Assembly (NCBI RefSeq): GCF_002386345.1
Contig: NZ_CP023507.1
Location: 1,674,001-1,738,000 of the forward strand
Direction of reading: 5' to 3'
DNA: 64,000 nucleotides
DNA from: Streptococcus oralis
GTDB lineage: Bacteria > Bacillota > Bacilli > Lactobacillales > Streptococcaceae
Part shown: piece by piece, positions 1 through 64,000 of the stretch
Layout of the letters: every line of letters starts with the position of its first letter
How positions within the stretch are numbered: position 1 is the stretch's first letter
Program-made: the position numbers and the translations under genes
The notes under the pieces: model-generated
What the model was told of the DNA's origin: nothing
Databases searched by the model: none
What the model saw: the letters and a program-made list of their open reading frames with translations, nothing else

Positions 1-381
1 TACACGGCGACGTTTTGGAGGACGAGCACCATTGTGTGGCACTGGAGTCACATCACGAATTGCTGTTACTTCAAGACCAGCGGCAGCAAGCGCACGAATA
101 GCTGACTCACGACCAGAACCTGGACCTTTTACAGTAACTTCAACTGATTTAAGACCGTGTTCTTGTGCAGATTTAGCAGCAGCTTCAGAAGCCATTTGAG
201 CAGCGAATGGTGTAGATTTACGAGAACCTTTGAAACCAAGAGCACCAGCTGATGACCAAGCAATTGCATTACCATGCACATCAGTAATCATAACAATAGT
301 GTTATTAAATGTAGCGTGAATATGAGCAATACCAGATTCGATATTCTTTTTCACACGACGTTTACGTGTTGGTTTAGCCAA
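1..381 (-). CDS. rpsK: 30S ribosomal protein S11 (stop codon outside window)
   Basis: S11 lies on the platform of the small subunit and contacts 16S rRNA near the E site. The translation has the family's basic N-terminus ([11 protein letters not shown]) and ends PPKRRRV, the normal C-terminus, so all 127 residues are present and only the stop codon falls outside the window. The start is TTG at 381, chosen because a strong AGGAGGT Shine-Dalgarno sits just upstream and no ATG is available there. It follows rpsM by 17 nt in the infA-rpmJ-rpsM-rpsK transcript. Confidence 0.97.
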
Positions 382-398
382 GACTTTTACCTCCTATA

Positions 399-764
399 TT
401 ATTTTTTCTTACCAGCAATCGCAACAGCTTTACCTTTACGAGTGCGAGCGTTGTTTTTAGTGTTTTGTCCACGGACAGGAAGTCCACGACGGTGACGAAT
501 ACCACGGTAAGAACCGATTTCCATCAAACGTTTGATGTTCAAGTTTACTTCACGACGAAGGTCACCTTCAACTTTGATTGCATCCACTTCACGACGGATA
601 GCATCTTCTTGATCTGATGTAAGGTCACGTACACGAACATCTTCTGAGATTCCAGCAGCAGCCAAAATTTTCTTAGATGTTGCAAGTCCGATACCATAAA
701 CGTAAGTCAATGAGATTACTACGCGTTTGTCATTTGGAATGTCAACTCCAGCAATACGAGCCAT
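399..764 (-). CDS. rpsM: 30S ribosomal protein S13
   Basis: S13 is a head protein of the 30S subunit that contacts the 50S subunit and P-site tRNA. The 121-residue product starts [10 protein letters not shown], carries the helix-two turn-helix region ([12 protein letters not shown]) and ends in a lysine-rich tail, all typical of the family. It sits between rpmJ and rpsK, the usual alpha-operon order. Confidence 0.98.
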
Positions 765-781
765 GTTTTCTCCTTTCTATC

Positions 782-898
782 TTATCCTTGACGTTGTTTG
801 TGTTTTGGATTTGCTGGGCAAATTACCATAACACGACCATTACGACGAATTACTTTACAGTATTCGCAAATTGGTTTGACCGATGGTCTTACTTTCAT
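782..898 (-). CDS. rpmJ: 50S ribosomal protein L36
   Basis: A 38-residue ORF reads [15 protein letters not shown] and ends PKHKQRQG. The zinc ligands of the C+ form of L36 are visible (C11, C14, C27, H33 region). It lies 17 nt upstream of rpsM and 24 nt downstream of infA, the standard order in Firmicutes. A GGAGG-like ribosome binding site precedes the ATG at 898. Confidence 0.97.
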
Positions 899-922
899 TT
901 CTTATCCCTCCAAGTTTTTCGA

Positions 923-1141
923 TTATTTAAAGCGGTAAGTGATACGTCCACGTGTCAAGTCATATGGACTCATCTCGACAGTAACACGATCTCCCGCTAA
1001 AATACGAATATAGTTTTTACGAATTTTACCAGAAACTGTTGCTAAAATCTGATGTCCATTTTCAAGTTCAACCGTAAACATTGCGTTAGGCATTGTATCG
1101 ACTACTTTGCCTTCAACTTCAATCACATCGTCTTTTGCCAC
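923..1141 (-). CDS. infA: Translation initiation factor IF-1
   Basis: IF-1 is a single OB-fold protein that occupies the A site during initiation. The 72-residue product ([10 protein letters not shown] ... RGRITYRFK) matches the family in length and motifs. The start is GTG at 1141: a perfect GGAGG lies nine bases upstream, and the longer reading from 1195 would begin inside the leader hairpin. It is the first gene after the promoter at 1215-1243 and is followed by rpmJ. Confidence 0.97.
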
Positions 1142-1214
1142 GCAAAAGCACCTCCATAAATTTCGATTCGATGCCTCTGAAAACAGAGACAACAATTATA
1201 AGTCAGACTATTTC

Positions 1215-1243
1215 AGTATAACATTTGTAGCGATTTTTTGCAA
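1215..1243 (-). promoter_or_regulatory. Promoter of infA-rpmJ-rpsM-rpsK
   Basis: On the minus strand TTGCAA (1238-1243) and TATACT (1215-1220) are separated by exactly 17 bp, a good vegetative sigma-70-type promoter. It lies between adk and infA, so the alpha-operon genes can be transcribed apart from the S10-spc block. A small CTCTG/CAGAG hairpin follows in the leader. Confidence 0.75.
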
Positions 1244-1257
1244 GTGTGAAAAACGCT

Positions 1258-1896
1258 TTATTTCAAATTTGTCAATACTTTTTCGATATCTTTGAACACA
1301 TCATTGATATCTTGATTTCCTTCGATATCGTGGACCAATCCTTTGGCACGGTAGTGAGCAATGATTGGTTCACCTTGGGCGATATTCACATCCAAACGAC
1401 GCTTCACTGTCTCAGGTTTGTCATCCTCACGTTGGTAATAATCTTCCTCTTTATAGTCAACGGGTGGGTTGAAAACTTTGTGGAAGGTTTCACCTGTTTC
1501 GCGGTGGATGATACGGCCACTCAAACGTTCCAAGAGACAATCTGGGTTCACTTCGATATTGATCACACCTTCTAGTTCGATACCGAGTTCCGCCAATGTT
1601 TTGTCCAAGGCATGAGCTTGTTCAATCGTACGTGGGTAACCATCCAACAAGAAACCTGTTTCTTTGATGTCGTCCTGTGAAAGGCGTTCTTTAACAATTC
1701 CATTTGTAACTTCATCTGGAACCAACTCACCTTTGTCAATATATGACTTCGCAAGTACACCCATTTCAGTTTGATTTGCCATAGCAGCACGGAACATATC
1801 TCCAGTTGAAATGTGTGCCACGTGGAATTGCTCCACAATTTTAGCCGCTTGCGTTCCCTTACCTGCTCCAGGTAAGCCCATAATCAAAAGATTCAT
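1258..1896 (-). CDS. adk: Adenylate kinase
   Basis: Catalyses ATP + AMP = 2 ADP in the cytoplasm. The 212-residue product has the P-loop GLPGAGKGT at residues 8-16, the NMP-binding STGDMFR segment, the DGYPRT motif and the long LID. The LID region ([15 protein letters not shown]) has no cysteines, so the structural zinc of Bacillus-type enzymes is absent. It lies downstream of secY, as in most Firmicutes spc operons. The ATG at 1896 has an AAGGAG site upstream. Confidence 0.97.
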
Positions 1897-2041
1897 GATA
1901 GGATCTCCTTATTTTGTATTTAAATAGAAGCAGAAATCTCTTTCAACCCCTATTTAAAAACAAAATAGAAGAGGGGAGACGAAAATCTCTCTGATAGATA
2001 GACCTTCATACTCCACTCTCTAAGCAAAAGTAATTTTGCTT

Positions 2042-3352
2042 TTATTCTGTTTTGTCCATGAAACCAACATACTTACGTTTCAATAGGTAACCTTCAAGTT
2101 GTTTAATTCCTTCGATACCGGTTGAGATAATGATCAAAAGACTAGTTCCCCCAAAAGCAACAGCTTCTGAAAGACCAAAGACATCTTTTGCCACAATCGG
2201 CAAGATTGAAATCACACCAAGGAAGATTGATCCGACAGTCGCAAGGCGACGAAGAAGTTTCGACATGAACTCTTCAGTACCCTTACCAGGACGGACACCA
2301 TGAATGTAGGCTCCACTCTTTTGCAAGTTTTCTGCTGCCTTCTCTGGATTGATCTGTACAAATGTATAGAAGAATGTAAAGAGAATGATTAACAAGGCAT
2401 ACATAGCAACACCTGTCGGAGATGTTGTAGATAACATTTCCTGTGCTGTACGTACCCAAGCCCAATCATGACCTGTAGCACTCAAAAATTGAAGAATGGC
2501 TGCAGGTGCTGCTGTGATGGAACTTGCAAAGATAACTGGGATAACCCCCGCTGGGTTTACCTTCAATGGAAGGTATGAGCTTGATGGGGCTCCTTGAGCA
2601 ACTTTTGTATATTGGATTGGAATTTTATATTCTGCCTGTTGAACAAAGGTTGTAAAGTAAACAATCAACAAGACAGCGATAATCAAAATAACGACAAAGA
2701 TAATAGATGAAGTCAAACGGCTACTTGGAATATTGACGAAGTAGTCAACATAGATGCCTTTAATCATCTCAGGAATTGAAGCAACAATACCTGCAAAGAT
2801 AATCATAGAAACACCGTTTCCGTATCCCTTATCTGTAATTTGTTCCCCGAGCCAAGTTACAATCATACTACCTGCTGTAAGGATAATACCGATAGTAACA
2901 AAGACTTGTGGAGTTAACGCTGTCGTTAATAATTTCGCCCCAGATAGAGTATTAAATCCTGCTGTAATCCCGATAGATTGAACAAATGCAAGTACAAGTG
3001 CAATATAACGGGTAGCTTGGTTTAGTTTTCTCCGTCCTACTTCCCCTTGTTTGCCCCATTCTACAAACTTCGGTAAAATATCCATTTGTAGCAATTGAAC
3101 AACGATTGAAGCAGTGATATACGGACTTACTCCGAGTGCAAAAACGGAGAAGTTCTTCATGGCATTCCCTGAAACAAGACTAAGCATGTTCAAAAAAGAT
3201 AAACCACTAAGAGCTTCTAAACTTTTTGCATTCACACCTGGAACAGTAATACTTGTCCCAATACGGAAAACAAGAATGATAAAAATCGTAAAGAGAATTT
3301 TTGATCGAACTTGTTTAACCTTGAGCGCTTCTTTTAATAATTTAAAAAACAT
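2042..3352 (-). CDS. secY: Protein translocase subunit SecY
   Basis: Forms the protein-conducting channel of the Sec translocon in the cytoplasmic membrane. The 436-residue product has about ten hydrophobic segments, the N-terminal VKQVRSKILFTIFIILVFR entry and the SFLNMLSLVSGNA plug region typical of SecY. The start ATG at 3352 follows an AGAGAGGTGA site, 12 nt after rplO. The spacer to adk (1897-2041) holds an AAGCAAAA/TTTTGCTT hairpin next to the stop codon. Confidence 0.97.
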   Translation of the reverse strand: MFFKLLKEALKVKQVRSKILFTIFIILVFRIGTSITVPGVNAKSLEALSGLSFLNMLSLVSGNAMKNFSVFALGVSPYITASIVVQLLQMDILPKFVEWGKQGEVGRRKLNQATRYIALVLAFVQSIGITAGFNTLSGAKLLTTALTPQVFVTIGIILTAGSMIVTWLGEQITDKGYGNGVSMIIFAGIVASIPEMIKGIYVDYFVNIPSSRLTSSIIFVVILIIAVLLIVYFTTFVQQAEYKIPIQYTKVAQGAPSSSYLPLKVNPAGVIPVIFASSITAAPAAILQFLSATGHDWAWVRTAQEMLSTTSPTGVAMYALLIILFTFFYTFVQINPEKAAENLQKSGAYIHGVRPGKGTEEFMSKLLRRLATVGSIFLGVISILPIVAKDVFGLSEAVAFGGTSLLIIISTGIEGIKQLEGYLLKRKYVGFMDKTE

Positions 3353-3364
3353 GGGTCACCTCTC

Positions 3365-3805
3365 TTAGATGACTTCTACAGAACCACCTTTAGCAGTGAT
3401 AGCTTCCTCAGCTGATTTAGAGAATTTAGCTGCTTTCACAGTCAATTTCTTAGTCAACTCACCGTTACCAAGAATTTTAACTCCTGATTTTTCAGCTTTC
3501 ACAATTCCTGCTTCGATAAGCACAACTGGAGTTACTTCTGCACCGTCTTCAAAGACGTTCAATTGGTCAAGGTTTACAATTGCGTATTCTTTAGCGTTGA
3601 TGTTAGTGAATCCACGTTTTGGAAGACGACGGAACAATGGAGTTTGTCCACCTTCAAAACCAAGGCGAACTCCGCCACCGCTACGAGCTTTTTGACCTTT
3701 TTGACCGCGACCAGATGTTTTACCGTTACCTGATGAAGTACCACGACCAACACGGTTACGTACTTTACGAGAACCTTCTGCAGGTTTCAATTCATGAAGT
3801 TTCAT
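3365..3805 (-). CDS. rplO: 50S ribosomal protein L15
   Basis: Late-assembly 50S protein. The 146 residues start [14 protein letters not shown] and carry the glycine/arginine-rich extended N-terminus ([20 protein letters not shown]) typical of L15. It is placed between rpmD and secY. The 144-nt spacer to rpmD is unusually long for this operon and contains a perfect hairpin (3911-3944). Confidence 0.97.
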
Positions 3806-3910
3806 TATTATTTTCTCCTCTTTTGTAAAATGCTAGCGCCGATAAGAGAGAAAAGGTTGTCTCCCTTATCAACTCGCCTATACATCGTCATCTAAGATGA
3901 CTATACCTAG

Positions 3911-3944
3911 TTTTAGGGGATGAGTATTGCCACATCCCCTAAAA
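3911..3944 (-). other. Perfect hairpin in the rpmD-rplO spacer
   Basis: A 12-bp perfect inverted repeat (3911-3922 against 3933-3944; CATCCCCTAAAA and its complement) with a 10-nt loop lies six bases after the rpmD stop codon. On the transcribed strand the 3' arm ends in AAAA rather than a U tract, so it does not look like an intrinsic terminator. An RNA processing or stability element is an inference. Confidence 0.55.
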
Positions 3945-3949
3945 ATTCA

Positions 3950-4132
3950 TTAGTTTACTTCTTCAACTGTTACCAAGTGAGATACTGCAGTGATCATACC
4001 ACGGATAGCAGCGTTGTCTTCTTTGATAACAGAGCTGTTCAATTTGCCAAGTCCAAGTGCTACAACAGTTTTACGTTGTGATGGAATGCGTCCGATTGGA
4101 GACTTAGTCAAAGTAATTTTAATTTGAGCCAT
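3950..4132 (-). CDS. rpmD: 50S ribosomal protein L30
   Basis: The 60-residue product [15 protein letters not shown]... carries the family signature ([19 protein letters not shown]). The start is ATG at 4132: a GGGGATAAA-type site lies upstream, whereas the longer frame upstream runs back into rpsE and encodes nothing L30-like. It follows rpsE by 13 nt. Confidence 0.96.
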
Positions 4133-4145
4133 TTTATCCCCTTTC

Positions 4146-4640
4146 TTATGCCAAATCAGAAACTGAAATACCACGAAGGGCAGCAACTTCTTCAGCGCGT
4201 TTCAATTGTTTCAAACCTTCAACAGTTGCGCGAACAATGTTGATTGGAGTGTTAGAACCAAGTGATTTAGATGTAATATCTGCCACACCTGCCAATTCCA
4301 CAACGGCACGAACTGCACCACCAGCGGCAACTCCAGAACCTTCTACAGCAGGTTTCAACAATACTTTAGCTCCACCGAATTCTGAAAGAACTTCGTGTGG
4401 GATTGTTGTTCCAACCATAGGAACCTCAATCAAGTTTTTCTTAGCATCTTCTACTGCTTTGCGGATTGCTTCTGGAACTTCTTGAGCTTTACCAGTACCA
4501 AATCCTACGCGACCGTTGTGGTCACCAACAACAACAAGAGCTGCGAAACGAAGACGACGTCCACCTTTAACAACTTTTGTAACACGGTTGACAGCAACTA
4601 CGCGTTCTTCTAATTCAACTGCATTGTCTTTAAATGCCAT
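4146..4640 (-). CDS. rpsE: 30S ribosomal protein S5
   Basis: S5 takes part in decoding fidelity at the mRNA entry site. The 164 residues contain the double-stranded RNA-binding N-terminal domain ([20 protein letters not shown]) and the C-terminal fold ending [11 protein letters not shown]. The order rplR-rpsE-rpmD is the conventional spc order. Confidence 0.98.
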
Positions 4641-4657
4641 TTTCTAGTGTCCTCCTA

Positions 4658-5014
4658 TTAGAATTTCAATCCGTTTTCACGAGCTGCATCAGCCAAAGCT
4701 TTCACACGTCCGTGATATAGATATCCACCGCGGTCGAACACCACTTCTGAAATACCTTTAGCGTTTGCACGTTCTGCAACGAGTTTACCGACAGTAACGG
4801 CTTGTTCAGTTTTAGTTCCTTTTGAAACTTCTTTGTCAAGAGTTGAAGCACTTGCGAGCGTTACACCCGCTACGTCATCAATCACTTGAGCGTAGATGCC
4901 TGTATTAGAACGGAATACGTTCAAACGTGGGCGATCAGCAGTTCCAGAGAGTTTTCCGCGAACGCGACGGTGGCGTTTTTGGCGGAGTTTGTTTTTATCT
5001 GGTTTAGAAATCAC
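4658..5014 (-). CDS. rplR: 50S ribosomal protein L18
   Basis: L18 binds 5S rRNA. I start the gene at GTG 5014 (118 residues, [20 protein letters not shown]...), because the alternative GTG at 5023 is itself part of the AGAGGTG Shine-Dalgarno. The C-terminal [20 protein letters not shown] is typical of the family. It follows rplF. Confidence 0.95.
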
Positions 5015-5097
5015 AGTTTTCACCTCTTTAGTTTTAAATCATGTGCTATGCACTAAGTTGGAAAATAGGTCGGTGGTTGAAAATCAACCACTCAACA

Positions 5098-5634
5098 TTA
5101 TTTACCTGTTTTACCTTCTTTACGGCGAACGAATTCACCAACGTAACGGATACCTTTACCTTTATATGGTTCTGGTGAACGAAGGCTACGTACGTAAGCA
5201 GCTGTTTGACCAACTACTTCTTTTGAAATTCCGCTAACAACGATTGTTGTTGGGTTTGGAAGTTCAAAAGTAATTCCTTCTGGAGCTTCAACTTCGTCTG
5301 GATGAGATTTACCAACAGCCAAAACAAGTTTTTTACCTTGAAGTTGTGCACGGTAACCAACCCCACGCATTTCAAGTTCTTTCTTGAATCCTTCTGATAC
5401 ACCAATTACCATGTTGTTCAAAAGGGCACGAGTGGTTCCGTGGATTGTTTTCATTTCTTTTGAATCGTTTGGACGGTGAAGAGTTACTTCAGTACCTTCC
5501 ACACGAATTTCAATATCTTTTGAGAACTCACGAGTAAGTTCTCCTTTAGGTCCTTTTACAGTTACAACGTTGTCATTGTTAGCGATTTCAACACCAGCAG
5601 GCAACACGATAACTTTATTACCAATACGTGACAT
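5098..5634 (-). CDS. rplF: 50S ribosomal protein L6
   Basis: L6 lies near the factor-binding (sarcin-ricin) region of the 50S subunit. The 178-residue protein starts [15 protein letters not shown] and ends [16 protein letters not shown], with the two repeated alpha/beta domains of L6. The spacer to rpsH upstream (5635-5824) is long and structured. Confidence 0.98.
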
Positions 5635-5824
5635 GTTTATTTTCTCCTGTTAAATTGTCAGGCCATAACGGCCAGTTTTCACGGGGGGGGTAAATCGATT
5701 TCTCGATTTATAGGAACATTTAGGTTTCAATTTCAAAGTGAATCTAGGCATCGTCTCGTAGGCATAACTTTGGGTTAGGCAAGAGACGATAACGAGGAGT
5801 CACAAAGAAATTGGGAGCTAAATA
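5635..5824 (-). other. Structured 190-nt spacer between rpsH and rplF
   Basis: No ORF is convincing here. The spacer holds an eight-G run (5683-5690), a GGCC-based small inverted repeat (5661-5673), and an 8-bp ATCGTCTC/GAGACGAT inverted repeat (5750-5757 with 5783-5790) enclosing partly complementary sequence. Spacers this long are unusual inside an spc operon. No promoter was identified. Confidence 0.5.
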
Positions 5825-6223
5825 TTACCAAACGTAAGCGATAACTTCTCCACCAACGTTCTTTTGGCGAGCTTCTTTATCAGTAAGCAAACCTTCAGAA
5901 GTTGAAAGGATAGCAATTCCAAGTCCGTTAAGAACTTTTGGAAGATCTTCACGTTTTTTGTAGACACGAAGTCCTGGTTTAGAAACACGTTTCAAGTTAG
6001 TGATAACTTTTTCACCGTTTGGTCCGTATTTAAGGAATACACGGATGATGCCTTGTTTGTCATCTTCGATGATTTCTACGTTCTTAACAAAACCTTCGCG
6101 TTTAAGGATTTCAGCAATCCCTTTTTTGATGTTTGATGCAGGTACTTCAAGTACTTCGTGTTTCGCTTGGTTAGCGTTACGAATACGAGTTAGGAAGTCT
6201 GCGATTGGGTCAGTCATAACCAT
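5825..6223 (-). CDS. rpsH: 30S ribosomal protein S8
   Basis: S8 is a primary 16S rRNA-binding protein of the central domain and is a translational repressor in the E. coli spc operon. The 132 residues start [16 protein letters not shown] and end in the conserved [21 protein letters not shown] region. An AGAGGAG site precedes the ATG. The upstream spacer (6224-6507) carries repeat copies. Confidence 0.98.
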
Positions 6224-6267
6224 TTTGTTTTTCTCCTCTTACTAGTAGTTTGCAAGTTGCACTTGCT

Positions 6268-6390
6268 AGTTAATACATGATACAAAGAGCGTAACAGCAA
6301 GAGCAAAAATAGACAATTTGATGCTGGAGCGATGCTCCAAAGAAAATTGGTCTTTTTTGCCAAAGCTGTAGCTCGTGTTCAAATTGGCAA
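6268..6390 (+). repeat. Dispersed repeat copy A2 in the rpsN-rpsH spacer
   Basis: On the plus strand this diverged copy begins GATACAAAGAGCGT, has a central CTGGAGCGATGCTCC hairpin and ends near CGTGTTCAAATTGG. The same layout (conserved ends, variable central hairpin) is seen in the copies at 6390-6503 and 12977-13095. The boundaries are approximate. Confidence 0.45.
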
Positions 6391-6503
6391 GCCCAACTGA
6401 ACCCGGGCTAAACTCTGCGTGAAAAAGATAAACTTTCCTAGAAACTTCAGTTTCTTCGTCAAGTTTCCTATTTTCACTTTGAGTTTTGACGCCCTTGATA
6501 TCT
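6390..6503 (-). repeat. Dispersed repeat copy A1 in the rpsN-rpsH spacer
   Basis: On the minus strand it reads AAGATATCAAGGGCGTC, then CTCAAAGTGAAAATAGGAAA, a GAAACTGAAGTTTC hairpin, then TTTATCTTTTTCACGCAGAG and TTTAGCCC. Long blocks match the copy at 12977-13095, which lies on the other strand 6.5 kb away. It is arranged tail-to-tail with copy A2. I do not recognise it as BOX or RUP. Confidence 0.65.
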
Positions 6504-6507
6504 TAAA

Positions 6508-6693
6508 TTACCAAGATGCTTTTGTTACACCAGGAATTTGTCCTTTGTAAGCTAATTCACGGAAGCAAACACGGCAAAGTTTAAATTTGCGGTAAACTGA
6601 ATGTGGACGACCACATTTTTCACAACGAGTATAAGCTTGAGTAGAGAACTTCGCTGGACGTTTGTTCTTAGCAATCATTGATTTTTTAGCCAT
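6508..6693 (-). CDS. rpsN: 30S ribosomal protein S14, zinc-binding type
   Basis: A 61-residue S14 with two CxxC pairs (CEKC and CRVC) that bind structural zinc, the short C+ form. It starts [16 protein letters not shown]. It lies between rplE and rpsH in the spc operon and has an AGGAGGTAAA ribosome binding site. Confidence 0.97.
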
Positions 6694-6710
6694 TAGATTT
6701 ACCTCCTATA

Positions 6711-7253
6711 TTATTTTGCAAAAGGCATTCCAAGGCCTGTAAGCAATGCACGTGACTCTTCGTCAGTGTTAGCAGTTGTTACGATAACGATGTCAAGACC
6801 ACGAGTTTTGTCAACGTCATCAAAGTTAATTTCTGGGAAGATCAATTGTTCTTTCACACCAAGAGTGTAGTTTCCGCGTCCATCAAATGATTTTGTTGGA
6901 ACACCGTGGAAGTCACGCACACGTGGAAGTGAAACTGAAACCAATTTGTCCAAGAATTCGTACATACGTTCACCACGAAGGGTAACTTTTGCACCGATCG
7001 CTACACCTTCACGAAGACGGAAGCCGGCGATTGATTTTTTAGCTTTAGTGATAAGTGGTTTTTGACCTGAGATAAGTGCCAATTCTTCAGCAGCTTTTTC
7101 AAGACTTTTAGCGTTTGATACAGCTTCACCAACACCCATGTTCAAAACGATCTTATCTACTTTAGGCACAGCCATCACTGATGAGTAGTTGAATTGTTCT
7201 GTCAAAGCAGGAACTACTTCATTAAGATATTTTTCTTTTAAACGATTTGCCAT
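6711..7253 (-). CDS. rplE: 50S ribosomal protein L5
   Basis: L5 binds 5S rRNA and contacts P-site tRNA. The 180-residue protein has the family blocks [23 protein letters not shown] and the C-terminal [16 protein letters not shown]. It follows rplX by 23 nt with an AAGGAGAAG site. Confidence 0.98.
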
Positions 7254-7276
7254 TATACTTCTCCTTTCCTTCGTGA

Positions 7277-7582
7277 TTAATCAAGCACTTCGCCTGATTT
7301 TTTGTTGTAGCGAACTTTTTTACCGTCTACAAATTTGTAACCAACACGACCAGCTACACCATTTTTGTCCAATACTTGAACGTTTGATACGTGGATAGCT
7401 GCTTCTTTCTCGATGATACCACCTTGAGGAAGTTCGTTAGTTGGACGTTGGTGTTTCTTAACGATGTTGACACCTTCAACGATAACTTTGTTTACTTTTG
7501 GAAGGGCAGTAAGGACAACAGCTTCTGTTCCCTTATCTTTACCAGCGATTACGCGAACTTTGTCGCCTTTTTTTACAAACAT
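7277..7582 (-). CDS. rplX: 50S ribosomal protein L24
   Basis: L24 is an early-assembly protein with an N-terminal KOW domain. The 101 residues start [18 protein letters not shown] (the KOW motif) and include [12 protein letters not shown] and [10 protein letters not shown]. The 182-nt spacer from rplN contains small hairpins. Confidence 0.97.
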
Positions 7583-7764
7583 TAGGTTTCTCCTTGATTT
7601 TTCTTACGCCCATAAGGGCACCCTAGCATTAAGCTAGGGGACTAGTTTGTTTGTTTTTGCTCTGCGAAAATCAAAGCAATCCTTCGTCAGTTTCAACTCA
7701 CCTAACTTAAGTTATGCTTTCGTCTTACTTCCTAGACTTGTTTTAATTTTCTTTGAGCAACCAA
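7583..7764 (-). other. Structured spacer between rplN and rplX
   Basis: A 182-nt non-coding stretch in the spc operon. The clearest element is a 7-bp perfect hairpin, CCCTAGC (7621-7627) with GCTAGGG (7633-7639), close to a GCCC/GGGC pair. No U tract follows on the transcribed strand, so it is probably not a terminator. No ORF with a ribosome binding site was found. Confidence 0.45.
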
Positions 7765-8133
7765 TTAAAGTACTTCTGGAGCAAGTGACACGATCTTCAT
7801 GAAGCCACCTTCACGCAATTCACGTGCAACTGGGCCAAAGATACGTGTTCCGCGAGGAGTTTTGTCTTCACGGATGATAACTGCTGCGTTTTCGTCAAAT
7901 TTGATGTATGAACCATCAGCACGACGAGCACCTGATTTAGTACGAACGATAACAGCTTTTACAACGTCACCTTTTTTAACCGCACCACCAGGAGTAGCTT
8001 GTTTTACAGATGCCACGATAACATCACCGATGTTTGCAAATTTACGTCCTGAACCACCAAGAACTTTGATAGTCAAGATTTCGCGCGCACCGCTGTTGTC
8101 TGCGACTTTCAAACGAGTTTCTGTTTGAATCAT
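7765..8133 (-). CDS. rplN: 50S ribosomal protein L14
   Basis: L14 lies at the subunit interface. The 122-residue product starts [17 protein letters not shown] and carries the L14 signature around [12 protein letters not shown] and [12 protein letters not shown]. It is the first spc gene after rpsQ, in standard order. Confidence 0.98.
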
Positions 8134-8158
8134 TTCAGTTTTCTCCTTTCAGGTTTGA

Positions 8159-8419
8159 TTAGATGATGACCGCTTCTTCAACAACTTCTACAAGACGGAA
8201 ACGTTTTGTAGCTGAAAGCGGACGAGTTTCCATGATACGTACGATATCGCCTTCTTTGGCAACATTGTTTTCATCATGTGCTTTGTATTTCTTAGAGTAG
8301 TTAATACGTTTACCATAGACTGGGTGGTTACGTTTTGTTTCAACTACAACTGTGATTGTCTTGTCCATTTTGTCAGATACAACACGTCCAACAAGAACTT
8401 TACGATTATTGCGTTCCAT
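8159..8419 (-). CDS. rpsQ: 30S ribosomal protein S17
   Basis: Primary 16S rRNA-binding OB-fold protein. The 86 residues start [21 protein letters not shown] and contain the family stretch [19 protein letters not shown]. It follows rpmC by 24 nt with an AAGGAGAAAT site. Confidence 0.98.
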
Positions 8420-8443
8420 TGAAATTTCTCCTTCCCTAGTCTA

Positions 8444-8650
8444 TTATTTCGCTTCAGATTGAACTGTTTTGATACGAGCGATTTGTTTTTTAACTTCTTT
8501 CAAGCGAGCTGTTTGTTCCAATTGACCAGTAGCAGCTTGGAAACGAAGTTCAAACAATTCTTTTTTCAATTCGTTTTCGCGCTTCGCGAGTTCTTCTTGA
8601 GAAAGACCACGAAGTTCTTTAACAAATTCTTTTACTTCATTAAGTTTCAT
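8444..8650 (-). CDS. rpmC: 50S ribosomal protein L29
   Basis: Small helical-hairpin protein at the peptide tunnel exit. The 68 residues start [17 protein letters not shown] and include the conserved [14 protein letters not shown] block. It lies directly after rplP. Confidence 0.97.
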
Positions 8651-8659
8651 GCCTTCTCC

Positions 8660-9073
8660 TTATTCTGCTTCACGTTTTACGAATTTACATTTAACTGGCA
8701 ATTTGTGGCTTGCAAGACGAAGCGCTTCGCGAGCGATTTCTTCAGATACACCAGCGATTTCGAACATCACTTTACCACGTTTAACTGGTGCTACCCAACC
8801 TTCAGGTGCCCCTTTACCAGATCCCATACGCACACCGATAGCCTTAGCAGTGTATGATTTGTGTGGGAAGATTTTAATCCAAACTTTACCACCACGTTTC
8901 ATGTAACGAGTCATGGCGATACGAGCAGCTTCGATTTGGCGGTTAGTGATCCAGTGGCTAGTTGTAGCTTGAAGACCGTATTCACCGAATGCTACTTCTT
9001 TTCCACCTTTTGCTTCACCGCGCATTTTTCCACGGAATTCACGACGGTGTTTAACACGTTTAGGTACTAACAT
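8660..9073 (-). CDS. rplP: 50S ribosomal protein L16
   Basis: L16 helps position A-site tRNA. The 137-residue protein starts [19 protein letters not shown] and has the signature [20 protein letters not shown]. It is three bases from the end of rpsC, suggesting translational coupling. Confidence 0.98.
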
Positions 9074-9076
9074 TGG

Positions 9077-9730
9077 TTATTTACCTCCTTTAGTGTTTTT
9101 ACGAGCTGGAAGAACTTCACCACGGTAGATCCATACTTTAACACCAAGTTTACCGTATGTAGTATCTGCTTCTTCCCAAGCGTAATCGATATCTGCACGA
9201 AGTGTGTGAAGTGGAACAGTTCCTTCAGAGTATCCTTCAGCACGGGCAATATCTGCACCGTTCAAACGACCTGATACTTGAGTTTTGATTCCTTTAGCTC
9301 CAGCACGCATTGCACGTTGGATTGCTTGTTTTTGTGCACGACGGAAAGCGACACGTTGCTCCAATTGACGAGCAATTCCTTCACCTACAAGGTGAGCATC
9401 CAAATCAGGTTGTTTGATTTCGATGATGTTGATGTGTACTTGTTTTCCAGTCAATTTGTTAAGTTTTGCACGGAGTGCATCAACGTTAGCACCACCTTTA
9501 CCGATAACCATACCTGGTTTAGCAGTGTGAAGTGAAACGTTAACTTTGTTTACTGCGCGTTCAATTTCGATAGTTGAAACTGCTGCGTCAGCAAGTTCTT
9601 TTTGAACGAATTTACGGATTGCAAGATCTTCATGAAGGTAATCCGCGTATTCTTTTTCAGCATACCATTTGGCATCCCAATCACGGATGATGCCGACACG
9701 CATACCAATTGGATGTACTTTTTGACCCAC
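9077..9730 (-). CDS. rpsC: 30S ribosomal protein S3
   Basis: S3 is at the mRNA entry tunnel. The 217-residue protein starts [20 protein letters not shown] and has the KH-domain GxxG loop ([14 protein letters not shown]) near residue 85. It lies between rplV and rplP as usual. Confidence 0.98.
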
Positions 9731-9742
9731 GATGTTACCTCC

Positions 9743-10087
9743 TTATTTTTCTGCAACAGCTACAGTGATGTGAGCTGTACGTTTGTTGATTGGTGAAGCT
9801 GAACCTTTCGCACGTGGACGGAAACGTTTCATAGTTGGTCCTTCGTTTGCGAATGCTTCAGATACTACCAAGTTAGCTTTGTCCAAACCAAAGTTATTTT
9901 CAGCGTTAGCTACAGCTGAATTCAAAACTTTCAAGATGATTTCAGCAGCTTTGTTTGGTGTGAATGTCAAGATTGCAATAGCATCGGCTACGCTTTTACC
10001 ACGGATGTTGTCAAGAACAAGACGTGATTTACGAGGTGAAACACGTACTGTACGAGCCATTGCTTTAGCTGAAGTAATTTCTGCCAT
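9743..10087 (-). CDS. rplV: 50S ribosomal protein L22
   Basis: L22 lines the exit tunnel. The 114 residues include [18 protein letters not shown] near the N-terminus and the beta-hairpin loop [18 protein letters not shown], where macrolide-resistance changes are known to occur in the family. The loop looks intact. Confidence 0.98.
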
Positions 10088-10098
10088 TTATGTTCTCC

Positions 10099-10380
10099 TT
10101 ATTTTCTACGTGTTTTCTTGTCGTCTGCAGCGTGACCTTTGTAAGTACGAGTTGGTGCAAATTCACCAAGTTTGTGACCTACCATGTCTTCTTGGATGTA
10201 AACAGGTACGTGTTTACGTCCGTCATAAACTGCAATAGTGTAACCAATGAAACTTGGGAAGATCGTTGAACGACGTGACCAAGTTTTGATAACTTTTTTC
10301 TTTTCGTCGTTAGCTTGAGCTTCAACTTTTTTCATCAAATGCTCATCGACGAAAGGTCCTTTTTTAAGACTGCGTCCCAT
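10099..10380 (-). CDS. rpsS: 30S ribosomal protein S19
   Basis: S19 is a head protein in complex with S13. The 93-residue product starts [19 protein letters not shown] start at ATG 10380 behind an AAGGAGA site; the longer frame to 10428 adds only spacer-derived residues. The 103-nt spacer to rplB carries a TAGTTGC/GCGACTA-type small inverted repeat. Confidence 0.97.
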
Positions 10381-10483
10381 TTTTATATTTTCTCCTTTAA
10401 ATGTTGTACCACAGCGGCTTGCGCTCACATGGAGCGCTACCGAGCTGGCGGATTTCCTAGTTGCTTAGGCGACTAGTTTACTA

Positions 10484-11317
10484 TTATTTCTCGTTGCGAC
10501 GACGAACGATAAGTTTGTCAGATTTCGCTTTCTTGTTACGAGTTTTAAGACCAAGAGCAGGTTTGCCCCATGGAGTAGATGGCGCTTTACGACCAACTGG
10601 TGCTTTACCTTCACCACCACCGTGTGGGTGATCGTTAGGGTTCATTACAGAACCACGAACTGTTGGGCGGATACCTTTCCAACGGCTACGTCCTGCTTTA
10701 CCAAGGTTTACAAGTCCATGTTGTTCGTTTCCGACAACACCAACTGTAGCACGACAAGTTCCAAGAATCATACGAACTTCGCCAGATTGAAGACGAACAA
10801 GAACGTATTTACCTTCTTGACCCAATACTTGGGCAGAAGCACCAGCAGCACGTACCAATTCTCCACCACGACCTGGTTTCAACTCGATATTGTGAATCAA
10901 AGTACCAACTGGGATGTTAGCAAGTGGAAGAGCGTTTCCGACTTTGATATCTGCTTCAGGACCTGAAACGATACGTTGACCAACTTCAAGACCTTTTGGA
11001 GCAATGATGTATGCTTTCACACCGTCAGTGTAGTGTACAAGAGCGATGTTTGCAGAACGGTTTGGATCGTACTCGATTGTTTTAACAACTGCTTCAACGT
11101 TGTCTTTGTTACGTTTGAAGTCAACCAAACGGTAGAAACGTTTGTGTCCACCACCTTGGTGACGAACAGTGATACGACCGTTGTTGTTACGACCAGCCTT
11201 GCTCTTCAAAGCAACAAGCAATGATTTTTCAGGAGTGCTTGTTGTGATTTCAGCGAAATCCAAAGAAGTCATATTACGGCGACCGTTTGTTGTTGGTTTA
11301 TAAACACGAATTCCCAC
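10484..11317 (-). CDS. rplB: 50S ribosomal protein L2
   Basis: L2 lies close to the peptidyl-transferase centre and is needed for subunit association. The 277-residue product starts [17 protein letters not shown] and has the conserved loop [20 protein letters not shown] with the invariant histidine. It lies between rplW and rpsS. Confidence 0.98.
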
Positions 11318-11334
11318 GATATTTCCTCCTTAGA

Positions 11335-11631
11335 TTATTCAGCTTCAGCAGCGAACAACTCGATTGCTTTTGAATCAGCTGTAAGTGTGATGATAGCTTT
11401 TTTAGTTTTGTTAGTAAAACCAGTGTAACGTCCAACACGTTTTGCTTTTGGTTTTACGTTGATTGTGTTAACGTTGGCAACTTTAACACCTTCGAAAGCA
11501 GCTTCAACAGCTTGCTTGATCAAAAGTTTGTGTGCACGAGTGTCAACTTCAAATACATATTTTCCTGCTTCAAGTTGAGCCATTGAGCTTTCAGTGATAA
11601 CAGGTTTTTTGATAACATCATACAAATTCAT
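11335..11631 (-). CDS. rplW: 50S ribosomal protein L23
   Basis: L23 is at the tunnel exit and docks trigger factor and SRP. The 98 residues start [17 protein letters not shown] and include [20 protein letters not shown]. Its ATG shares one base with the rplD stop codon (TAATG), so translation is coupled. Confidence 0.97.
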
Positions 11632-12254
11632 TATGCAAGAACCTCCTCGATTTTAGAGATAGCTGCTTGTGTGACAAGAAGTTTGTCGCTATTTGCGATG
11701 TCAAGAACACTTGCAGTTGTAGCAGTTGCAACTTTCACGTTTGGAAGGTTACGAGCTGAAAGAGCTGCGAATTCATTTCCTTCTTCAAGGATAACAAGAA
11801 CTTTAGAATCGATGCTCAATGCTGCAAGAACTTTTGCAAATTCAGCAGTTTTTGGAGCTGTAAATGAAAGAGCGTCTACAGCTACGAATTTGTTTTCAGC
11901 AACTTTTTCAGAGTAAACTGATTTAAGAGCTAGGCGACGAACTTTTTGTGGAAGTTTGTAGCCGTATGAACGTGGAGTTGGTCCGAAGACAACACCACCA
12001 CCACGCCATTGTGGTGAGCGGATAGAACCTTGACGAGCACGTCCAGTTCCTTTTTGACGCCATGGTTTGCGTCCACCACCTGATACTGCAGAGCGGTTTT
12101 TAACAGCGTGTGTTCCTTGACGAAGGCTTGCGCGTTGGCTGATGATCACATCAAACACAACTGATTCATTTGGTTCGATACCAAATACTGCATCGTTAAG
12201 AACAACTTGGCCAGCTTCTTTACCAGTTTGGTCAAATAATGTTACGTTTGCCAT
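11631..12254 (-). CDS. rplD: 50S ribosomal protein L4
   Basis: L4 reaches into the exit tunnel and autoregulates the S10 operon in E. coli. The 207-residue product carries the tunnel loop [19 protein letters not shown], where macrolide-resistance mutations are known; the wild-type-like GTGRARQGS is present. It overlaps rplW by one base. Confidence 0.98.
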
Positions 12255-12278
12255 TGTGACTGATTTCCCCTTTCTTTA

Positions 12279-12905
12279 TTATTTACCAGCTTTAACTGCT
12301 GATTTGATAGTGATAAGAGATTTCTTAGCACCTGGTACGTTACCTTTGATAAGGATAACGTTCTTTTCTGGAACAACTTGTACAACTTCAAGGTTTTGAA
12401 TTGTTACGCGGTCGCCACCCATACGTCCTGCAAGGTTTTTACCTTTGAATACGCGGTTAGGTGCAACAGGTCCCATAGAACCTGGACGACGGTGGTAACG
12501 AGAACCGTGAGCCATTGGTCCACGTGATTGTCCGTGGCGTTTGATAACACCTTGGAAACCTTTACCTTTAGAAGTACCAGTTACGTCAACAACGTCTCCA
12601 GCTGCGAATGTTTCAACTGTGATTTCAGCACCAACTTCCAAGCCTTCAACGTTTTTGAATTCACGAATGAAGCGCTTAGGAGCCGTGTTAGCTTTCGCTA
12701 CATGTCCTTTAGCAGGTTTGTTGCTCAATACTTCGCGTTTGTCATCGAAACCAACTTGGATAGCGTTGTATCCGTCTGTTTCAACAGTTTTAACTTGAAG
12801 AACAACGTTTGGAGTTGCTTCAATAACTGTTACAGGGATCAATTCGCCAGCTTCAGTGAAGATTTGAGTCATTCCCACTTTTTTCCCTAAGATTCCTTTT
12901 GTCAT
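12279..12905 (-). CDS. rplC: 50S ribosomal protein L3
   Basis: L3 is an early assembly protein whose loop approaches the peptidyl-transferase centre. The 208-residue product starts [18 protein letters not shown] and has the family block [20 protein letters not shown]. The upstream spacer to rpsJ (12906-13121) is long and carries a dispersed repeat. Confidence 0.98.
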
Positions 12906-12976
12906 GAGAAAATAGTTCCTTTTCTATATTTTTTATTCAAAAAGTTTTTAACGAGCGTTTTTTATGCTCAAGTCTA

Positions 12977-13095
12977 AGATACAAAGGGCGTCAAACTCAA
13001 AGTGAAAATAGGAAACTGACGCAGTGTCTAACAGACACTAGGAAGTTTATCTTTTTCACACCGAGTTTAGCCCGTGTTCAATTAAATTGAAACAC
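12977..13095 (+). repeat. Dispersed repeat copy B in the rpsJ-rplC spacer
   Basis: The plus strand reads AAGATACAAAGGGCGTCAA, ACTCAAAGTGAAAATAGGAA, a GTGTCTAACAGACAC hairpin, then GGAAGTTTATCTTTTTCAC and GAGTTTAGCCC. It matches copy A1 (6390-6503) in inverted orientation, with only the central hairpin replaced. It lies antisense to operon transcription. The boundaries are approximate. Confidence 0.65.
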
Positions 13096-13121
13096 CAGCC
13101 TCTGCTCTTTTATATTTTAGA

Positions 13122-13430
13122 TTAAAGTTTGATTTCTACGTTTACACCACTTGGAAGATCCAATTTCATCAACGCATCAACTGTTTTTTGAGTTGGGTTA
13201 ACGATATCGATCAAACGTTTGTGTGTACGCATTTCAAATTGTTCGCGAGAGTCTTTGTATTTGTGAGTCGCACGAATGATTGTGTAGAGGCTACGCTCAG
13301 TTGGAAGTGGGATTGGACCCGCAACTTGTGCACCTGTACGAGTAGCTGATTCTACGATTTTTGCAGCCGCTGTGTCAAGCGTACGGTGTTCGTAAGCTTT
13401 CAAACGGATACGGATTTTTTTGTTTGCCAT
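13122..13430 (-). CDS. rpsJ: 30S ribosomal protein S10
   Basis: First gene of the S10 operon. S10 is a head protein and also acts as NusE in transcription antitermination. The 102 residues start [19 protein letters not shown] and have the [14 protein letters not shown] loop. The ATG at 13430 follows AAAAGGAGAAAAAG. Confidence 0.98.
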
Positions 13431-13560
13431 CTTTTTCTCCTTTTCGTCTATTTAAGATAATAGGCTAGCTCCACAAGAAAACCGACGCGCGTTGCGTGGC
13501 AATGCAACCGAGCGTGTCGCAACCTCTTGCATCAAAGCTAAGGCTGTAATTTACAGCACC
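13431..13560 (-). promoter_or_regulatory. Leader of the S10 operon
   Basis: About 125 nt separate the predicted start site from rpsJ. The RNA contains a perfect GCTGTAAATTACAGC palindrome near its 5' end and GC-rich inverted segments around 13485-13530 (GACGCGCG, CGTGTCGC). A ribosomal-protein autoregulatory leader is plausible from position only. I do not recognise a named class. Confidence 0.4.
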
Positions 13561-13565
13561 ATAAT

Positions 13566-13594
13566 AGAATAACACAAAGCCCCTACGATTGCAA
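13566..13594 (-). promoter_or_regulatory. Promoter of the S10-spc operon
   Basis: The minus strand has TTGCAA (13589-13594) and an extended -10 TGTTATTCT (hexamer 13566-13571) with a 17-bp spacer. It is the only good promoter upstream of rpsJ and probably drives the whole r-protein block as far as adk. Confidence 0.75.
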
Positions 13595-13695
13595 GGGATT
13601 TGTGAGCTTTTTTTCGTTTTTTTAAGATGAAACTGTTTTCTCTTTTCATCTTTCCAAGATTACGGATTTATATCTATAAAAAACCGTCTTTTCTT

Positions 13696-14322
13696 CTATA
13701 TAATGTGTGTCATTTTGACCTTGAATGTATCTTCTGATTGATCTACTAAAATGTCCGCTTTAGACTCGTTTTCTCTATAGTATCGCAGATACTGCTCCCG
13801 TCTCATCTGATGGCTAGCCAATACAAAAGATGCATCCCGATTTCTCATAGTCGTATCTCGAGCTAAGCGCCTCTTTAATTCGGTCTCCTCATCCGTGTAG
13901 AAACAGATAGTTTTGTCAAAGAGTTCCTTGGGTAGAAATCCCACAGACATCCCTTCAACAATCAGAATTGGTTTGGCTCCAGACAAGACCTCGCTAGCCT
14001 TCCACGGTTCATCGATTGTTAAGACATCCATACCTGCCTGCAAGGCGAGAATATCTCTCTGTAAACTTGCCAGTTCATGTGCTACAGGCAGACAAGCTGT
14101 CACCTTTTGATCTGGTGCTTGCTTTGGTACTACCAGGTGACGTTCTGAAGTGATATAGGGATCTGTTTCTAGTAAATTTACTGTAGTGGAATCTAGGGCT
14201 TGATGTAATTCCTGAGCGAAGGTTGATTTACCTGAAGCCCCATGACCGTAGATCCCTAGCGTCCTAATTCTTCCCGTTTCGATCTCTGAAACCAGTTGTT
14301 CTATCAGGTCTTTTTTCTTCAT
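13696..14322 (-). CDS. Uridine kinase-like P-loop NTPase
   Basis: A 208-residue protein with a Walker A motif GHGASGKST (about residues 26-34) and LETDPYITSE following, as in the uridine kinase/phosphoribulokinase superfamily. The substrate cannot be read from the sequence. Its ATG overlaps the nrdG stop (ATGA), so it is the last gene of the anaerobic ribonucleotide reductase operon and may act on nucleosides or another small metabolite. No strong terminator was seen after it. Confidence 0.8.
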   Translation of the reverse strand: MKKKDLIEQLVSEIETGRIRTLGIYGHGASGKSTFAQELHQALDSTTVNLLETDPYITSERHLVVPKQAPDQKVTACLPVAHELASLQRDILALQAGMDVLTIDEPWKASEVLSGAKPILIVEGMSVGFLPKELFDKTICFYTDEETELKRRLARDTTMRNRDASFVLASHQMRREQYLRYYRENESKADILVDQSEDTFKVKMTHII

Positions 14323-14915
14323 TCTCTCTTCACCTGCTCATAGCTTTCTTTTCCGTCATTAAGTTTGTCCCAAATCACTATTTGACCTTGTTTGAGAGAT
14401 TTTTGCACATCGATAATTCGTTGATTAGAAGACCCTCGAAACTGGAGCATAAGATTGCGCTTGCTTTTATCATACCGTCCATCGACAAGGATGTCAATCA
14501 GCGACAAGAGTTCCAATTTGTCTGGAGTCTCCAGCATCATTTCTTCCCAAGTGTAGCCCGTCCAGGACCAGATGTCTTTGTCTGGCAATTCCTTTCGAAT
14601 TCGCTTAACGAGAGGTAAGAGGATACCTGTATTAAGAAAAGGTTCTCCCCCCAGCAAGGTCAATCCTTGAACATAGGGCTGGGCAAGGTCTACCATGATT
14701 TGTTCTTCTAATTCTGCCGTATAGGGAATGCCTGCGTTGAAAGACCAAGTCGCAACATTATAGCACCCCTCGCAGTGAAACATGCAACCTGATACATAGA
14801 GAGAGTTGCGCACACCTTCTCCATCGACAAAGTTAAAAGCCTTGTAATCAATGATTCGCCCTTTACTAAGCTCCTCACTTTTCCATTCACCTGGTTTTGG
14901 TGTATTCCATGTCAT
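14319..14915 (-). CDS. nrdG: Anaerobic ribonucleotide reductase activating protein
   Basis: Radical SAM enzyme that installs the glycyl radical on NrdD. The 198-residue product has the CxxxCxxC cluster CMFHCEGC at about residues 44-51, preceded by FVDGEGVRNSLYVSG, and the LTLLGGEPF segment for SAM binding. It lies in the nrdD operon, four bases from the GNAT gene, and overlaps the kinase by four bases. Confidence 0.95.
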   Translation of the reverse strand: MTWNTPKPGEWKSEELSKGRIIDYKAFNFVDGEGVRNSLYVSGCMFHCEGCYNVATWSFNAGIPYTAELEEQIMVDLAQPYVQGLTLLGGEPFLNTGILLPLVKRIRKELPDKDIWSWTGYTWEEMMLETPDKLELLSLIDILVDGRYDKSKRNLMLQFRGSSNQRIIDVQKSLKQGQIVIWDKLNDGKESYEQVKRE

Positions 14916-14919
14916 CCTT

Positions 14920-15420
14920 TTACTCCAAATCTATCCAGTAACGTTCTACGCCATTGCGAACATCCTCAAAGAGTCCTCCATTTGCCACAATCACCGCCCT
15001 ACTAGCAGGATTTTCCGTACTACAGGTCACAAGTGCTTTTTTGATGTTCTTTTCCTTGGCGACTTGTAAGCCTTGTCGGAGAGCTTCTTTGGCATAACCT
15101 TTGCCTCTTTCAGAGGGGCGAACGGAATAGCCGATATGGCCACCATTTTCTAGTAAGTAGTCATTTAATCGGAGACGAAGGTTGAGAAAGCCAAGAGCCT
15201 GGCCTGCTACGTCAAAACTAATCAGCTGGATAGCAGGAACCCAGTTTTCAGGAATATTGAGTCCCGCTTCCGCTTGAAGATTTTCTTCTAGCCACTCTTC
15301 ATAAACAAAATTCTCAGCATCCCAAAACCCGCCATCGTGGGCTGATTGAGTCTGTTCAAACTCTGCCATCATCTCTAAAACTGTTTCTTTATCTGCCAAT
15401 ATCGGTCTGCGTAGTTCCAT
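14920..15420 (-). CDS. GNAT-family N-acetyltransferase
   Basis: A 166-residue protein starting MELRRPILADKETVLEMM. It has the acetyl-CoA-binding motif A region (YSVRPSERGKGYAKEALRQG) and ends in the typical EDVRNGVERYWIDL. The acceptor is unknown. I chose ATG 15420; the longer frame to 15462 overlaps the preceding ORF's stop. It sits between the 46-aa ORF and nrdG in the nrdD operon. Confidence 0.85.
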   Translation of the reverse strand: MELRRPILADKETVLEMMAEFEQTQSAHDGGFWDAENFVYEEWLEENLQAEAGLNIPENWVPAIQLISFDVAGQALGFLNLRLRLNDYLLENGGHIGYSVRPSERGKGYAKEALRQGLQVAKEKNIKKALVTCSTENPASRAVIVANGGLFEDVRNGVERYWIDLE

Positions 15421-15464
15421 ATTCCCATCCCACCTAAGAGAAAAGTGAGAGCAGACTCTCACTT

Positions 15465-15605
15465 TTATTTTTTCTTGCTCTTGTTTAAAAACTGTTCTCT
15501 GAGGTTGAGCAAGCGTTCTTTTTTACCTGTCCCACCTTTCGAGTGTTTCTCGTGATAACGGGTCACTTGTGCGCGTCCCTTATCGTCTAATTGGTATTTC
15601 CCCAT
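15465..15605 (-). CDS. Small basic protein of 46 residues in the nrdD operon
   Basis: ATG at 15605, reading MGKYQLDDKGRAQVTRYHE and ending in a run of lysines (NKSKKK). It is rich in K, R and Q, has no membrane segment, and lies 11 bases after the nrdD stop with an AGAAGGAAACGC ribosome binding site. I do not know a function. Spacing and coupling suggest a real gene co-transcribed with nrdD and nrdG. Confidence 0.75.
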   Translation of the reverse strand: MGKYQLDDKGRAQVTRYHEKHSKGGTGKKERLLNLREQFLNKSKKK

Positions 15606-15616
15606 TGCGTTTCCTT

Positions 15617-17830
15617 CTAATTTGTTACTTCATGTCCGGCTGTTTTAATAGTTGAACCGTTCATGTGTTTGACACGCGCAGCGATTTCCTTGTGGCGTCC
15701 ATTAACCATCGGACGCGCTTGAGGATTTCCCAGATAACCACACGTACGTTTGACCACATCTACTGTTTTAGGGTCGCTATTGCCACAGTTGGGACAAGCA
15801 AAGCCTCGCTCAGTTGGTTCAAAATCCCCTTCAAAGTCACACTTGTAGCAACGATCAATCGGAGTATTGGTCCCTAGATAGCCGACACGGTCATAGGCAT
15901 AGTCCCAAACAGCTTCCAAGGCTTTAGGATTTTGTTGAAGAACTGGATACTCACAATAATGGATGAAACCACCTGACGCACCTGCTTCTGGATAAACTTT
16001 CTCAAAGTCTAATTTTTCAAACGGCGTTGGATTTTTCCGGACATCGTAGTGGAACGAGTTGGTGTAGTATTCCTTATCCGTGATGTCAGGAATAGAACCG
16101 AACTTCTCTGTGTCTAAGCGACAGAAGCGATCTGTCAGACTTTCAGACGGTGTGGAGTAGATAGAGAAATGGTAACCATATTGGTCAGACCACTCTTCCA
16201 CACGACGTTTCATATCGCGAATAATATCCAATGTGAATTCCTTGGCTTCAGGATTGCTTTCCCAGCTATTTCCAAAGAAGACTGTAGCCACTTCGTACAA
16301 ACCGATGTAGCCCAGCGAAACTGTCGCACGGCGATTCTTAAAGAGTTGGTCAACACTTTCTTCTTTTCCGAGACGGCGGCCGAAGGCTCCATACTGATAA
16401 AGGATAGGGGCATTTGCTGGTGTTGCTTCCTTGGTTCGTTCGACACGATAAACCAGAGCATCCTCCGCAATGTTCATTCTCTCGTTGAAGATTTCCCAAA
16501 ACTTATTCAGATCTCCTTCAGACTCGAGGGCGATACGAGGCAGATTAACCGTCACAACACCTAGATTCATCCGACCTGAATTGACCTCTACGCCATTCTC
16601 ATCCTTCCATCCTTGGAGGAAGGAGCGACAACCCATAGGAACCTTGAAGGAACCTGTCAGTTCAATAATCTTATCATAGGACAAGACATCTGGGTACATC
16701 CGCTTGGTTGCACACTCGAGGGCCAACTGTTTGATGTCATAGTTTGGAGTTCCCTCTTCCAAGTTAAGGCCTCTTTTAAGCGTAAAGATAAGTTTTGGGA
16801 AGATGGCTGTGCGGTGTTCTGAACCAAGCCCCTTGATACGAATGGTCAAGATAGCTTTTTGAATTTCCCGTTCAAAACGACTAGTTCCTAGACCAAAACC
16901 TAGTGAAGTAAAAGGTGTTTGTCCATTTGAAGTGAAGAGGGTGTTGATTTCATACTCAAGAGATTGCATGGCATCGTAGATGTCTTTTTGAGTTTTCTTC
17001 CAAGCATAATCTTCCCGTTTCTCGGGCAAGACCCACTCTTCCGCATCCTTGAGGTGCTTTTGGTAATTCTTCTCCGCATACGGAGCCAAGACTTCATCGA
17101 TACGGTCAGCTGAGCAACCCCCGTACTGGCTAGAAGCAACGTTAGCGATGATTTGAGAAATTTGAGCTGTCGCAGTCTGGATAGACTTGGGACTCTCTAC
17201 CTCTGCATTCCCAATCTTAAAACCATTTTCTAGCATGCCTTTAAAATCAATCAAACAGCAGTTGGTCATAGGAGTGTAGGGACTGTAGTCCAAGTCATGA
17301 TAGTGGATATCCCCTTTTTGGTGAGCATTAGCTACGTGCTTAGGAAGCATTTGCAGCCCAATCGACTTCCCAACAATCCCTGCTGTCAAATCACGCTGGG
17401 TGTTGAAGACATCGCTGTCTTTATTGGCATTTTCATTGACAACTGCTTGATCTTTATTGAGAAGTTTATGGATACTAAAGTTGATATCTGTCGCTTTTGA
17501 GCGCTCAAAATCCCTTTGTGTCCGATAAGTGATATACTCCTCAGCTAGTGCATACTCTTTGGCTTCAAGGAGTTCGTGCTCTACGACATTTTGAATTTCA
17601 TAAATCTTGACACCTTGAGGGAAGCGGCTGTGAATTTCAGTCACGATTCTTTCAACTAGACCATTTAGGCGTTTTTCTACTAGAGGCGTAACGTCCATAA
17701 CCTTTTCCGCCGCCTTGTGGAGAGCCTTGTCAATCTTGTCTACATCAAACACCACTCGTCTACCATCTCGTTTTTCAACGAACAAGGTGGGAACGGTTGC
17801 AAGCTTTTCTTCTAATACAATCATATCCAT
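15617..17830 (-). CDS. nrdD: Anaerobic ribonucleoside-triphosphate reductase
   Basis: Class III glycyl-radical enzyme that makes dNTPs without oxygen. The 737-residue product has an N-terminal ATP-cone (VEKRDGRRVVFDVDKIDKAL), the active-site region, a C-terminal zinc site (CYKC and CPNC) and the glycyl radical loop RTCGYLGNPQARP near the end. A second in-frame ATG two codons later (735 residues) is equally plausible. It is first in an operon with a 46-aa ORF, a GNAT, nrdG and a kinase. The upstream region has a good promoter and NrdR-like boxes. Confidence 0.96.
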   Translation of the reverse strand: MDMIVLEEKLATVPTLFVEKRDGRRVVFDVDKIDKALHKAAEKVMDVTPLVEKRLNGLVERIVTEIHSRFPQGVKIYEIQNVVEHELLEAKEYALAEEYITYRTQRDFERSKATDINFSIHKLLNKDQAVVNENANKDSDVFNTQRDLTAGIVGKSIGLQMLPKHVANAHQKGDIHYHDLDYSPYTPMTNCCLIDFKGMLENGFKIGNAEVESPKSIQTATAQISQIIANVASSQYGGCSADRIDEVLAPYAEKNYQKHLKDAEEWVLPEKREDYAWKKTQKDIYDAMQSLEYEINTLFTSNGQTPFTSLGFGLGTSRFEREIQKAILTIRIKGLGSEHRTAIFPKLIFTLKRGLNLEEGTPNYDIKQLALECATKRMYPDVLSYDKIIELTGSFKVPMGCRSFLQGWKDENGVEVNSGRMNLGVVTVNLPRIALESEGDLNKFWEIFNERMNIAEDALVYRVERTKEATPANAPILYQYGAFGRRLGKEESVDQLFKNRRATVSLGYIGLYEVATVFFGNSWESNPEAKEFTLDIIRDMKRRVEEWSDQYGYHFSIYSTPSESLTDRFCRLDTEKFGSIPDITDKEYYTNSFHYDVRKNPTPFEKLDFEKVYPEAGASGGFIHYCEYPVLQQNPKALEAVWDYAYDRVGYLGTNTPIDRCYKCDFEGDFEPTERGFACPNCGNSDPKTVDVVKRTCGYLGNPQARPMVNGRHKEIAARVKHMNGSTIKTAGHEVTN

Positions 17831-17860
17831 GCTCTTTTCTAAAATGTTGTTCTATGAAGT

Positions 17861-17888
17861 ATTATACCACTCTTAAAATAAAAATCAA
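17861..17888 (-). promoter_or_regulatory. nrdD promoter with extended -10
   Basis: The minus strand carries TTGATT (17883-17888) and TGGTATAAT (hexamer 17861-17866) with a 16-bp spacer, 31 bases before the nrdD ATG. The -35 hexamer lies inside the proximal NrdR-like box, so repressor binding there would occlude RNA polymerase. Confidence 0.7.
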
Positions 17889-17939
17889 TATCTTGTGTTA
17901 AAAATCCTAAAAATTTTAAAATTCCACAAGATATTGATT
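17883..17939 (-). promoter_or_regulatory. Pair of NrdR-like boxes upstream of nrdD
   Basis: Two copies of CACAAGATATTGATT lie in inverted orientation at 17883-17898 and 17924-17939, about 41 bp centre to centre, close to four helical turns. Each matches the NrdR box consensus (ACACWATATATWGTGT) at most positions. The same inverted repeat could fold as a hairpin with a long loop and end transcription of the preceding membrane-protein gene, so a dual role is possible. Confidence 0.6.
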
Positions 17940-17944
17940 TTTTG

Positions 17945-19462
17945 TTATTTGGATTTATAAAGTTTGAACTCGCTAGTATTTGTCTGAACAAGCTCATAGT
18001 TTTCACTGAGCCAGCTCTCTACATCTGACCACAAGGCAACTTTTTGATTGACCACAATCATCTTCGGTTGATTCTCTTTCAGGTCATTCATCAGTTTGGT
18101 TTTATTTTCATCGCTTGCAGTATAAAGTGTTGGAGTTGATAGAGAAGTCGGCGCCAAGCGTTCACTTGCACGGTAGAAATCAGGACGATCATCCCAAGCA
18201 TAGACACGATCCTCAGAACTCGTTTGTTGTTTGACCACGCTAGCAAGACGGTCTCTCTCCTGATAAGTCGTTGGGTGAGAAAGGTAACGACTCACAATAG
18301 GAAGAACAATGAGATAAGCAAGGGCAATCAGTGGTAGATAGAAATTTCCTTTAAAGAAAGAAGTTTGTTTCTCACGTCTTCTTCTACGACGACTCCCTCC
18401 CTCCGAAACATCTTCCTTGATTCCTGTCAGAAGGAGCAAGACCAAGAAAGGAATTAGCACCACAAGACGAGTACCGTTGATAGGTTCTTGGGAGAGAATC
18501 AAGATTCCTAAAGAAATCAACAATCCCAAGCTAGTAGCAATTGAGAGGGCATATTGCTTGGCTGGTTTTGACTGGAACAAGCCTGCAAAGAGCAAACCAA
18601 GGGAACCTAATCCAATAGCAAGCAAACCATAGAAGGCTGCATTTTCAAGCAAATGCGAATTTGAAAAGAGGCTAAGAGTATTTACCGGATACAAGGTCTG
18701 GCTAATAGCATCTCCAAAACTACCTGTCCACACTGTATAGTAGCCTAAAGGATAGAATAAGAGTGAAAATCCTAGGGCTGACGCAAAGAACTGATATAGA
18801 CCATGAACAAAGTGACCTTTAGCTAGATTAAAGCCGATAATCCCCAAGGCCAGTACAGCCGCAAACAAGACGGTTGGGATTGGCGCAAGGAAGAAAGCGA
18901 GAGCAAGGCTCATCCCCACTCGTACAAATCCTTTATCATCCTTTGGAAAAGCGAGATAATTTGTAACGATACTCAATGAATAAAATAGGAAAGGCAGGGC
19001 TAGCAAAAGAGCATAGCCACCACCAAAAGCGAGTCCAGCTACAAGCAAGTATAAAATAAAGACAACTCGCTTCGCTTCCTTTTCTTGGCCGACAAGAGTA
19101 TTCGCAGCCTTAAAAAGAAAAACACCTGCTCCAAACAAGGCCAACCACTCAACCAAAGCAATCAGAATACTACCTTGAAAAAGGTAGGTTAGCACATAAT
19201 AGAGCAATCCCTCCGTCCCAAAATAATCTGTATACATTTGACCATTTTGATGCAAGGCCCAACCGGTATAAAGATCCTGACTTTGTTGCGGACTGATTAA
19301 ACCAAAAATAAAAGGCAGGGCAACCGAAATGGCTGTGGCCACTAAACTCCAAAGCAAAATACTAAAAAAGGGAATGGGAGCTCCTTCTCGTTTTTCTGGC
19401 ACTGACCAGTCTTGGTAATGAGATTCTTCTTGTTTCTCATCTATTTTCCCGTATACGTTCAT
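17945..19462 (-). CDS. Polytopic membrane protein, GT-C glycosyltransferase-like, in a competence-type operon
   Basis: A 505-residue protein with a cytoplasmic N-terminus, about ten hydrophobic segments between residues 30 and 385, and a soluble C-terminal part (from about 390) ending SEFKLYKSK. The first extracellular loop (DLYTGWALHQNGQMYTDYFG) resembles the acidic loop of PMT-type GT-C enzymes, but this is a weak resemblance. It follows a 47-aa ORF behind a ComX-type promoter, so it should be induced in late competence. I recall a competence-induced membrane protein at the equivalent pneumococcal locus. Activity is unknown. Confidence 0.75.
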   Translation of the reverse strand: MNVYGKIDEKQEESHYQDWSVPEKREGAPIPFFSILLWSLVATAISVALPFIFGLISPQQSQDLYTGWALHQNGQMYTDYFGTEGLLYYVLTYLFQGSILIALVEWLALFGAGVFLFKAANTLVGQEKEAKRVVFILYLLVAGLAFGGGYALLLALPFLFYSLSIVTNYLAFPKDDKGFVRVGMSLALAFFLAPIPTVLFAAVLALGIIGFNLAKGHFVHGLYQFFASALGFSLLFYPLGYYTVWTGSFGDAISQTLYPVNTLSLFSNSHLLENAAFYGLLAIGLGSLGLLFAGLFQSKPAKQYALSIATSLGLLISLGILILSQEPINGTRLVVLIPFLVLLLLTGIKEDVSEGGSRRRRRREKQTSFFKGNFYLPLIALAYLIVLPIVSRYLSHPTTYQERDRLASVVKQQTSSEDRVYAWDDRPDFYRASERLAPTSLSTPTLYTASDENKTKLMNDLKENQPKMIVVNQKVALWSDVESWLSENYELVQTNTSEFKLYKSK

Positions 19463-19497
19463 TCAATTTCTCCTCTAAGTTTATCTGTTTTAGTATA

Positions 19498-19641
19498 TCA
19501 AAATCTTACAGGAATGTCAGCTTGGGATTGATATTTGCTGAATTTCTTATCCAATAACGCAAAGCGTTCGATTTCACGAAAACGGTGGAATCGACTGTTA
19601 CTATACTCTCTGACAAAATCATCATCTTCTAGATTAAGCAT
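19498..19641 (-). CDS. Small charged protein of 47 residues, first gene after the SigX box
   Basis: ATG at 19641, reading MLNLEDDDFVREYSNSRFHR and ending SQADIPVRF. A strong AAGGAGAAAA site precedes it. It is acidic at the N-terminus and aromatic/basic in the middle, with no membrane segment. It lies 35 bases before the membrane-protein gene and directly behind a late-competence promoter. Function unknown. Confidence 0.75.
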   Translation of the reverse strand: MLNLEDDDFVREYSNSRFHRFREIERFALLDKKFSKYQSQADIPVRF

Positions 19642-19661
19642 GGTTTTCTCCTTTACTTATC

Positions 19662-19669
19662 TATTCGTA
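19662..19669 (-). promoter_or_regulatory. ComX/SigX late-competence box (cin-box)
   Basis: The minus strand reads TTTTCTTACGAATAG, which contains the full streptococcal combox TACGAATA at 19662-19669 preceded by a T-rich stretch. It lies 20 bases upstream of the 47-aa ORF and immediately downstream of the cls terminator, with no vegetative promoter visible, as expected for a SigX-only promoter. Confidence 0.8.
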
Positions 19670-19677
19670 AGAAAACA

Positions 19678-19706
19678 AAAAAGATCCAGCCTTGGGCTAG
19701 ATCTTG
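19678..19706 (-). terminator. Terminator of cls
   Basis: A stem of about 11 bp (AAGATCTAGCC with GGCTGGATCTT, three-base loop) followed on the minus strand by a T run lies nine bases after the cls stop codon. It separates cls from the competence promoter. Confidence 0.85.
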
Positions 19707-19714
19707 GTTGATTG

Positions 19715-21247
19715 TCAAAGCATGGGTGCAAACAACTGGACAATTTCCTTGACCAGGCTTTGATACCAGCTGGTTTTGATGGTGTGGGGATAAATTTCTT
19801 GAGAAACTTTAAAAATCTCTTCGAAGTCCCTTTCAATAGCGATGATAGACTGCGTTCTATAAAGTAAGACGGCATTTTCATAGTGGTGAAGCAAGCTCCG
19901 ATAGTCAAAATTGATGGTTCCCACGGTGGCCACTTCTCCATCGACAAGCATTTGCTTGCTATGAAGGAATCCCGGACTGTATTCATAAATACGAACTCCT
20001 GCAGATAACAAGTCTGGATAAGCCCCTCGAGTAACTAGCTGAATAACCTTCTTATCTGGGATACACGGTGTCACAATTCGCACATCTACCCCTCTCAGAG
20101 CTGTATTTTTGATACTTTCAGTTAGATCGTAGTCAGCAATTAGATAGGGAGTCGTGATATAGACGTAATCTGTAGCTTGATTGATAAGATTTTGGTAGAC
20201 CGTTTTTCCAACTTGAGCTCTGTAGATGGGTTTTGGTCCACTACTATAGGGAATACAGAGCCCCATCCCATCTTTTGGCTGATTTTCAAGATGGTATTGG
20301 TCAAAATCACTAATCTCTCCACGGTTGATATACCAGGCAGATAAAAAGAGTCTGGTAAAAGCCTTAACTGCCGGTCCATCCAGACGAATACCGCTATCCT
20401 TCCAATAACCAAAGCGTTCGATATGGTTGATATACTCATCAGCCAGATTGATACCACCTGTATAGGCAATTTGACCATCGATAATCATGATTTTACGGTG
20501 ATCACGGTTGTTATAAGCAACGGTCAAACGTGGAATCACCTTATTAAATTTGTGGGCTTCAATCCCTCGACCACGAAGCTGGATGGTGTAATCTCCAGGC
20601 AAGGTTGCCATACAACCAATATCATCATAGAGAAGCTTCACCTCTACTCCTTGAGCTGCCTTTTCTTCCAAAATCTCCAAAATACTATTCCACATCAAAC
20701 CTTCTTCGATGATATAGTATTCGAGAAAGATAAACTTCTCAGCTTTCTTGAGATCCTCTAGCATCTGATGCCACATACTTTCCCCAGATGCAAAAAATTG
20801 TGTATCCGTTCGATCATAGACATCGGCATTCGTATCCATGCTAAGGAGTGATTTGATAACTCCGTAAGCTGATTTGTCTTGTTCCTTTAACTCCAAACGG
20901 AGAGCTCTGCTATTGTCCTCTCGATCAACCATTGATTGGAGCTGCTTTAGCTGCTTCATTTCTTTTTTAGATAAACGACGCTCTCCAAACATGATATAGA
21001 GCAATGGGCCAAACACTGGCACAAAGGCTACTAACAGCCATGTTACCTTACTCTCAGGATTCATAGACCGATTGACAATCGATACAATGGTCGCTAAACT
21101 CACTAAAATGACCAGGATAATCCAGACAATTGGAGCCATTTGCCCTAGATAGAGAAATAAACCAAAGACGATAAACAACTCTGCCAACATGATGGTAATA
21201 CTAAAACCATATTTGGACATGAGTAGCTGCATTTTTCTAGCTGTCAT
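19715..21247 (-). CDS. cls: Cardiolipin synthase
   Basis: A 510-residue membrane-bound phospholipase D-type enzyme that condenses two phosphatidylglycerols. There are two hydrophobic helices near the N-terminus, then a PLDNF domain, then two HxKxxxxD motifs (HRKIMIIDG around residue 245 and HSKQMLVDG around 425). The length matches the Cls family. It has its own promoter (21306-21335) and terminator. It lies next to the lipid-like biosynthetic cluster but is not transcriptionally joined to it. Confidence 0.95.
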   Translation of the reverse strand: MTARKMQLLMSKYGFSITIMLAELFIVFGLFLYLGQMAPIVWIILVILVSLATIVSIVNRSMNPESKVTWLLVAFVPVFGPLLYIMFGERRLSKKEMKQLKQLQSMVDREDNSRALRLELKEQDKSAYGVIKSLLSMDTNADVYDRTDTQFFASGESMWHQMLEDLKKAEKFIFLEYYIIEEGLMWNSILEILEEKAAQGVEVKLLYDDIGCMATLPGDYTIQLRGRGIEAHKFNKVIPRLTVAYNNRDHRKIMIIDGQIAYTGGINLADEYINHIERFGYWKDSGIRLDGPAVKAFTRLFLSAWYINRGEISDFDQYHLENQPKDGMGLCIPYSSGPKPIYRAQVGKTVYQNLINQATDYVYITTPYLIADYDLTESIKNTALRGVDVRIVTPCIPDKKVIQLVTRGAYPDLLSAGVRIYEYSPGFLHSKQMLVDGEVATVGTINFDYRSLLHHYENAVLLYRTQSIIAIERDFEEIFKVSQEIYPHTIKTSWYQSLVKEIVQLFAPML

Positions 21248-21305
21248 ACATCCCCTTTCTTTTCTAACATTCTCCTTAACTGCTTGATAAACTAATGTTT
21301 CTACT

Positions 21306-21335
21306 AGTATACCTCAGTTCAGGGGTAGATAGCAA
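21306..21335 (-). promoter_or_regulatory. Promoter of cls
   Basis: The minus strand carries TTGCTA (21330-21335), an 18-bp spacer and TATACT (21306-21311), with the cls ATG at 21247. No clear terminator separates it from the end of the 21383-22327 gene. Confidence 0.6.
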
Positions 21336-21382
21336 CCGTTTACCTTTGCTCAAGTTCCAGTCGTTCCGTGTTTAGATGATTA

Positions 21383-22327
21383 TTACAATTTCAGAGCCAA
21401 CATATTGACCGTCATACCAGCTGCAGTCCCCATAAGGTAGACGACATCTCCCTCCTTGATAAGTCCATGCTCCAAAGAATAAGCCAGGCCAAACGGTACA
21501 GAGACTGACACCATATTTCCATAGTCAGTGACGAGATTGAGGTACTGATCCTCAGCCACACCTAGTTTTTCCATGACCAAAGGAAGAGCACGACTTGCTT
21601 GGTGAGGAATGATATAGTCCACGTCTGCCAAGGCTAGCTGTGTTTTTTCTTGAAACTCTTCAAACATGACTGGGATTTTACGAGCAGACAAGAGGAGGAT
21701 TTTCTTCCCCTTCATGTCAAACATATAGTTGGTCTTCGTCGCTTCAGAGTACTCTTTTGGTTGAAAAGAAGTCAGACCTCCACGAATCTCCGTATCGTGA
21801 GCCCCTTCTGACCAAGTACGTTGGAGACTAGCAATGACCCCTTTTTCCTGATGACTTTTTTGGAAAATAAAGGCTGCTGCCCCATCACTAAAGAGTTCAA
21901 AACTTTCTTTTTGCTTGGGATTGAGCCCTAAACTACCAACCTCACTAGACACAAGCAAGACACGATTGTATTCGCCCGCCTCAATCAAGTGGGACATAGT
22001 CGATAGAGCAGAAATAAAGCTGGTACAGGTCGTATTGATGTCCATTGCTGGAATTGAGAGTCCTTTTGCCACGCGCTCATGAATCAAGGCAGCCGTACAA
22101 GGAATAGGCTGAACACCAACTGCACTAGCTGATACAAGGCAATTGATATCTTTAATATCCAAATTTGCATGTTCAAGTGCACGGTGGATAGCTCCTTCTG
22201 CCAAGTCGAGTTGCGTTTCTTCATTTTCAACTACACGATAACGGGTCTGGTCTTTAAATTGAACTGTATGCTTTGGAAGGCAAATGCCATAACCTGCGAT
22301 TTCTACATGTCTTTTTACTTCTGTCAT
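21383..22327 (-). CDS. KAS III / OleA-like 3-oxoacyl synthase
   Basis: A 314-residue thiolase-fold enzyme with the full KAS III catalytic triad: Cys101 (DINTTCTSF), His242 (IIPHQASRAL) and Asn271 (DYGNMVSVS). Such enzymes condense an acyl-CoA or acyl-ACP with malonyl-ACP (FabH), or two acyl-CoAs (OleA). I start at ATG 22327, behind an AAGGAAG site, rather than at 22345, which overlaps the preceding stop. It is the last gene of a five-gene operon with an OleD-like reductase, so a role outside primary fatty-acid synthesis is inferred. The acyl substrates are unknown. Confidence 0.85.
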   Translation of the reverse strand: MTEVKRHVEIAGYGICLPKHTVQFKDQTRYRVVENEETQLDLAEGAIHRALEHANLDIKDINCLVSASAVGVQPIPCTAALIHERVAKGLSIPAMDINTTCTSFISALSTMSHLIEAGEYNRVLLVSSEVGSLGLNPKQKESFELFSDGAAAFIFQKSHQEKGVIASLQRTWSEGAHDTEIRGGLTSFQPKEYSEATKTNYMFDMKGKKILLLSARKIPVMFEEFQEKTQLALADVDYIIPHQASRALPLVMEKLGVAEDQYLNLVTDYGNMVSVSVPFGLAYSLEHGLIKEGDVVYLMGTAAGMTVNMLALKL

Positions 22328-22341
22328 TGTCTTTCTTCCTT

Positions 22342-23604
22342 TCATAAACGTTGGATACGTTTGAGTTTACGGCTAATATCCCAGTGATAATCTGAAAATT
22401 GGATTTGAGGAACTATGAACTCTTTTTGCTGGGCCAAGAGTTGGAACTGTGCTAAAATTGCTGTCTCTACGTCCTCATCTCTTCGGCTTAAACAAACTTC
22501 CACTAATTTCTCGGAATGTTGCTTAACTTGGTAATCTCCTACATTCTCCACAAAGAGGATACAACGCCTGATAAAGTCTGGATAGATCGTTACCTGCCCG
22601 CCATTCTGCCCTTTAAAGTAGAAGATATCATCAGAGCGTCCTTCGACCTTGTCAATCCGTGTATAGTAGGAGCCACAGGGACAAGGCTCCGGATTTTCAA
22701 CCAAGATATCATTGAGCTGGTAGCGATAAACAGGCTGACTGCTTCGTTTAAAGTCCGTAATCACTGGATAGAAACGGCGGTCATCTAGATACTGCTTTTC
22801 CACAAAGATAATGTCTTCGTTGAGATGCAGATTGCCAGCTGAGCAAGTGCAGGCTAAGAAACCTTCAGTCGCCTGATAAACTTGATCAATGATGGATAGT
22901 GAAAAGGCTTCTGCGATTCGTCCTCTATCACTATCTTCCAAGATTTCCGCCACCGAAACGATTTTTTGAGGATGAATGGCTAACTCTCCAGCCTTAAGAC
23001 GCTTGCTCAATTCAATCAACATCGAGGCTGGCGCCACAATAATCGTTGGTTGATAGTTGTTGAGTCGCTCGATATGCTCATCTGTATGTTTGAAAATATC
23101 AAAATACTCTAGACGAATGAGCGCTGTATTGATGGTCTGATAGAGTTCATTATCAGCTCTCAGGAAAAAGGCGATGCGGTGTCCAAAAAGCTGCCCCTTG
23201 GGCAACATCTTTGCCAAGATAGCCGCAGCCCACATACTTCGCTCTTTCTCTGTTGTGATAAAGAGCCCCCGATGTCCAGACGTCCCTGAAGACAGACCGA
23301 CGGCTACTTCCCCTTTAAGTTCAGTGAAGTCACGGGTCTTCTCACTTTCAATAGCTAAGGATAAGGCTTCATCACGATCCACTCCTTGGGTGTTGAGCTC
23401 ATTGAAATGTTCCATCATAAAAGCCTTGTCCATATGGTCAAAGTTGCTAGGAACTCCATTTTTAAAGTAGGGCGACTCTCGCTTTAAAAAGTCTATATAG
23501 TTAGTTAATTGCTTTTTCTGATAGTTTTCTACAGCTTCTCGAGATTTGAAATGATGAAGCCATCGAGTTTGGATAAAGGTTTTAAGAAAGGTTATTTTTT
23601 TCAT
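22342..23604 (-). CDS. PaaK / F390 synthetase-type adenylate-forming enzyme
   Basis: A 420-residue member of the adenylating superfamily. Visible motifs are the phosphate-binding loop SSGTSG (105-110), YQATEG (A5), YRYQLND (A7), the zinc-knuckle-like CPCG of the PaaK/coenzyme F390 branch, and GRSDDIF (A8). Lysines near the C-terminus (SRKLKRI) could supply the A10 function. It probably activates a carboxylate as the acyl-AMP. It overlaps the preceding hydrolase gene by 23 bases. The acceptor is unknown; the cluster context suggests a hydroxy- or oxo-fatty acid. Confidence 0.8.
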   Translation of the reverse strand: MKKITFLKTFIQTRWLHHFKSREAVENYQKKQLTNYIDFLKRESPYFKNGVPSNFDHMDKAFMMEHFNELNTQGVDRDEALSLAIESEKTRDFTELKGEVAVGLSSGTSGHRGLFITTEKERSMWAAAILAKMLPKGQLFGHRIAFFLRADNELYQTINTALIRLEYFDIFKHTDEHIERLNNYQPTIIVAPASMLIELSKRLKAGELAIHPQKIVSVAEILEDSDRGRIAEAFSLSIIDQVYQATEGFLACTCSAGNLHLNEDIIFVEKQYLDDRRFYPVITDFKRSSQPVYRYQLNDILVENPEPCPCGSYYTRIDKVEGRSDDIFYFKGQNGGQVTIYPDFIRRCILFVENVGDYQVKQHSEKLVEVCLSRRDEDVETAILAQFQLLAQQKEFIVPQIQFSDYHWDISRKLKRIQRL

Positions 23605-24397
23605 GTAAGATTGACTCTATCCTTTCTACAGGATCATGGCTAACAACTACCTCGATACCGTCCTTTAAGACTTCCTCCAGAAACTCTGTCCCCCTGATAT
23701 AGTCAGACTTATTATCCTGAACAAAGGAAGGAATCAGGTGCATCTGCTTGGTGTAAGGTAAGAGATCAATCCCCCAACAGAGGTCCGCTGCAATGAGGAG
23801 ATTAAGGTCTGGAAAATATAGACAGGCTTGCCCCCTAGCATGCCCGTCAACAGAGGCTACTAGGATACTGCCATCTCCAAAAAGATCACAAATTGGACGA
23901 TAGGGAAAAGTTGAAACTTGCTGGTCAGCTCTGATAATGGTTAGATTTTTCTCAAAAGAAGCAGGTAAAAACTCCTTGAAAATCAAGTCTTTCAATTTGG
24001 GTTTTTGGTAGACTTCATATACTTCTTTTGTCAAGATAAAGGTTGCATGAGGAAAGAAACTAGCTCCTCCCAGATGATCTGGATGTAGGTGTGATAGAAG
24101 AACATAGTTAATTTCTTCTGGTTTGATTCCCTTCGCTTCCAGTAAACGTGAAATTTGGTCCTTCTCCGTCATTTGAACGGGCGTTCCTAGCCGATAGAAA
24201 CCATAGCGAAGCCGGGTCTTAATATCGTAATGATAGCCTGTGTCATAGAGGAGATAGCCCTTGTCCCTGTGTTTGATAAGAAAAACACCTGCTGGAAAGG
24301 TCATCTTTTGATTCTTGACTCCCTTAAATAGCAAACCTGTGTAGCTGGTACAGTAGCCTGCTGGGAAATAATCAATGCTTTCGATAATCTTGGACAT
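23582..24397 (-). CDS. Metallo-beta-lactamase-fold hydrolase, lactonase-like
   Basis: A 271-residue enzyme with the HxHxDH motif HLHPDH (103-108), then DGHARGQ, AADLCWG and SHDP supplying the remaining zinc ligands, so both metal sites look complete. The overall pattern (FPAGVFLIKH..GYLLYDTGY near the N-terminus) is like acyl-homoserine-lactonase relatives. The start is ATG 24397; the upstream TTG at 24406 has poor spacing. It overlaps both neighbouring genes, so translation is coupled. Substrate unknown; an acyl lactone or thioester intermediate of the pathway is an inference. Confidence 0.8.
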   Translation of the reverse strand: MSKIIESIDYFPAGYCTSYTGLLFKGVKNQKMTFPAGVFLIKHRDKGYLLYDTGYHYDIKTRLRYGFYRLGTPVQMTEKDQISRLLEAKGIKPEEINYVLLSHLHPDHLGGASFFPHATFILTKEVYEVYQKPKLKDLIFKEFLPASFEKNLTIIRADQQVSTFPYRPICDLFGDGSILVASVDGHARGQACLYFPDLNLLIAADLCWGIDLLPYTKQMHLIPSFVQDNKSDYIRGTEFLEEVLKDGIEVVVSHDPVERIESILHEKNNLS

Positions 24398-25352
24398 ATT
24401 GTTCAATCCCTTCCGAAATACTGATTTGAGGGCGATACTCCAAGTCTCGCTCCGCCTTGCTGATGTCCAGCGTCTGACTATAACGGAGCAGATAATAGGT
24501 ATAGCGTGTCAGAGGCGGTTCACCTTTGAGTTTCAAGACCTTATACAGAAACTCTAAACTACTAGCAATAACTGAAAGAAGAGGAGCTGGCACTTTTCTG
24601 TATGTTATTGGATAACCCAACTCTCTCAAGGTTTCTTCAATCAAATCCTTAAAGGTTCTTGATTCCCCATTGGTAATATTATAAACTTCGCCACTAGCTT
24701 GAGGAGTCTCTAGTGCCAAGCGAATTGCCAGAGCGACATTTTCCACACAGGTCATATCCATAAGCTGACGACCGTCTCCTATTAAGGGAATGCCAATCTT
24801 CTGACTGAGTTTGAGAACTCGGGGCAAAATACTGGTATCCCCAATCCCAAAAAGCCCACGAGGTCGTAAAATAATACTCGGAACATCGGGATAATCCTTA
24901 AACAGCTTCTCCGAAGCCAGCTTACTACGAATGTAGTTGTTCAGATTATTTTCCTGAGGCGCAGCACTTTCTTTGATAGCTAGCTGATCTCGAGGCGCAG
25001 CATAGATGCTAGGCGAGGACACATAAACCAAACGCTGAATACCAGCCTCTCGGCAAGCATCCAGAACATACTTGGTCCCTAAGACATTTGTCTGGTAGAA
25101 ATCCTCCCAAGCACCCCAAACGGTAGAAAGAGCACCCGCATGCACAACCATGTCCATCCCCTGACAAGCCCGAGCTAAATCCTCTTGCTTGGTCAAATCT
25201 CCCTGAAAAAATGCCACAGAGGAGTTCTCTAAAGACTGACCCACCTTGCGATTGCGTCCAAAAGCGCGTACCTGATAGCCCTGCTGACTGAGCTCTTCAA
25301 CAACATACTTGCCTAGAAAGCCCGTAGCACCTGTTACCAATACTTTCTTCAT
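24372..25352 (-). CDS. Extended SDR reductase, OleD / 3-beta-HSD-like
   Basis: A 326-residue NAD(P)-dependent oxidoreductase with the Rossmann motif GATGFLG (8-14), catalytic Ser in VSSPSIY (about 112) and YIRSK (Tyr140, Lys144). Blocks such as HAGALSTVWG, RPRGLFGIGD, QLMDMTCVENVA and QTLDISKAERDL resemble the OleD and 3-beta-hydroxysteroid dehydrogenase branch as I remember it. OleD reduces a 2-alkyl-3-oxo acid made by OleA. It starts three bases after the glycosyltransferase gene and overlaps the hydrolase gene. Confidence 0.82.
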   Translation of the reverse strand: MKKVLVTGATGFLGKYVVEELSQQGYQVRAFGRNRKVGQSLENSSVAFFQGDLTKQEDLARACQGMDMVVHAGALSTVWGAWEDFYQTNVLGTKYVLDACREAGIQRLVYVSSPSIYAAPRDQLAIKESAAPQENNLNNYIRSKLASEKLFKDYPDVPSIILRPRGLFGIGDTSILPRVLKLSQKIGIPLIGDGRQLMDMTCVENVALAIRLALETPQASGEVYNITNGESRTFKDLIEETLRELGYPITYRKVPAPLLSVIASSLEFLYKVLKLKGEPPLTRYTYYLLRYSQTLDISKAERDLEYRPQISISEGIEQYVQDYRKH

Positions 25353-25355
25353 TTT

Positions 25356-26624
25356 TTACTTCTCCTTGTCCCCTAAGAGCCGATGTATTTCGCTCTTCAG
25401 AATCTCTGTTGGCTGATAGATTTGAGCTGCACGACTAAGTTTGTTCAAGTCTGCCCAGTCATCTCTAGCCAACAACTCATCAAAGGCGCGTCCAATCGCT
25501 TCCGTATCCTCTCGTTTAGCAGTCAAAGCAATCCCTGCCTCTAATCCACGAACTGCATAGTCATACTGATCATAGTCATGGGGGAGAATCAAGGCAGGCT
25601 TACCATAGATGATACACTGGTAAAAAATACCCGCACCACCATGATGAATCACATAATCCATCTGAGGAATGTACTCCTTATAGGGAAGATAGGATACCAC
25701 AGAAACATTGTCCATGAGCTCTTCACATTGGAAGTCTTGTCCGCCAAACCCCAGAGTCACAAAGAAGTGGCAATCTGGATGTGCTTCTGCCAATTGTTGT
25801 GTCTGACAGAGGAGATTGTCTTTGGCCCATGCTAGCTGAGTGCCACAGGAGACAAGGACCTTCTTATAACCTGCATAAGGAGACAAATCGAGGGGATAAT
25901 TTTCTGCCCTCTCAATCGAAGAGCCAAAAGGTCCCACCCAAAGGTAGTGCTCTGGAAAACCACTTTTCAGCTCCAACTCTTTCATCCCAATTCCCAAGAT
26001 GGAATAGGGTGAATAGATGGTTTCCTGACCTTTCTGATTGTAAAGTTTAAAATCGTAACGTTTCAATCGTTCTCTCAATAAAAAGCTTACGATTCGTTTC
26101 CCTAAACGAGTCCCTTTTCTTCCTAGCCATTGCAGACCAGATTGGAAAGATGTTTTTGGACTGCCCAATCCTCCAAAGAAACAAGGCGGTCCATCTGTCG
26201 TTTCAATGGCAAACTGTGTCGCCATCGTGGTAATCCAGGGAATATTCAACTGTTCCGCAACAAGTCCTCCAGAGAGGGTTATAAAGTCCGCAATCACAAT
26301 ATCCGGTCTATTTTCCTGCCACTCTTGCACTAATTGATCTGAAACCACATTGATCAAATCAAGACTAGCTGACAACTGTCGATAAGCAGAAAACAGGTTT
26401 AATTGACCTTCATTGTTGGCTACACGCTCAAACTCATCTACACAATTTTCTAAAATGGAAATCACTCGGAATCCCATCTCCTCTGCTACAGTTTTTCGTT
26501 GCGGTCCTGTAAATAATCGAATCTCATACAAGGGATCCTTCAACAAGGGTGCAAGTAAATTCAGTGTTGGGAAGAGATGCCCACTTAAGGGTACTACAAC
26601 CACATCAATTTTGATTTTTCTCAT
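25356..26624 (-). CDS. UDP-glycosyltransferase (MGT/GT1 family)
   Basis: A 422-residue GT-B enzyme. The N-terminal half begins VVVVPLSGHLFPTLNLL (acceptor domain) and the C-terminal half carries the sugar-nucleotide signature HHGGAGIFYQCIIYGKPALI followed by LPHDYDQYDYAVRGLEAG. Relatives glycosylate macrolides, polyketides, sterols and lipids. The start is ATG 26624; the longer frame would begin with TTG inside the terminator at 26650-26682. It is the first gene of the five-gene cluster, so a glycosylated product is inferred. Confidence 0.85.
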   Translation of the reverse strand: MRKIKIDVVVVPLSGHLFPTLNLLAPLLKDPLYEIRLFTGPQRKTVAEEMGFRVISILENCVDEFERVANNEGQLNLFSAYRQLSASLDLINVVSDQLVQEWQENRPDIVIADFITLSGGLVAEQLNIPWITTMATQFAIETTDGPPCFFGGLGSPKTSFQSGLQWLGRKGTRLGKRIVSFLLRERLKRYDFKLYNQKGQETIYSPYSILGIGMKELELKSGFPEHYLWVGPFGSSIERAENYPLDLSPYAGYKKVLVSCGTQLAWAKDNLLCQTQQLAEAHPDCHFFVTLGFGGQDFQCEELMDNVSVVSYLPYKEYIPQMDYVIHHGGAGIFYQCIIYGKPALILPHDYDQYDYAVRGLEAGIALTAKREDTEAIGRAFDELLARDDWADLNKLSRAAQIYQPTEILKSEIHRLLGDKEK

Positions 26625-26646
26625 ATGTCTAGGATAGCAAATTTTA

Positions 26647-26682
26647 AAAAAAAGAACTACCAAAATGATAGTTCTTTCCAAT
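26647..26682 (-). terminator. Terminator of the Fe-ADH gene
   Basis: On the minus strand AAAGAACTA and TAGTTCTTT pair around a TCATTTTGG loop, followed by a run of T. It lies 47 bases after the alcohol dehydrogenase stop and only about 25 bases before the glycosyltransferase ATG. Confidence 0.85.
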
Positions 26683-26728
26683 ATTATTTATATTTTGAAG
26701 AATAAGTTCCTTCCACTCTACTTAGTCT

Positions 26729-27880
26729 TTAAAAAAGTTCTTTGTAGAGAGCAATGGTTTCTTCTAAAGTTGGCATAAATGGATTGCCTGGCGCACATGC
26801 ATCAATCAAAGCATTCTTAGAAAGGTAGTCAAAGTCAAAGTCTTTTTCTTGGATACCGAGTTCAGTGAGTTTCTTCGGAATACCAACAGTTTCAGAAAGT
26901 TTCTCAATCTCAGCGATAGCATAGTCAGCACATTCTTGGTCTGTTTTCCCTTCAACATGGAGTCCCAAGGCCTTGGCCACATTGCGGAAAGCTTCTGGTA
27001 CACGCTTGGCATTTTCACGTTCTACAACTGGGAGAAGCATGGCACAGCAGACACCATGTGGCAAGTTATATACCGCACCGAGTTGGTGAGCCATAGAATG
27101 AACATAACCCAAACCAGCATTGTTAAAGCTCATACCACCGAGGAAGATGGCATTGACCATACCCTCACGCGCTTCAATATCTTGGCCATTTGCCACAGCA
27201 CGAGGAAGATACTCCTTGATGAGTTCAATCGCTCCGATAGAAAGTTTCTTGGTCACATTATAAGCACCTGGTGTTACCAAGGCTTCGACAGCGTGAGTAA
27301 GAGCATCCATACCTGTCGCTGCTGTCAATCCTTTCGGCTTTGAAAGCATGAGTTCTGGATCATTGACAGAGATGAGGGCGAGGCTGTTCTTATCAACCAT
27401 TACCATCTTGACCTTGCGCTCTTCGTCAGTAATAACATAGTTAATAGTGATTTCTGCAGAAGTTCCAGCTGTTGTATTGATTGCAACCACTGGCAAGCCT
27501 TTTTTAGCAGACTTGTGAAGACCTTCGTAGTCCTGTGGTTTTCCACCATTTGTAGCGATGATAGAGATACAGCTAGCCGCATCCTGAGGAGATCCTCCTC
27601 CAAGACTGATGATGAAGTCACATCCATGCTCTTTCAGGGCAGCCACTCCATCTGTGACATTCTTGCAAGTCGGATTTGGCTCCACATCGCTAAAAATCAC
27701 ATATTCGACCCCTTCAGCATCTAATGGTTTTAGGACCTTAGGTAAAATATCACTGCCTTCGATGAACTTATCTGTCACCAAAAGGGCCTTCTTATACCCC
27801 AATTCCTTGATATACGGACCTACTTCATTTACAACACCTTTACCGATAAGGTTAACTGCCGGAACGTAAAATGTAGCCAT
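26729..27880 (-). CDS. Iron-containing alcohol dehydrogenase
   Basis: A 383-residue group III dehydrogenase close to 1,3-propanediol, lactaldehyde or butanol dehydrogenases. Visible features are the NAD-binding SLGGGSPQDAA, NTTAGTSAEIT, the metal ligand Asp in GMDALTHA, and the family signature GLGYVHSMAHQLGAVYNLPHG with the histidine ligands. It has its own promoter, a cre-like site and a terminator, so it is a single-gene unit. The physiological aldehyde or alcohol is not evident. Confidence 0.92.
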   Translation of the reverse strand: MATFYVPAVNLIGKGVVNEVGPYIKELGYKKALLVTDKFIEGSDILPKVLKPLDAEGVEYVIFSDVEPNPTCKNVTDGVAALKEHGCDFIISLGGGSPQDAASCISIIATNGGKPQDYEGLHKSAKKGLPVVAINTTAGTSAEITINYVITDEERKVKMVMVDKNSLALISVNDPELMLSKPKGLTAATGMDALTHAVEALVTPGAYNVTKKLSIGAIELIKEYLPRAVANGQDIEAREGMVNAIFLGGMSFNNAGLGYVHSMAHQLGAVYNLPHGVCCAMLLPVVERENAKRVPEAFRNVAKALGLHVEGKTDQECADYAIAEIEKLSETVGIPKKLTELGIQEKDFDFDYLSKNALIDACAPGNPFMPTLEETIALYKELF

Positions 27881-27925
27881 ATGCTTTTCCTCCTGCGCCT
27901 CTGCGCTAATTGATTATTTACTATA

Positions 27926-27954
27926 AGTATACGACCTTATAAGAAGTTTTACAA
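27926..27954 (-). promoter_or_regulatory. Promoter of the Fe-ADH gene
   Basis: The minus strand carries TTGTAA (27949-27954), a 17-bp spacer and TATACT (27926-27931). A GGAGGAAAA ribosome binding site then precedes the ATG at 27880. Confidence 0.7.
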
Positions 27955-27958
27955 ACAT

Positions 27959-27974
27959 TTGTAAGCGTTTTAAG
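27959..27974 (-). promoter_or_regulatory. cre-like site upstream of the Fe-ADH promoter
   Basis: TGTAAGCGTTTTAA (plus-strand reading, 27960-27973) differs from the CcpA operator consensus TGWAARCGYTWWCA at a single position, and it lies just upstream of the -35 hexamer. Carbon-catabolite control of fermentation is inferred. Confidence 0.55.
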
Positions 27975-28011
27975 TAAAAAGTTAGTAAAGAACACCCAAC
28001 CCTTTTTTCAA

Positions 28012-28055
28012 GAAAAAAGCTCCAAAAAGATAGCTTTCATCTCATTGGAACTTTT
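28012..28055 (-). terminator. Terminator of the lipoprotein gene
   Basis: AAAAGTTCCAA and TTGGAGCTTTT pair (one G-U) across a loop of about 19 nt and are followed by a run of T on the minus strand, ten bases after the stop at 28065. Confidence 0.7.
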
Positions 28056-28064
28056 ACTTAATCA

Positions 28065-28520
28065 TTATTGCTTAGTTAATACCTCTCGGTCAGATGCCTC
28101 TCGGTCCATATCATCGATAATCAATTGATTACCATTAACCGTGTAAATTTTGACATCATCACCGATAATGACACGTTGATTTTCTGGCTCAAAGCTGACT
28201 TGCTTGATTTCCTTATCTCCATCTGGCTCGACCTCAGTCCATGTACCAGTTTTACCTGTTACAACAAGAGTGATTTGGTCATTCTCATCCTTTCCAGTAT
28301 AGGTACCATCGATATTCGTAGGTTGAGCTACAGTAGTGTCCTGACTTGAGGATGCCTGCGGTTGACTAGCACTTGTCGTAGCGCTAGAAGATGATTCTTG
28401 TTGAGTAGATGATTGCTGAGCAGATTGCTGGGTAGGGGCTTGTGCCTTAGGTCCACAAGCTGCTAAAAGACTAAGAATTGCTAGGGAAGCAATAGAAAGT
28501 GTGAATGTTTTCGTTTTCAT
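28065..28520 (-). CDS. Small Ser/Gln-rich lipoprotein
   Basis: A 151-residue exported protein. Residues 1-22 form a signal peptide ending in the lipobox LLAACG, so Cys22 should be lipidated. A low-complexity Q/S/T/A linker follows (about 24-66), then a small beta-rich domain (DGTYTGKDENDQITLVVTG). The linker resembles a wall-spanning spacer. Function unknown. It has a good promoter (28586-28614) and terminator. Confidence 0.85.
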   Translation of the reverse strand: MKTKTFTLSIASLAILSLLAACGPKAQAPTQQSAQQSSTQQESSSSATTSASQPQASSSQDTTVAQPTNIDGTYTGKDENDQITLVVTGKTGTWTEVEPDGDKEIKQVSFEPENQRVIIGDDVKIYTVNGNQLIIDDMDREASDREVLTKQ

Positions 28521-28585
28521 AGCGATTTCCTTTCTTTTGTGCCAATGTTTTGCTGGAATCGTTTCCAGATATACATCCTACCTAC

Positions 28586-28614
28586 AGTATAGCAACATAA
28601 ACCTAGAAGGTCAA
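28586..28614 (-). promoter_or_regulatory. Promoter of the lipoprotein gene
   Basis: The minus strand carries TTGACC (28609-28614), a 17-bp spacer and TATACT (28586-28591). The -35 overlaps the last bases of folC. Confidence 0.75.
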
Positions 28615-29861
28615 CTAATCTCGTCGCTTCCTACCAAACTCGCTCGGACTTCTGAGATAAAGTAGAGTGAACCCGTCACGAAAAGCAGGTCCTGATTATT
28701 GGCCCTTTCTTCAAATTCTCTGATAAAATCGCCATAGGAAGAAATCAAATCGTAACCTACCACATCCTTTTCATCCAGAGAGCCTTGGTAGTCAAAGCCT
28801 GTTATCTTAAGTTCCACCTCAGGCAACTGCTTAGATAGATAGCCTAGCATCCCCTGATAATCCTTGCGTTTAAGGGCGCCAAAAAGAATGCGAATTTGAT
28901 AACCTTGCTGGATTTTCCCTTGGATAAACTCAACTAGACGAGTCAAGGCTGGCAGATTGTGAGCCCCATCTAGGTAGATTTGCGGACGAATCCGTTCCAA
29001 TCGACCTGCCCAGTGGGTCTCTTGCAAGGCCCGTCTGACAAGCACTTCTTCGACCCTTTCACCTCTTGACGCCATAAACAGAAGAAAAGTTTCCAAAGCC
29101 AAGGCAGCATTTTCTTGCTGATAAACACCTTCCAAACTGATTTCAAGTTGTGAAAAACTCGCTAGGCTACTTGAAAAATCCCCAGCATTCAAGGAGAAGT
29201 CTCGCCCAGCTTGATAGAGATCCACAGTTAACTCTCTTGCTGTATTTTGACAGACAAGCTCCGCTTCTGGAGTAAGCTTGGCAATGACCGCCTTCTTGCC
29301 AGCCTTGAAAATGCCAGCTTTCTGCTCGGCTATTTCCTCCAGATTATCGCCCAAGGTCTCCTGATGATCTAGCCCAATGGAAGTAATAACTGCAATCTCT
29401 CCTGTTACGACATTAGTAGTATCAAGTAGACCACCTATCCCCACTTCTAGCAAAACCAAATCCACTCCCTGCTCTTTAAAGTAAAGCAAGGCAATCAAGG
29501 TCAACAACTCAAAGAAAGACAATTGATCATGCGTTTCTAAGAGAGTTTTCTCCATCTCTTTGACTTGGTTAGCTATACGGACAAAGTCTTCCTCCGCGAT
29601 CGGTTGTCCATTGATACAGATTCGATCATGGATACTGATGATATGAGGAGAGGTAAAAGTACCAACTTTTTTACCATGAGCAACAAACAGCTCCCTCATA
29701 AAAGCAATAGTTGACCCTTTACCGTTAGTCCCTGTTACATGGATAATAGGATATGTCTTCTCAGGATTCCCCAACAAATCCACCGCTCGTTGCATTCGTC
29801 CAAGTCCAGATCTAAAGTTTAAACCAATCCGACTATGAAGCCATTCTTCTACTTCAAACAT
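28611..29861 (-). CDS. folC: Bifunctional folylpolyglutamate / dihydrofolate synthase
   Basis: Adds glutamates to folates in the cytoplasm. The 416-residue product has the family P-loop HVTGTNGKGST (about 42-52), FTSPHI, the Omega-loop region, and the C-terminal DGAHN motif. The length fits FolC. It stands alone on the minus strand after a terminator, without nearby folate genes. Confidence 0.93.
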   Translation of the reverse strand: MFEVEEWLHSRIGLNFRSGLGRMQRAVDLLGNPEKTYPIIHVTGTNGKGSTIAFMRELFVAHGKKVGTFTSPHIISIHDRICINGQPIAEEDFVRIANQVKEMEKTLLETHDQLSFFELLTLIALLYFKEQGVDLVLLEVGIGGLLDTTNVVTGEIAVITSIGLDHQETLGDNLEEIAEQKAGIFKAGKKAVIAKLTPEAELVCQNTARELTVDLYQAGRDFSLNAGDFSSSLASFSQLEISLEGVYQQENAALALETFLLFMASRGERVEEVLVRRALQETHWAGRLERIRPQIYLDGAHNLPALTRLVEFIQGKIQQGYQIRILFGALKRKDYQGMLGYLSKQLPEVELKITGFDYQGSLDEKDVVGYDLISSYGDFIREFEERANNQDLLFVTGSLYFISEVRASLVGSDEIS

Positions 29862-29915
29862 ACATGTCTCCTTAACAAAAGTCCAATCAACTACCGCATC
29901 AAAGTATGATTACAA

Positions 29916-29950
29916 ATAAAAAGCGAGGTCGGGACTAAAATCCCGACCTC
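29916..29950 (-). terminator. Terminator of the ireB-ruvX-DUF1292 operon
   Basis: A perfect 10-bp stem GAGGTCGGGA / TCCCGACCTC with a six-nt loop, followed on the minus strand by GCTTTTTATTT. It lies about 170 bases after the last gene, downstream of the tandem structured repeat. Confidence 0.85.
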
Positions 29951-29992
29951 TTACCTGGTTAGCTAATCACTAGCTACTATGAATTTCAACGT

Positions 29993-30094
29993 GGGCTAAA
30001 AACGTCCACCGGACGTTCCTGCGTTTCTAATTTCTGGCGCAGGGCTAAAAACATCCACCGGATGTTCCAACTCTTTCTAGTTTCTAGGAGTTGG
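29993..30094 (-). repeat. Two tandem structured units of about 50 nt
   Basis: On the minus strand each unit has a variable stem (CCAACTC...GAGTTGG in 30042-30094; CTGCG...CGCAG in 29993-30041), then a conserved small hairpin, then TTTTAGCCC. The small hairpins are AACATCC-GGT-GGATGTT and AACGTCC-GGT-GGACGTT: one base pair differs and both arms changed together. They lie in the 3' untranslated region of the DUF1292 operon. Confidence 0.7.
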
Positions 30095-30095
30095 G

Positions 30096-30122
30096 GTGAT
30101 ACAGCCTCCCAGACTGTATCAC
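30096..30122 (-). other. Hairpin at the DUF1292 stop codon
   Basis: GTGATACAG and CTGTATCAC pair perfectly around a nine-nt loop. The stem includes the stop codon of the DUF1292 gene (30119-30121). There is no U tract, so it is not a classical terminator. Confidence 0.6.
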
Positions 30123-30424
30123 TCCTCCATAAAGCTGTTGAAGACTTCTTCAATCATGTTCCATTCGTCTTCTGAGTCTTCTGGGATTGGTTGCAATTCG
30201 CCTTCTGTTCCGTCTTCATTTTCGATGAATGAGTAAGCTTGGATTTCAACTTCACCATTTTCATCTTCTTCTGCGTTAACTGGCACTAGCAGAACATAGT
30301 TTTTACCAAATTCTTCTTTTCCATCAATGGTCAAAAGGATTTCAAATAAAGTTTCATTTCCTTGTTCATCAACAAGTGTAATCAATTCACGTTCTTCGTG
30401 ATCATGGTTGTGATCGTGTGACAT
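30119..30424 (-). CDS. DUF1292 protein (YrzB family)
   Basis: A 101-residue acidic cytoplasmic protein starting with a His/Asp-rich tag-like segment ([20 protein letters not shown]). The DUF1292 core ([23 protein letters not shown]) follows. It is the last gene of the conserved ireB-ruvX-yrzB arrangement found across Firmicutes. The biochemical role is unknown. Confidence 0.9.
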
Positions 30425-30439
30425 AGTTTCTCCTCTGTC

Positions 30440-30859
30440 TTAAAATTTTCTATCTAAATAATTTTGCAAAATCAGCTGAGCAGCCAACTTATCAATAACT
30501 TTCTTGCGTTTGTTACGACTGATATCTGCTTGCTCAATCAGCATACGTTCCGCAGCGACAGTCGTCAGACGCTCATCTTGATAGTCTACTGGTAAACCAA
30601 AAAGCTCCTCTAATTTTGCTCCGTAGGCTTGACTAGCTTCTACCCGCGGTCCACTGGTATTGTTCATGTTTTTAGGCAGACCAACTACAAAGCGTTCTAC
30701 CTTATAGCTGTCAACCAATTCCTTGATCCGGTCAAAACCAAACTGGCCCTGGTCCTCATTAATCTGGATGATTTCAAGTCCCTGAGCGGTGAAGCCTAGG
30801 GGATCGCTAATCGCCACCCCTACTGTTTTTGAACCGACGTCCAATCCCATAATTCTCAT
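30440..30859 (-). CDS. ruvX: Holliday junction resolvase-like protein RuvX (YqgF)
   Basis: A 139-residue RNase H-fold protein with [17 protein letters not shown] at the N-terminus (catalytic Asp), [13 protein letters not shown] and the DERLTT motif. Members are implicated in pre-16S rRNA processing and possibly Holliday junction cleavage. It lies four bases after ireB. Confidence 0.93.
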
Positions 30860-30862
30860 AGA

Positions 30863-31129
30863 TTATAGATCGACTCCTTGTCCCTTAAGGTAGTAGCGTA
30901 CCAATTCTTCAACAATTTCATCACGCTCATACTTACGGATTTGATTTCGCGCATTGTTATAACGAGGAACGTAGGCAGGGTCACCACTCAATACATAACC
31001 GACGATCTGGTTAATCGGATTGTAGCCCTTGTCGTTCAAAGAAGCATAGACGTCTGTCAACGTTTCGCTAATTTCTTTCTTATTGGAATCATCCAATTTA
31101 AACCGTACAGTTTCTTCAGTAAATCCCAT
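30863..31129 (-). CDS. ireB: IreB family regulatory phosphoprotein
   Basis: An 88-residue protein beginning [20 protein letters not shown], the size and start of IreB (DUF965), a substrate of the PASTA kinase in enterococci linked to cephalosporin tolerance. The start is ATG 31129 behind AAAGAGGGTG; the longer frame would begin upstream of the promoter's start site. It is the first gene of the ireB-ruvX-DUF1292 operon. Confidence 0.93.
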
Positions 31130-31159
31130 TCTAACACCCTCTTTCCTTAGAATAGTACT

Positions 31160-31188
31160 ATTATAGCACATTCCCTGACGTTCTACAA
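31160..31188 (-). promoter_or_regulatory. Promoter of ireB-ruvX-DUF1292
   Basis: The minus strand carries TTGTAG (31183-31188), a 17-bp spacer and TATAAT (31160-31165), 31 bases from the ireB ATG. Confidence 0.75.
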
Positions 31189-31215
31189 ATAAGTCAGTCG
31201 ATTAATTTGGATTTT

Positions 31216-31785
31216 CTATTGTTCTGTCGCCCCATTTGCCACTCTATCTGCAATATATTGGCTAGGTTCGTTTTTTAAGAGATTTTCAAGGCCGATATTT
31301 TTTAAATATTCCAGCTGAGATGCCTTTTTGACATCCAATACTTGAAAATCATAAGTCGTTGTCGTCTGGATTTCTGTCTCGCTGAGTAGCTTGGTTTCCA
31401 GTTTGAATCCTGCTAGTTTGCGTGCCTCTTGGATGGTCTCATCCTTTTCTTCCGCTTCTAGAAGCGCTTTTTGCGTCTCCTCTAGGCCATTTTCAGAGAT
31501 AAAGGTCTTGAGTTCATCCCCGACAGGTCGTTTTTGCTGGATGGTCAAGGTCAAAAACTGATTGCCTTTATAAGTAATGGTCTGAATCTGCTGCGTTCCA
31601 TTTTCTGACTTCGGCATCAGCAAGGTCTTGGTGACAACCGTATTCTTTTCGGCATTGTCCAAAACGGGAAGGTTGGATTGGATGGGGTCAGATGCTGTTG
31701 TGGAAGCAGCAGGAGTTTCCTTTTTTTGCCCACATCCCGCAAGCAAAAAGAGGAGAGCAAAACTAGCAATTAGTAACTTTTTCAT
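31216..31785 (-). CDS. DUF1307/YehR-like lipoprotein
   Basis: A 189-residue exported protein with a signal peptide ending LLAGCG (lipidated Cys18). The mature part includes NTVVTKTLLMPKSENGTQ and LKTFISENGLEE, compatible with the YehR/DUF1307 lipoprotein family. Function unknown. It lies between spx and the ireB operon on the same strand. Confidence 0.75.
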   Translation of the reverse strand: MKKLLIASFALLFLLAGCGQKKETPAASTTASDPIQSNLPVLDNAEKNTVVTKTLLMPKSENGTQQIQTITYKGNQFLTLTIQQKRPVGDELKTFISENGLEETQKALLEAEEKDETIQEARKLAGFKLETKLLSETEIQTTTTYDFQVLDVKKASQLEYLKNIGLENLLKNEPSQYIADRVANGATEQ

Positions 31786-31814
31786 AATTCCTCACATGAT
31801 TTTAAAACAAAAGA

Positions 31815-31848
31815 GCAAACAAGGCCAGGAGTCACTCCCAGCCTTGAT
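31815..31848 (-). terminator. Probable terminator of spx
   Basis: On the minus strand CAAGGCTGGGAG and CTCCTGGCCTTG form an interrupted stem, followed by TTTGCTCTTTTGTTTT, a few bases after the spx stop codon. Confidence 0.55.
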
Positions 31849-31851
31849 GTT

Positions 31852-32250
31852 TTATAGAGCTGCACGTAGACGTGCTTCTGCATTTTCTACATTACGGACA
31901 GAGCGTGGCAAGAAGGCACGGATATCATCTTCTTTATAGCCGACTTGTAGGCGCTTCTCGTCAACGAGAATCGGACTCTTTAAGATCCGTGGTGTTTCCA
32001 TGATTAAGTTGAGCACTTCATTGACACTCAAATCCTCGATGTCAACTCCAAGTGCCTTAGCGTAGCGGTTTTTTGACGAAACGATACTGGCAATTCCATT
32101 ATCTGTTTTCGTGAGAATATCTAATAACTCTTCTCTTGTAATTCCTTCTTTACCGAGATTTTGTTCTTTATAACTTAACTGGTGGGCATTGAGCCAGGTT
32201 TTCGCTTTTTTACAGCTAGTACAACTTGAGACTGTATAAATTTTGATCAT
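31852..32250 (-). CDS. spx: Spx-family transcriptional regulator
   Basis: A 132-residue ArsC-fold protein that binds the RNA polymerase alpha C-terminal domain to redirect transcription under thiol or oxidative stress. The redox switch CTSC (Cys10, Cys13) is present, with the expected MIKIYTVSS start and RILKSPILVDEKRLQVG. Which streptococcal paralogue (SpxA1 or SpxA2) it represents cannot be decided here. Confidence 0.92.
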   Translation of the reverse strand: MIKIYTVSSCTSCKKAKTWLNAHQLSYKEQNLGKEGITREELLDILTKTDNGIASIVSSKNRYAKALGVDIEDLSVNEVLNLIMETPRILKSPILVDEKRLQVGYKEDDIRAFLPRSVRNVENAEARLRAAL

Positions 32251-32291
32251 GTACCTACCCCTTTCGCTACATGTTACTATCAGTTTAGTCT

Positions 32292-32297
32292 ATTATA
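32292..32297 (-). promoter_or_regulatory. Extended -10 promoter of spx
   Basis: TGGTATAAT on the minus strand, with TATAAT at 32292-32297, lies 42 bases before the spx ATG. No convincing -35 hexamer is visible, typical for extended -10 promoters. Confidence 0.55.
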
Positions 32298-32384
32298 CCA
32301 TAAAAAACATCCGACTTGCGACCTATTTTTAAAAAAAATTAACTTTTTTCGCGATTTTCGTACTTTTTTCTTGACAAAATCAAT

Positions 32385-35045
32385 TTATAACCAACTTTTA
32401 AATTTTTTGATATACAATCGTTTCACAACTGTAACACTTATCATATAGAGAACGATAATCAAAAGCAAAAAGAGGAAATAAATTGGTTCCAAAGGGGTTA
32501 AATGAAGCAGGCTAGCAATTGAAGAGTAGGGAAGGAAGGTCACAAAACTAGCTGCTAGCAAGGTTGTTCCAAGAACAAACCATGATGGACGACTTTGTAA
32601 GAAAGGAAGTTTTGCTGAACGAAGCATATGGATAACCATGGTTTGGGACCACATGGATTCAATGAACCAACCTGTCTGGAACAAGATGATAAAGCCCGTT
32701 GCAGCCTCTGCTCCGTGAGCATAAGCTTGACCTGTCGCCATTGGAACAATGACAAAATAGAGTAAGATAAAGGTCAAAATATCAAAGGCAGAAGAAATCG
32801 GACCCATCCAAATCATAAAACGAGTAATAGACTTGGCTTCCCACTTATGGGGATGCTTCAAAAAGTCTTCATCTACATTATCAAATGGCAAGGCAATGCA
32901 AGAAAGGTCGTAGACGAGGTTTAACACAATCAAGTGAATCGGAGCCATAGGGAGGAAAGGTAAAAAGATACCAGACACTAAGAGTGACAGAATATTCCCG
33001 AAATTAGAGCTGACCGTCATCTTGATATATTTGGTCATGTTGGCATAGACTTTGCGTCCTTCAACCAGACCTTTTTCAAGCACCATCAAATCCTTATCTA
33101 GCAAAATGACATCAGCCGTTTCTTTGGCAATATCTACTGCTGTATCAACAGAAATCCCCACATCTGCCACTTTCATAGAAGGGGCATCGTTAATACCATC
33201 TCCCATATAGCCGACACAATGTCCATTCGATTTGATTTGTAAAATGATTCGTGCTTTTTGATCAGGAGAGAGTTTGGCAAAGACAGTCACATGTTCGACT
33301 GCTTGGGCCAACTCTTCATCCGTCATGGCGTCAATATCAGAACCCAACAAGATTTGATCAACGTCTAGACCAACTTTTTCGCAAACTGCTTGAGTTACCT
33401 TCTCATTGTCTCCCGTCAAGATCTTTGTTTGAACACCGTGTTCTAACAAAGCTTGGATAGCAGGTGCTGCGGATGGTTTTGGTGGATCTAGAAAGGCAAG
33501 ATAGCCTGTTAGAATCATCTCTTTTTCATCTTCAACGGAGTAAGCAAAACCTTCTTTTAGGCCTGTTTTATAGGCAACTCCCAAGACTCGCAATCCCTGT
33601 TGATTAAGTTGATCTACTTCTTTTAAGATTTCCACTCGGATATCATCCGTCAAAGGACTAATCTGACCTTGATATTCCACATGGGTTGAAATCGCAAGCA
33701 TTTCCTCTAGAGCACCCTTGGTTACCAAACTAACAACTTCGTTCTCATCCTTGACGATGACACTCATCCGTCTGCGTTCAAAATCAAAGGGCAATTCATC
33801 TATTTTTTGGAAGCTAGTATCCAAATTTTGTAGAATAGCGTGTTCTTTAGCTTCTTTTTCAGTTCTACTGATAATGGCACGGTCCATCAAGTTTTTCAAT
33901 CCCGTTTGAAAATAGGAATTGAGGTAGGCCCGTCTCAACACAGACAAGTCCAAATCTCCATGTATATCCAAAGGATATTCAAGGACAATTTCGTCTTGGG
34001 TAAGGGTTCCGGTTTTATCCGTGCATAGGATATCAATAGCACCTAGGTCCTGTATGGCATTGAGTTTTTTGATGACGACTTTTTCCTTGGCCATGATAAT
34101 GGAGCCTTTTGCTAAACTGGCCGTGATGATCATAGGAAGCATCTCAGGTGTCAATCCAACACCAACACTCAGTGCAAACACACCTGCTTCCAGCCAGTCG
34201 CCATCTGTCAAGCCATTGGAGAGAAACACGATGGGAACCATGACTAACATCAAACGGATCAAGAGCCAAGAGATGCTGTTCATCTCCCGTTCAAAAGAGG
34301 TCGGTTCGTCATAGGTATTGAGAGTCTGCTCGATTTCTCCCATCATGGTGTCATCACCGACCGCTAGAATCAAAGCCTTAGCACTTCCTGATATCACATT
34401 GGTTCCCATAAAAGCGAGCGCTTCTGCTTCTAGCAGACTATCAAAATTTGACTGACTCATTTTTGACAAGGCTAGTTTTTCAACCGAGTCACTTTCACCT
34501 GTCAAACCAGACTGTTGAACAAAGAAATCACGTGATTCAATTAAAATGAGGTCTGCTGGAATCATATCCCCAGCACTTAATTTGACTATATCTCCAACGA
34601 CCAAATCTTCAATTGCGACCTCTAAACTCTGGCCTTCGCGGATAACTGTGGCTGTATTCACAATCATTTTTGATAGATTGGTCGCAGCCTTGTCACTCCG
34701 CAGTTCCTGGACAAAGCGTATGCCACCAGAGATTAGAACGAGAACGACGATGATGATAGAAGTCGTCGGATCTTCTTGTCCAGGCTTCGCCAACCAGACA
34801 TTGGTCACCATGGAAATCATAGCGATGACCAGCAGGATGATTGTAAATGGATTGATAATAGATTCGTAAATCTTTTTGAGGATACTGTCTTCTTGACCCT
34901 TGGTGATGGTGTTTTCGCCATATAGGTCACGATTTTTCTCCACCTGCTCCTCAGTCAAGCCTGTTAGACTTGTCTTATAAAAAGATAAAGTTTCTTTTAA
35001 AGGTGTATGAATAGCTGTTGCTAATCTTTCTTTTGTAGTTTTCAT
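32385..35045 (-). CDS. mgtA: P-type Mg2+ ATPase (P3B type)
   Basis: An 886-residue membrane ATPase importing Mg2+. In order: an N-terminal cation-ATPase domain, TM pairs, the actuator motif LTGES, the phosphorylation site DKTGTLTQ, the nucleotide domain, MGDGINDAPS, and six C-terminal helices. The M-box leader upstream fixes Mg2+ as the likely substrate. The ribosome binding site (AGGAG, 35052-35056) is predicted to be paired in a hairpin that starts just after a short leader ORF. Confidence 0.95.
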   Translation of the reverse strand: MKTTKERLATAIHTPLKETLSFYKTSLTGLTEEQVEKNRDLYGENTITKGQEDSILKKIYESIINPFTIILLVIAMISMVTNVWLAKPGQEDPTTSIIIVVLVLISGGIRFVQELRSDKAATNLSKMIVNTATVIREGQSLEVAIEDLVVGDIVKLSAGDMIPADLILIESRDFFVQQSGLTGESDSVEKLALSKMSQSNFDSLLEAEALAFMGTNVISGSAKALILAVGDDTMMGEIEQTLNTYDEPTSFEREMNSISWLLIRLMLVMVPIVFLSNGLTDGDWLEAGVFALSVGVGLTPEMLPMIITASLAKGSIIMAKEKVVIKKLNAIQDLGAIDILCTDKTGTLTQDEIVLEYPLDIHGDLDLSVLRRAYLNSYFQTGLKNLMDRAIISRTEKEAKEHAILQNLDTSFQKIDELPFDFERRRMSVIVKDENEVVSLVTKGALEEMLAISTHVEYQGQISPLTDDIRVEILKEVDQLNQQGLRVLGVAYKTGLKEGFAYSVEDEKEMILTGYLAFLDPPKPSAAPAIQALLEHGVQTKILTGDNEKVTQAVCEKVGLDVDQILLGSDIDAMTDEELAQAVEHVTVFAKLSPDQKARIILQIKSNGHCVGYMGDGINDAPSMKVADVGISVDTAVDIAKETADVILLDKDLMVLEKGLVEGRKVYANMTKYIKMTVSSNFGNILSLLVSGIFLPFLPMAPIHLIVLNLVYDLSCIALPFDNVDEDFLKHPHKWEAKSITRFMIWMGPISSAFDILTFILLYFVIVPMATGQAYAHGAEAATGFIILFQTGWFIESMWSQTMVIHMLRSAKLPFLQSRPSWFVLGTTLLAASFVTFLPYSSIASLLHLTPLEPIYFLFLLLIIVLYMISVTVVKRLYIKKFKSWL

Positions 35046-35093
35046 TGGTTTCTCCTATCTGTATGAATGATATGTTTCATACACAGAGACCAA
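35043..35093 (-). promoter_or_regulatory. Hairpin enclosing the mgtA ribosome binding site
   Basis: ATTGGT (35088-35093) can pair with ACCAAT next to the mgtA ATG, CTCT with the AGGAG site, and GTATGAA with TTCATAC in the inner stem. The Shine-Dalgarno would be sequestered. The stem begins six bases after the stop codon of the leader ORF, so leader translation could affect folding. Confidence 0.6.
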
Positions 35094-35098
35094 TCACT

Positions 35099-35170
35099 TT
35101 ATAAGGGCAGAACGACACAAATCAGCGATTGGCTGTGTATGTGCGGTTCTGGATGATCGTCAATTTGCAT
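35099..35170 (-). CDS. 23-residue mgtA leader ORF (MgtL-like by composition)
   Basis: ATG at 35170 behind a near-perfect AAGGAAAGGAG site. The peptide begins MQIDDHPEPHIHSQ and ends VVLPL, with the stop at 35099-35101. The DDHPEP segment combines acidic residues and prolines at the N-terminus, as in enterobacterial MgtL (MEPDPTP), where such motifs destabilise translating ribosomes at low Mg2+. It lies between the M-box terminator and mgtA. Homology to MgtL is not claimed; the similarity is functional inference. Confidence 0.6.
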   Translation of the reverse strand: MQIDDHPEPHIHSQSLICVVLPL

Positions 35171-35202
35171 CGTTTGTCTCCTTTCCTTGTTCTAAAACAG
35201 TA

Positions 35203-35230
35203 GAAAATCCCACCATAAAATGGCAGGATT
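35203..35230 (-). terminator. M-box expression-platform terminator
   Basis: AATCCTGCCA and TGGTGGGATT form a 10-bp stem (one mismatch or wobble) with a short loop, followed by TTTTCTACTGTTTT on the minus strand. It lies directly after the M-box aptamer and before the leader ORF. Confidence 0.75.
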
Positions 35231-35251
35231 AAAAAACTAACTATCTGTTTT

Positions 35252-35393
35252 TTCGTTCAAGCTTTAACTCCATAGGGCGATGTAATGAGCTTAGTCTTGG
35301 CCTTCGCGACCAGGACTGTTGACCAACGAGTAGTGTCTCCACTGCTTTGCGGTAGTCATCCGTATCCCTATGGTAGCCTCACCTACCGTTTTC
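35252..35393 (-). ncRNA. M-box (ykoK) magnesium riboswitch
   Basis: The RNA contains the conserved M-box blocks in order: GGTAGGTGAGGCTACC, ATAGGGATACGG, ACTACCGC, GGTCAACAG, and near the 3' end CGCCCTATGGAGTTAAAGCT. In Bacillus the aptamer binds Mg2+ and forms a terminator when Mg2+ is plentiful. Placement directly upstream of mgtA is canonical. The 402-nt gap between mgtA and the M24 peptidase gene is fully explained by promoter, riboswitch, terminator, leader ORF and RBS hairpin. Confidence 0.9.
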
Positions 35394-35400
35394 GTCTATC

Positions 35401-35429
35401 AGTATAAACCTTTAAAATATAAAAGTCAA
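35401..35429 (-). promoter_or_regulatory. Promoter of the mgtA leader
   Basis: The minus strand carries TTGACT (35424-35429), a 17-bp spacer and TATACT (35401-35406), immediately upstream of the M-box. Confidence 0.8.
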
Positions 35430-35447
35430 TGATTTATCTTAATTTTC

Positions 35448-36509
35448 TTAAATAACAATTAATTCCTTCGGCGCTAGAGTCAACAATTCACAACCGTTAT
35501 CTGTAATCAGGATATCATCTTCGATACGAACCCCGTATTTACCTTCAATATAGATACCCGGTTCATCAGTCAAGACCATACCAGCCTTGATTGGCTCTTC
35601 TGACTTGCCAAAGTAAGGAATTTCATGGATATCCAGACCAATCCCATGTCCAATCCCGTGGCTGAAGTAAGGACCGTAGCCTGCATCGTTGATAATTTGA
35701 CGAGGAATCCTGTCAAAATCGATCCGACTGAGACCAGCCTTAGCCGCTTCTATCAGAGCTTGATTGCTACGCAGGACAATATCATAAATCTCCCGCTCCT
35801 CATCTGTCACCTGTCCCACATGAACAGTCCGCGTCATATCGCTGACATAGTGATTGTAGTAGCAACCAAAGTCCATGGTCAGGGTTTCACCATTTTGAAT
35901 GACCTTGTCACTAGCCACTCCATGTGGCATAGCAGAGCGGTAGCCCGAAGCGATGATGAAGTCAAAAGAGGCACCTGAAGCACCTAGCTGGCGCATACGG
36001 GCATCTAAAAAGTTCATAACGGCTAGCTCAGTCGTCTCACCGGGCTTGATAAAATCCAGTACATCTAGGAAGGCTTGATCCGAAATCTGGCAGGCCCTAC
36101 GAATGGTTGCGATTTCTTGCTCATCCTTGATCATCCGCAGATTTTCAATAAAACCAGTCATTGGAACCAGCTCATGACCAGCAAACACACTTTCCAGCAT
36201 CTTGAAGTAAGCATAGGAAATTTCGTCATCAAAGCCAATTTTTTCCAGCTTGTCGTCCGCTATAATTTTAGCAATTTCACCAACCGCATCTCGCGTTTCC
36301 ACAATATCAAAGCCCTCAACCACGCCCTTGGCAATCAGGGTATAGCGCGCATCCGTCAGGAAAATCCGACGCGACTTGCTAATGAAAACTGTCGCCTCTG
36401 TCCCGCTGAAACCAGTCAGATAGTAGATATTCTTCAGATTGGTTACTAGGACAGCATCACACTCTGTCTGAGCCAATGCTGCTTCAAATTTTTCAACTCT
36501 TGATAACAT
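35448..36509 (-). CDS. M24 family Xaa-Pro peptidase
   Basis: A 353-residue cytoplasmic dinuclear-metal peptidase (PepP/PepQ group). An N-terminal creatinase-like domain (YLTGFSGTEATVFIS) precedes the pita-bread domain with metal ligands in TMDFGCYYNHYVSDMTRT (two Asp), HGIGHGIGLDIHE (His), TDEPGIYIE and VRIEDD (Glu). Aminopeptidase P and prolidase cannot be separated from sequence alone. A TATAAT lies about 25 bases upstream of the start. Confidence 0.9.
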   Translation of the reverse strand: MLSRVEKFEAALAQTECDAVLVTNLKNIYYLTGFSGTEATVFISKSRRIFLTDARYTLIAKGVVEGFDIVETRDAVGEIAKIIADDKLEKIGFDDEISYAYFKMLESVFAGHELVPMTGFIENLRMIKDEQEIATIRRACQISDQAFLDVLDFIKPGETTELAVMNFLDARMRQLGASGASFDFIIASGYRSAMPHGVASDKVIQNGETLTMDFGCYYNHYVSDMTRTVHVGQVTDEEREIYDIVLRSNQALIEAAKAGLSRIDFDRIPRQIINDAGYGPYFSHGIGHGIGLDIHEIPYFGKSEEPIKAGMVLTDEPGIYIEGKYGVRIEDDILITDNGCELLTLAPKELIVI

Positions 36510-36595
36510 GAGAAAACCTCCGTAAAATGATTTAATTTATTATAGCAAAAAAATACCGAAAATAATACAATCTATATAGCTAGGATTAGATAAAA

Positions 36596-36624
36596 TTGAC
36601 ATTTGAAAGCGCTTAATGTATAAT
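36596..36624 (+). promoter_or_regulatory. Consensus promoter of the nucleotidyltransferase gene, with cre-like spacer
   Basis: TTGACA (36596-36601) and TATAAT (36619-36624) are both perfect, with a 17-bp spacer. The spacer includes TGAAAGCGCTTAAT, 12 of 14 positions of the CcpA operator. A repressor bound there would cover the core promoter. Confidence 0.75.
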
Positions 36625-36656
36625 TTCTGTTAAACAAGAAAGAACGAGGTATCGAT

Positions 36657-37412
36657 ATGAATAAAACAGAATTGCTGTTACAAAGACTAGATGAGATTGG
36701 TCAGTCTCTAAAAGATTCGAACCAAGCACTAGCTTTGCTGGCACTTGGTTCTTGCGGAACAGAAAGAGAACGATTGGATCAGTACTCAGATTTAGACTTC
36801 TTTGTTATTGTAAAAGATGGCTACAAGCAGACCTATATCCAAGACCTAACCTGGTTAAGTAAGCTAGAACCAATTGCATTTCACTACCAAAATACAGTGG
36901 ACGGACATAAAGTTCTATTTGAAGATGATGTTTTTTGTGAATTTGCTGTCTTTGAAGCTCACGAACTAGTAAACATTCCCTTCTCTGAAGGCAAGATTAT
37001 CTGGAAGGAGGTCGGTTTTGATGAAACAATCTGTCAGCCACAAAGACTGCCATCAAAAGATAACAGAGACCGTGAATGGCTGTTGGGAGAAATTTTATGT
37101 AATCTATATTTAGGGCTAGGTCGCTATCAGCGAGGCGAAAAATTAGCTGCTTATGATTTAATACAAAACAGAGCCGTCAAGCTTTGGACTGAACTAATCA
37201 GTTTGGAAACAACTTCTAAATCTAATTTTATAGATATCTTTAATACCAACAGACGATTTGAAGAAGGTTATCCAAAGGAAGCCAAGCAATTGCCTCACTT
37301 TTTGCAAGGTTACGAACGCATTTCTGAGTCTGCTCAAGCACTCCTAGAATATCTGGATAAACACTATTCTCTTAACCCATTTATAAAAGAAAAAATTCGT
37401 GATTTATTATAA
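36657..37412 (+). CDS. Pol-beta superfamily nucleotidyltransferase
   Basis: A 251-residue protein with the minimal nucleotidyltransferase signature: LGSCGTERERLDQYSDLDFF, that is GS followed by the DxD pair, and a downstream acidic residue (CEFAVFE). This fold includes aminoglycoside and lincosamide adenylyltransferases and antitoxin-like proteins. The substrate is not known and a resistance role should not be assumed. It is monocistronic between divergent and convergent neighbours. Confidence 0.75.
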   Translation: MNKTELLLQRLDEIGQSLKDSNQALALLALGSCGTERERLDQYSDLDFFVIVKDGYKQTYIQDLTWLSKLEPIAFHYQNTVDGHKVLFEDDVFCEFAVFEAHELVNIPFSEGKIIWKEVGFDETICQPQRLPSKDNRDREWLLGEILCNLYLGLGRYQRGEKLAAYDLIQNRAVKLWTELISLETTSKSNFIDIFNTNRRFEEGYPKEAKQLPHFLQGYERISESAQALLEYLDKHYSLNPFIKEKIRDLL

Positions 37413-37446
37413 AAAAGACTCTGCCTAAAAAAGCAGAGCCTTTTAA
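37413..37446. terminator. Bidirectional terminator between the nucleotidyltransferase gene and uvrA
   Basis: AAAAGACTCTGC and GCAGAGCCTTTT pair with one mismatch around an eight-nt loop, giving T-rich tails on both strands. It serves the two convergent genes. Confidence 0.8.
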
Positions 37447-37449
37447 ATC

Positions 37450-40275
37450 TTATTTTAACTTTCCTTTCAAATACTGTCCTGTGTAGCTGGCTTCATTGGC
37501 CGCTACTTCTTCTGGGGTTCCTGTTGCGATGATAGTTCCACCACCAACACCGCCTTCAGGTCCCAAGTCGATGATATGGTCTGCTGTTTTAATAACATCT
37601 AGATTGTGCTCGATAACGAGGACTGTATTGCCATCGTCTACAAAGCGAGCCAAGACTTTAAGCAAGCGAGCGATATCCTCAGTATGAAGTCCTGTCGTTG
37701 GCTCATCCAGAATGTAGAAGGACTTACCTGTCGAGCGTTTGTGGAGTTCACTAGCCAGCTTCATACGCTGGGCTTCTCCTCCAGAAAGCGTGGTAGCTGG
37801 TTGACCTAGCGTTACATAGCCCAGTCCTACATCCTTGATGGTCTGGAGTTTGCGTTGAATCTTAGGAATGTGTTGGAAGAATTCCACCGCATCGTTGACG
37901 GTCATATCTAAAACTTGCGAGATATTCTTTTCCTTGTAGTGAACTTCTAGGGTTTCACTGTTGTAGCGGGTTCCGTGGCAAACTTCACAAGCAACGTAAA
38001 CATCTGGCAAGAAGTGCATCTCAATCTTGATAATCCCGTCACCTGAGCAGGCTTCGCAACGACCACCCTTGACGTTGAAACTGAAACGGCCCTTCTTATA
38101 GCCTCGAATCTTAGCTTCATTTGTCTGGGCAAAGAGGTCACGTATATCGTCAAAAACTCCCGTATAGGTGGCAGGATTGGACCTTGGTGTCCGTCCGATT
38201 GGACTCTGGTCAATATCAATCAGACGATCGACATGCTCAATCCCCGTAATCGTTTTAAACTTACCAGGTTTGTCTGAATTGCGGTTGAGCTTCTGGGCAA
38301 TGGCTTTTTTGAGGATGCTGTTGATCAAGGTCGACTTTCCTGAGCCTGACACCCCTGTCACTGCGATGAATTTTCCTAATGGGAAGCGGGCCGTGACATT
38401 TTGTAAGTTGTTCTCACGCGCTCCTGTCACTTCGATAAAGCGACCATTTCCGGCACGGCGCTCTTCTGGTACTGGAATGGCACGTTTACCTGACAAGTAC
38501 TGGCCTGTAATAGACTTACTGTTACGGGCCACCTGCTTGGGTGTTCCTGCAGCAACAATCTCGCCACCAAAAACACCGGCACCTGGACCAACGTCAATCA
38601 GATAATCCGCCTCACGCATAGTATCTTCGTCATGTTCCACTACGATAAGAGTATTGCCCAAATCACGCATTTTTTTCAAGCTAGCAATCAGGCGGTCATT
38701 ATCCCTCTGGTGGAGTCCAATCGACGGCTCATCCAGGATATAAAGAACACCTGATAAGTTGGAACCAATCTGAGTCGCCAAGCGAATTCGCTGACTCTCC
38801 CCACCTGACAGGGTTCCTGCCGAACGTGACAGCGTCAAATAGTTAAGTCCCACGTTATTGAGGAAGGTCAAGCGATCCTTGATTTCCTTGAGAATGGGAC
38901 GAGCAATAATGGCTTCATTTTCAGACAAGGTCAACTGGCTCACCAACTCCAAATGGTCTGCGATAGACAAATCTGAGATTTCACCGATATGTGGCCCTTG
39001 CTCACCACCCACACGAACAGACAAGGCCTGATCGTTGAGACGATAGCCGTGACAAGTTCCGCAGGTCAGCTCATTCATGTAGAGACGCATCTGGGTACGG
39101 GTGTAGTCACTATTAGTTTCATGGTAACGGCGCTTGATATTATTGACAACTCCCTCAAAAGGAACGTCGATATCGCGCACACCGCCAAATTCATTTTCAT
39201 AGTGGAAATGGAATTCCTTGCCATCTGAGCCATAGAGAATCAAGTTTTTATCTTCTTCTGACAAGTCCTCAAAAGGCTTATCCATATCCACTCCAAAGGC
39301 TGTCATGGCCTGCTCTAGCATATTTGGATAGTAGTTGGATGAGATAGGATTCCAAGGTGCTAATGCTCCCTCACGCAAAGTTTTGCTGGTATCAGGAACC
39401 ACCAAGTCAACATCCACCTCCAGCTTGATGCCCAAACCATCACACTCACTACACGAGCCAAACGGGGCATTGAAGGAGAAGAGACGAGGCTCTAACTCTG
39501 GTACTGTAAAACCACAAACTGGACAGGCATAATGCTCAGAAAAGAGCAACTCAGAATCGTCCATAGTGTCGATAATGACATAACCTTCTGCGATACGAAG
39601 GGCAGCCTCAATGGAATCAAAGAGACGGCTACGAATGCCCTCCTTGATGACAATACGGTCGACCACGACATCGATATTGTGTTGCTTGCTCTTCGACAAC
39701 TCTGGCACTTCGGTCACATCATAAACTTCCCCATCCACACGGACGCGGACATAACCGTCTTTCTGAATCTTTTCAATGACGCTCTTGTGTTGCCCTTTTT
39801 TCTTACGAATGACAGGAGCTAAGATTTGCAGACGTTGGCGTTCTGGCAATTCCAAAACCTTATCCACAATTTGCTCCACAGAAGAAGCCTTGATAGCCCC
39901 ATGCCCGTTGATACAGTAAGGCGTCCCCACACGTGCGTAGAGGAGACGCAAATAATCATTGATTTCAGTCGTCGTTCCAACGGTCGAGCGCGGGTTTTTG
40001 CTAGTCGTTTTTTGGTCGATGGAAATAGCTGGGCTGAGACCATCAATAGCATCCACATCTGGTTTTTCCATATTGCCCAAAAACTGGCGAGCGTAGGCTG
40101 ACAAACTTTCCACATAACGACGTTGGCCCTCAGCATAGAGGGTATCAAAGGCCAGACTGGATTTCCCAGAACCTGACAAACCAGTCACAACAACCAGCTT
40201 GTCTCTTGGAATCTCCACATCAATATTTTTTAAGTTATGGGCACGCGCCCCATGAATCACAATTTTATCTTGCAT
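37450..40275 (-). CDS. uvrA: Excinuclease ABC subunit A
   Basis: ATP-dependent damage-recognition subunit of nucleotide excision repair. The 941-residue product has two ABC modules (Walker [11 protein letters not shown] near residue 35 and [10 protein letters not shown] near 640), two LSGGE signatures and CxxC zinc modules (CPVC/CSEC; CEAC/CEVC). I start at [13 protein letters not shown] (40275), since the longer frame to 40308 runs into the -10 at 40307-40312. Confidence 0.97.
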
Positions 40276-40306
40276 CTTTGTTCTTTCTAGTCCATTATTG
40301 CTTTCC

Positions 40307-40312
40307 ATTATA
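40307..40312 (-). promoter_or_regulatory. Extended -10 promoter of uvrA
   Basis: TGGTATAAT on the minus strand with TATAAT at 40307-40312. No strong -35 is visible. It is back-to-back with the corA promoter. Confidence 0.55.
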
Positions 40313-40332
40313 CCAAAAAATGTGAAATTCTA

Positions 40333-40362
40333 TTACCCAAAAAGCTGTTTTTATAGTATAAT
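40333..40362 (+). promoter_or_regulatory. Promoter of corA
   Basis: TTACCC (40333-40338) and TATAAT (40357-40362) with an 18-bp spacer, about 50 bases before the corA ATG at 40412. Confidence 0.5.
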
Positions 40363-40411
40363 AGTACGGTGCAAAAAATGAATCACTGAATAGTAGGAAA
40401 GGATAGGGGAT

Positions 40412-41356
40412 ATGAAACAAGTTTTTCTCTCAACAACAACGGAATTTAAAGAGATCGACACGCTTGAACCGGGTACTTGGATCAACCTCGTCAATCCTAC
40501 ACAAAATGAATCACTGGAAATCGCTAACGCCTTCGACATTGACATTGCCGACCTTCGAGCACCGCTCGATGCGGAAGAAATGTCCCGTATTACCATCGAA
40601 GACGAGTATACTTTGATCATCGTGGACGTTCCCATCACAGAGGAAAGAAACAATCGTACCTACTACGTTACGATTCCGCTGGGGATTATCATCACCGAGG
40701 AAACCATTATCACCACCTGCTTGGAATCCCTCCCCGTTCTCGATGTCTTTATCAACCGTAGACTGCGCAACTTTTACACCTTCATGCGTTCACGCTTTAT
40801 CTTCCAGATTCTCTACCGCAACGCCGAACTTTACCTTACGGCCCTTCGTTCGATCGACCGTAAGAGTGAACAAATCGAAAGTCAACTTCACAAGTCTACT
40901 CGAAACGAAGAGCTGATCGAGCTCATGGAATTGGAAAAGACCATCGTCTATTTCAAGGCCTCACTTAAGACGAACGAGCGCGTGATTAAGAAATTGACCA
41001 GCGCAACTAGCAATATCAAGAAATACCTAGAAGACGAAGACCTACTCGAAGACACTCTGATTGAAACCCAACAGGCCATTGAGATGGCAGATATCTATGG
41101 AAACGTCCTTCACTCTATGACAGAGACCTTTGCCTCTATCATTTCCAATAACCAGAACAACATCATGAAAACCCTGGCTCTCGTGACCATCGTTATGTCT
41201 GTCCCAACCATGATCTTCTCAGCCTACGGGATGAACTTCAAGGATAATGAAATCCCTCTAAATGGCGAGCCACACGCCTTCTGGTTAATCGTCTTTATCG
41301 CCTTTGCTATGAGTGTTTCGCTCACTCTCTATCTCATCCATAAAAAATGGTTCTAA
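40412..41356 (+). CDS. corA: CorA-family magnesium/divalent cation channel
   Basis: A 314-residue pentameric channel subunit. A long cytoplasmic N-terminal domain with coiled-coil stretches is followed by two C-terminal TM helices; the first ends in the selectivity motif YGMNFKDN. Together with mgtA the window encodes two Mg2+ uptake systems. It is followed closely by a DUF1129 gene. Confidence 0.93.
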   Translation: MKQVFLSTTTEFKEIDTLEPGTWINLVNPTQNESLEIANAFDIDIADLRAPLDAEEMSRITIEDEYTLIIVDVPITEERNNRTYYVTIPLGIIITEETIITTCLESLPVLDVFINRRLRNFYTFMRSRFIFQILYRNAELYLTALRSIDRKSEQIESQLHKSTRNEELIELMELEKTIVYFKASLKTNERVIKKLTSATSNIKKYLEDEDLLEDTLIETQQAIEMADIYGNVLHSMTETFASIISNNQNNIMKTLALVTIVMSVPTMIFSAYGMNFKDNEIPLNGEPHAFWLIVFIAFAMSVSLTLYLIHKKWF

Positions 41357-41367
41357 GAGGAATCCCT

Positions 41368-42045
41368 ATGTCTCAGATTGATTTACAAAAATTAACTAAG
41401 AAAAACCAAGAGTTTATCCACATCGCTACCCAACAATTTATCAAAGATGGTAAAACAGACGCTGAAATCAAGGCTATCTTTGAGGAAGTCATTCCTAAAA
41501 TCCTTGAAGAGCAAGCCAAAGGAACGACTGCACGTTCCCTCTACGGGGCTCCAACCCACTGGGCTCATAGCTTCACTGTCAAAGAGCAATACGAAAAAGA
41601 GCATCCTAAGGAAAATGATGATCCAAAACTCATGATTATGGACTCAGCCCTTTTTATCACCAGTCTCTTTGCACTGGTTAGCTCTCTGACCAACTTCTTC
41701 TCTACAGACCAAGCTATTGGCTATGGGTTGATTACCCTCTTGTTGGTTGGACTTGTCGGAGGGGTGGCCTTCTACTTGATGTACTACTTTGTCTACCAGT
41801 ATTATGGTCCAGATACAGATCGTAGCCAGCGCCCTCCTTTCTGGAAATCAATCCTCGTCATCCTCGCTGCTATGCTTCTCTGGTTGGCTGTCTTCTTCGC
41901 AACAAGCTTCCTACCAGCAGCTCTCAATCCAATCCTTGCTCCACTGCCTTTGGCTGTCCTAGGAGCGGCCCTTCTCGCCCTTCGCTTCTATCTCAAGAAA
42001 CGCTTCAATATCCGAAGCGCAAGTGCAGGCCCATCACGTTATTAA
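41368..42045 (+). CDS. DUF1129 membrane protein
   Basis: A 225-residue protein starting MSQIDLQKLTKKNQEFIHIA. A soluble N-terminal domain of about 95 residues precedes four predicted TM helices (about 98-205) and a basic tail. It matches the DUF1129 (YvlA-like) streptococcal pattern. The start is ATG 41368 behind AAGAGGAA, 11 bases after corA, so it is probably co-transcribed. Function unknown. Confidence 0.85.
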   Translation: MSQIDLQKLTKKNQEFIHIATQQFIKDGKTDAEIKAIFEEVIPKILEEQAKGTTARSLYGAPTHWAHSFTVKEQYEKEHPKENDDPKLMIMDSALFITSLFALVSSLTNFFSTDQAIGYGLITLLLVGLVGGVAFYLMYYFVYQYYGPDTDRSQRPPFWKSILVILAAMLLWLAVFFATSFLPAALNPILAPLPLAVLGAALLALRFYLKKRFNIRSASAGPSRY

Positions 42046-42060
42046 GAAAAGTGAAAAACT

Positions 42061-42408
42061 ATGGCATATAGTCAATCTTTAGCTCAGCAGATTCGAAAAA
42101 TTCTAGCACTCAAACTTCCTCCCCAAATTTTCGAAGAAGAGCTAGAAGAAAAGAAACTGTTTGGTGGCCTTGCCTTTATGATTCGTGGGAAAATGGTCCT
42201 TACAGTTAGTTCCAGAAAGGACGAACTGGTTATGGTGAGAATTGGCAAAGAAATAGAAAAGCAAGTTCTACCCCGAACAGGAGCTCATACTACATTGATG
42301 AGAGGGCGACCTTATCATGGCTATATAGACCTAGATATAGAAGGTCAAAAAGAACTTCCTTACTGGATTGATTTAGCTCTCTCCTATAATCAAGAGTTGA
42401 CCAAGTAA
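42061..42408 (+). CDS. TfoX N-terminal domain protein
   Basis: A 115-residue protein with the TfoX-N pattern: KKLFGGLAFMIRGKMVLTVS, then ELVMVRIG, and MRGRPYHGYIDLD near the C-terminus. It lacks the C-terminal domain of full-length TfoX/Sxy. A link to competence cannot be assumed in a streptococcus. It is last in the corA-DUF1129 unit and is followed by a terminator. Confidence 0.8.
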   Translation: MAYSQSLAQQIRKILALKLPPQIFEEELEEKKLFGGLAFMIRGKMVLTVSSRKDELVMVRIGKEIEKQVLPRTGAHTTLMRGRPYHGYIDLDIEGQKELPYWIDLALSYNQELTK

Positions 42409-42440
42409 CTCATATCTAGTGAGATTAGAGATTAGAAAAA

Positions 42441-42474
42441 CGAAAAGCAACTGCAAAGGCGGTTGCTTTTTTTC
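42441..42474 (+). terminator. Terminator of the corA-DUF1129-TfoX_N unit
   Basis: AAAAGCAACTGC and GCGGTTGC form a hairpin (one G-U) with a short loop followed by seven T. Confidence 0.85.
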
Positions 42475-42576
42475 CTGCTTTCTTGAGATTCAATAGCACT
42501 TCTGAGTCTCATTATTGTAGTTTTCTCTCACCTTTTGTGATAAAATAGGCTCAATCAATTTCTAGGAGGATGAGAT

Positions 42577-43611
42577 ATGGTTTCTACTATTGGTATCGTG
42601 AGCTTGTCTAGTGGCATTATTGGAGAAGACTTTGTCAAACACGAAGTGGAGCTAGGTGTCCAGCGTCTCAAGGATCTGGGACTCAATCCTATCTTTTTGC
42701 CCCATTCGCTAAAGGGCTTGGACTTTATCAAGGATCATCCCGAGACGCGTGCAGAGGATTTGATGCAGGCCTTTTCGGACGATAGCATCGACATGATCCT
42801 ATGCGCCATCGGTGGGGATGATACCTATCGCTTGCTACCTTATCTTTTTGAAAATGACCAACTACAAAAGGTTATCAAACCAAAGATTTTTCTCGGTTTC
42901 TCGGATACGACCATGAACCATCTCATGTTGCATAAACTAGGAATCAAGACTTTTTACGGCCAATCCTTTCTAGCGGACATTTGTGAGTTAGACAAAGAAA
43001 TGTTGCCCTATAGCCTCCACTACTTTAAAGAACTGATCGAGACTGGGAGAATCTCAGAAATCCGCCCTAGCGACCTTTGGTATGAGGAACGGACTGATTT
43101 TAGTCCCAAGGCTCTGGGAACAGCTCGAGTCAGTCATGTAAATACAGGTTTTGACTTGTTACAAGGAAATGCCCAGTTTGAGGGAGAAATTCTCGGAGGT
43201 TGCCTTGAATCTCTCTATGATATCTTTGACAACTCTCGATACGCAGACAGCACGGAGCTCTGCCAAAAATACAAACTTTTTCCTGACTTATCTGACTGGA
43301 AAGGAAAAATCCTCTTGTTGGAAACAAGTGAAGAAAAGCCTGAACCTGATAATTTCAAAAAAATGTTGCAGACTTTGAAAGAAACTGGAGTATTTGAGGT
43401 AATCAGTGGACTCTTGGTCGGAAAGCCAATGGATGAAACCTTCTATGACGACTATAAGGAAGCACTATTGGATATCATTGATAACAATATCCCGATTGTC
43501 TATAATCTAAATGTCGGCCACGCAACGCCAAGAGCCATTGTTCCCTTTGGCGTTCACGCCTATGTAGATGCACAGGAGCAAGTCATTCGCTTTGACGATA
43601 ACAAAAAATAA
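42577..43611 (+). CDS. S66 family serine carboxypeptidase (LD-carboxypeptidase / MccF-like)
   Basis: A 344-residue protein with the S66 nucleophile elbow in KIFLGFSDTTMNH (serine near 112), the AIGGDDTYRLLPYL segment, the Glu/His charge relay downstream (ILLLETSEE; NVGHATPRAIVPFG) and typical length. Relatives cleave muropeptide L,D bonds or microcin C-type acyl-sulfamoyl peptides. The absence of a signal peptide favours a cytoplasmic MccF or LdcA-type role. Monocistronic. Confidence 0.85.
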   Translation: MVSTIGIVSLSSGIIGEDFVKHEVELGVQRLKDLGLNPIFLPHSLKGLDFIKDHPETRAEDLMQAFSDDSIDMILCAIGGDDTYRLLPYLFENDQLQKVIKPKIFLGFSDTTMNHLMLHKLGIKTFYGQSFLADICELDKEMLPYSLHYFKELIETGRISEIRPSDLWYEERTDFSPKALGTARVSHVNTGFDLLQGNAQFEGEILGGCLESLYDIFDNSRYADSTELCQKYKLFPDLSDWKGKILLLETSEEKPEPDNFKKMLQTLKETGVFEVISGLLVGKPMDETFYDDYKEALLDIIDNNIPIVYNLNVGHATPRAIVPFGVHAYVDAQEQVIRFDDNKK

Positions 43612-43671
43612 ACAATTTCTCCATTTTTGTGCTTTGGTATTGATTTTCGTTACAATTTGTGTCTGAATTTA

Positions 43672-43700
43672 TTGCATTTTGCTTATTTCTATGATATCTT
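43672..43700 (+). promoter_or_regulatory. Promoter of the SemiSWEET gene
   Basis: TTGCAT (43672-43677) and TATCTT (43695-43700) with a 17-bp spacer, followed by AAAGGAGG and the ATG at 43717. Confidence 0.6.
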
Positions 43701-43716
43701 TTTAAAGGAGGTGTAT

Positions 43717-43980
43717 ATGACTAAACAAAAAATAAATCAAATTGTCGGTTCAATCGGGGCCTTTATCGGGATTATTGTATTTATCGCCTACATCCCACAA
43801 ATTTTTGCCAATTTACAAGGCAACAAGGCTCAACCATTTCAGCCTTTATCCGCAGCAGTATCTTGTTTAATTTGGGTTATTTACGGATGGACAAAAGAAC
43901 CTAAGAAGGATTGGATACTAATTATTCCAAACTCAGCCGGCGTTGTCTTAGGTGGACTGACATTTCTTACTGCACTATAA
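43717..43980 (+). CDS. SemiSWEET-family transporter
   Basis: An 87-residue protein with three hydrophobic helices and the PQ-loop motif in FIAYIPQIFANL, the size and pattern of bacterial SemiSWEETs, which dimerise to move sugars. The start is ATG 43717 behind AAAGGAGG; the longer frame begins before the promoter. The transported molecule is unknown and no sugar genes are adjacent. Confidence 0.88.
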   Translation: MTKQKINQIVGSIGAFIGIIVFIAYIPQIFANLQGNKAQPFQPLSAAVSCLIWVIYGWTKEPKKDWILIIPNSAGVVLGGLTFLTAL

Positions 43981-43999
43981 AAATTACTAGCATATAATC

Positions 44000-44030
44000 A
44001 AAAAGCTGAGAGGAATTTCTCAGCTTTTTT
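44000..44030. terminator. Bidirectional terminator after SemiSWEET and tag
   Basis: AAAAAGCTGAGA and TCTCAGCTTTTTT form a perfect 11-12-bp stem with a short loop and T tails on both strands. Confidence 0.85.
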
Positions 44031-44063
44031 CTATATTCTCAGATAGTTAGACGCTTGGACTCA

Positions 44064-44627
44064 CTAACTTCCGCTTTTCCACTCACAATCATTCTCATGG
44101 TCGTCAACCAGACCTGCTGCTTGTAGAAAAGCTAAAACGGCGACTGGACCTGTGAACTTGAAACCTTGTTTTTTTAGATCTTTAGCTAATTTTTCAGACA
44201 AGGCTGTTTTAGCAGGTGCTAGGTGATAGTCAGGAACATCATTCACGATCGTTTTTCCCTCAACAAAGGACCAGAGATAAGCGTCAAAAGAGCCAAAGGT
44301 TTTCTGGATTTGTAAAAATGCTTGGGCGTTGGCACGCGTCGCAAAGAGCTTGGCACGATTTCGGATGATGGCTGGATTCTCTAACAAGGCTTCCAACTCT
44401 CCATCTGTCATTTCCGCGACCGCCTGAATTTGATAGCCATGAAATGATTCTCTGAAAGCTTGGCGCTTGTTTAGCACCGTTTCCCAAGATAGACCCGACT
44501 GGTAGGTTTCCATACACAATAACTCAAACAATGCTTGGTCATCATGAAGGGGTTGACCCCACTCCTCATCATGATAGGCTACATATAAAGGGTTATTCAT
44601 TTTTACCCAACCACAGCGTTTTGGCAT
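44064..44627 (-). CDS. tag: DNA-3-methyladenine glycosylase I
   Basis: A 187-residue base-excision enzyme that removes 3-methyladenine. The zinc ligands are visible: Cys in KRCGWV, His in YHDEEWG, and HENDCEW at the C-terminus. SYQSGLSWETVLNKR belongs to the helix-hairpin-helix glycosylase core. It lies nine bases after ruvA, so it is probably co-transcribed. Confidence 0.95.
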   Translation of the reverse strand: MPKRCGWVKMNNPLYVAYHDEEWGQPLHDDQALFELLCMETYQSGLSWETVLNKRQAFRESFHGYQIQAVAEMTDGELEALLENPAIIRNRAKLFATRANAQAFLQIQKTFGSFDAYLWSFVEGKTIVNDVPDYHLAPAKTALSEKLAKDLKKQGFKFTGPVAVLAFLQAAGLVDDHENDCEWKSGS

Positions 44628-44636
44628 ACTCTTCTC

Positions 44637-45230
44637 CTATTTTACCAACATCTTAAGGGCAGACTTGATATAGTTCTCAGCTGTATCTGTCGTTCCTTCA
44701 AAGAATTTCTTGATTTTCTTAAGCTCGGTTGCCTTGTAGCCCAGTGCCAACATGGCTTCCATGGCTTCTTCCAGTTCTTGGTTTTCAGCGCTGGTTTGCA
44801 CTGCCACCTTGGCAGGAAGGTCATCACTAGCCACGACTACCTTGCCTTCCAAGTCCAGCACCATCTGTTGGGCTGTTTTCTTACCAATTTTAGGGAACTT
44901 GGTCAAGTAGGTGATATTCTTAGTTTCAATCGCCTGAACCAAGCCAGCATTGTCATCGGCAGCGATAATAGCAAGAGCTGATACCGGACCAATCCCAGAA
45001 ACCGAGATCAGACTAAGAAAGAGCTTCTTCTCATCTTCTGAGCGAAAACCATAAAGCAGATGAGCGTCCTCACGGACAACTTGGTGCACATAAATTTGGG
45101 TCTCTTGATTAACCTGACCTGAGTAAGCATAGGGATTGGCTACATGCAAGATATAACCGATACCATTCGCCTCTAGGACAATGTATTTAGCAGTGATTTT
45201 GGTAATGATTCCTTTTAAATATTCGTACAT
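44637..45230 (-). CDS. ruvA: Holliday junction branch migration protein RuvA
   Basis: A 197-residue protein with the N-terminal OB fold ([20 protein letters not shown]), two helix-hairpin-helix motifs ([29 protein letters not shown]) and the C-terminal RuvB-binding domain. The start is ATG 45230; the longer frame lacks family similarity. A TGGTATACT extended -10 lies at 45259-45264. ruvB is not in the window. Confidence 0.96.
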
Positions 45231-45309
45231 AGTTTTTTCTCCATTATTTTGCCTATCTAGTATACCATATTTCCTTAAGACAAACTGCAACAAAAGGTGC
45301 AACCTCTGG

Positions 45310-45338
45310 TTGACAAATAGTACAGGAGATTGTATTCT
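45310..45338 (+). promoter_or_regulatory. Promoter of the XRE regulator gene
   Basis: TTGACA (45310-45315) and TATTCT (45333-45338) with a 17-bp spacer, followed by AAAGGAGG before the ATG. Confidence 0.75.
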
Positions 45339-45386
45339 CATTATAAGTAAAAATTGTTAGGATAGAGGTAGAAAAAGGAGGATAGA

Positions 45387-45887
45387 ATGATGAAACTCGC
45401 AGAAAAACTATTTGAACTCAGAAAGGAAAAAGGTTGGTCCCAGGAAAAGCTAGCAGAACAAATCAATGTTTCTCGGCAAAGCATCTCAAAATGGGAGTCT
45501 GGTCAAGTCCTTCCAGAAATCGAAAAAATCATTGAATTAAGCAGGATTTTTCAAGTGACAACTGACTATCTACTACTGGATGAAAACTCTGAAAAAGGGG
45601 CCTCACAAGTGATCTTGGAAGAAGGCAAGGACAAATACTATAAAGAGGCTAAATCCTATGGTCTCTGGCAAGTGATTTATATTTTCGTCTTGGCTCTGGC
45701 TATCTATCTCTTTTTGGCTGGTTCTAGTTTTCCAGCTGAATTCACTGCTTGGATCTGGCTAACCTTCGTTCTCTTGATTGCGTCTGCAGTTGCTATCAAC
45801 AAGGCTCTCAAAACCAAACAACGTTATCTTGATAAGGTGATTGGTCCTGAGAATCCTTCCAACAAAGACGACTCTACAAAACCTTGA
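45387..45887 (+). CDS. XRE-family regulator with C-terminal membrane helices
   Basis: A 166-residue protein. Residues 1-65 form a Cro/CI-type helix-turn-helix ([20 protein letters not shown]) followed by [10 protein letters not shown]. Two hydrophobic helices (about 93-113 and 117-137) anchor the C-terminal half, ending in a charged tail. Such membrane-tethered XRE proteins often sense a membrane or metabolite signal. The target is unknown. A second ATG one codon later is equally possible. Confidence 0.88.
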
Positions 45888-45999
45888 ATCACCTAGTTCA
45901 GTTTTCACAACACTTTTTATAGGACTGGTCTTGTCAAGCAAGTGTAAACCTCGTGTCAAGTTGCCCATACCCAATCAAAGTTCCCATCTTAGAAAAACT

Positions 46000-46033
46000 A
46001 AAAAGCCTTGTTCAAAAGGAACAATGGCTTTTT
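46000..46033. terminator. Bidirectional terminator between the XRE gene and mutL
   Basis: AAAAAGCC-TTGTTC and GGAACAA-GGCTTTTT pair with a small bulge around AAAA, giving T tails on both strands. Confidence 0.8.
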
Positions 46034-46039
46034 GTGTTC

Positions 46040-47989
46040 TTAATATTTCCCCAACTCACGAAGACTAGTGTGATTTTCCTGAATGCGTCGGAACATCTTT
46101 TCCATATCCGACTTGGTGAAATGCACCAAAACAGGACGTCCATGCGGACAGTTATAGGGGTTGTCACATTGAGAAAGCTGATAAAGGAGCTGTCTGGCTG
46201 AGTGGTCATCGATACGATGGTTGGCCTTGATAGACCGCTTGCAGGACATCATGATGGCTAGCTCTGCTCGGTATTTCTTGATCGAAACTTCCTTGGTCAA
46301 GAGCAGCATGTCGCACATTTCATAGATACCTGACTCAATCTCTTCTTCTGCCATCCAAATAGGATGTTCACGCAGGATGAATTGATTTTCTCCGTACTCT
46401 GCTAGAAAGACGCCCGCTTCCTCTAAAAGAGGCATTCTTTCCCTGAGACGAAGGGCATCATCCACTGGGAATTCAAAGATGTAGGGCACTAGGAGTTGTT
46501 GCTGACTCTGGTCAACATTGCCGATGCTTTCACGGTATTCCTCGTACTTGACTCGTTCCTGAGCCGCGTGCTGGTCTATGATGTAGAGTCCATCTCGCCC
46601 CTGGGCAAAGAGATAGGTCCCGTGCATCTGTCCGAAAAACTCCAACTCTGGGAAGCTGGATGATTCTTCTCTCTCCAGCTTGTCATAAGCCTTATCAAGA
46701 CTGGCTAAGTCTAACTCCGGATGGTCTAATTGGTCATAGTTAGCAGGCTTTCTCTCTGCAAAATGCAGTTTTGCAGGCTTAGTCAATTGGTCTAAAGTTT
46801 CTTTAGCAAACAGGGGTAGGTCCCTACCCTCCTCAGTTAATTCAACCTGGTGGTCAGCCACCTCAGCTTGACTAGGTTTTGAGAGTTCTGTTTTTTCATA
46901 GTAAAGCGTATTTTCTTTGAGTGGGAGAATAGTTTGCTCTACCTTTTGACGATTGCGCACGGTCGACTTGGCAAGATTTTCTAAAGCATCAGGAATCAAG
47001 GCTTGTTCCTTGAGACTATTTGAAATAGCTTCTGAAAGCAGCGCCATCAGTTCTCTTTCCTTAGAAATCCGCACTTCTTGTTTGGTTGGATGCACATTGA
47101 CATCAGCTAGATAGGGGTCAATATGGATGTGAATGACAGCCAGTGGAAAACGCCCTACCATAAGCTTGCTTCCGTAACCATCCAAAATAGCACGGTTGAG
47201 CAAGAAGTTCTTGATATAACGGTCATTGATGAAGAGGCTGATATAGTTACGGTTGGCTCGGGTTAATTCAGGTAAAGACACAAAACCTGTAATTTCAAAA
47301 TCTAAGTCAGAGTTCTCAATTTCAATCATCTTCTTGGCACTCGCCAAACCATAAATCCCTGCGATGGCTTGTCGCAGTTGACCAGTTCCAGCTGTTCGTG
47401 TCATTTCCTTGCCATCACTAATCAAGCTAAAAGAAATCTCAGGATGGGCTAACCCTAGACGGTTGACAATATCAATGATATGGGATAACTCTGCCTGCTG
47501 ACTCTTCATATACTTGAGACGAGCTGGTGTATTGAAAAAGAGGTCCTCCACACAAACTTTGGTTCCCACAGGACTAGTCGCTGGGATGACTTCCTCAACT
47601 TCACCCCCACGCGCAACGAGCTTGGTCCCATGACTCGCACCATCCACCGCCGTCAACAGAGTCAAGACACTGACAGAAGCGATCGAAGGCAGGGCTTCAC
47701 CACGAAAACCAAGCGTCCGAATCCGAAAGAGGTCTGCCTGATTTTTTATCTTACTGGTCGCATGACGACGGAGAGCCAATTCCACCTCATCGTGGGCAAT
47801 TCCATGGCCATTATCTGTGATTTGAATCTTCTTAAGACCAGCTTCCTCGATCTCAATGATAATCTGGCTAGAACCCGCGTCAATGGCATTTTCTACCAGC
47901 TCTTTGACTACACTGGCAGGACGTTCAATCACTTCTCCTGCCGCAATCTGGTTTGCCAGTACCTCTGGCAATTCAATAATATGAGACAT
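46040..47989 (-). CDS. mutL: DNA mismatch repair protein MutL (HexB)
   Basis: A 649-residue GHKL ATPase. The N-terminal motifs [34 protein letters not shown] and TLGFRGEAL are intact. The C-terminal dimerisation domain carries the endonuclease motif [12 protein letters not shown] (DQHAx2Ex4E), so it should be a nicking MutL. Its partner mutS lies 1.2 kb away on the same strand, separated by a plus-strand LytTR pair. The extended -10 TGGTATAAT (TATAAT 48037-48042) lies upstream. Confidence 0.97.
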
Positions 47990-48036
47990 CTTTCAGCCCC
48001 TTTCTGTATCTATTTTCCTAGAAATTGATTAGTGCT

Positions 48037-48042
48037 ATTATA
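48037..48042 (-). promoter_or_regulatory. Extended -10 promoter of mutL
   Basis: TATGGTATAATAG on the minus strand, 48 bases before the mutL ATG; no clear -35. The rest of the 313-nt gap to the LytTR gene (47990-48302) holds the BOX element and a short 5' region with a TACAAG/CTTGTA inverted repeat. Confidence 0.55.
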
Positions 48043-48138
48043 CCATATTTCAGATGTTACCAGAAAAAGCAAATACCACATAGACTCCAAATCTCTCCAC
48101 ATAGACAAAAGCTCTTGCCATGGGTCGTAAAATAATGG

Positions 48139-48247
48139 TATACTCAATAAAAATCAAAGAGCAAACTAGAAAGCTAGGCGCAGACAGTACTTTAGTACGG
48201 CAAGACGACGCTGACGTGGTTAGAATTTGATTTTTGAAGAGTATTAA
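48139..48247 (-). repeat. BOX element, A-C type without boxB
   Basis: The plus strand begins TATACTCAATAAAAATCAAA and GAGCAAACTA (boxC end), has a short AGTACTTTAGTACG stem in the middle, then GACGCTGACGTGGTTAGAA and TTTTTGAAGAGTATTA (boxA end). Both ends match the pneumococcal/mitis BOX family as I recall it, reading A to C on the minus strand, with no boxB unit between them. BOX elements are non-autonomous repeats that can influence neighbouring genes. Confidence 0.85.
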
Positions 48248-48302
48248 TAAAGGTGTACAAGAAGTGAGATTAACCTTGTATAACTGAAAAGGAGGGAAAT
48301 TT

Positions 48303-48743
48303 ATGAAAGTAGAACTACAGATTAAGGAGACTTACGAGGAGGAAAAGCTGATTGTCCAAACTCCTCAGCCTACCGAAAAAGTCCAGAAAGTCATCGAGTT
48401 CGCAGAAAATCTTGACCAAAAAGAAACAATCAAAGGAAAGATTGATGATCAGGTCTATCTAGTTAAGATTGGTAAGATTCAGCGCTTCTATATAGAGAAT
48501 CGAAAGGTTCTAGCAGAAACTGCATCTCAGACCTATACCATTGATTTGCGTCTCTATCAAGTTCTTGACATTCTGCCGACCACTTTTATCCAAATTTCCC
48601 AATCTGAAATCGTCAATATCGATTCCATCTCTCATCTCAAACTCACTCCCAACGGCCTGGTTGAAATTTTCTTAAAAAACGAAAGCTTCACTTACTCTTC
48701 ACGCCGTTACCTAAAAACCATCAAGGAGAAATTAGAACTATGA
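48303..48743 (+). CDS. LytTR DNA-binding domain regulator
   Basis: A 146-residue stand-alone LytTR protein without receiver domain. The C-terminal domain has the LytTR features TFIQISQSEIVNIDSISHLKL and FLKNESFTYSSRRYLKTIKE. The partner DUF3021 membrane protein overlaps its stop codon (ATGA). This matches the LytTR regulatory systems of streptococci (Hdr/Brs type), in which a membrane protein restrains the regulator. The TACAAG-13 nt-CTTGTA inverted repeat at 48261-48285 could be an operator. Confidence 0.88.
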   Translation: MKVELQIKETYEEEKLIVQTPQPTEKVQKVIEFAENLDQKETIKGKIDDQVYLVKIGKIQRFYIENRKVLAETASQTYTIDLRLYQVLDILPTTFIQISQSEIVNIDSISHLKLTPNGLVEIFLKNESFTYSSRRYLKTIKEKLEL

Positions 48744-49198
48744 AAAAACAAATCTTTCACGATGCAGCCGCTGGTGTACTTATCGGCCTCATCCTCTCTA
48801 TCCTCTTTTCACTCATTTATGCACCAAATACCTATGCCCCACTAAGTCCCGAGTCTCTTATCGGCCAAGCGATGGCTCAACATCAGGTTCACGGTGCTCT
48901 AGTCTTGCTCTACTGTATGGTCATCTGGTCAGCTATCGGTGTTCTCTTTAGCTTTGGCAGCCGCTTATTCAGCCGTGACTGGAGCCTGCTCCGTGCCACA
49001 CTTTCCCATTTCTTCCTCATGCTGATTGGCTTTGTTCCACTAGCAACTCTGGCTGGTTGGTTCCCCTTCCACTGGACCTTCTATCTCCAGCTCATTCCAG
49101 AGTTTGCGATTGTCTACCTCATCATCTGGGCTATTCTCTATAAAAGAGAAGCTAAAAAAGTAGACCACATCAATCAACTTTTGGCCCATAAAAAGTAA
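48740..49198 (+). CDS. DUF3021 membrane protein, likely LytTR partner
   Basis: A 152-residue protein with four predicted TM helices and a short basic tail, in line with DUF3021. It overlaps the LytTR gene by four bases. From known LytTR systems it is expected to act as a membrane inhibitor of the regulator; this is inference. Confidence 0.82.
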   Translation: MKKQIFHDAAAGVLIGLILSILFSLIYAPNTYAPLSPESLIGQAMAQHQVHGALVLLYCMVIWSAIGVLFSFGSRLFSRDWSLLRATLSHFFLMLIGFVPLATLAGWFPFHWTFYLQLIPEFAIVYLIIWAILYKREAKKVDHINQLLAHKK

Positions 49199-49203
49199 TA
49201 GAG

Positions 49204-49241
49204 AAAAATCCCACTCACAAAAATGTGAGTGGGATTTTTTT
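49204..49241. terminator. Bidirectional terminator between DUF3021 and mutS
   Basis: AAAAATCCCACTCACA and TGTGAGTGGGATTTTT form a long perfect stem with a small A-rich loop; T tails on both strands. Confidence 0.9.
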
Positions 49242-51774
49242 ATAACTTTTGTTTGAGCTCAACCAAGACATTCATAGCCTGCATCGGTGTCATATTGTAA
49301 ACATCCAGTTTAGCTAATTCTGCTAGGATAGGATGCTCTGCAGGGGTATCAAAGAGTGACATCTGTTCAGTAACAGCACTTGTTTCTCTCATTGGAGCAG
49401 GACTTTCCGTCTCTTGATTCTCCAGTTGAGTCAATATCTTATCCGCTCTTGATAAAAGTTCTGCTGGTAAGCCAGCAATCTTAGCAACGTGGATACCGTA
49501 GGATTTGTCAGCTGGTCCTGGTTCGATCTTGTGAAGGAAGGTAACCTGCCCATCCTGCTCCAAGGTCGCCACATGGACATTGACCAAGTTTTTCAAGCTG
49601 GACTCCAGACTGGTCAACTCATGGTAGTGGGTCGCAAAGAGGGTTTTGGCTCCGATATGTTCATGAATGTATTCGATGATGGACTGGGCAAGAGCCATCC
49701 CATCATATGTTGCCGTTCCCCGTCCCAATTCATCGAAGAGAATGAGAGAGTTCTTGGTCGCATGCGAAATGGCATTGTTGGCCTCCATCATCTCTACCAT
49801 GAAGGTTGATTGACCTGAAACCAAGTCATCTGCTGCTCCGATACGGGTAAAGATAGCATCAAAGATCGGCAAATGGGCGCTCTCCGCCGGCACATACGAG
49901 CCCAGCTGGGCCATAACCGCAGTCATGGCTAACTGGCGCATGTAGGTTGACTTCCCACTCATGTTGGGCCCTGTAATTAGCTGAATACTCGTATCTTCTG
50001 CCATCTGGATACTATTTGGAATATAGGTCTGAGCTCCCATGACCTTTTCGACGACAGCATGGCGCCCTTTCTGGATATTGATTTGTGAATCATCCCCAAA
50101 CTCTGGTCGAATCAAATGCTGAGTTTCAGCCACAACTGCTAGACTTTGCAAGACATCAACCGTTGCAATTCCTTGGGCTAGAGCCTGCAAACGCTGGATG
50201 TACTTGCTGACTTCCTCACGGATACGCATAAAGATTTCATATTCTAGGTTGGCTGACTTCTCACGCGCCTCCAGCATATCCCCCTCGATACGGGCTAACT
50301 CCTCTGTCCCAAAGCGTTCCGAGTTTTTCAGTGTTGCCTTGCGGAAAAAGTGGGATGGCACATTTCCCAGTTGCGAATTGGTCACATGGAAATAATAGCC
50401 ATCTTTTTTATTGTAGTCAATCTTAAGCGTGCTGATGCCAGAGTTTTCTCTCTCCTTAGCCTCAATCTCAGCAATCCAGCTAGTCCCTTCTCTGAGCACA
50501 CGACGGTACTTGTCTAAGGTCTCATCAAATCCCGTACGGATAATGCCACCTTCCGTAATCACGTGAGGAGCTTCAGGAGCAATGGCAGCACTAATCAAGC
50601 TCTCCAACTCAGGAATGGCATCTAACTGTGCGATGAGGTAGGCCAGAGCAGGCTGCTCCATTCCCTCTAAAATCGCTCGAATCCGTGGTACACTAGATAA
50701 GGTGGTCGCCAATTGCAAGAGATCCTTTGGATTGGTCTTACCAAAAGAAACCCGACTAGCCAAACGTTCGATGTCATAAACACCCTTGAGGCTATCCGTT
50801 AAATCGCTGCGCTCAAAGAAGTGGTCAAGAAAGACCTGCACCACGTCTTGACGTTGGATGATTCGCTCCTTATCAATCAAAGGACGATGGATCCAAGAAC
50901 GCAAGAGCCGCATGCCCATAGCTGTTTTGGTTTCATCCAAAAGCCAGAAAAGACTCCCTTGCTTCTTGCCTGAACGGGCATTCTCAAGCAAATCCAAACT
51001 AGCCTTGGTCGCATAATCCATCTGCAAGAAATCTTTGATTTCATAGCGGATAACTGGTTTGAGGTGGTTCAATTCCCGCATCTGGGTTCGGTGAACATAC
51101 TGGAGTAGCTTACTAGCTGCCGCTTGCTCCACAGCTGCCAGTCGTGAACCCAATAAATGGATGTCCTCAAAACCTTCTTTCTCATAGGAAATCACCAGAT
51201 TCATCTGACGACTTAGAATTTGTTCTTCTTCCTCAGGCAAGTCATAACCCAGCACCACTTCACGAGCCTTGAGATTGCGAATTTCCCCACAAACCAACGT
51301 GAAATCTAGTAGACCTGTCACATAGAAATCACCCGTCACCAAATCCATATAAGCCAGACCAAACTGATTGCCATCACGATCTAAGGAAACCAAGAAATTA
51401 TTCTGACTATCCGACTTACTGCTATCAACGACCGTTCCAGGTGTGATGACCTGGACCACCTCTCGCTTGACAACCCCCACTGCTTGTTTGGGATCTTCCA
51501 TCTGTTCTGCAATGGCAACTTTATAGCCCTGCTCAATCAGAACATCGATGTACTGCTGGGCAGAATGATAGGGGACGCCCGCCATTGGTATCGGATTTTC
51601 TGCATTTTTATTCCGACTCGTTAAGGAAATTTCTAAAATTTGTGCTGCATTAATTGCATCTTCATAGAACAACTCGTAAAAATCACCCATTCGAAAAAGC
51701 AAAAAAGCATCTGGGTATTGTTTCTTAATATCCACATACTGTTGCATGCCGGGTGATAGCTTTTCTGTTGCCAT
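49240..51774 (-). CDS. mutS: DNA mismatch repair protein MutS (HexA)
   Basis: An 844-residue mismatch-recognition ATPase. The N-terminal mismatch-binding segment includes [14 protein letters not shown] (Phe-x-Glu motif), then lever and clamp domains, then Walker [15 protein letters not shown] near residue 605, the [12 protein letters not shown] region and ATHYHEL. The start is ATG 51774 ([13 protein letters not shown]). argR lies directly upstream. Confidence 0.97.
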
Positions 51775-51824
51775 TTTTCGTCTCTCCTTGCTAAAAATAA
51801 GTCTTGAGAGCAACTCCCAAGACC

Positions 51825-52271
51825 TTATTTATCTTTCATCAAATCTAGCAAACGATCTTCCATCAGCTTGGCAACGTGCTGGTCTCGACAAATAACCAAT
51901 AAGGTATTAGCACCAGCAACCGTTCCTAAAATCCATTCATCCTTGTTTGCATCTACAATGTTTGCTAAGACTGCAGCTTCCCCAAGTTTGGTATGCAGTA
52001 CCAAGGTGAACTCTGCTCTTGCAACACCTTCTAAATGATGAGACAAAAACTCAACTAAATCAATCTTATCTGTCTCATTTGCTAGTACATAATACACCAT
52101 ATCATTTTTCTTAACCTTGGTCAAGCCGATTTCACGCAAATCACGCGACAAAGTCGTTTGTGTCACATAAACATTACGAGCTTCTAAACGATCTTGAATC
52201 TCTTTTTGTGTCCCAAGTTTTTCTTCAGCGATCATCTTTTTAATCAACTGATGCCGTTCTCTTTTTCTCAT
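51825..52271 (-). CDS. argR: ArgR-family arginine repressor
   Basis: A 148-residue protein with the N-terminal winged helix ([36 protein letters not shown]) and the C-terminal hexamerisation/arginine-binding domain ([15 protein letters not shown]). It is divergent from argS and probably controls arginine genes, perhaps argS. Streptococci carry several ArgR/AhrC paralogues, so the precise role is open. Confidence 0.93.
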
Positions 52272-52325
52272 ATTATCCTCTTAAGCGAATATTTATAACA
52301 AATTTTACATTTATTTTATAACTAT

Positions 52326-52353
52326 ATTATACCAAAAAAAATAGATAATTCAA
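52326..52353 (-). promoter_or_regulatory. Promoter of argR
   Basis: The minus strand carries TTGAAT (52348-52353), a 16-bp spacer and TGGTATAAT (hexamer 52326-52331). The AT-rich argR-argS intergenic region (154 nt) has no clear ARG box that I can defend. Confidence 0.65.
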
Positions 52354-52425
52354 AAAAATTCTTTTCTTTCTCAAAAAATGTAGTAAATTGTGTTAAAATA
52401 GTAAAAAAGCCCAAAAGGAGCCCTT

Positions 52426-54117
52426 ATGAATACAAAAGAATTGATTGCTAGCGAGTTGGCTAGCGTCATTGATAGTCTGGACCAAGAGGCTATTTTAAAT
52501 TTACTGGAAACACCTAAAAACTCAGAAATGGGAGACATCGCCTTCCCTGCCTTTTCTCTAGCAAAGGTCGAGCGTAAAGCTCCTCAAATGATTGCAACAG
52601 ATATTGCTGAAAAAATCAATAGTCAAGCCTTTGAAAAGGTTGTTGCTACTGGACCTTACGTCAACTTTTTCCTTGATAAATCTGCTATTTCGGCTCAAGT
52701 ATTACAGGATGTTATTACTGAGAAAGAGCACTATGCTGACCAAACCATTGGCAAGCAAGAAAATGTCGTTATTGATATGTCTAGTCCCAACATCGCAAAA
52801 CCATTCTCTATTGGGCACTTGCGCTCAACGGTTATCGGAGATAGCTTATCACATATTTTCCAAAAAATCGGCTATCAAACGGTCAAGGTTAACCACCTAG
52901 GAGACTGGGGCAAACAGTTTGGAATGTTGATCGTTGCCTACAAGAAATGGGGAAATGAGAAAGCTGTTAAAGCGCATCCAATCGATGAACTTCTTAAACT
53001 CTACGTTCGCATCAATGCTGAAGCTGAAAAAGACCCTAGCTTGGATGAAGAAGCACGCGAATGGTTCCGCAAACTGGAAAATGGAGATGAGGAAGCCCTC
53101 GCTCTCTGGCAATGGTTCCGTGATGAAAGTTTAGTGGAATTCAACCGCCTTTACAATGAATTGCAAGTCGAATTTGATAGCTACAACGGGGAAGCCTTTT
53201 ACAATGATAAGATGGATGCTGTTGTAGACATTCTCGCTGAAAAAGGACTTCTTGTTGAGTCAGAGGGAGCCCAAGTTGTCAATCTTGAGAAATATGGAAT
53301 TGAACATCCAGCCCTTATCAAAAAATCTGATGGTGCAACTCTCTATATCACACGTGACTTGGCTGCAGCCCTTTACCGTAAAAACGAATACCAATTTGCA
53401 AAATCCATCTATGTTGTTGGTCAAGAGCAATCTGCCCACTTCAAACAACTCAAGGCAGTACTACAAGAGATGGGCTACGATTGGAGCCAAGACATTGTCC
53501 ATGTTCCGTTTGGATTGGTAACAAAAGAAGGGAAAAAACTCTCTACTCGTAAAGGAAATGTCATCTTGCTAGAGCCGACTATCGCTGAGGCTGTTAGTCG
53601 TGCCAAGGCCCAAATCGAGGCGAAAAATCCTGAGTTAGAAAATAAAGACCAGGTTGCCCACGCTGTTGGAGTTGGGGCTATCAAGTTCTATGATCTTAAG
53701 ACCGACCGTACAAATGGATATGACTTCGACCTTGAAGCTATGGTATCCTTTGAAGGAGAAACTGGACCTTACGTTCAATACGCCTACGCTCGTATCCAAT
53801 CCATCTTGCGCAAAGCCGATTTCAAACCAGATGCAGCTGGCAACTACAGCTTGAACGATGCTGAAAGCTGGGAAATCATTAAGCTACTCCAGGACTTTCC
53901 ACGTATTATCAATCGTGCAGCAGATAACTTTGAACCTTCTATCATTGCGAAATTTGCGATTAGTTTGGCTCAAGCATTTAACAAATATTATGCACATACA
54001 CGTATCCTAGATGAAAGTCCTGAGCGCGACAGTCGTCTGGCCCTCAGCTACGCAACCGCAGTCGTCCTCAAAGAAGCTCTTCGTTTGCTCGGAGTAGAAG
54101 CGCCGGAGAAGATGTAA
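52426..54117 (+). CDS. argS: Arginyl-tRNA synthetase
   Basis: A 563-residue class I synthetase. HIGH-like motif [16 protein letters not shown] (about 118-133), the KMSKS-equivalent [11 protein letters not shown], and the C-terminal anticodon-binding DALR domain ending [12 protein letters not shown]. It has an AAAAGGAGCCC site and is divergent from argR. Confidence 0.97.
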
Positions 54118-54371
54118 ATCGCCAAAGTTACTTGATTGCGGAGCAATCTAAGTAACTAACGCCAAATCCTATTCGGACTTTGGCTAGGCGCTTCACTAAT
54201 TCACCTAACCAAATAATATCGATTTGGTTAGGCTCATGTCGTAATCTTTTAAATTACTTGAAAGCAATCCGAACGATTGAGCAAAATAACATTTATATTT
54301 TGTTCGGCATTGTAGCATTTCAATGAAACAATTTATTCACTTTTACTATTTATCACACTGGGAGATTCCTT
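54118..54371. other. Hairpin-rich intergenic region after argS
   Basis: The 254-nt gap holds three clear hairpins: AGTTACTTGATTGC with GCAATCTAAGTAACT (about 54127-54158, one bulge), GCCAAA/TTTGGC (54161-54184), and a perfect CCTAACCAAAT/ATTTGGTTAGG (about 54205-54233). A further CAATCCGAACGATTG segment follows. There is no classical T-tailed terminator and no ORF. A small RNA, repeat remnant or processed 3' region are all possible. Confidence 0.5.
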
Positions 54372-54617
54372 ATGAGCCAATATGCTTATATCCTCGTTGT
54401 ACTTAGCTTGGTTTTCCTTTTTCTGCTCAATAAGTACGAGAAGGAAAGACTTCAAAGACTCTACCAAGAGCAACTCTTGAAGGACGAGACATTTAGGTCT
54501 GACATCAAAGAGAAAATTCACACGACTGAAAATATCAATGATGTCATTGCACATATCAATAAAACTTACCATCTGGGAATGTTGCTCTCAAAAGACGTCA
54601 CAGATCAATTGAAATAA
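54372..54617 (+). CDS. Small single-pass membrane protein
   Basis: An 81-residue protein with one N-terminal hydrophobic helix (AYILVVLSLVFLFLLN) followed by a charged, probably helical cytoplasmic part (YEKERLQRLYQEQLLKDE) and a C-terminal segment. A GGGAG site precedes the ATG and a strong terminator follows the stop, which supports a real gene. Function unknown. Confidence 0.75.
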   Translation: MSQYAYILVVLSLVFLFLLNKYEKERLQRLYQEQLLKDETFRSDIKEKIHTTENINDVIAHINKTYHLGMLLSKDVTDQLK

Positions 54618-54620
54618 TCA

Positions 54621-54651
54621 AAATCCGAGAAGCTTTCTTCTCGGATTTTTT
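54621..54651 (+). terminator. Terminator of the 81-residue membrane protein gene
   Basis: AAATCCGAGA and TCTCGGATTT form a perfect stem with an eight-nt loop, followed by T. Confidence 0.85.
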
Positions 54652-54733
54652 AGACTTACCATATTCTCCTTGGAGAAATTTCATTAATGCATGTAAAGTT
54701 TTCTGTAATTTTCTGTATTTTTTCAAAATATTC

Positions 54734-54762
54734 TTGCATTTCTTTTAAGTTTTTTGTAGAAT
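54734..54762 (+). promoter_or_regulatory. Promoter of the Nramp-like gene
   Basis: TTGCAT (54734-54739) and TAGAAT (54757-54762) with a 17-bp spacer, about 50 bases before the ATG at 54815. Confidence 0.6.
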
Positions 54763-54814
54763 AGTAGCTATCTATTCAGATTATTCTGAAAATTCAAAAA
54801 TAGGAGCGTTTATT

Positions 54815-56077
54815 ATGTCACAAGTTACGTTATCAAACCAGTCAACCTGGGCAAGCAAACTAAAGGCAATGGGACCAGGAATCCTCATGGCTTCTGCTGC
54901 CGTTGGAGGTTCTCACATTGTATCCTCTACTCAAGCTGGTGGTTCTTATGGTTGGTCACTACTCCTCTTGGTTATCTTGGCCAATGTTTTTAAATATCCA
55001 TTTTTCCGTTTTGGTGCCGAATATACTGCCGACACTGGCAAAACCTTGGTGGAAGGCTATGCTGAAAAAGGAAAACTCTATCTCTGGATTTTCTTTGTCC
55101 TCAATGTTTTCTCTGCTATGGTCAATACAGCTGGAGTCGCTATCCTTTGCTCAGCCATCATCGCTAGCGCTTTTCCAATGATTGGTCTTAGCATCACTCA
55201 ATGGTCCCTTATCCTTGTTGCAGTCATTTGGGCCATGCTACTCTTTGGTGGCTATAAACTATTGGATGGTATGGCAAAATGGATCATGTCTGCTTTGACC
55301 ATTGCAACAGTTCTTGCAGTTATCATTGCAGCAATTAAGCATCCTGAATACAGCTCTGATTTTGTCGAGAAGACACCTTGGCAAATGGCGGCACTCCCTT
55401 TTATCGTTTCCCTCTTAGGATGGATGCCTGCCCCTATTGAAATTTCAGCCATCAATTCACTCTGGTCTGCTGAAAAGAAAAAGACCGTCAACTTTAATAC
55501 AGCGGACGCTCTTTTCGACTTTAACGTTGGTTACATTGGAACTGCTATCCTAGCTGTATTCTTCGTGGCACTAGGAGCGCTTATTCAGTATCCTACAGGA
55601 CAGGCAGTTGAAGCCGCTTCAGCCAAATACATCTCTCAGTTTGTGGGTATGTATGCCTCTGTTCTTGGAGAATGGTCTCGTTATTTGATTACCTTTATCG
55701 CCTTTCTTTGTATCTTTGGAACGGTCATCACCGTTATCGATGGCTACTCTCGTGTCAATCAGGAATCGCTGCGACTCTTGATTCGTCAAAAAGAGGATTC
55801 TCGCAAATCTTTGAACATCTGGATGACCATTACCGCTATCATTGGTATCGTAATTATTAAATTCTTTGCTGGTCAAGTTTCCACCATGCTTCGCTTTGCC
55901 ATGATCGGTTCTTTCCTGACAACACCATTCTTCGCTCTCTTGAACTATGTTTTGGTGACACGTGAGAATAAAAATCTTCCTTCTTGGCTAAAACTCCTCG
56001 CTATCGCAGGATTGATTTTCCTCTTTGGCTTTGCTATTTTCTTTATCTATGCACTCGCCATAGGGAAAGCAGGATAG
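54815..56077 (+). CDS. Nramp-family (SLC11-like) transporter with atypical metal-site motifs
   Basis: A 420-residue protein with about eleven TM helices and the Nramp frame GPGILMASAAVGGSHIVSST followed by QAGGSYGW. The canonical TM1 motif DPGN aligns with GGSH here, and the TM6 MPHN is MPAP (GWMPAPIEISAI). It is therefore a divergent Nramp relative; the ion may not be Mn2+ or Fe2+. It is monocistronic with its own promoter and terminator. No MntR/MtsR-like site was recognised. Confidence 0.85.
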   Translation: MSQVTLSNQSTWASKLKAMGPGILMASAAVGGSHIVSSTQAGGSYGWSLLLLVILANVFKYPFFRFGAEYTADTGKTLVEGYAEKGKLYLWIFFVLNVFSAMVNTAGVAILCSAIIASAFPMIGLSITQWSLILVAVIWAMLLFGGYKLLDGMAKWIMSALTIATVLAVIIAAIKHPEYSSDFVEKTPWQMAALPFIVSLLGWMPAPIEISAINSLWSAEKKKTVNFNTADALFDFNVGYIGTAILAVFFVALGALIQYPTGQAVEAASAKYISQFVGMYASVLGEWSRYLITFIAFLCIFGTVITVIDGYSRVNQESLRLLIRQKEDSRKSLNIWMTITAIIGIVIIKFFAGQVSTMLRFAMIGSFLTTPFFALLNYVLVTRENKNLPSWLKLLAIAGLIFLFGFAIFFIYALAIGKAG

Positions 56078-56084
56078 TTTATAA

Positions 56085-56111
56085 AATGGCACCCTTACGG
56101 GGTGCTTTTTG
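56085..56111 (+). terminator. Terminator of the Nramp-like gene
   Basis: GCACCC and GGGTGC with a TTACGG loop followed by five T, eight bases after the stop codon. Confidence 0.75.
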
Positions 56112-56158
56112 CATACACGAAAAGCAGTTGAAAATCTCAACTGCCCCTCAGTACTACT

Positions 56159-56629
56159 TTATTTTTCTGTCTCTAACTCATACAAGTCTGCAATGATTGC
56201 TGCGACTTTTTTAATATCTCCCAGCATACCACGCATTTCAAAGTCTGCTAGGACCGGGAAGCCAAAGCGCTGGCTATACTGCTTAGCTGTTAGGCAGTAT
56301 TGATTGTTAAAATTGCGATTACCAGATCCCACTACCCCAAAACACTTACTAGCATTGTCTCCATAAGCGATAAAGTCGCCCACTGGAGTCGTTAGAATCT
56401 CAACATCGCCGTTATCGACACCATTTCCACCTTCCAGATAGGTCGGCAAGAAAGCGACATAGGGATGCTCCATTTCAAAGAATTCTTGGCCTTCCTTGAC
56501 CAAATCCTTGATATGGATTTTTTGGACCTCAATTCCCTCATACTGAGACAAGAGATAGTCCTTGAGTCGGGTTACAAAACTCTCTGTATTCCCACTCAGA
56601 CTGATATACACTAGGGATATTTTTTTCAT
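56159..56629 (-). CDS. nrdI: Flavodoxin-like protein NrdI
   Basis: A 156-residue flavodoxin-fold protein that generates the oxidant used to assemble the dimanganese-tyrosyl radical cofactor of class Ib ribonucleotide reductase. The FMN phosphate loop [13 protein letters not shown] lies at the N-terminus, and [13 protein letters not shown] is typical of NrdI. nrdE, nrdF and nrdH are not nearby. It is co-transcribed with a membrane protein of unknown function. Confidence 0.9.
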
Positions 56630-56654
56630 GTTGACCTCGATTTTTTGTCAATAC

Positions 56655-57188
56655 TTAGGCAACTTCTTCTGCTTCAACTTCTTCGACCAAATCTTTTTGT
56701 TGGCGCCACATCTTGTAAAAGACTAAGGCTAAAAAGAGAACATTGATAATGATGAACAAAATGTTCGTTCCTTGTGCTAATGCTCCCATTCCTAGGCCGA
56801 GGGTAGAATCTTTGATTAATTGAACCGCATCTTGAACGTTCATATAGCTATAAACCAAACCAACAATCGCTAGTAGAACATAGCCAATATAAGCATAGTT
56901 GGCAAATTGGACGTTTTTACGAACTAAGAACACAAAGGCTACCACAACTAAAATAGCAGATAAAACAATCAAAACTACATTAAAAATCGAGTGCGATGTC
57001 GCTGTTACTTGGTAGGTATAGTTAACCGTGTCTTCTATTTGCTGAGCAGTAAGGGACCCACTATTAGATAGGCCAGTACGAAGAGCTTCTTTGCTTGGGA
57101 CTGGGCCCAAGATGCCAAATAATGACAAAGCAGAAATGAGTGCTGATAGGACTAACAAAATCCAGAGATAAATTGGTTTCTTTTTCAT
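56655..57188 (-). CDS. Four-helix membrane protein
   Basis: A 177-residue protein with hydrophobic helices at about 8-28, 72-92, 100-118 and 142-162, an extracellular loop after helix 1 and an acidic C-terminal tail (EEVEAEEVA). No family recognised. It has its own promoter between the response-regulator gene and itself, and lies 25 bases before nrdI. Confidence 0.8.
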   Translation of the reverse strand: MKKKPIYLWILLVLSALISALSLFGILGPVPSKEALRTGLSNSGSLTAQQIEDTVNYTYQVTATSHSIFNVVLIVLSAILVVVAFVFLVRKNVQFANYAYIGYVLLAIVGLVYSYMNVQDAVQLIKDSTLGLGMGALAQGTNILFIIINVLFLALVFYKMWRQQKDLVEEVEAEEVA

Positions 57189-57215
57189 ATTATCCTCCTA
57201 TAAAACCTTTTGGAC

Positions 57216-57244
57216 ATTATAACATTTTTCGTACAGGAATACAA
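57216..57244 (-). promoter_or_regulatory. Promoter of the membrane protein-nrdI unit
   Basis: The minus strand carries TTGTAT (57239-57244), a 17-bp spacer and TATAAT (57216-57221). The spacing to the ATG at 57188 is normal. No NrdR-type box is visible here. Confidence 0.75.
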
Positions 57245-57247
57245 CTT

Positions 57248-58534
57248 TTACAAGCTGGTTTCAACTTGTTTCCGATAAGCTTTCGGTGATTTTCCGCACA
57301 ATTTACGGAAAACCTTGTAGAAATATCCAACATTACTATAGCCAACTGCATAGCAAATATCTTCGATGCTATCACTGGTCGACAGTAAGAGTTGCTGCGC
57401 TGCCTTAATTCGCTGTTTATTGAGCAATTCCGCAAAAGTCGAGTTGGTTTCCCTCTTAATCAACTGACCGAGATAGACAGGATTGATAAAGAGATCCTTG
57501 CTGATGTCCTTAAGTGAGAGCTCTTTCTGATAATCACGCCCAATCACCTCCAGCACGCTCACCACATTTTCATTCATGCGGTACTGGCCAAAGAACTTGG
57601 TCAAGGTTTCTTTGATATAGGCAACCAATTCTTCAAAGGTGTTAATGGCATGGATAGCTTTGACTATCTCGGTCATATCATCTGCTTTTAGGTGTTCAAA
57701 CAAATGAAAGACATCCATGACAAACTGAGTGAAGAGCTGCTTCGTGATGGCCACGCGCGGGGTATTTTCCAAGACGACCTTCTCTAGCAGGGTTAATTCT
57801 TCGATGATTTGATTGATATTCCCTTGGATAATCACCCGATAAATCGGCTCGTAATAAGCAAACAAACTCTCGGATTTTTCTAGATTAACTGAACCGTAGA
57901 AGAGGGCTTTTTCAGCGTTGATCTTCCAATTCTCAAAGGACTGCTGGTAGGGTGCTTCAAATGGTGTCACGATGATGCCATCGAGCGGTTGATCAGAGAT
58001 GAAAATCTGCCAGTCTTGTCCCAAAACATAGTAAGGAATGGTAAAAGAACCCTGCTTTTCCTTGGATAGACCAATCCACCAGCTGTCTTTACCTGACAGG
58101 TAGTTCGTAAATCCTGTCTCATCCAATTCTTGACTGAGGGTCTGACTTTTCTCCACCTTTTCCTGAAGCTGCTGCGCAATCTTTTCTAATAAATTGCCCA
58201 ACTCCACCTTGTCTACTGGCTTGACCAGATAATCCACGACACTAAGGTTCATGGCTTTTTTAACGTACTCAAACTCCTGATAACCAGACAGCAAGATATA
58301 ATAGGTATCTGGAAGTAACTCTTTCATTTCCCTAATCATCTCAAGTCCGGTCTTATCTGGCATGTTGACATCGGAAATGACCACATCTACTGTATTTTTC
58401 TTAATATAGTCCAAAGCATCATCTGCGTGATTAGCTGTTGCGACGACTTGCATATCCCATTTTTCAAAGGGGATTAATCGCTTGAGCCCCTCTGTCACCA
58501 TGTACTCATCGTCTACTAATAAAACTTTATACAT
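57248..58534 (-). CDS. Response regulator, receiver plus AraC-type output (YesN-like)
   Basis: A 428-residue regulator. The N-terminal receiver has VLLVDDEYMVTEG, the phospho-acceptor in VVISDVNMPDKTG (Asp near 54) and VDYLVKP (Lys). The C-terminal 100 residues carry two AraC helix-turn-helix motifs (FINPVYLGQLIKRETNSTF; DICYAVGYSNVGYFYKVFRK). It is coupled to the kinase gene upstream. YesMN-type systems usually control carbohydrate uptake genes. Confidence 0.93.
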   Translation of the reverse strand: MYKVLLVDDEYMVTEGLKRLIPFEKWDMQVVATANHADDALDYIKKNTVDVVISDVNMPDKTGLEMIREMKELLPDTYYILLSGYQEFEYVKKAMNLSVVDYLVKPVDKVELGNLLEKIAQQLQEKVEKSQTLSQELDETGFTNYLSGKDSWWIGLSKEKQGSFTIPYYVLGQDWQIFISDQPLDGIIVTPFEAPYQQSFENWKINAEKALFYGSVNLEKSESLFAYYEPIYRVIIQGNINQIIEELTLLEKVVLENTPRVAITKQLFTQFVMDVFHLFEHLKADDMTEIVKAIHAINTFEELVAYIKETLTKFFGQYRMNENVVSVLEVIGRDYQKELSLKDISKDLFINPVYLGQLIKRETNSTFAELLNKQRIKAAQQLLLSTSDSIEDICYAVGYSNVGYFYKVFRKLCGKSPKAYRKQVETSL

Positions 58535-58545
58535 TTCTACCCTTT

Positions 58546-60192
58546 CTATTCATCCTGGATAGTGATATGGTAACGAACACCTTCTTGCTCAGCTGACTCT
58601 ACACTGATTTGGTAGCGATCCCCAAAGTAGAGAACAAAGCGTTCGTGTACATTTACTATTCCAATTGATTGTCGCTCCCCACTATAGCTTGCCTCGTGTT
58701 CAAAACTTCGCTGAGCTAATTTTTCTTGCAAGCTAGCTAGTTTCTCAGCAGGCATTCCTCGACCATTGTCTTCCACTAAGATTTCAACGAAGCCTTGGCC
58801 CTTCAAGGCTTTGATACTGATGACATTATCCGTTCTGCGATGGTCAACACCATGGGCAAAGTAGTTTTCTACTAATGGTTGGAGTGTAAATTTTGGAATC
58901 CTCATTTCTTCCAATTCTGGTGCAATCTTGAAACCATAGGCAATGGATTTAGGATAACGCACCATACAGAGATAGCTATATTTTCGGCAAAATTCCAACT
59001 CTTGCTTTAACGTCGTTTCCCGCTCGTCGGAGATATTGTTGCGTAACAAGCTACTAAATTCATAGATAATATCTGCCAGTTCATCCTGACTTTGCATGAC
59101 GGCATACATCCGTAAAAACTCCAGAGTATTGTACATAAAGTGAGGATTGATTTGAGCCTGCAGGGCTCGCATATTGGCATCTTTTTGACTGAGCTCTAGC
59201 TGATAGATATCGTGAATATTTTTTTCCAGGCGATCCAACATATTATTGGTTGTTTCTGCAATGAGAAGCAACTCTTGGTCTTTTTCAGAGGTATCGATGC
59301 GAAGGCCTTCTTCTCCTTGAGCAATCACCTCGATCGAATCTACTAGGTCTACGACCTGCTTTTGGTAATTTGAAAAAGTCTGTCTAAGGGTCACGTACAA
59401 AATGATGATAAAGAGAATACTTAGCCCAATAATGACAGCTGAACTCGTCAAAGTTCCTGTAAGAACAAAATTTTTAGGAACAGCAACTCGAACCTGATAA
59501 CCATGAGAGGTGACACCTACAAACCAGTTTTCTCGCTCGGCTGAGACCTTCTCCCCAATATGGAACATCTCGGTCTCAAAAGGCGAAGTTACTGTTACAG
59601 CCATTGGGATATGACCCCTTGTATTGTCAATAGCGCCATGTAAAACATCCGGGGATAGGGAGATGTATATCACTCCTAAATCCTTGTCAGACACAGGATC
59701 GGAAACAGGAATGGCAAAACTATTGGCTGTTGGCTTAAAATCCTCCGCAGGAATTTTCTCTCCACTGTGTTTTTCTCTAGTCGAAACATAGACTTCCTTG
59801 TAGTCCTGAAGAACAATAGCCACTCCAGTCACAAAATCATTCCGAACATAGAGATCATCAATATTTTCATACAGAGAAACAGAGATATAAGGCGAAGTTT
59901 TACGCTCTAATTGCCAATAGAAATAGTCTGGTGTGCTGAGACTAAAATACTTGTAAATTCCTTCGATGCGGGCCTGATTTTCAACCAAAGACTGAGCAAG
60001 TCGGGTTGACTCTCTGTGATAATATTCCACTTCACTCACTGTCCGAGTGGTCACACGTTCTGCAACCCGTTGGGCTTCTTTCTCACGTGAATCCCAGTCA
60101 GCATACGATAGCATAATCGCAAAACTGGCAATGACCACGATCATAACCAAACTATAAATCCGTAAAAGAGAGTGAAGCCAAAACTGCTTCAT
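58546..60192 (-). CDS. Sensor histidine kinase, YesM-like
   Basis: A 548-residue kinase of the LytS/YesM type. One N-terminal TM helix, an extracellular sensor domain (about 35-250), a second TM helix near 260-285, a HAMP-like linker, the His box QAQINPHFMYNTLEF with the phospho-His, and an HATPase domain (VENYFAHGVDH; DNGRGMP). I place the start at ATG 60192, one base after the YesL stop (TAGAATG). Upstream in-frame ATGs overlap yesL and are possible. Confidence 0.92.
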   Translation of the reverse strand: MKQFWLHSLLRIYSLVMIVVIASFAIMLSYADWDSREKEAQRVAERVTTRTVSEVEYYHRESTRLAQSLVENQARIEGIYKYFSLSTPDYFYWQLERKTSPYISVSLYENIDDLYVRNDFVTGVAIVLQDYKEVYVSTREKHSGEKIPAEDFKPTANSFAIPVSDPVSDKDLGVIYISLSPDVLHGAIDNTRGHIPMAVTVTSPFETEMFHIGEKVSAERENWFVGVTSHGYQVRVAVPKNFVLTGTLTSSAVIIGLSILFIIILYVTLRQTFSNYQKQVVDLVDSIEVIAQGEEGLRIDTSEKDQELLLIAETTNNMLDRLEKNIHDIYQLELSQKDANMRALQAQINPHFMYNTLEFLRMYAVMQSQDELADIIYEFSSLLRNNISDERETTLKQELEFCRKYSYLCMVRYPKSIAYGFKIAPELEEMRIPKFTLQPLVENYFAHGVDHRRTDNVISIKALKGQGFVEILVEDNGRGMPAEKLASLQEKLAQRSFEHEASYSGERQSIGIVNVHERFVLYFGDRYQISVESAEQEGVRYHITIQDE

Positions 60193-60193
60193 T

Positions 60194-60808
60194 CTATTTT
60201 GTCGCCAATTTTTCATGGATACTTTCATAAATAGGTTCCAACATATCACTGATAAAGAAATGCCACATTCCAATTCCTACAAAAAAGAGCAAGGCAGGCA
60301 TATAATAACCAACTCCTACAAGGAGAGCGGATCCGAGTAAAACCTTGGCAATCGCAGGTAAGCTCATAAAAATCCCTATAAGGGACAGTTTCAAGGTATT
60401 TTGGTAGGATAAATCAAAGTACACCTGAAGTTTCAAGGAAACAGTATAGGCTAGAAAGACAAGAGCAACTACAAGGACATTGAGAAAGGTCGCCAAGAGG
60501 TGGAGAATTGTCTGATGGGGCAATTGAACTAGAAGATACAAACCATAAACTAGGACAAGATCCACAAACACAAAACTATAGAAAGCCAGGTTGCTCTTGA
60601 CAAAATTACTCTTATACAATTCCCAAGCTTCCTTCAAATGGTATGCTCGATAGGTATACCCATGCTCCGCATACAAACTCATAAGAGTTGCACTAGCTGG
60701 TGCCAAACCAAAGACCACTCCTCCTGCTAGTGTTAATAGCCAGAAATAAGCCGTCGCCATCATTCCCAAAAAGATACGATTAAAGACGAATTCTAGAAAT
60801 TTTCCCAT
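60194..60808 (-). CDS. YesL-like DUF624 membrane protein
   Basis: A 204-residue protein with about five TM helices (TAYFWLLTLAGGVVFGLAPA at the first), typical of DUF624/YesL, which is commonly encoded with YesM/YesN. It is the first gene of the three-gene operon and is translationally coupled to the kinase. It may take part in signal sensing; function unproven. Confidence 0.87.
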   Translation of the reverse strand: MGKFLEFVFNRIFLGMMATAYFWLLTLAGGVVFGLAPASATLMSLYAEHGYTYRAYHLKEAWELYKSNFVKSNLAFYSFVFVDLVLVYGLYLLVQLPHQTILHLLATFLNVLVVALVFLAYTVSLKLQVYFDLSYQNTLKLSLIGIFMSLPAIAKVLLGSALLVGVGYYMPALLFFVGIGMWHFFISDMLEPIYESIHEKLATK

Positions 60809-60837
60809 GCTACTCTCCTTAAACTAACGATGTAACT

Positions 60838-60866
60838 ATTATATCATATTTCAAACGTTTTCAAAA
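60838..60866 (-). promoter_or_regulatory. Promoter and cre-like site of the yesL-yesM-yesN-like operon
   Basis: TATAAT on the minus strand at 60838-60843 with TTTTGA or TTGAAA as -35. The segment TGAAAACGTTTGAA (60850-60863) matches 12 of 14 positions of the CcpA operator and covers the -35, so catabolite repression of this two-component system is likely. Confidence 0.6.
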
Positions 60867-60880
60867 ATATAGAACTCCCA

Positions 60881-60909
60881 TTTACAATCCTCAAAAAGCG
60901 TGATACAAT
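60881..60909 (+). promoter_or_regulatory. Promoter of the S-component gene
   Basis: TTTACA (60881-60886) and TACAAT (60904-60909) with a 17-bp spacer, 32 bases before the ATG at 60942, which has an AAGGAG site. Confidence 0.65.
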
Positions 60910-60941
60910 TGATTTTGTTAGTTTATATCAAGGAGAAACTC

Positions 60942-61511
60942 ATGAAGAAAAATATCTTAACCACCCTCTTAGCTGTCGTCCTTTATTTCCTCTGTCTAGC
61001 GATTGGAGTAGTACTTGGTCACTTGGTTGACTCAACGGGCAATATGTTCTATGCTCCGGCTTTTTCAGCCCTTGTTGGGGGTAGCGTCTACATGTTTCTT
61101 CTGGTAAAAGTTCCTCGTTTTGGTGCCATTACCACTCTAGGACTTTTTATGGCACTTTTTTTCCTAGCTAGCAAGCATGGCGCTGGTGCCTTTCTCCCAG
61201 GACTCGCCTGTGGTCTTGCAGCAGATGCTATCGCTCGTCTCGGCAACTACAGAGATCGAATCAAAAACACTCTCTCCTTCCTCGTCTTTGCTTTTAGCAC
61301 AAGTGGCCCTATCTTCCTCATGTGGATCCGTCCCAAAGCTTACGTGGCCACCTTACTTGCGCGTGGGAAATCCCAAGAATACATTGACCGTATCATGGTC
61401 GCTCCAGAGTTGGACAAAATCCTTCTCTTTGTTTCAAGCATTCTCCTTTGTGCCTTGATTGGTGCTGTGGTTGGGCAAACCATTAGTAAAAAGCTTACAC
61501 ACAAGATCTAA
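60942..61511 (+). CDS. MptD/Trep_Strep-family membrane protein, putative ECF S component
   Basis: A 189-residue protein with five or six TM helices starting MKKNILTTLLAVVLYFL. The small polytopic layout and the GHLVDSTGNMFYAPAF and HGAGAFLPGLACGLAADAIARL segments fit the MptD-type substrate-binding S components of ECF transporters. No ECF ATPase or T component is nearby, so it would share a housekeeping module. Substrate unknown. Confidence 0.75.
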   Translation: MKKNILTTLLAVVLYFLCLAIGVVLGHLVDSTGNMFYAPAFSALVGGSVYMFLLVKVPRFGAITTLGLFMALFFLASKHGAGAFLPGLACGLAADAIARLGNYRDRIKNTLSFLVFAFSTSGPIFLMWIRPKAYVATLLARGKSQEYIDRIMVAPELDKILLFVSSILLCALIGAVVGQTISKKLTHKI

Positions 61512-61517
61512 TCACTT

Positions 61518-61541
61518 AAAAAGAGCCCTTCGGCTCTTTTT
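61518..61541. terminator. Bidirectional terminator between the S-component gene and metI
   Basis: AAAAAGAGCC-CTTC-GGCTCTTTTT: a perfect 10-bp stem with a tetraloop, serving two convergent transcripts. It overlaps the last codon of metI. Confidence 0.9.
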
Positions 61542-62232
61542 ATTTATGACTTAGTTTCTTGGTCAAGAAATCTCCCAAGAACTGGATTGTAAAGATAATC
61601 AAAATGATAATGATGGTTGCCAAGATGGTCACATCGTGATTGTAACGGTTAAATCCATAAGCGATGGCTACGTTACCGATACCACCAGCACCAACTGCTC
61701 CCGCCATAGCCGTTTCCCCAACAAGGGAAATCAAGGTCACTGTCGTCACACGAATCAAATCTGGAAGACCTTCTGATAGGTAAACACCCACGATATCCCA
61801 GAAGGTCGCTCCGCTCGCTTGAGCCGCCTCAATAACACCACCATCCAGTTCAGCCAAGACCACCTGCACCTGACGGGCAAAGAAGGCAAAGACTGCAAAT
61901 GAAAGTGGCACAAGGGCTGCATTTGGTCCGATGCTCGTCTTCACAATCAAGTGAGAGAGTGGCGACATGATTGCCAAGAGGATGATGAAAGGAACCGCAC
62001 GGAAAATAGAGGTAATCTTATCCAAAATCCAGAAGATAACCTTATTTTCCAAGACACCGCCTGGCGCTGTCAAAACGAGGAAAAGACCTGCTACCAACCC
62101 CAAGAACCCTCCGATGATGAAAGAAAGAACTGTCATATAAAGAGTTAGGTAAATGGCTGTTCCCCAGCCTGCCTGACCAGACCAGCCCATCTTGTAGACA
62201 TTTGGTAGATAAGTTTGAATCAACTCTGTCAT
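61540..62232 (-). CDS. metI: Methionine ABC transporter permease
   Basis: A 230-residue inner-membrane component with five TM helices and the permease EAA loop (EAAQASGATFWDIVGVYL). VGETAMAGAVGAGGIGN is typical of MetI. It lies one base after metN, in the M20 peptidase-metN-metI operon. Confidence 0.93.
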   Translation of the reverse strand: MTELIQTYLPNVYKMGWSGQAGWGTAIYLTLYMTVLSFIIGGFLGLVAGLFLVLTAPGGVLENKVIFWILDKITSIFRAVPFIILLAIMSPLSHLIVKTSIGPNAALVPLSFAVFAFFARQVQVVLAELDGGVIEAAQASGATFWDIVGVYLSEGLPDLIRVTTVTLISLVGETAMAGAVGAGGIGNVAIAYGFNRYNHDVTILATIIIILIIFTIQFLGDFLTKKLSHK

Positions 62233-62233
62233 T

Positions 62234-63295
62234 TTACTGTCCTCCCTTCAATACTTTTAACTGCACACCAGCCTGACGGATGGCATCTTGAGCACCTGCT
62301 AGTGCTGCTTTTTCACCTGACAAGACCACCACCAATTCTCCAACGGGAGTACCATCAAGAATTTCGATATTTCCATAGAGGATATTGGCCGTTACTTGGT
62401 AATGTTTGTACAATTCATTCAAAAGTGGTTCGTCTGTCGAAGCCCCTGCATACTTGAGTTGCACTAAGATACTGTTCTCAGATAAATGTTCTACGATTTC
62501 TTGCTTCTCAATCTTAACCATGGCTTCGTCAATACCTGTGGCTGTTGAGATAAAGTCCTGTGTCAAAGGTTGTTTAGGGTCTGAGAAGATTTCAAGGACA
62601 CTGCCCTCTTCAATCAAACGCCCATCCTGCATAACCGCCACACGGTTGGCAATGTCTTTGACAATCTGCATTTCATGCGTAATCAAGACAACCGTCAAGC
62701 CTAATTTTTGGTTCAAATCTTGCAACAAGGCCAAAATTTGCTTGGTTGTTTTAGGGTCAAGGGCAGACGTTGACTCATCTGAAATCAAGATTTTTGGATC
62801 ATTGGCCAAGGCACGCGCAATAGCCACACGCTGTTTTTGCCCTCCAGATAGTTGTGAAGGGTAGTTTTCAGCACGATCCGCCAAGCCAACCAAGTCCAAC
62901 AACTTAGCTACTTTTGCCTTCTTTTCTTCCTTGCTGAATCCAGAGTGTTTGAGGGCAAAGGCTACATTTTCCTCTGCTGTCTTTTGACTCATGAGGTTAA
63001 AATGCTGGAAAATCATCCCGATATCTTGACGTTTGCGACGCAACTGCTCTGCCGTCAAGGTCACCTTACCATCAAAAATCACATCGTCGTCAATGGTAAT
63101 TTTCCCTGCGGATGGTTTTTGCAAGAGGTTAATCACCCGTACAAGGGTTGATTTCCCTGCTCCAGAATATCCAACAATTCCGTAGATATCCCCTTCTTGG
63201 ATGTGAATGGTCACATCCTTGACCGCTGTGATGGTTCTCTTCTTTTGGTGAAAAGTCACATCGATCTGATCTAACTTGATAATATCTCTACTCAT
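62234..63295 (-). CDS. metN: Methionine ABC transporter ATP-binding protein
   Basis: A 353-residue ATPase with Walker [10 protein letters not shown] (about 38-46), signature LSGGQKQR, Walker [12 protein letters not shown], and a C-terminal NIL domain (about 265-350), which mediates methionine feedback in the family. Its start overlaps the end of the M20 peptidase gene by eight bases. The substrate-binding lipoprotein would lie beyond the window. Confidence 0.95.
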
Positions 63296-64000
63296 AGCTT
63301 CTAATCAGCTCCTCTACTAATTCAATATGGGTGTAGTAATCGGCGATTCGCACGTTTTCATCTCCACCATGGTCTCGGCTATTGGCATTTCCTAGACCGA
63401 AGGCCACCATGGGTACCTCTAAGGCATCAAAGACCGTATGCATAGGTCCTGTCCCCGCTGTTGTCGGCAAGACTGAAACGCCCTGTGGATAGAATTTCTT
63501 GGCCAACTCGATCACATTAAGAATGGCTGGCGCGCTCATATCGCTTCGATAGCTCATCTCTCCCAAGGTATAGTATAATTCTACCTTATCAAAGCCATTT
63601 TTGTCTAGCTGTTTCCGAATTTTTTCCAGAACATCATGCGGTTCTAAGCCAGGAACCAAACGAACTTCTAACTTGGCACTGGCTTCTGCTGGCAAAATCG
63701 TTTTCACCCCTTGACCTTGATAACCTGACTGAATCCCTTCGATATTAAGGGCTGGCTCGAAAAAGAAACGTTTTAGGAAGGCTACACGATCCTTTTGTAA
63801 GAGAGGCAATTCCAAGCCATAAATGCGACTGATTTCCTCTGGATTGCGTTGGGCATAGGTATCTACCAAGGCTAGTTCTCGTTCATTTGGCCCTTGAACA
63901 TCCTCGTACAAGCCTTCTACCAAGATACGTCCATCTGCTGCACGTAGACTACTTAGAGCCTGGATAAGATACCATGGAGCTGACTCCACGACACCACCAT
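63288..64000 (-). CDS. M20 family metallopeptidase, C-terminal part (cut by window)
   Basis: The reading frame is open to the window edge, so the N-terminal portion (first metal ligands) lies outside. The visible 237 residues begin [13 protein letters not shown] and include the dimerisation domain ([32 protein letters not shown]) and the late metal-ligand region ([32 protein letters not shown]). The overlap with metN suggests it feeds the methionine importer from peptides or acyl-amino acids; this is inference. Confidence 0.88.

What the first reader, a model, noticed from the sequence alone, without database searches (positions are those of the whole stretch)
21383..26624. Compact five-gene operon resembling an Ole-type acyl condensation pathway plus a glycosyltransferase
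Seen: glycosyltransferase, OleD-like SDR, lactonase-like MBL hydrolase, PaaK/F390-type adenylating enzyme and KAS III/OleA-like synthase lie head to tail with overlaps or gaps of 14 nt or less, and all visible catalytic residues are intact. Known: in olefin and beta-lactone pathways OleA condenses two acyl-CoAs, OleD reduces the product and OleC adenylates it to a beta-lactone. Inference: the set could make a glycosylated long-chain hydroxy acid, lactone or related lipid, with a PaaK-like enzyme in place of OleC and an MBL hydrolase in place of OleB. I know of no described streptococcal product of this kind.
Basis: partly seen in the sequence, partly recalled or inferred. Interest (0 to 1): 0.85.

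Follow-up and report, generated by a model that had tools for sequence, protein, structure and literature searches.

The report
Oral streptococcal operon for unknown glycolipid
Five tightly packed genes in an oral streptococcus, four of which are found together in bacteria of several phyla, are predicted to build a fatty hydroxy acid and attach a sugar to it; no product is known yet.

Summary
In detail: five intact genes lie head to tail on the minus strand at 21383-26624 (GT1 glycosyltransferase, OleD-like SDR, metallo-hydrolase, TIGR02304 adenylating enzyme, KAS III). The Ole reading is only partly right. The KAS III is closer to MxnB/CorB and FabH than to OleA and has Ile where OleA and PpyS carry their catalytic Glu; the metallo-hydrolase has an invariant Trp where AHL lactonases have Tyr.

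The set is not confined to streptococci. The four non-GT genes are together in 84 of 87 loci from several phyla, always in the order SDR, MBL, F390; one further locus fuses SDR and MBL. Only the neighbours vary: GT1, GT21, GT2, GT4, ATP-grasp, DUF3419, or PAP2 plus fatty-acid hydroxylase (62 of 87 loci have one). In Streptococcus, 64 of 65 genomes with the core have a GT match, in cis or in trans (in three, every listed copy has stops or is in pieces); the 65th has an ATP-grasp gene at the site. I infer a conserved acyl-assembly module with exchangeable head-group enzymes, here making a glycosylated hydroxy-acyl lipid. No substrate or product was tested; nine paper searches found no study of the set.

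The parts
25356..26624 (-). GT1 (UGT/MGT-type) glycosyltransferase, 422 aa
   Evidence: EryCIII-like_C and Glyco_tran_28_C above Pfam cut-offs; TIGR01426 64.6 bits, below its cut-off; His16 and Asp113 in 18 of 18 relatives
24372..25352 (-). Extended SDR, OleD/3-beta-HSD-like, 326 aa
   Evidence: Epimerase and 3Beta_HSD; OleD model best, 235 of 580 bits; S112, Y140, K144 in 23 of 23
23582..24406 (-). Metallo-beta-lactamase-fold hydrolase, 274 aa from TTG (ATG at 24397)
   Evidence: Lactamase_B; model pLDDT 95.3, closest fold AHL lactonase AiiA; metal ligands 23 of 23, Trp206 in place of the lactonase Tyr
22342..23604 (-). PaaK-type adenylating enzyme, TIGR02304 F390 synthetase-related, 420 aa
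   Evidence: TIGR02304 551.5 bits, cut-off 251.9; no Pfam hit at 0.01; profile aligns to PaaK 4r1l
21383..22345 (-). KAS III-type ketosynthase, 320 aa
   Evidence: ACP_syn_III and ACP_syn_III_C; model pLDDT 92.6; nearest structure MxnB; C-H-N 26 of 26, no OleA-type Glu
21348..26648 (.). Present/absent block of 5.3 kb between adh and cls
   Evidence: In L209 (G007), L210 (G032) and L211 (G034) the DNA that matches the window stops at 21347 and resumes at 26649, with 103, 102 and 31 bp between; in L210 most of adh is missing as well

Best explanation
These five tightly packed genes, whose SDR, metallo-hydrolase, adenylating enzyme and KAS III are conserved together across phyla, likely form one pathway that makes a hydroxy-acyl lipid and is predicted to glycosylate it. 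Inferred steps: (1) the KAS III (Cys-His-Asn intact, no OleA-type Glu) would take an acyl chain, probably from ACP, and extend it with malonyl-ACP, or join it to a beta-keto partner as MxnB and CorB do; (2) the OleD-like SDR would reduce the keto group to a hydroxyl; (3) the metallo-hydrolase would release the hydroxy acid from its thioester; (4) the PaaK-type enzyme would adenylate the carboxyl and pass it to CoA or to an acceptor; (5) the GT1 would put a sugar on the hydroxyl. In other bacteria other head-group enzymes stand in the place of the GT, so the four-enzyme core would be a reusable acyl-assembly module. Shown here: gene content, order, intactness, co-inheritance and partner exchange. 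Inferred: every substrate, the order of steps, and the product.
For: Core of four in 84 of 87 loci, two arrangements only; SDR and MBL fused in one 612-aa ORF in L113; distance matrices of the four proteins correlate at r 0.91-0.97 over 82 loci, GT with core 0.935-0.968 over 42. In 247 Streptococcus genomes GT match and core co-occur: 64 both, 1 core only, 4 GT only, 178 neither. The core-only genome G033 has an ATP-grasp gene before the core. Partner exchange; several partners are of lipid-acting families (GT21, PAP2, fatty-acid hydroxylase, desaturase). Catalytic residues intact. KAS lacks the OleA Glu. Purifying selection.
Against: No substrate, product or transcript was tested. 25 of 87 loci show no head-group gene that my profiles recognise. 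The nearest solved relatives of the MBL are lactonases, which would fit a lactone as well as a thioester. Two genomes (G157, G214) have the GT cassette without the core. In G099, G209 and G225 every GT copy listed has stops or is in pieces. The KAS still falls in a broad FabH-like range and could have another role. No fitting lipid was seen in the passages of streptococcal lipidomics papers that I read. Correlated distances and co-occurrence partly reflect shared ancestry.
Confidence: 0.45

Rival explanations
1. A true Ole-type route: the KAS joins two acyl-CoAs without decarboxylation, the SDR makes a 2-alkyl-3-hydroxy acid, and the adenylating enzyme closes a beta-lactone or passes the acid on.
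For: SDR is nearest the OleD model; a KAS III, an SDR and an adenylating enzyme are also the parts of OleA, OleD and OleC.
Against: Ile or Leu in place of the OleA/PpyS Glu in 26 of 26; OleA model and structures rank behind FabH and MxnB; the OleD cut-off is missed by 345 bits; the adenylating enzyme is TIGR02304/PaaK-like.
Confidence: 0.1
2. An MxnB/CorB-like joining enzyme: the KAS fuses two carrier-bound chains, one of them beta-keto, to a pyrone-like or branched signal molecule that is reduced, opened by the MBL and glycosylated.
For: MxnB and CorB are the best sequence and structure matches; like them it lacks the Glu.
Confidence: 0.18
3. The set is catabolic or protective: it imports or detoxifies an exogenous lactone or acyl compound (MBL as quorum-quenching lactonase, F390 as acyl-CoA ligase).
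For: MBL is nearest AHL lactonases.
Against: A KAS III is in the core in 86 of 87 loci or more, depending on contig ends; Trp in place of the lactonase Tyr in 23 of 23; no transporter is part of the conserved set.
Confidence: 0.07
4. The four-gene core is a pathway of its own and the GT is an unrelated gene that happens to lie beside it.
For: In sanguinis-type genomes the GT is not at the site; two genomes have the GT without the core.
Against: 64 of 65 co-occurrence against 4 of 182; where the cis GT is missing or broken and no ATP-grasp is there, a GT match lies in trans in 12 of 12 opened loci, one of them with an internal stop.
Confidence: 0.1

Closest known systems
OleABCD olefin / beta-lactone pathway
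   Same: KAS III-superfamily enzyme, OleD-like SDR and an ATP-dependent adenylating enzyme in one gene set
   Different: No OleA Glu, no OleB; MBL hydrolase instead; TIGR02304/PaaK-type instead of OleC; GT or other head-group partner
MxnB / CorB ketosynthases (myxopyronin, corallopyronin)
   Same: Closest solved structures and sequences of the KAS; both lack the OleA/PpyS Glu
   Different: About 25-27 % identity; no polyketide synthase in this block; reaction untested
TIGR02304 F390 synthetase-related proteins
   Same: The adenylating enzyme is a clear member
   Different: The family had no described function in the papers found here; the four-gene association is the new part
Rhamnolipid-type glycosylation of 3-hydroxy fatty acids (RhlA/RhlB, recalled)
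   Same: A GT1-type enzyme acting on a beta-hydroxy fatty acid is the model proposed here
   Different: No RhlA in the block; hydroxy acid would come from a dedicated KAS/SDR/MBL set; sugar unknown
Hopanoid / ceramide GT21 glycosyltransferases (HpnI family)
   Same: The long form in Enterococcus, Fusobacterium and some streptococci adds a GT21 gene
   Different: Absent from the window's genome; HpnI score 56 of 310 bits

Membership tests
OleA / PpyS head-to-head ketosynthases | Catalytic Glu (OleA E117, PpyS E105) from the second subunit | tested here: not met
   Ile 24, Leu 2 of 26 at the aligned position; position taken from PMC4578411 passages through MxnB V94; which MxnB Val is V94 is my reading of the alignment
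OleA / PpyS head-to-head ketosynthases | Cys-His-Asn triad | tested here: met
   26 of 26; shared with FabH and MxnB, so not diagnostic
OleA / PpyS head-to-head ketosynthases | Curated cut-off of PRK09258 (285 bits; OleA family by recall) | tested here: not met
   91.1 bits
OleA / PpyS head-to-head ketosynthases | Joins two acyl-CoAs without decarboxylation | not testable with these tools
   needs enzyme assay
FabH (housekeeping KAS III) | TIGR00747 cut-off 292.1 bits | tested here: not met
   158.1 bits; the genome has one other protein of the ACP_syn_III_C family, which I take for its FabH
FabH (housekeeping KAS III) | Segment with the CoA-stacking Trp (role recalled) | tested here: not met
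   17-residue gap in the window KAS and 20 of 25 relatives; present in the five Bacilli rows
MxnB / CorB | Lack of the Glu, and closest structure | tested here: met
   MxnB leads by 1.6 Z
MxnB / CorB | Joins two beta-keto thioesters to a pyrone | not testable with these tools
   needs enzyme assay
OleD | NF042422 cut-off 580 bits | tested here: not met
   235.1 bits, still the best NCBIfam model
OleD | SDR Ser-Tyr-Lys | tested here: met
   23 of 23
OleC | OleC-type beta-lactone synthetase sequence | tested here: inconclusive
   best model TIGR02304 and no OleC-named model among hits; whether the library holds an OleC model was not checked
OleB | Alpha/beta-hydrolase gene in the set | tested here: not met
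   no such gene among the five
TIGR02304 | Curated cut-off 251.9 bits | tested here: met
   551.5 bits
AHL lactonase (AiiA/GcL type) | Dinuclear metal ligands HxHxDH, H, D, H | tested here: met
   23 of 23
AHL lactonase (AiiA/GcL type) | Tyr three residues after the bridging Asp (role recalled) | tested here: not met
   Trp in 23 of 23, opposite Tyr of GcL
MGT (TIGR01426) GT1 | Curated cut-off 260 bits | tested here: not met
   64.6 bits; general UGT-type fold by sequence

The most novel reading that the evidence does not exclude
An undescribed, phylum-crossing class of lipid pathway: one four-enzyme acyl-assembly module (KAS III, SDR, metallo-hydrolase, TIGR02304 ligase) that bacteria fit with exchangeable head-group enzymes (GT1, GT21, GT2 or GT4, ATP-grasp with a GNAT-like protein, BtaA-like DUF3419, PAP2 with hydroxylase and desaturase), giving oral streptococci, fusobacteria, enterococci, bacilli and about one in eight complete E. 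coli genomes a family of membrane or secreted lipids not yet recognised.
Probability: 0.4. Interest if true: 0.85.

Novelty: new variant of a known kind. Interest (0 to 1): 0.63.

Why it matters
If true, a small, widespread gene set in common human oral and gut bacteria makes lipids that have not been assigned. At the adh-cls site it is a clean present/absent block, so carriers and near relatives without it can be compared directly. A seven-gene E. coli version matches 672 of 5426 complete genomes, 671 of them over at least 80 % of its length. A fixed acyl core with swapped head groups would let products be predicted across phyla from the neighbouring gene.

Tried and rejected
OleA-type reading: set aside as the main model because of the missing Glu, the profile ranking and the structure ranking. 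OleA is not among the 50 rows printed by Foldseek and first appears at rank 47 of the VIA table; I do not count that absence as a test.

Housekeeping FabH duplicate: rejected; the window KAS misses the fabH cut-off, and the genome has another protein of the family.

Quorum-quenching or catabolic set: judged unlikely because of the KAS in the core and the Trp.

OleA references for a tree: none of 398 Bacillota genomes passes the PRK09258 cut-off, and other phyla could not be reached by that tool, so residue, profile and structure tests stand in for the phylogeny.

Loss of both FabH adenine-binding residues: I wrote this in my notebook and drop it: the Trp segment is missing, but the Arg column is K or R in 22 of 26.

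Confinement to streptococci: rejected. GT21 cassette in the window's genome: searched, not found. Promoters and terminators: no excess over shuffles, not used. Four papers that name F390 synthetases or the mitis group were looked at in passages and did not help.
Full report
What is there. The minus strand of 21383-26624 holds five complete genes in the order GT, SDR, MBL, F390-type, KAS, overlapping or at most 14 nt apart. The neighbours are an iron-type alcohol dehydrogenase gene, adh (26729-27880), upstream and a cardiolipin-synthase-like gene, cls (19715-21247), downstream; both names are mine from the sequence. The window lies in a single-contig 2.05-Mb genome; the nearest named protein and contigs are S. 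oralis.

Families. The F390 gene is a clear TIGR02304 member (551.5 bits, cut-off 251.9) with no Pfam hit at E 0.01; its profile aligns to PaaK over the adenylation motifs. The SDR is best matched by the OleD model, at 235 bits against a cut-off of 580. The KAS is best matched by PRK07204 (278.8, cut-off 402), then FabH models (168.5 and 158.1), then others, with PRK09258 at 91. The MBL and the GT are general members of their superfamilies.

Active sites. Counted on the alignments: KAS Cys-His-Asn 26 of 26; MBL H-H-D-H-H-D-H 23 of 23; SDR S-Y-K 23 of 23; GT His16 and Asp113 18 of 18. I chose the relatives by hand from the loci (two GT rows come from other loci). KAS numbers in A3 start at residue 2; MBL numbers in A4 at residue 3 of the ATG-started protein.

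The MBL. The model (pLDDT 95.3) is nearest to AHL lactonases (AiiA, TM 0.72, 21 % identity). Opposite the Tyr of lactonase GcL the family has Trp in 23 of 23. I infer a changed substrate, most simply an acyl thioester; a lactone is not excluded.

The module crosses phyla. Eight more came from the plasmid collection (8 of 78 records opened). Of these 87 loci 84 have all four core genes on one strand within 6.5 kb: SDR-MBL-F390-KAS in 68 (one with a second KAS piece), KAS-SDR-MBL-F390 in 16. The three others are two contigs of 3.8 kb (L102, L117) and L113, where SDR and MBL are one ORF of 612 aa without a stop. The named sources are Streptococcus (33 of the 79), other Firmicutes, Fusobacterium, Microbacterium and Jonesia, alpha-, beta- and gamma-Proteobacteria, and single metagenome-derived Saccharibacteria and Campylobacteraceae contigs whose binning I did not check. 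Pairwise distances of the four proteins correlate at r 0.91-0.97 over the 82 loci with all four sequences above 180 aa, against at most 0.24 in 500 permutations; this shows co-inheritance, not contact. In a sample of the phylum 9 of 398 genomes pass the TIGR02304 cut-off, so the gene is sporadic.

Exchangeable partners. 62 of 87 loci have a recognised head-group gene beside the core: GT1 45, ATP-grasp 9, GT21 6, PAP2 plus fatty-acid hydroxylase 2, GT2 1, GT4 1, DUF3419 1 (some have two). The other 25 have none that my profiles see; two of these hold GT fragments and several are cut by contig ends. Among the 54 loci not named Streptococcus it is 36. The names rest on Pfam scans of representatives. 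The ATP-grasp loci are all Bacilli; six of nine also have a protein that one record calls GNAT.

Streptococcus as a natural experiment. 65 of 247 genomes have the F390 gene. A GT match at E 1e-10 is in 64 of these 65 and in 4 of the other 182 (Fisher 3.8e-53, not corrected for relatedness). In G099, G209 and G225 every copy listed has internal stops or is in pieces. The four without the core are two fragments (G150, G153) and two full genes (G157, G214). I fetched 41 of the 65 loci: all 41 have the core; 28 have a GT match over more than 90 % of its length beside it (in L157 two ORFs split by a stop), 3 a fragment, 9 none, and 1 (L149, G033) an ATP-grasp gene instead. All 12 without a full cis GT and without ATP-grasp have a near full-length match elsewhere in the genome, in G209 with a stop inside. 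Of seven trans copies opened, six (L200-L203, and L205 and L206 from genomes without the core) lie in a cassette short SDR, GT21, a 218-aa protein, GT; L204 does not. The same cassette stands directly before the core in Enterococcus L081 and L084, without GT1 in Fusobacterium L013 and L085, and around it in Paenibacillus L129. The GT21 gene is in 23 of 247 genomes, 21 of them with the core, and not in the window's genome. So the window holds the short form.

Sites, gain and loss. In the 41 loci the core lies before cls (18), before ylxM (10), after rpsD (8) or elsewhere (5). In G007, G032 and G034, whose CLS proteins are 97-98 % identical, 103, 102 and 31 bp stand where the window has 5.3 kb; in G032 most of adh is gone too. 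G150 keeps a GT remnant of about 115 codons between adh and cls, so at least one lineage lost the block. 43 of 45 computable dN/dS values against 11 chosen named loci are 0.03-0.12.

Mechanism. From general knowledge of the families, KAS III enzymes without the OleA base use malonyl-ACP or a beta-keto partner; SDRs of this type reduce 3-keto groups; MBL-fold enzymes hydrolyse thioesters or lactones; PaaK-type enzymes adenylate carboxylates; GT1 enzymes glycosylate hydroxyls. Together they give a glycosylated hydroxy-acyl product. Several partners elsewhere belong to lipid-acting families (GT21, PAP2, fatty-acid hydroxylase, desaturase; DUF3419 resembles the betaine-lipid enzyme BtaA by recall), which is why I favour a lipid. 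None of these steps was tested, and the block has no ACP gene of its own.

Literature. Nine searches of the held library listed no study of this gene set; most subscription papers are not held. In passages of three streptococcal or oral lipidomics papers (PMC5404519, PMC11052126, PMC8544892) I saw no product that fits; I read neither the whole texts nor their supplements. PMC7064751 was seen in passages for OleA.

Noticed in passing
L017:5164-12081 (E. coli KE48 record) and H31-H42: A seven-gene E. coli version (KAS, SDR, MBL, F390, PAP2 phosphatase, sterol-desaturase family, acyl-CoA desaturase) next to a nar operon; 672 of 5426 complete E. coli genomes match, nearly all on chromosomes.
   Followed up: partly
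L113:6161-7999: SDR and MBL fused in one 612-aa ORF in a Lachnospiraceae MAG.
   Followed up: yes
L149:4576-7267 (G033): The one Streptococcus core without a GT has an ATP-grasp gene and a 533-aa protein without Pfam or NCBIfam hits before the core.
   Followed up: partly
L200, L201, L202, L203, L205, L206: Separate cassette short SDR, GT21, 218-aa protein, GT1 in sanguinis- and parasanguinis/australis-type genomes; the 218-aa protein has no Pfam hit but its sequence looks alpha/beta-hydrolase-like to me.
   Followed up: partly
L207:7635-7979 (G150): GT remnant between adh and cls where the rest of the block is missing.
   Followed up: yes
L020:8211-10479 (Rhizobium plasmid pMK-2): DUF3419 gene and a further protein follow the core on a conjugative plasmid.
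   Followed up: no
L089:5050-10204: Core plus a GT4 gene on a contig binned as Saccharibacteria, a group thought to make no fatty acids (recalled); binning not checked.
   Followed up: no
window 26624-26680, minus strand: An inverted repeat with T run (end of adh, also in the empty site L209) lies only about 22 nt before the GT ATG; a TGCTATCCT string and no clear ribosome site precede it, so a leaderless start is conceivable.
   Followed up: no
L013 (NZ_CP084075.1): A 2.1-Mb Fusobacterium vincentii record filed as a plasmid; its size suggests a chromosome.
   Followed up: no
PMC9823363, table passage: A gene called coenzyme F390 synthetase (IYO_RS29540) is in a transposon-mutant table of Pseudomonas syringae pv. 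actinidiae; I did not check that it is TIGR02304.
   Followed up: no
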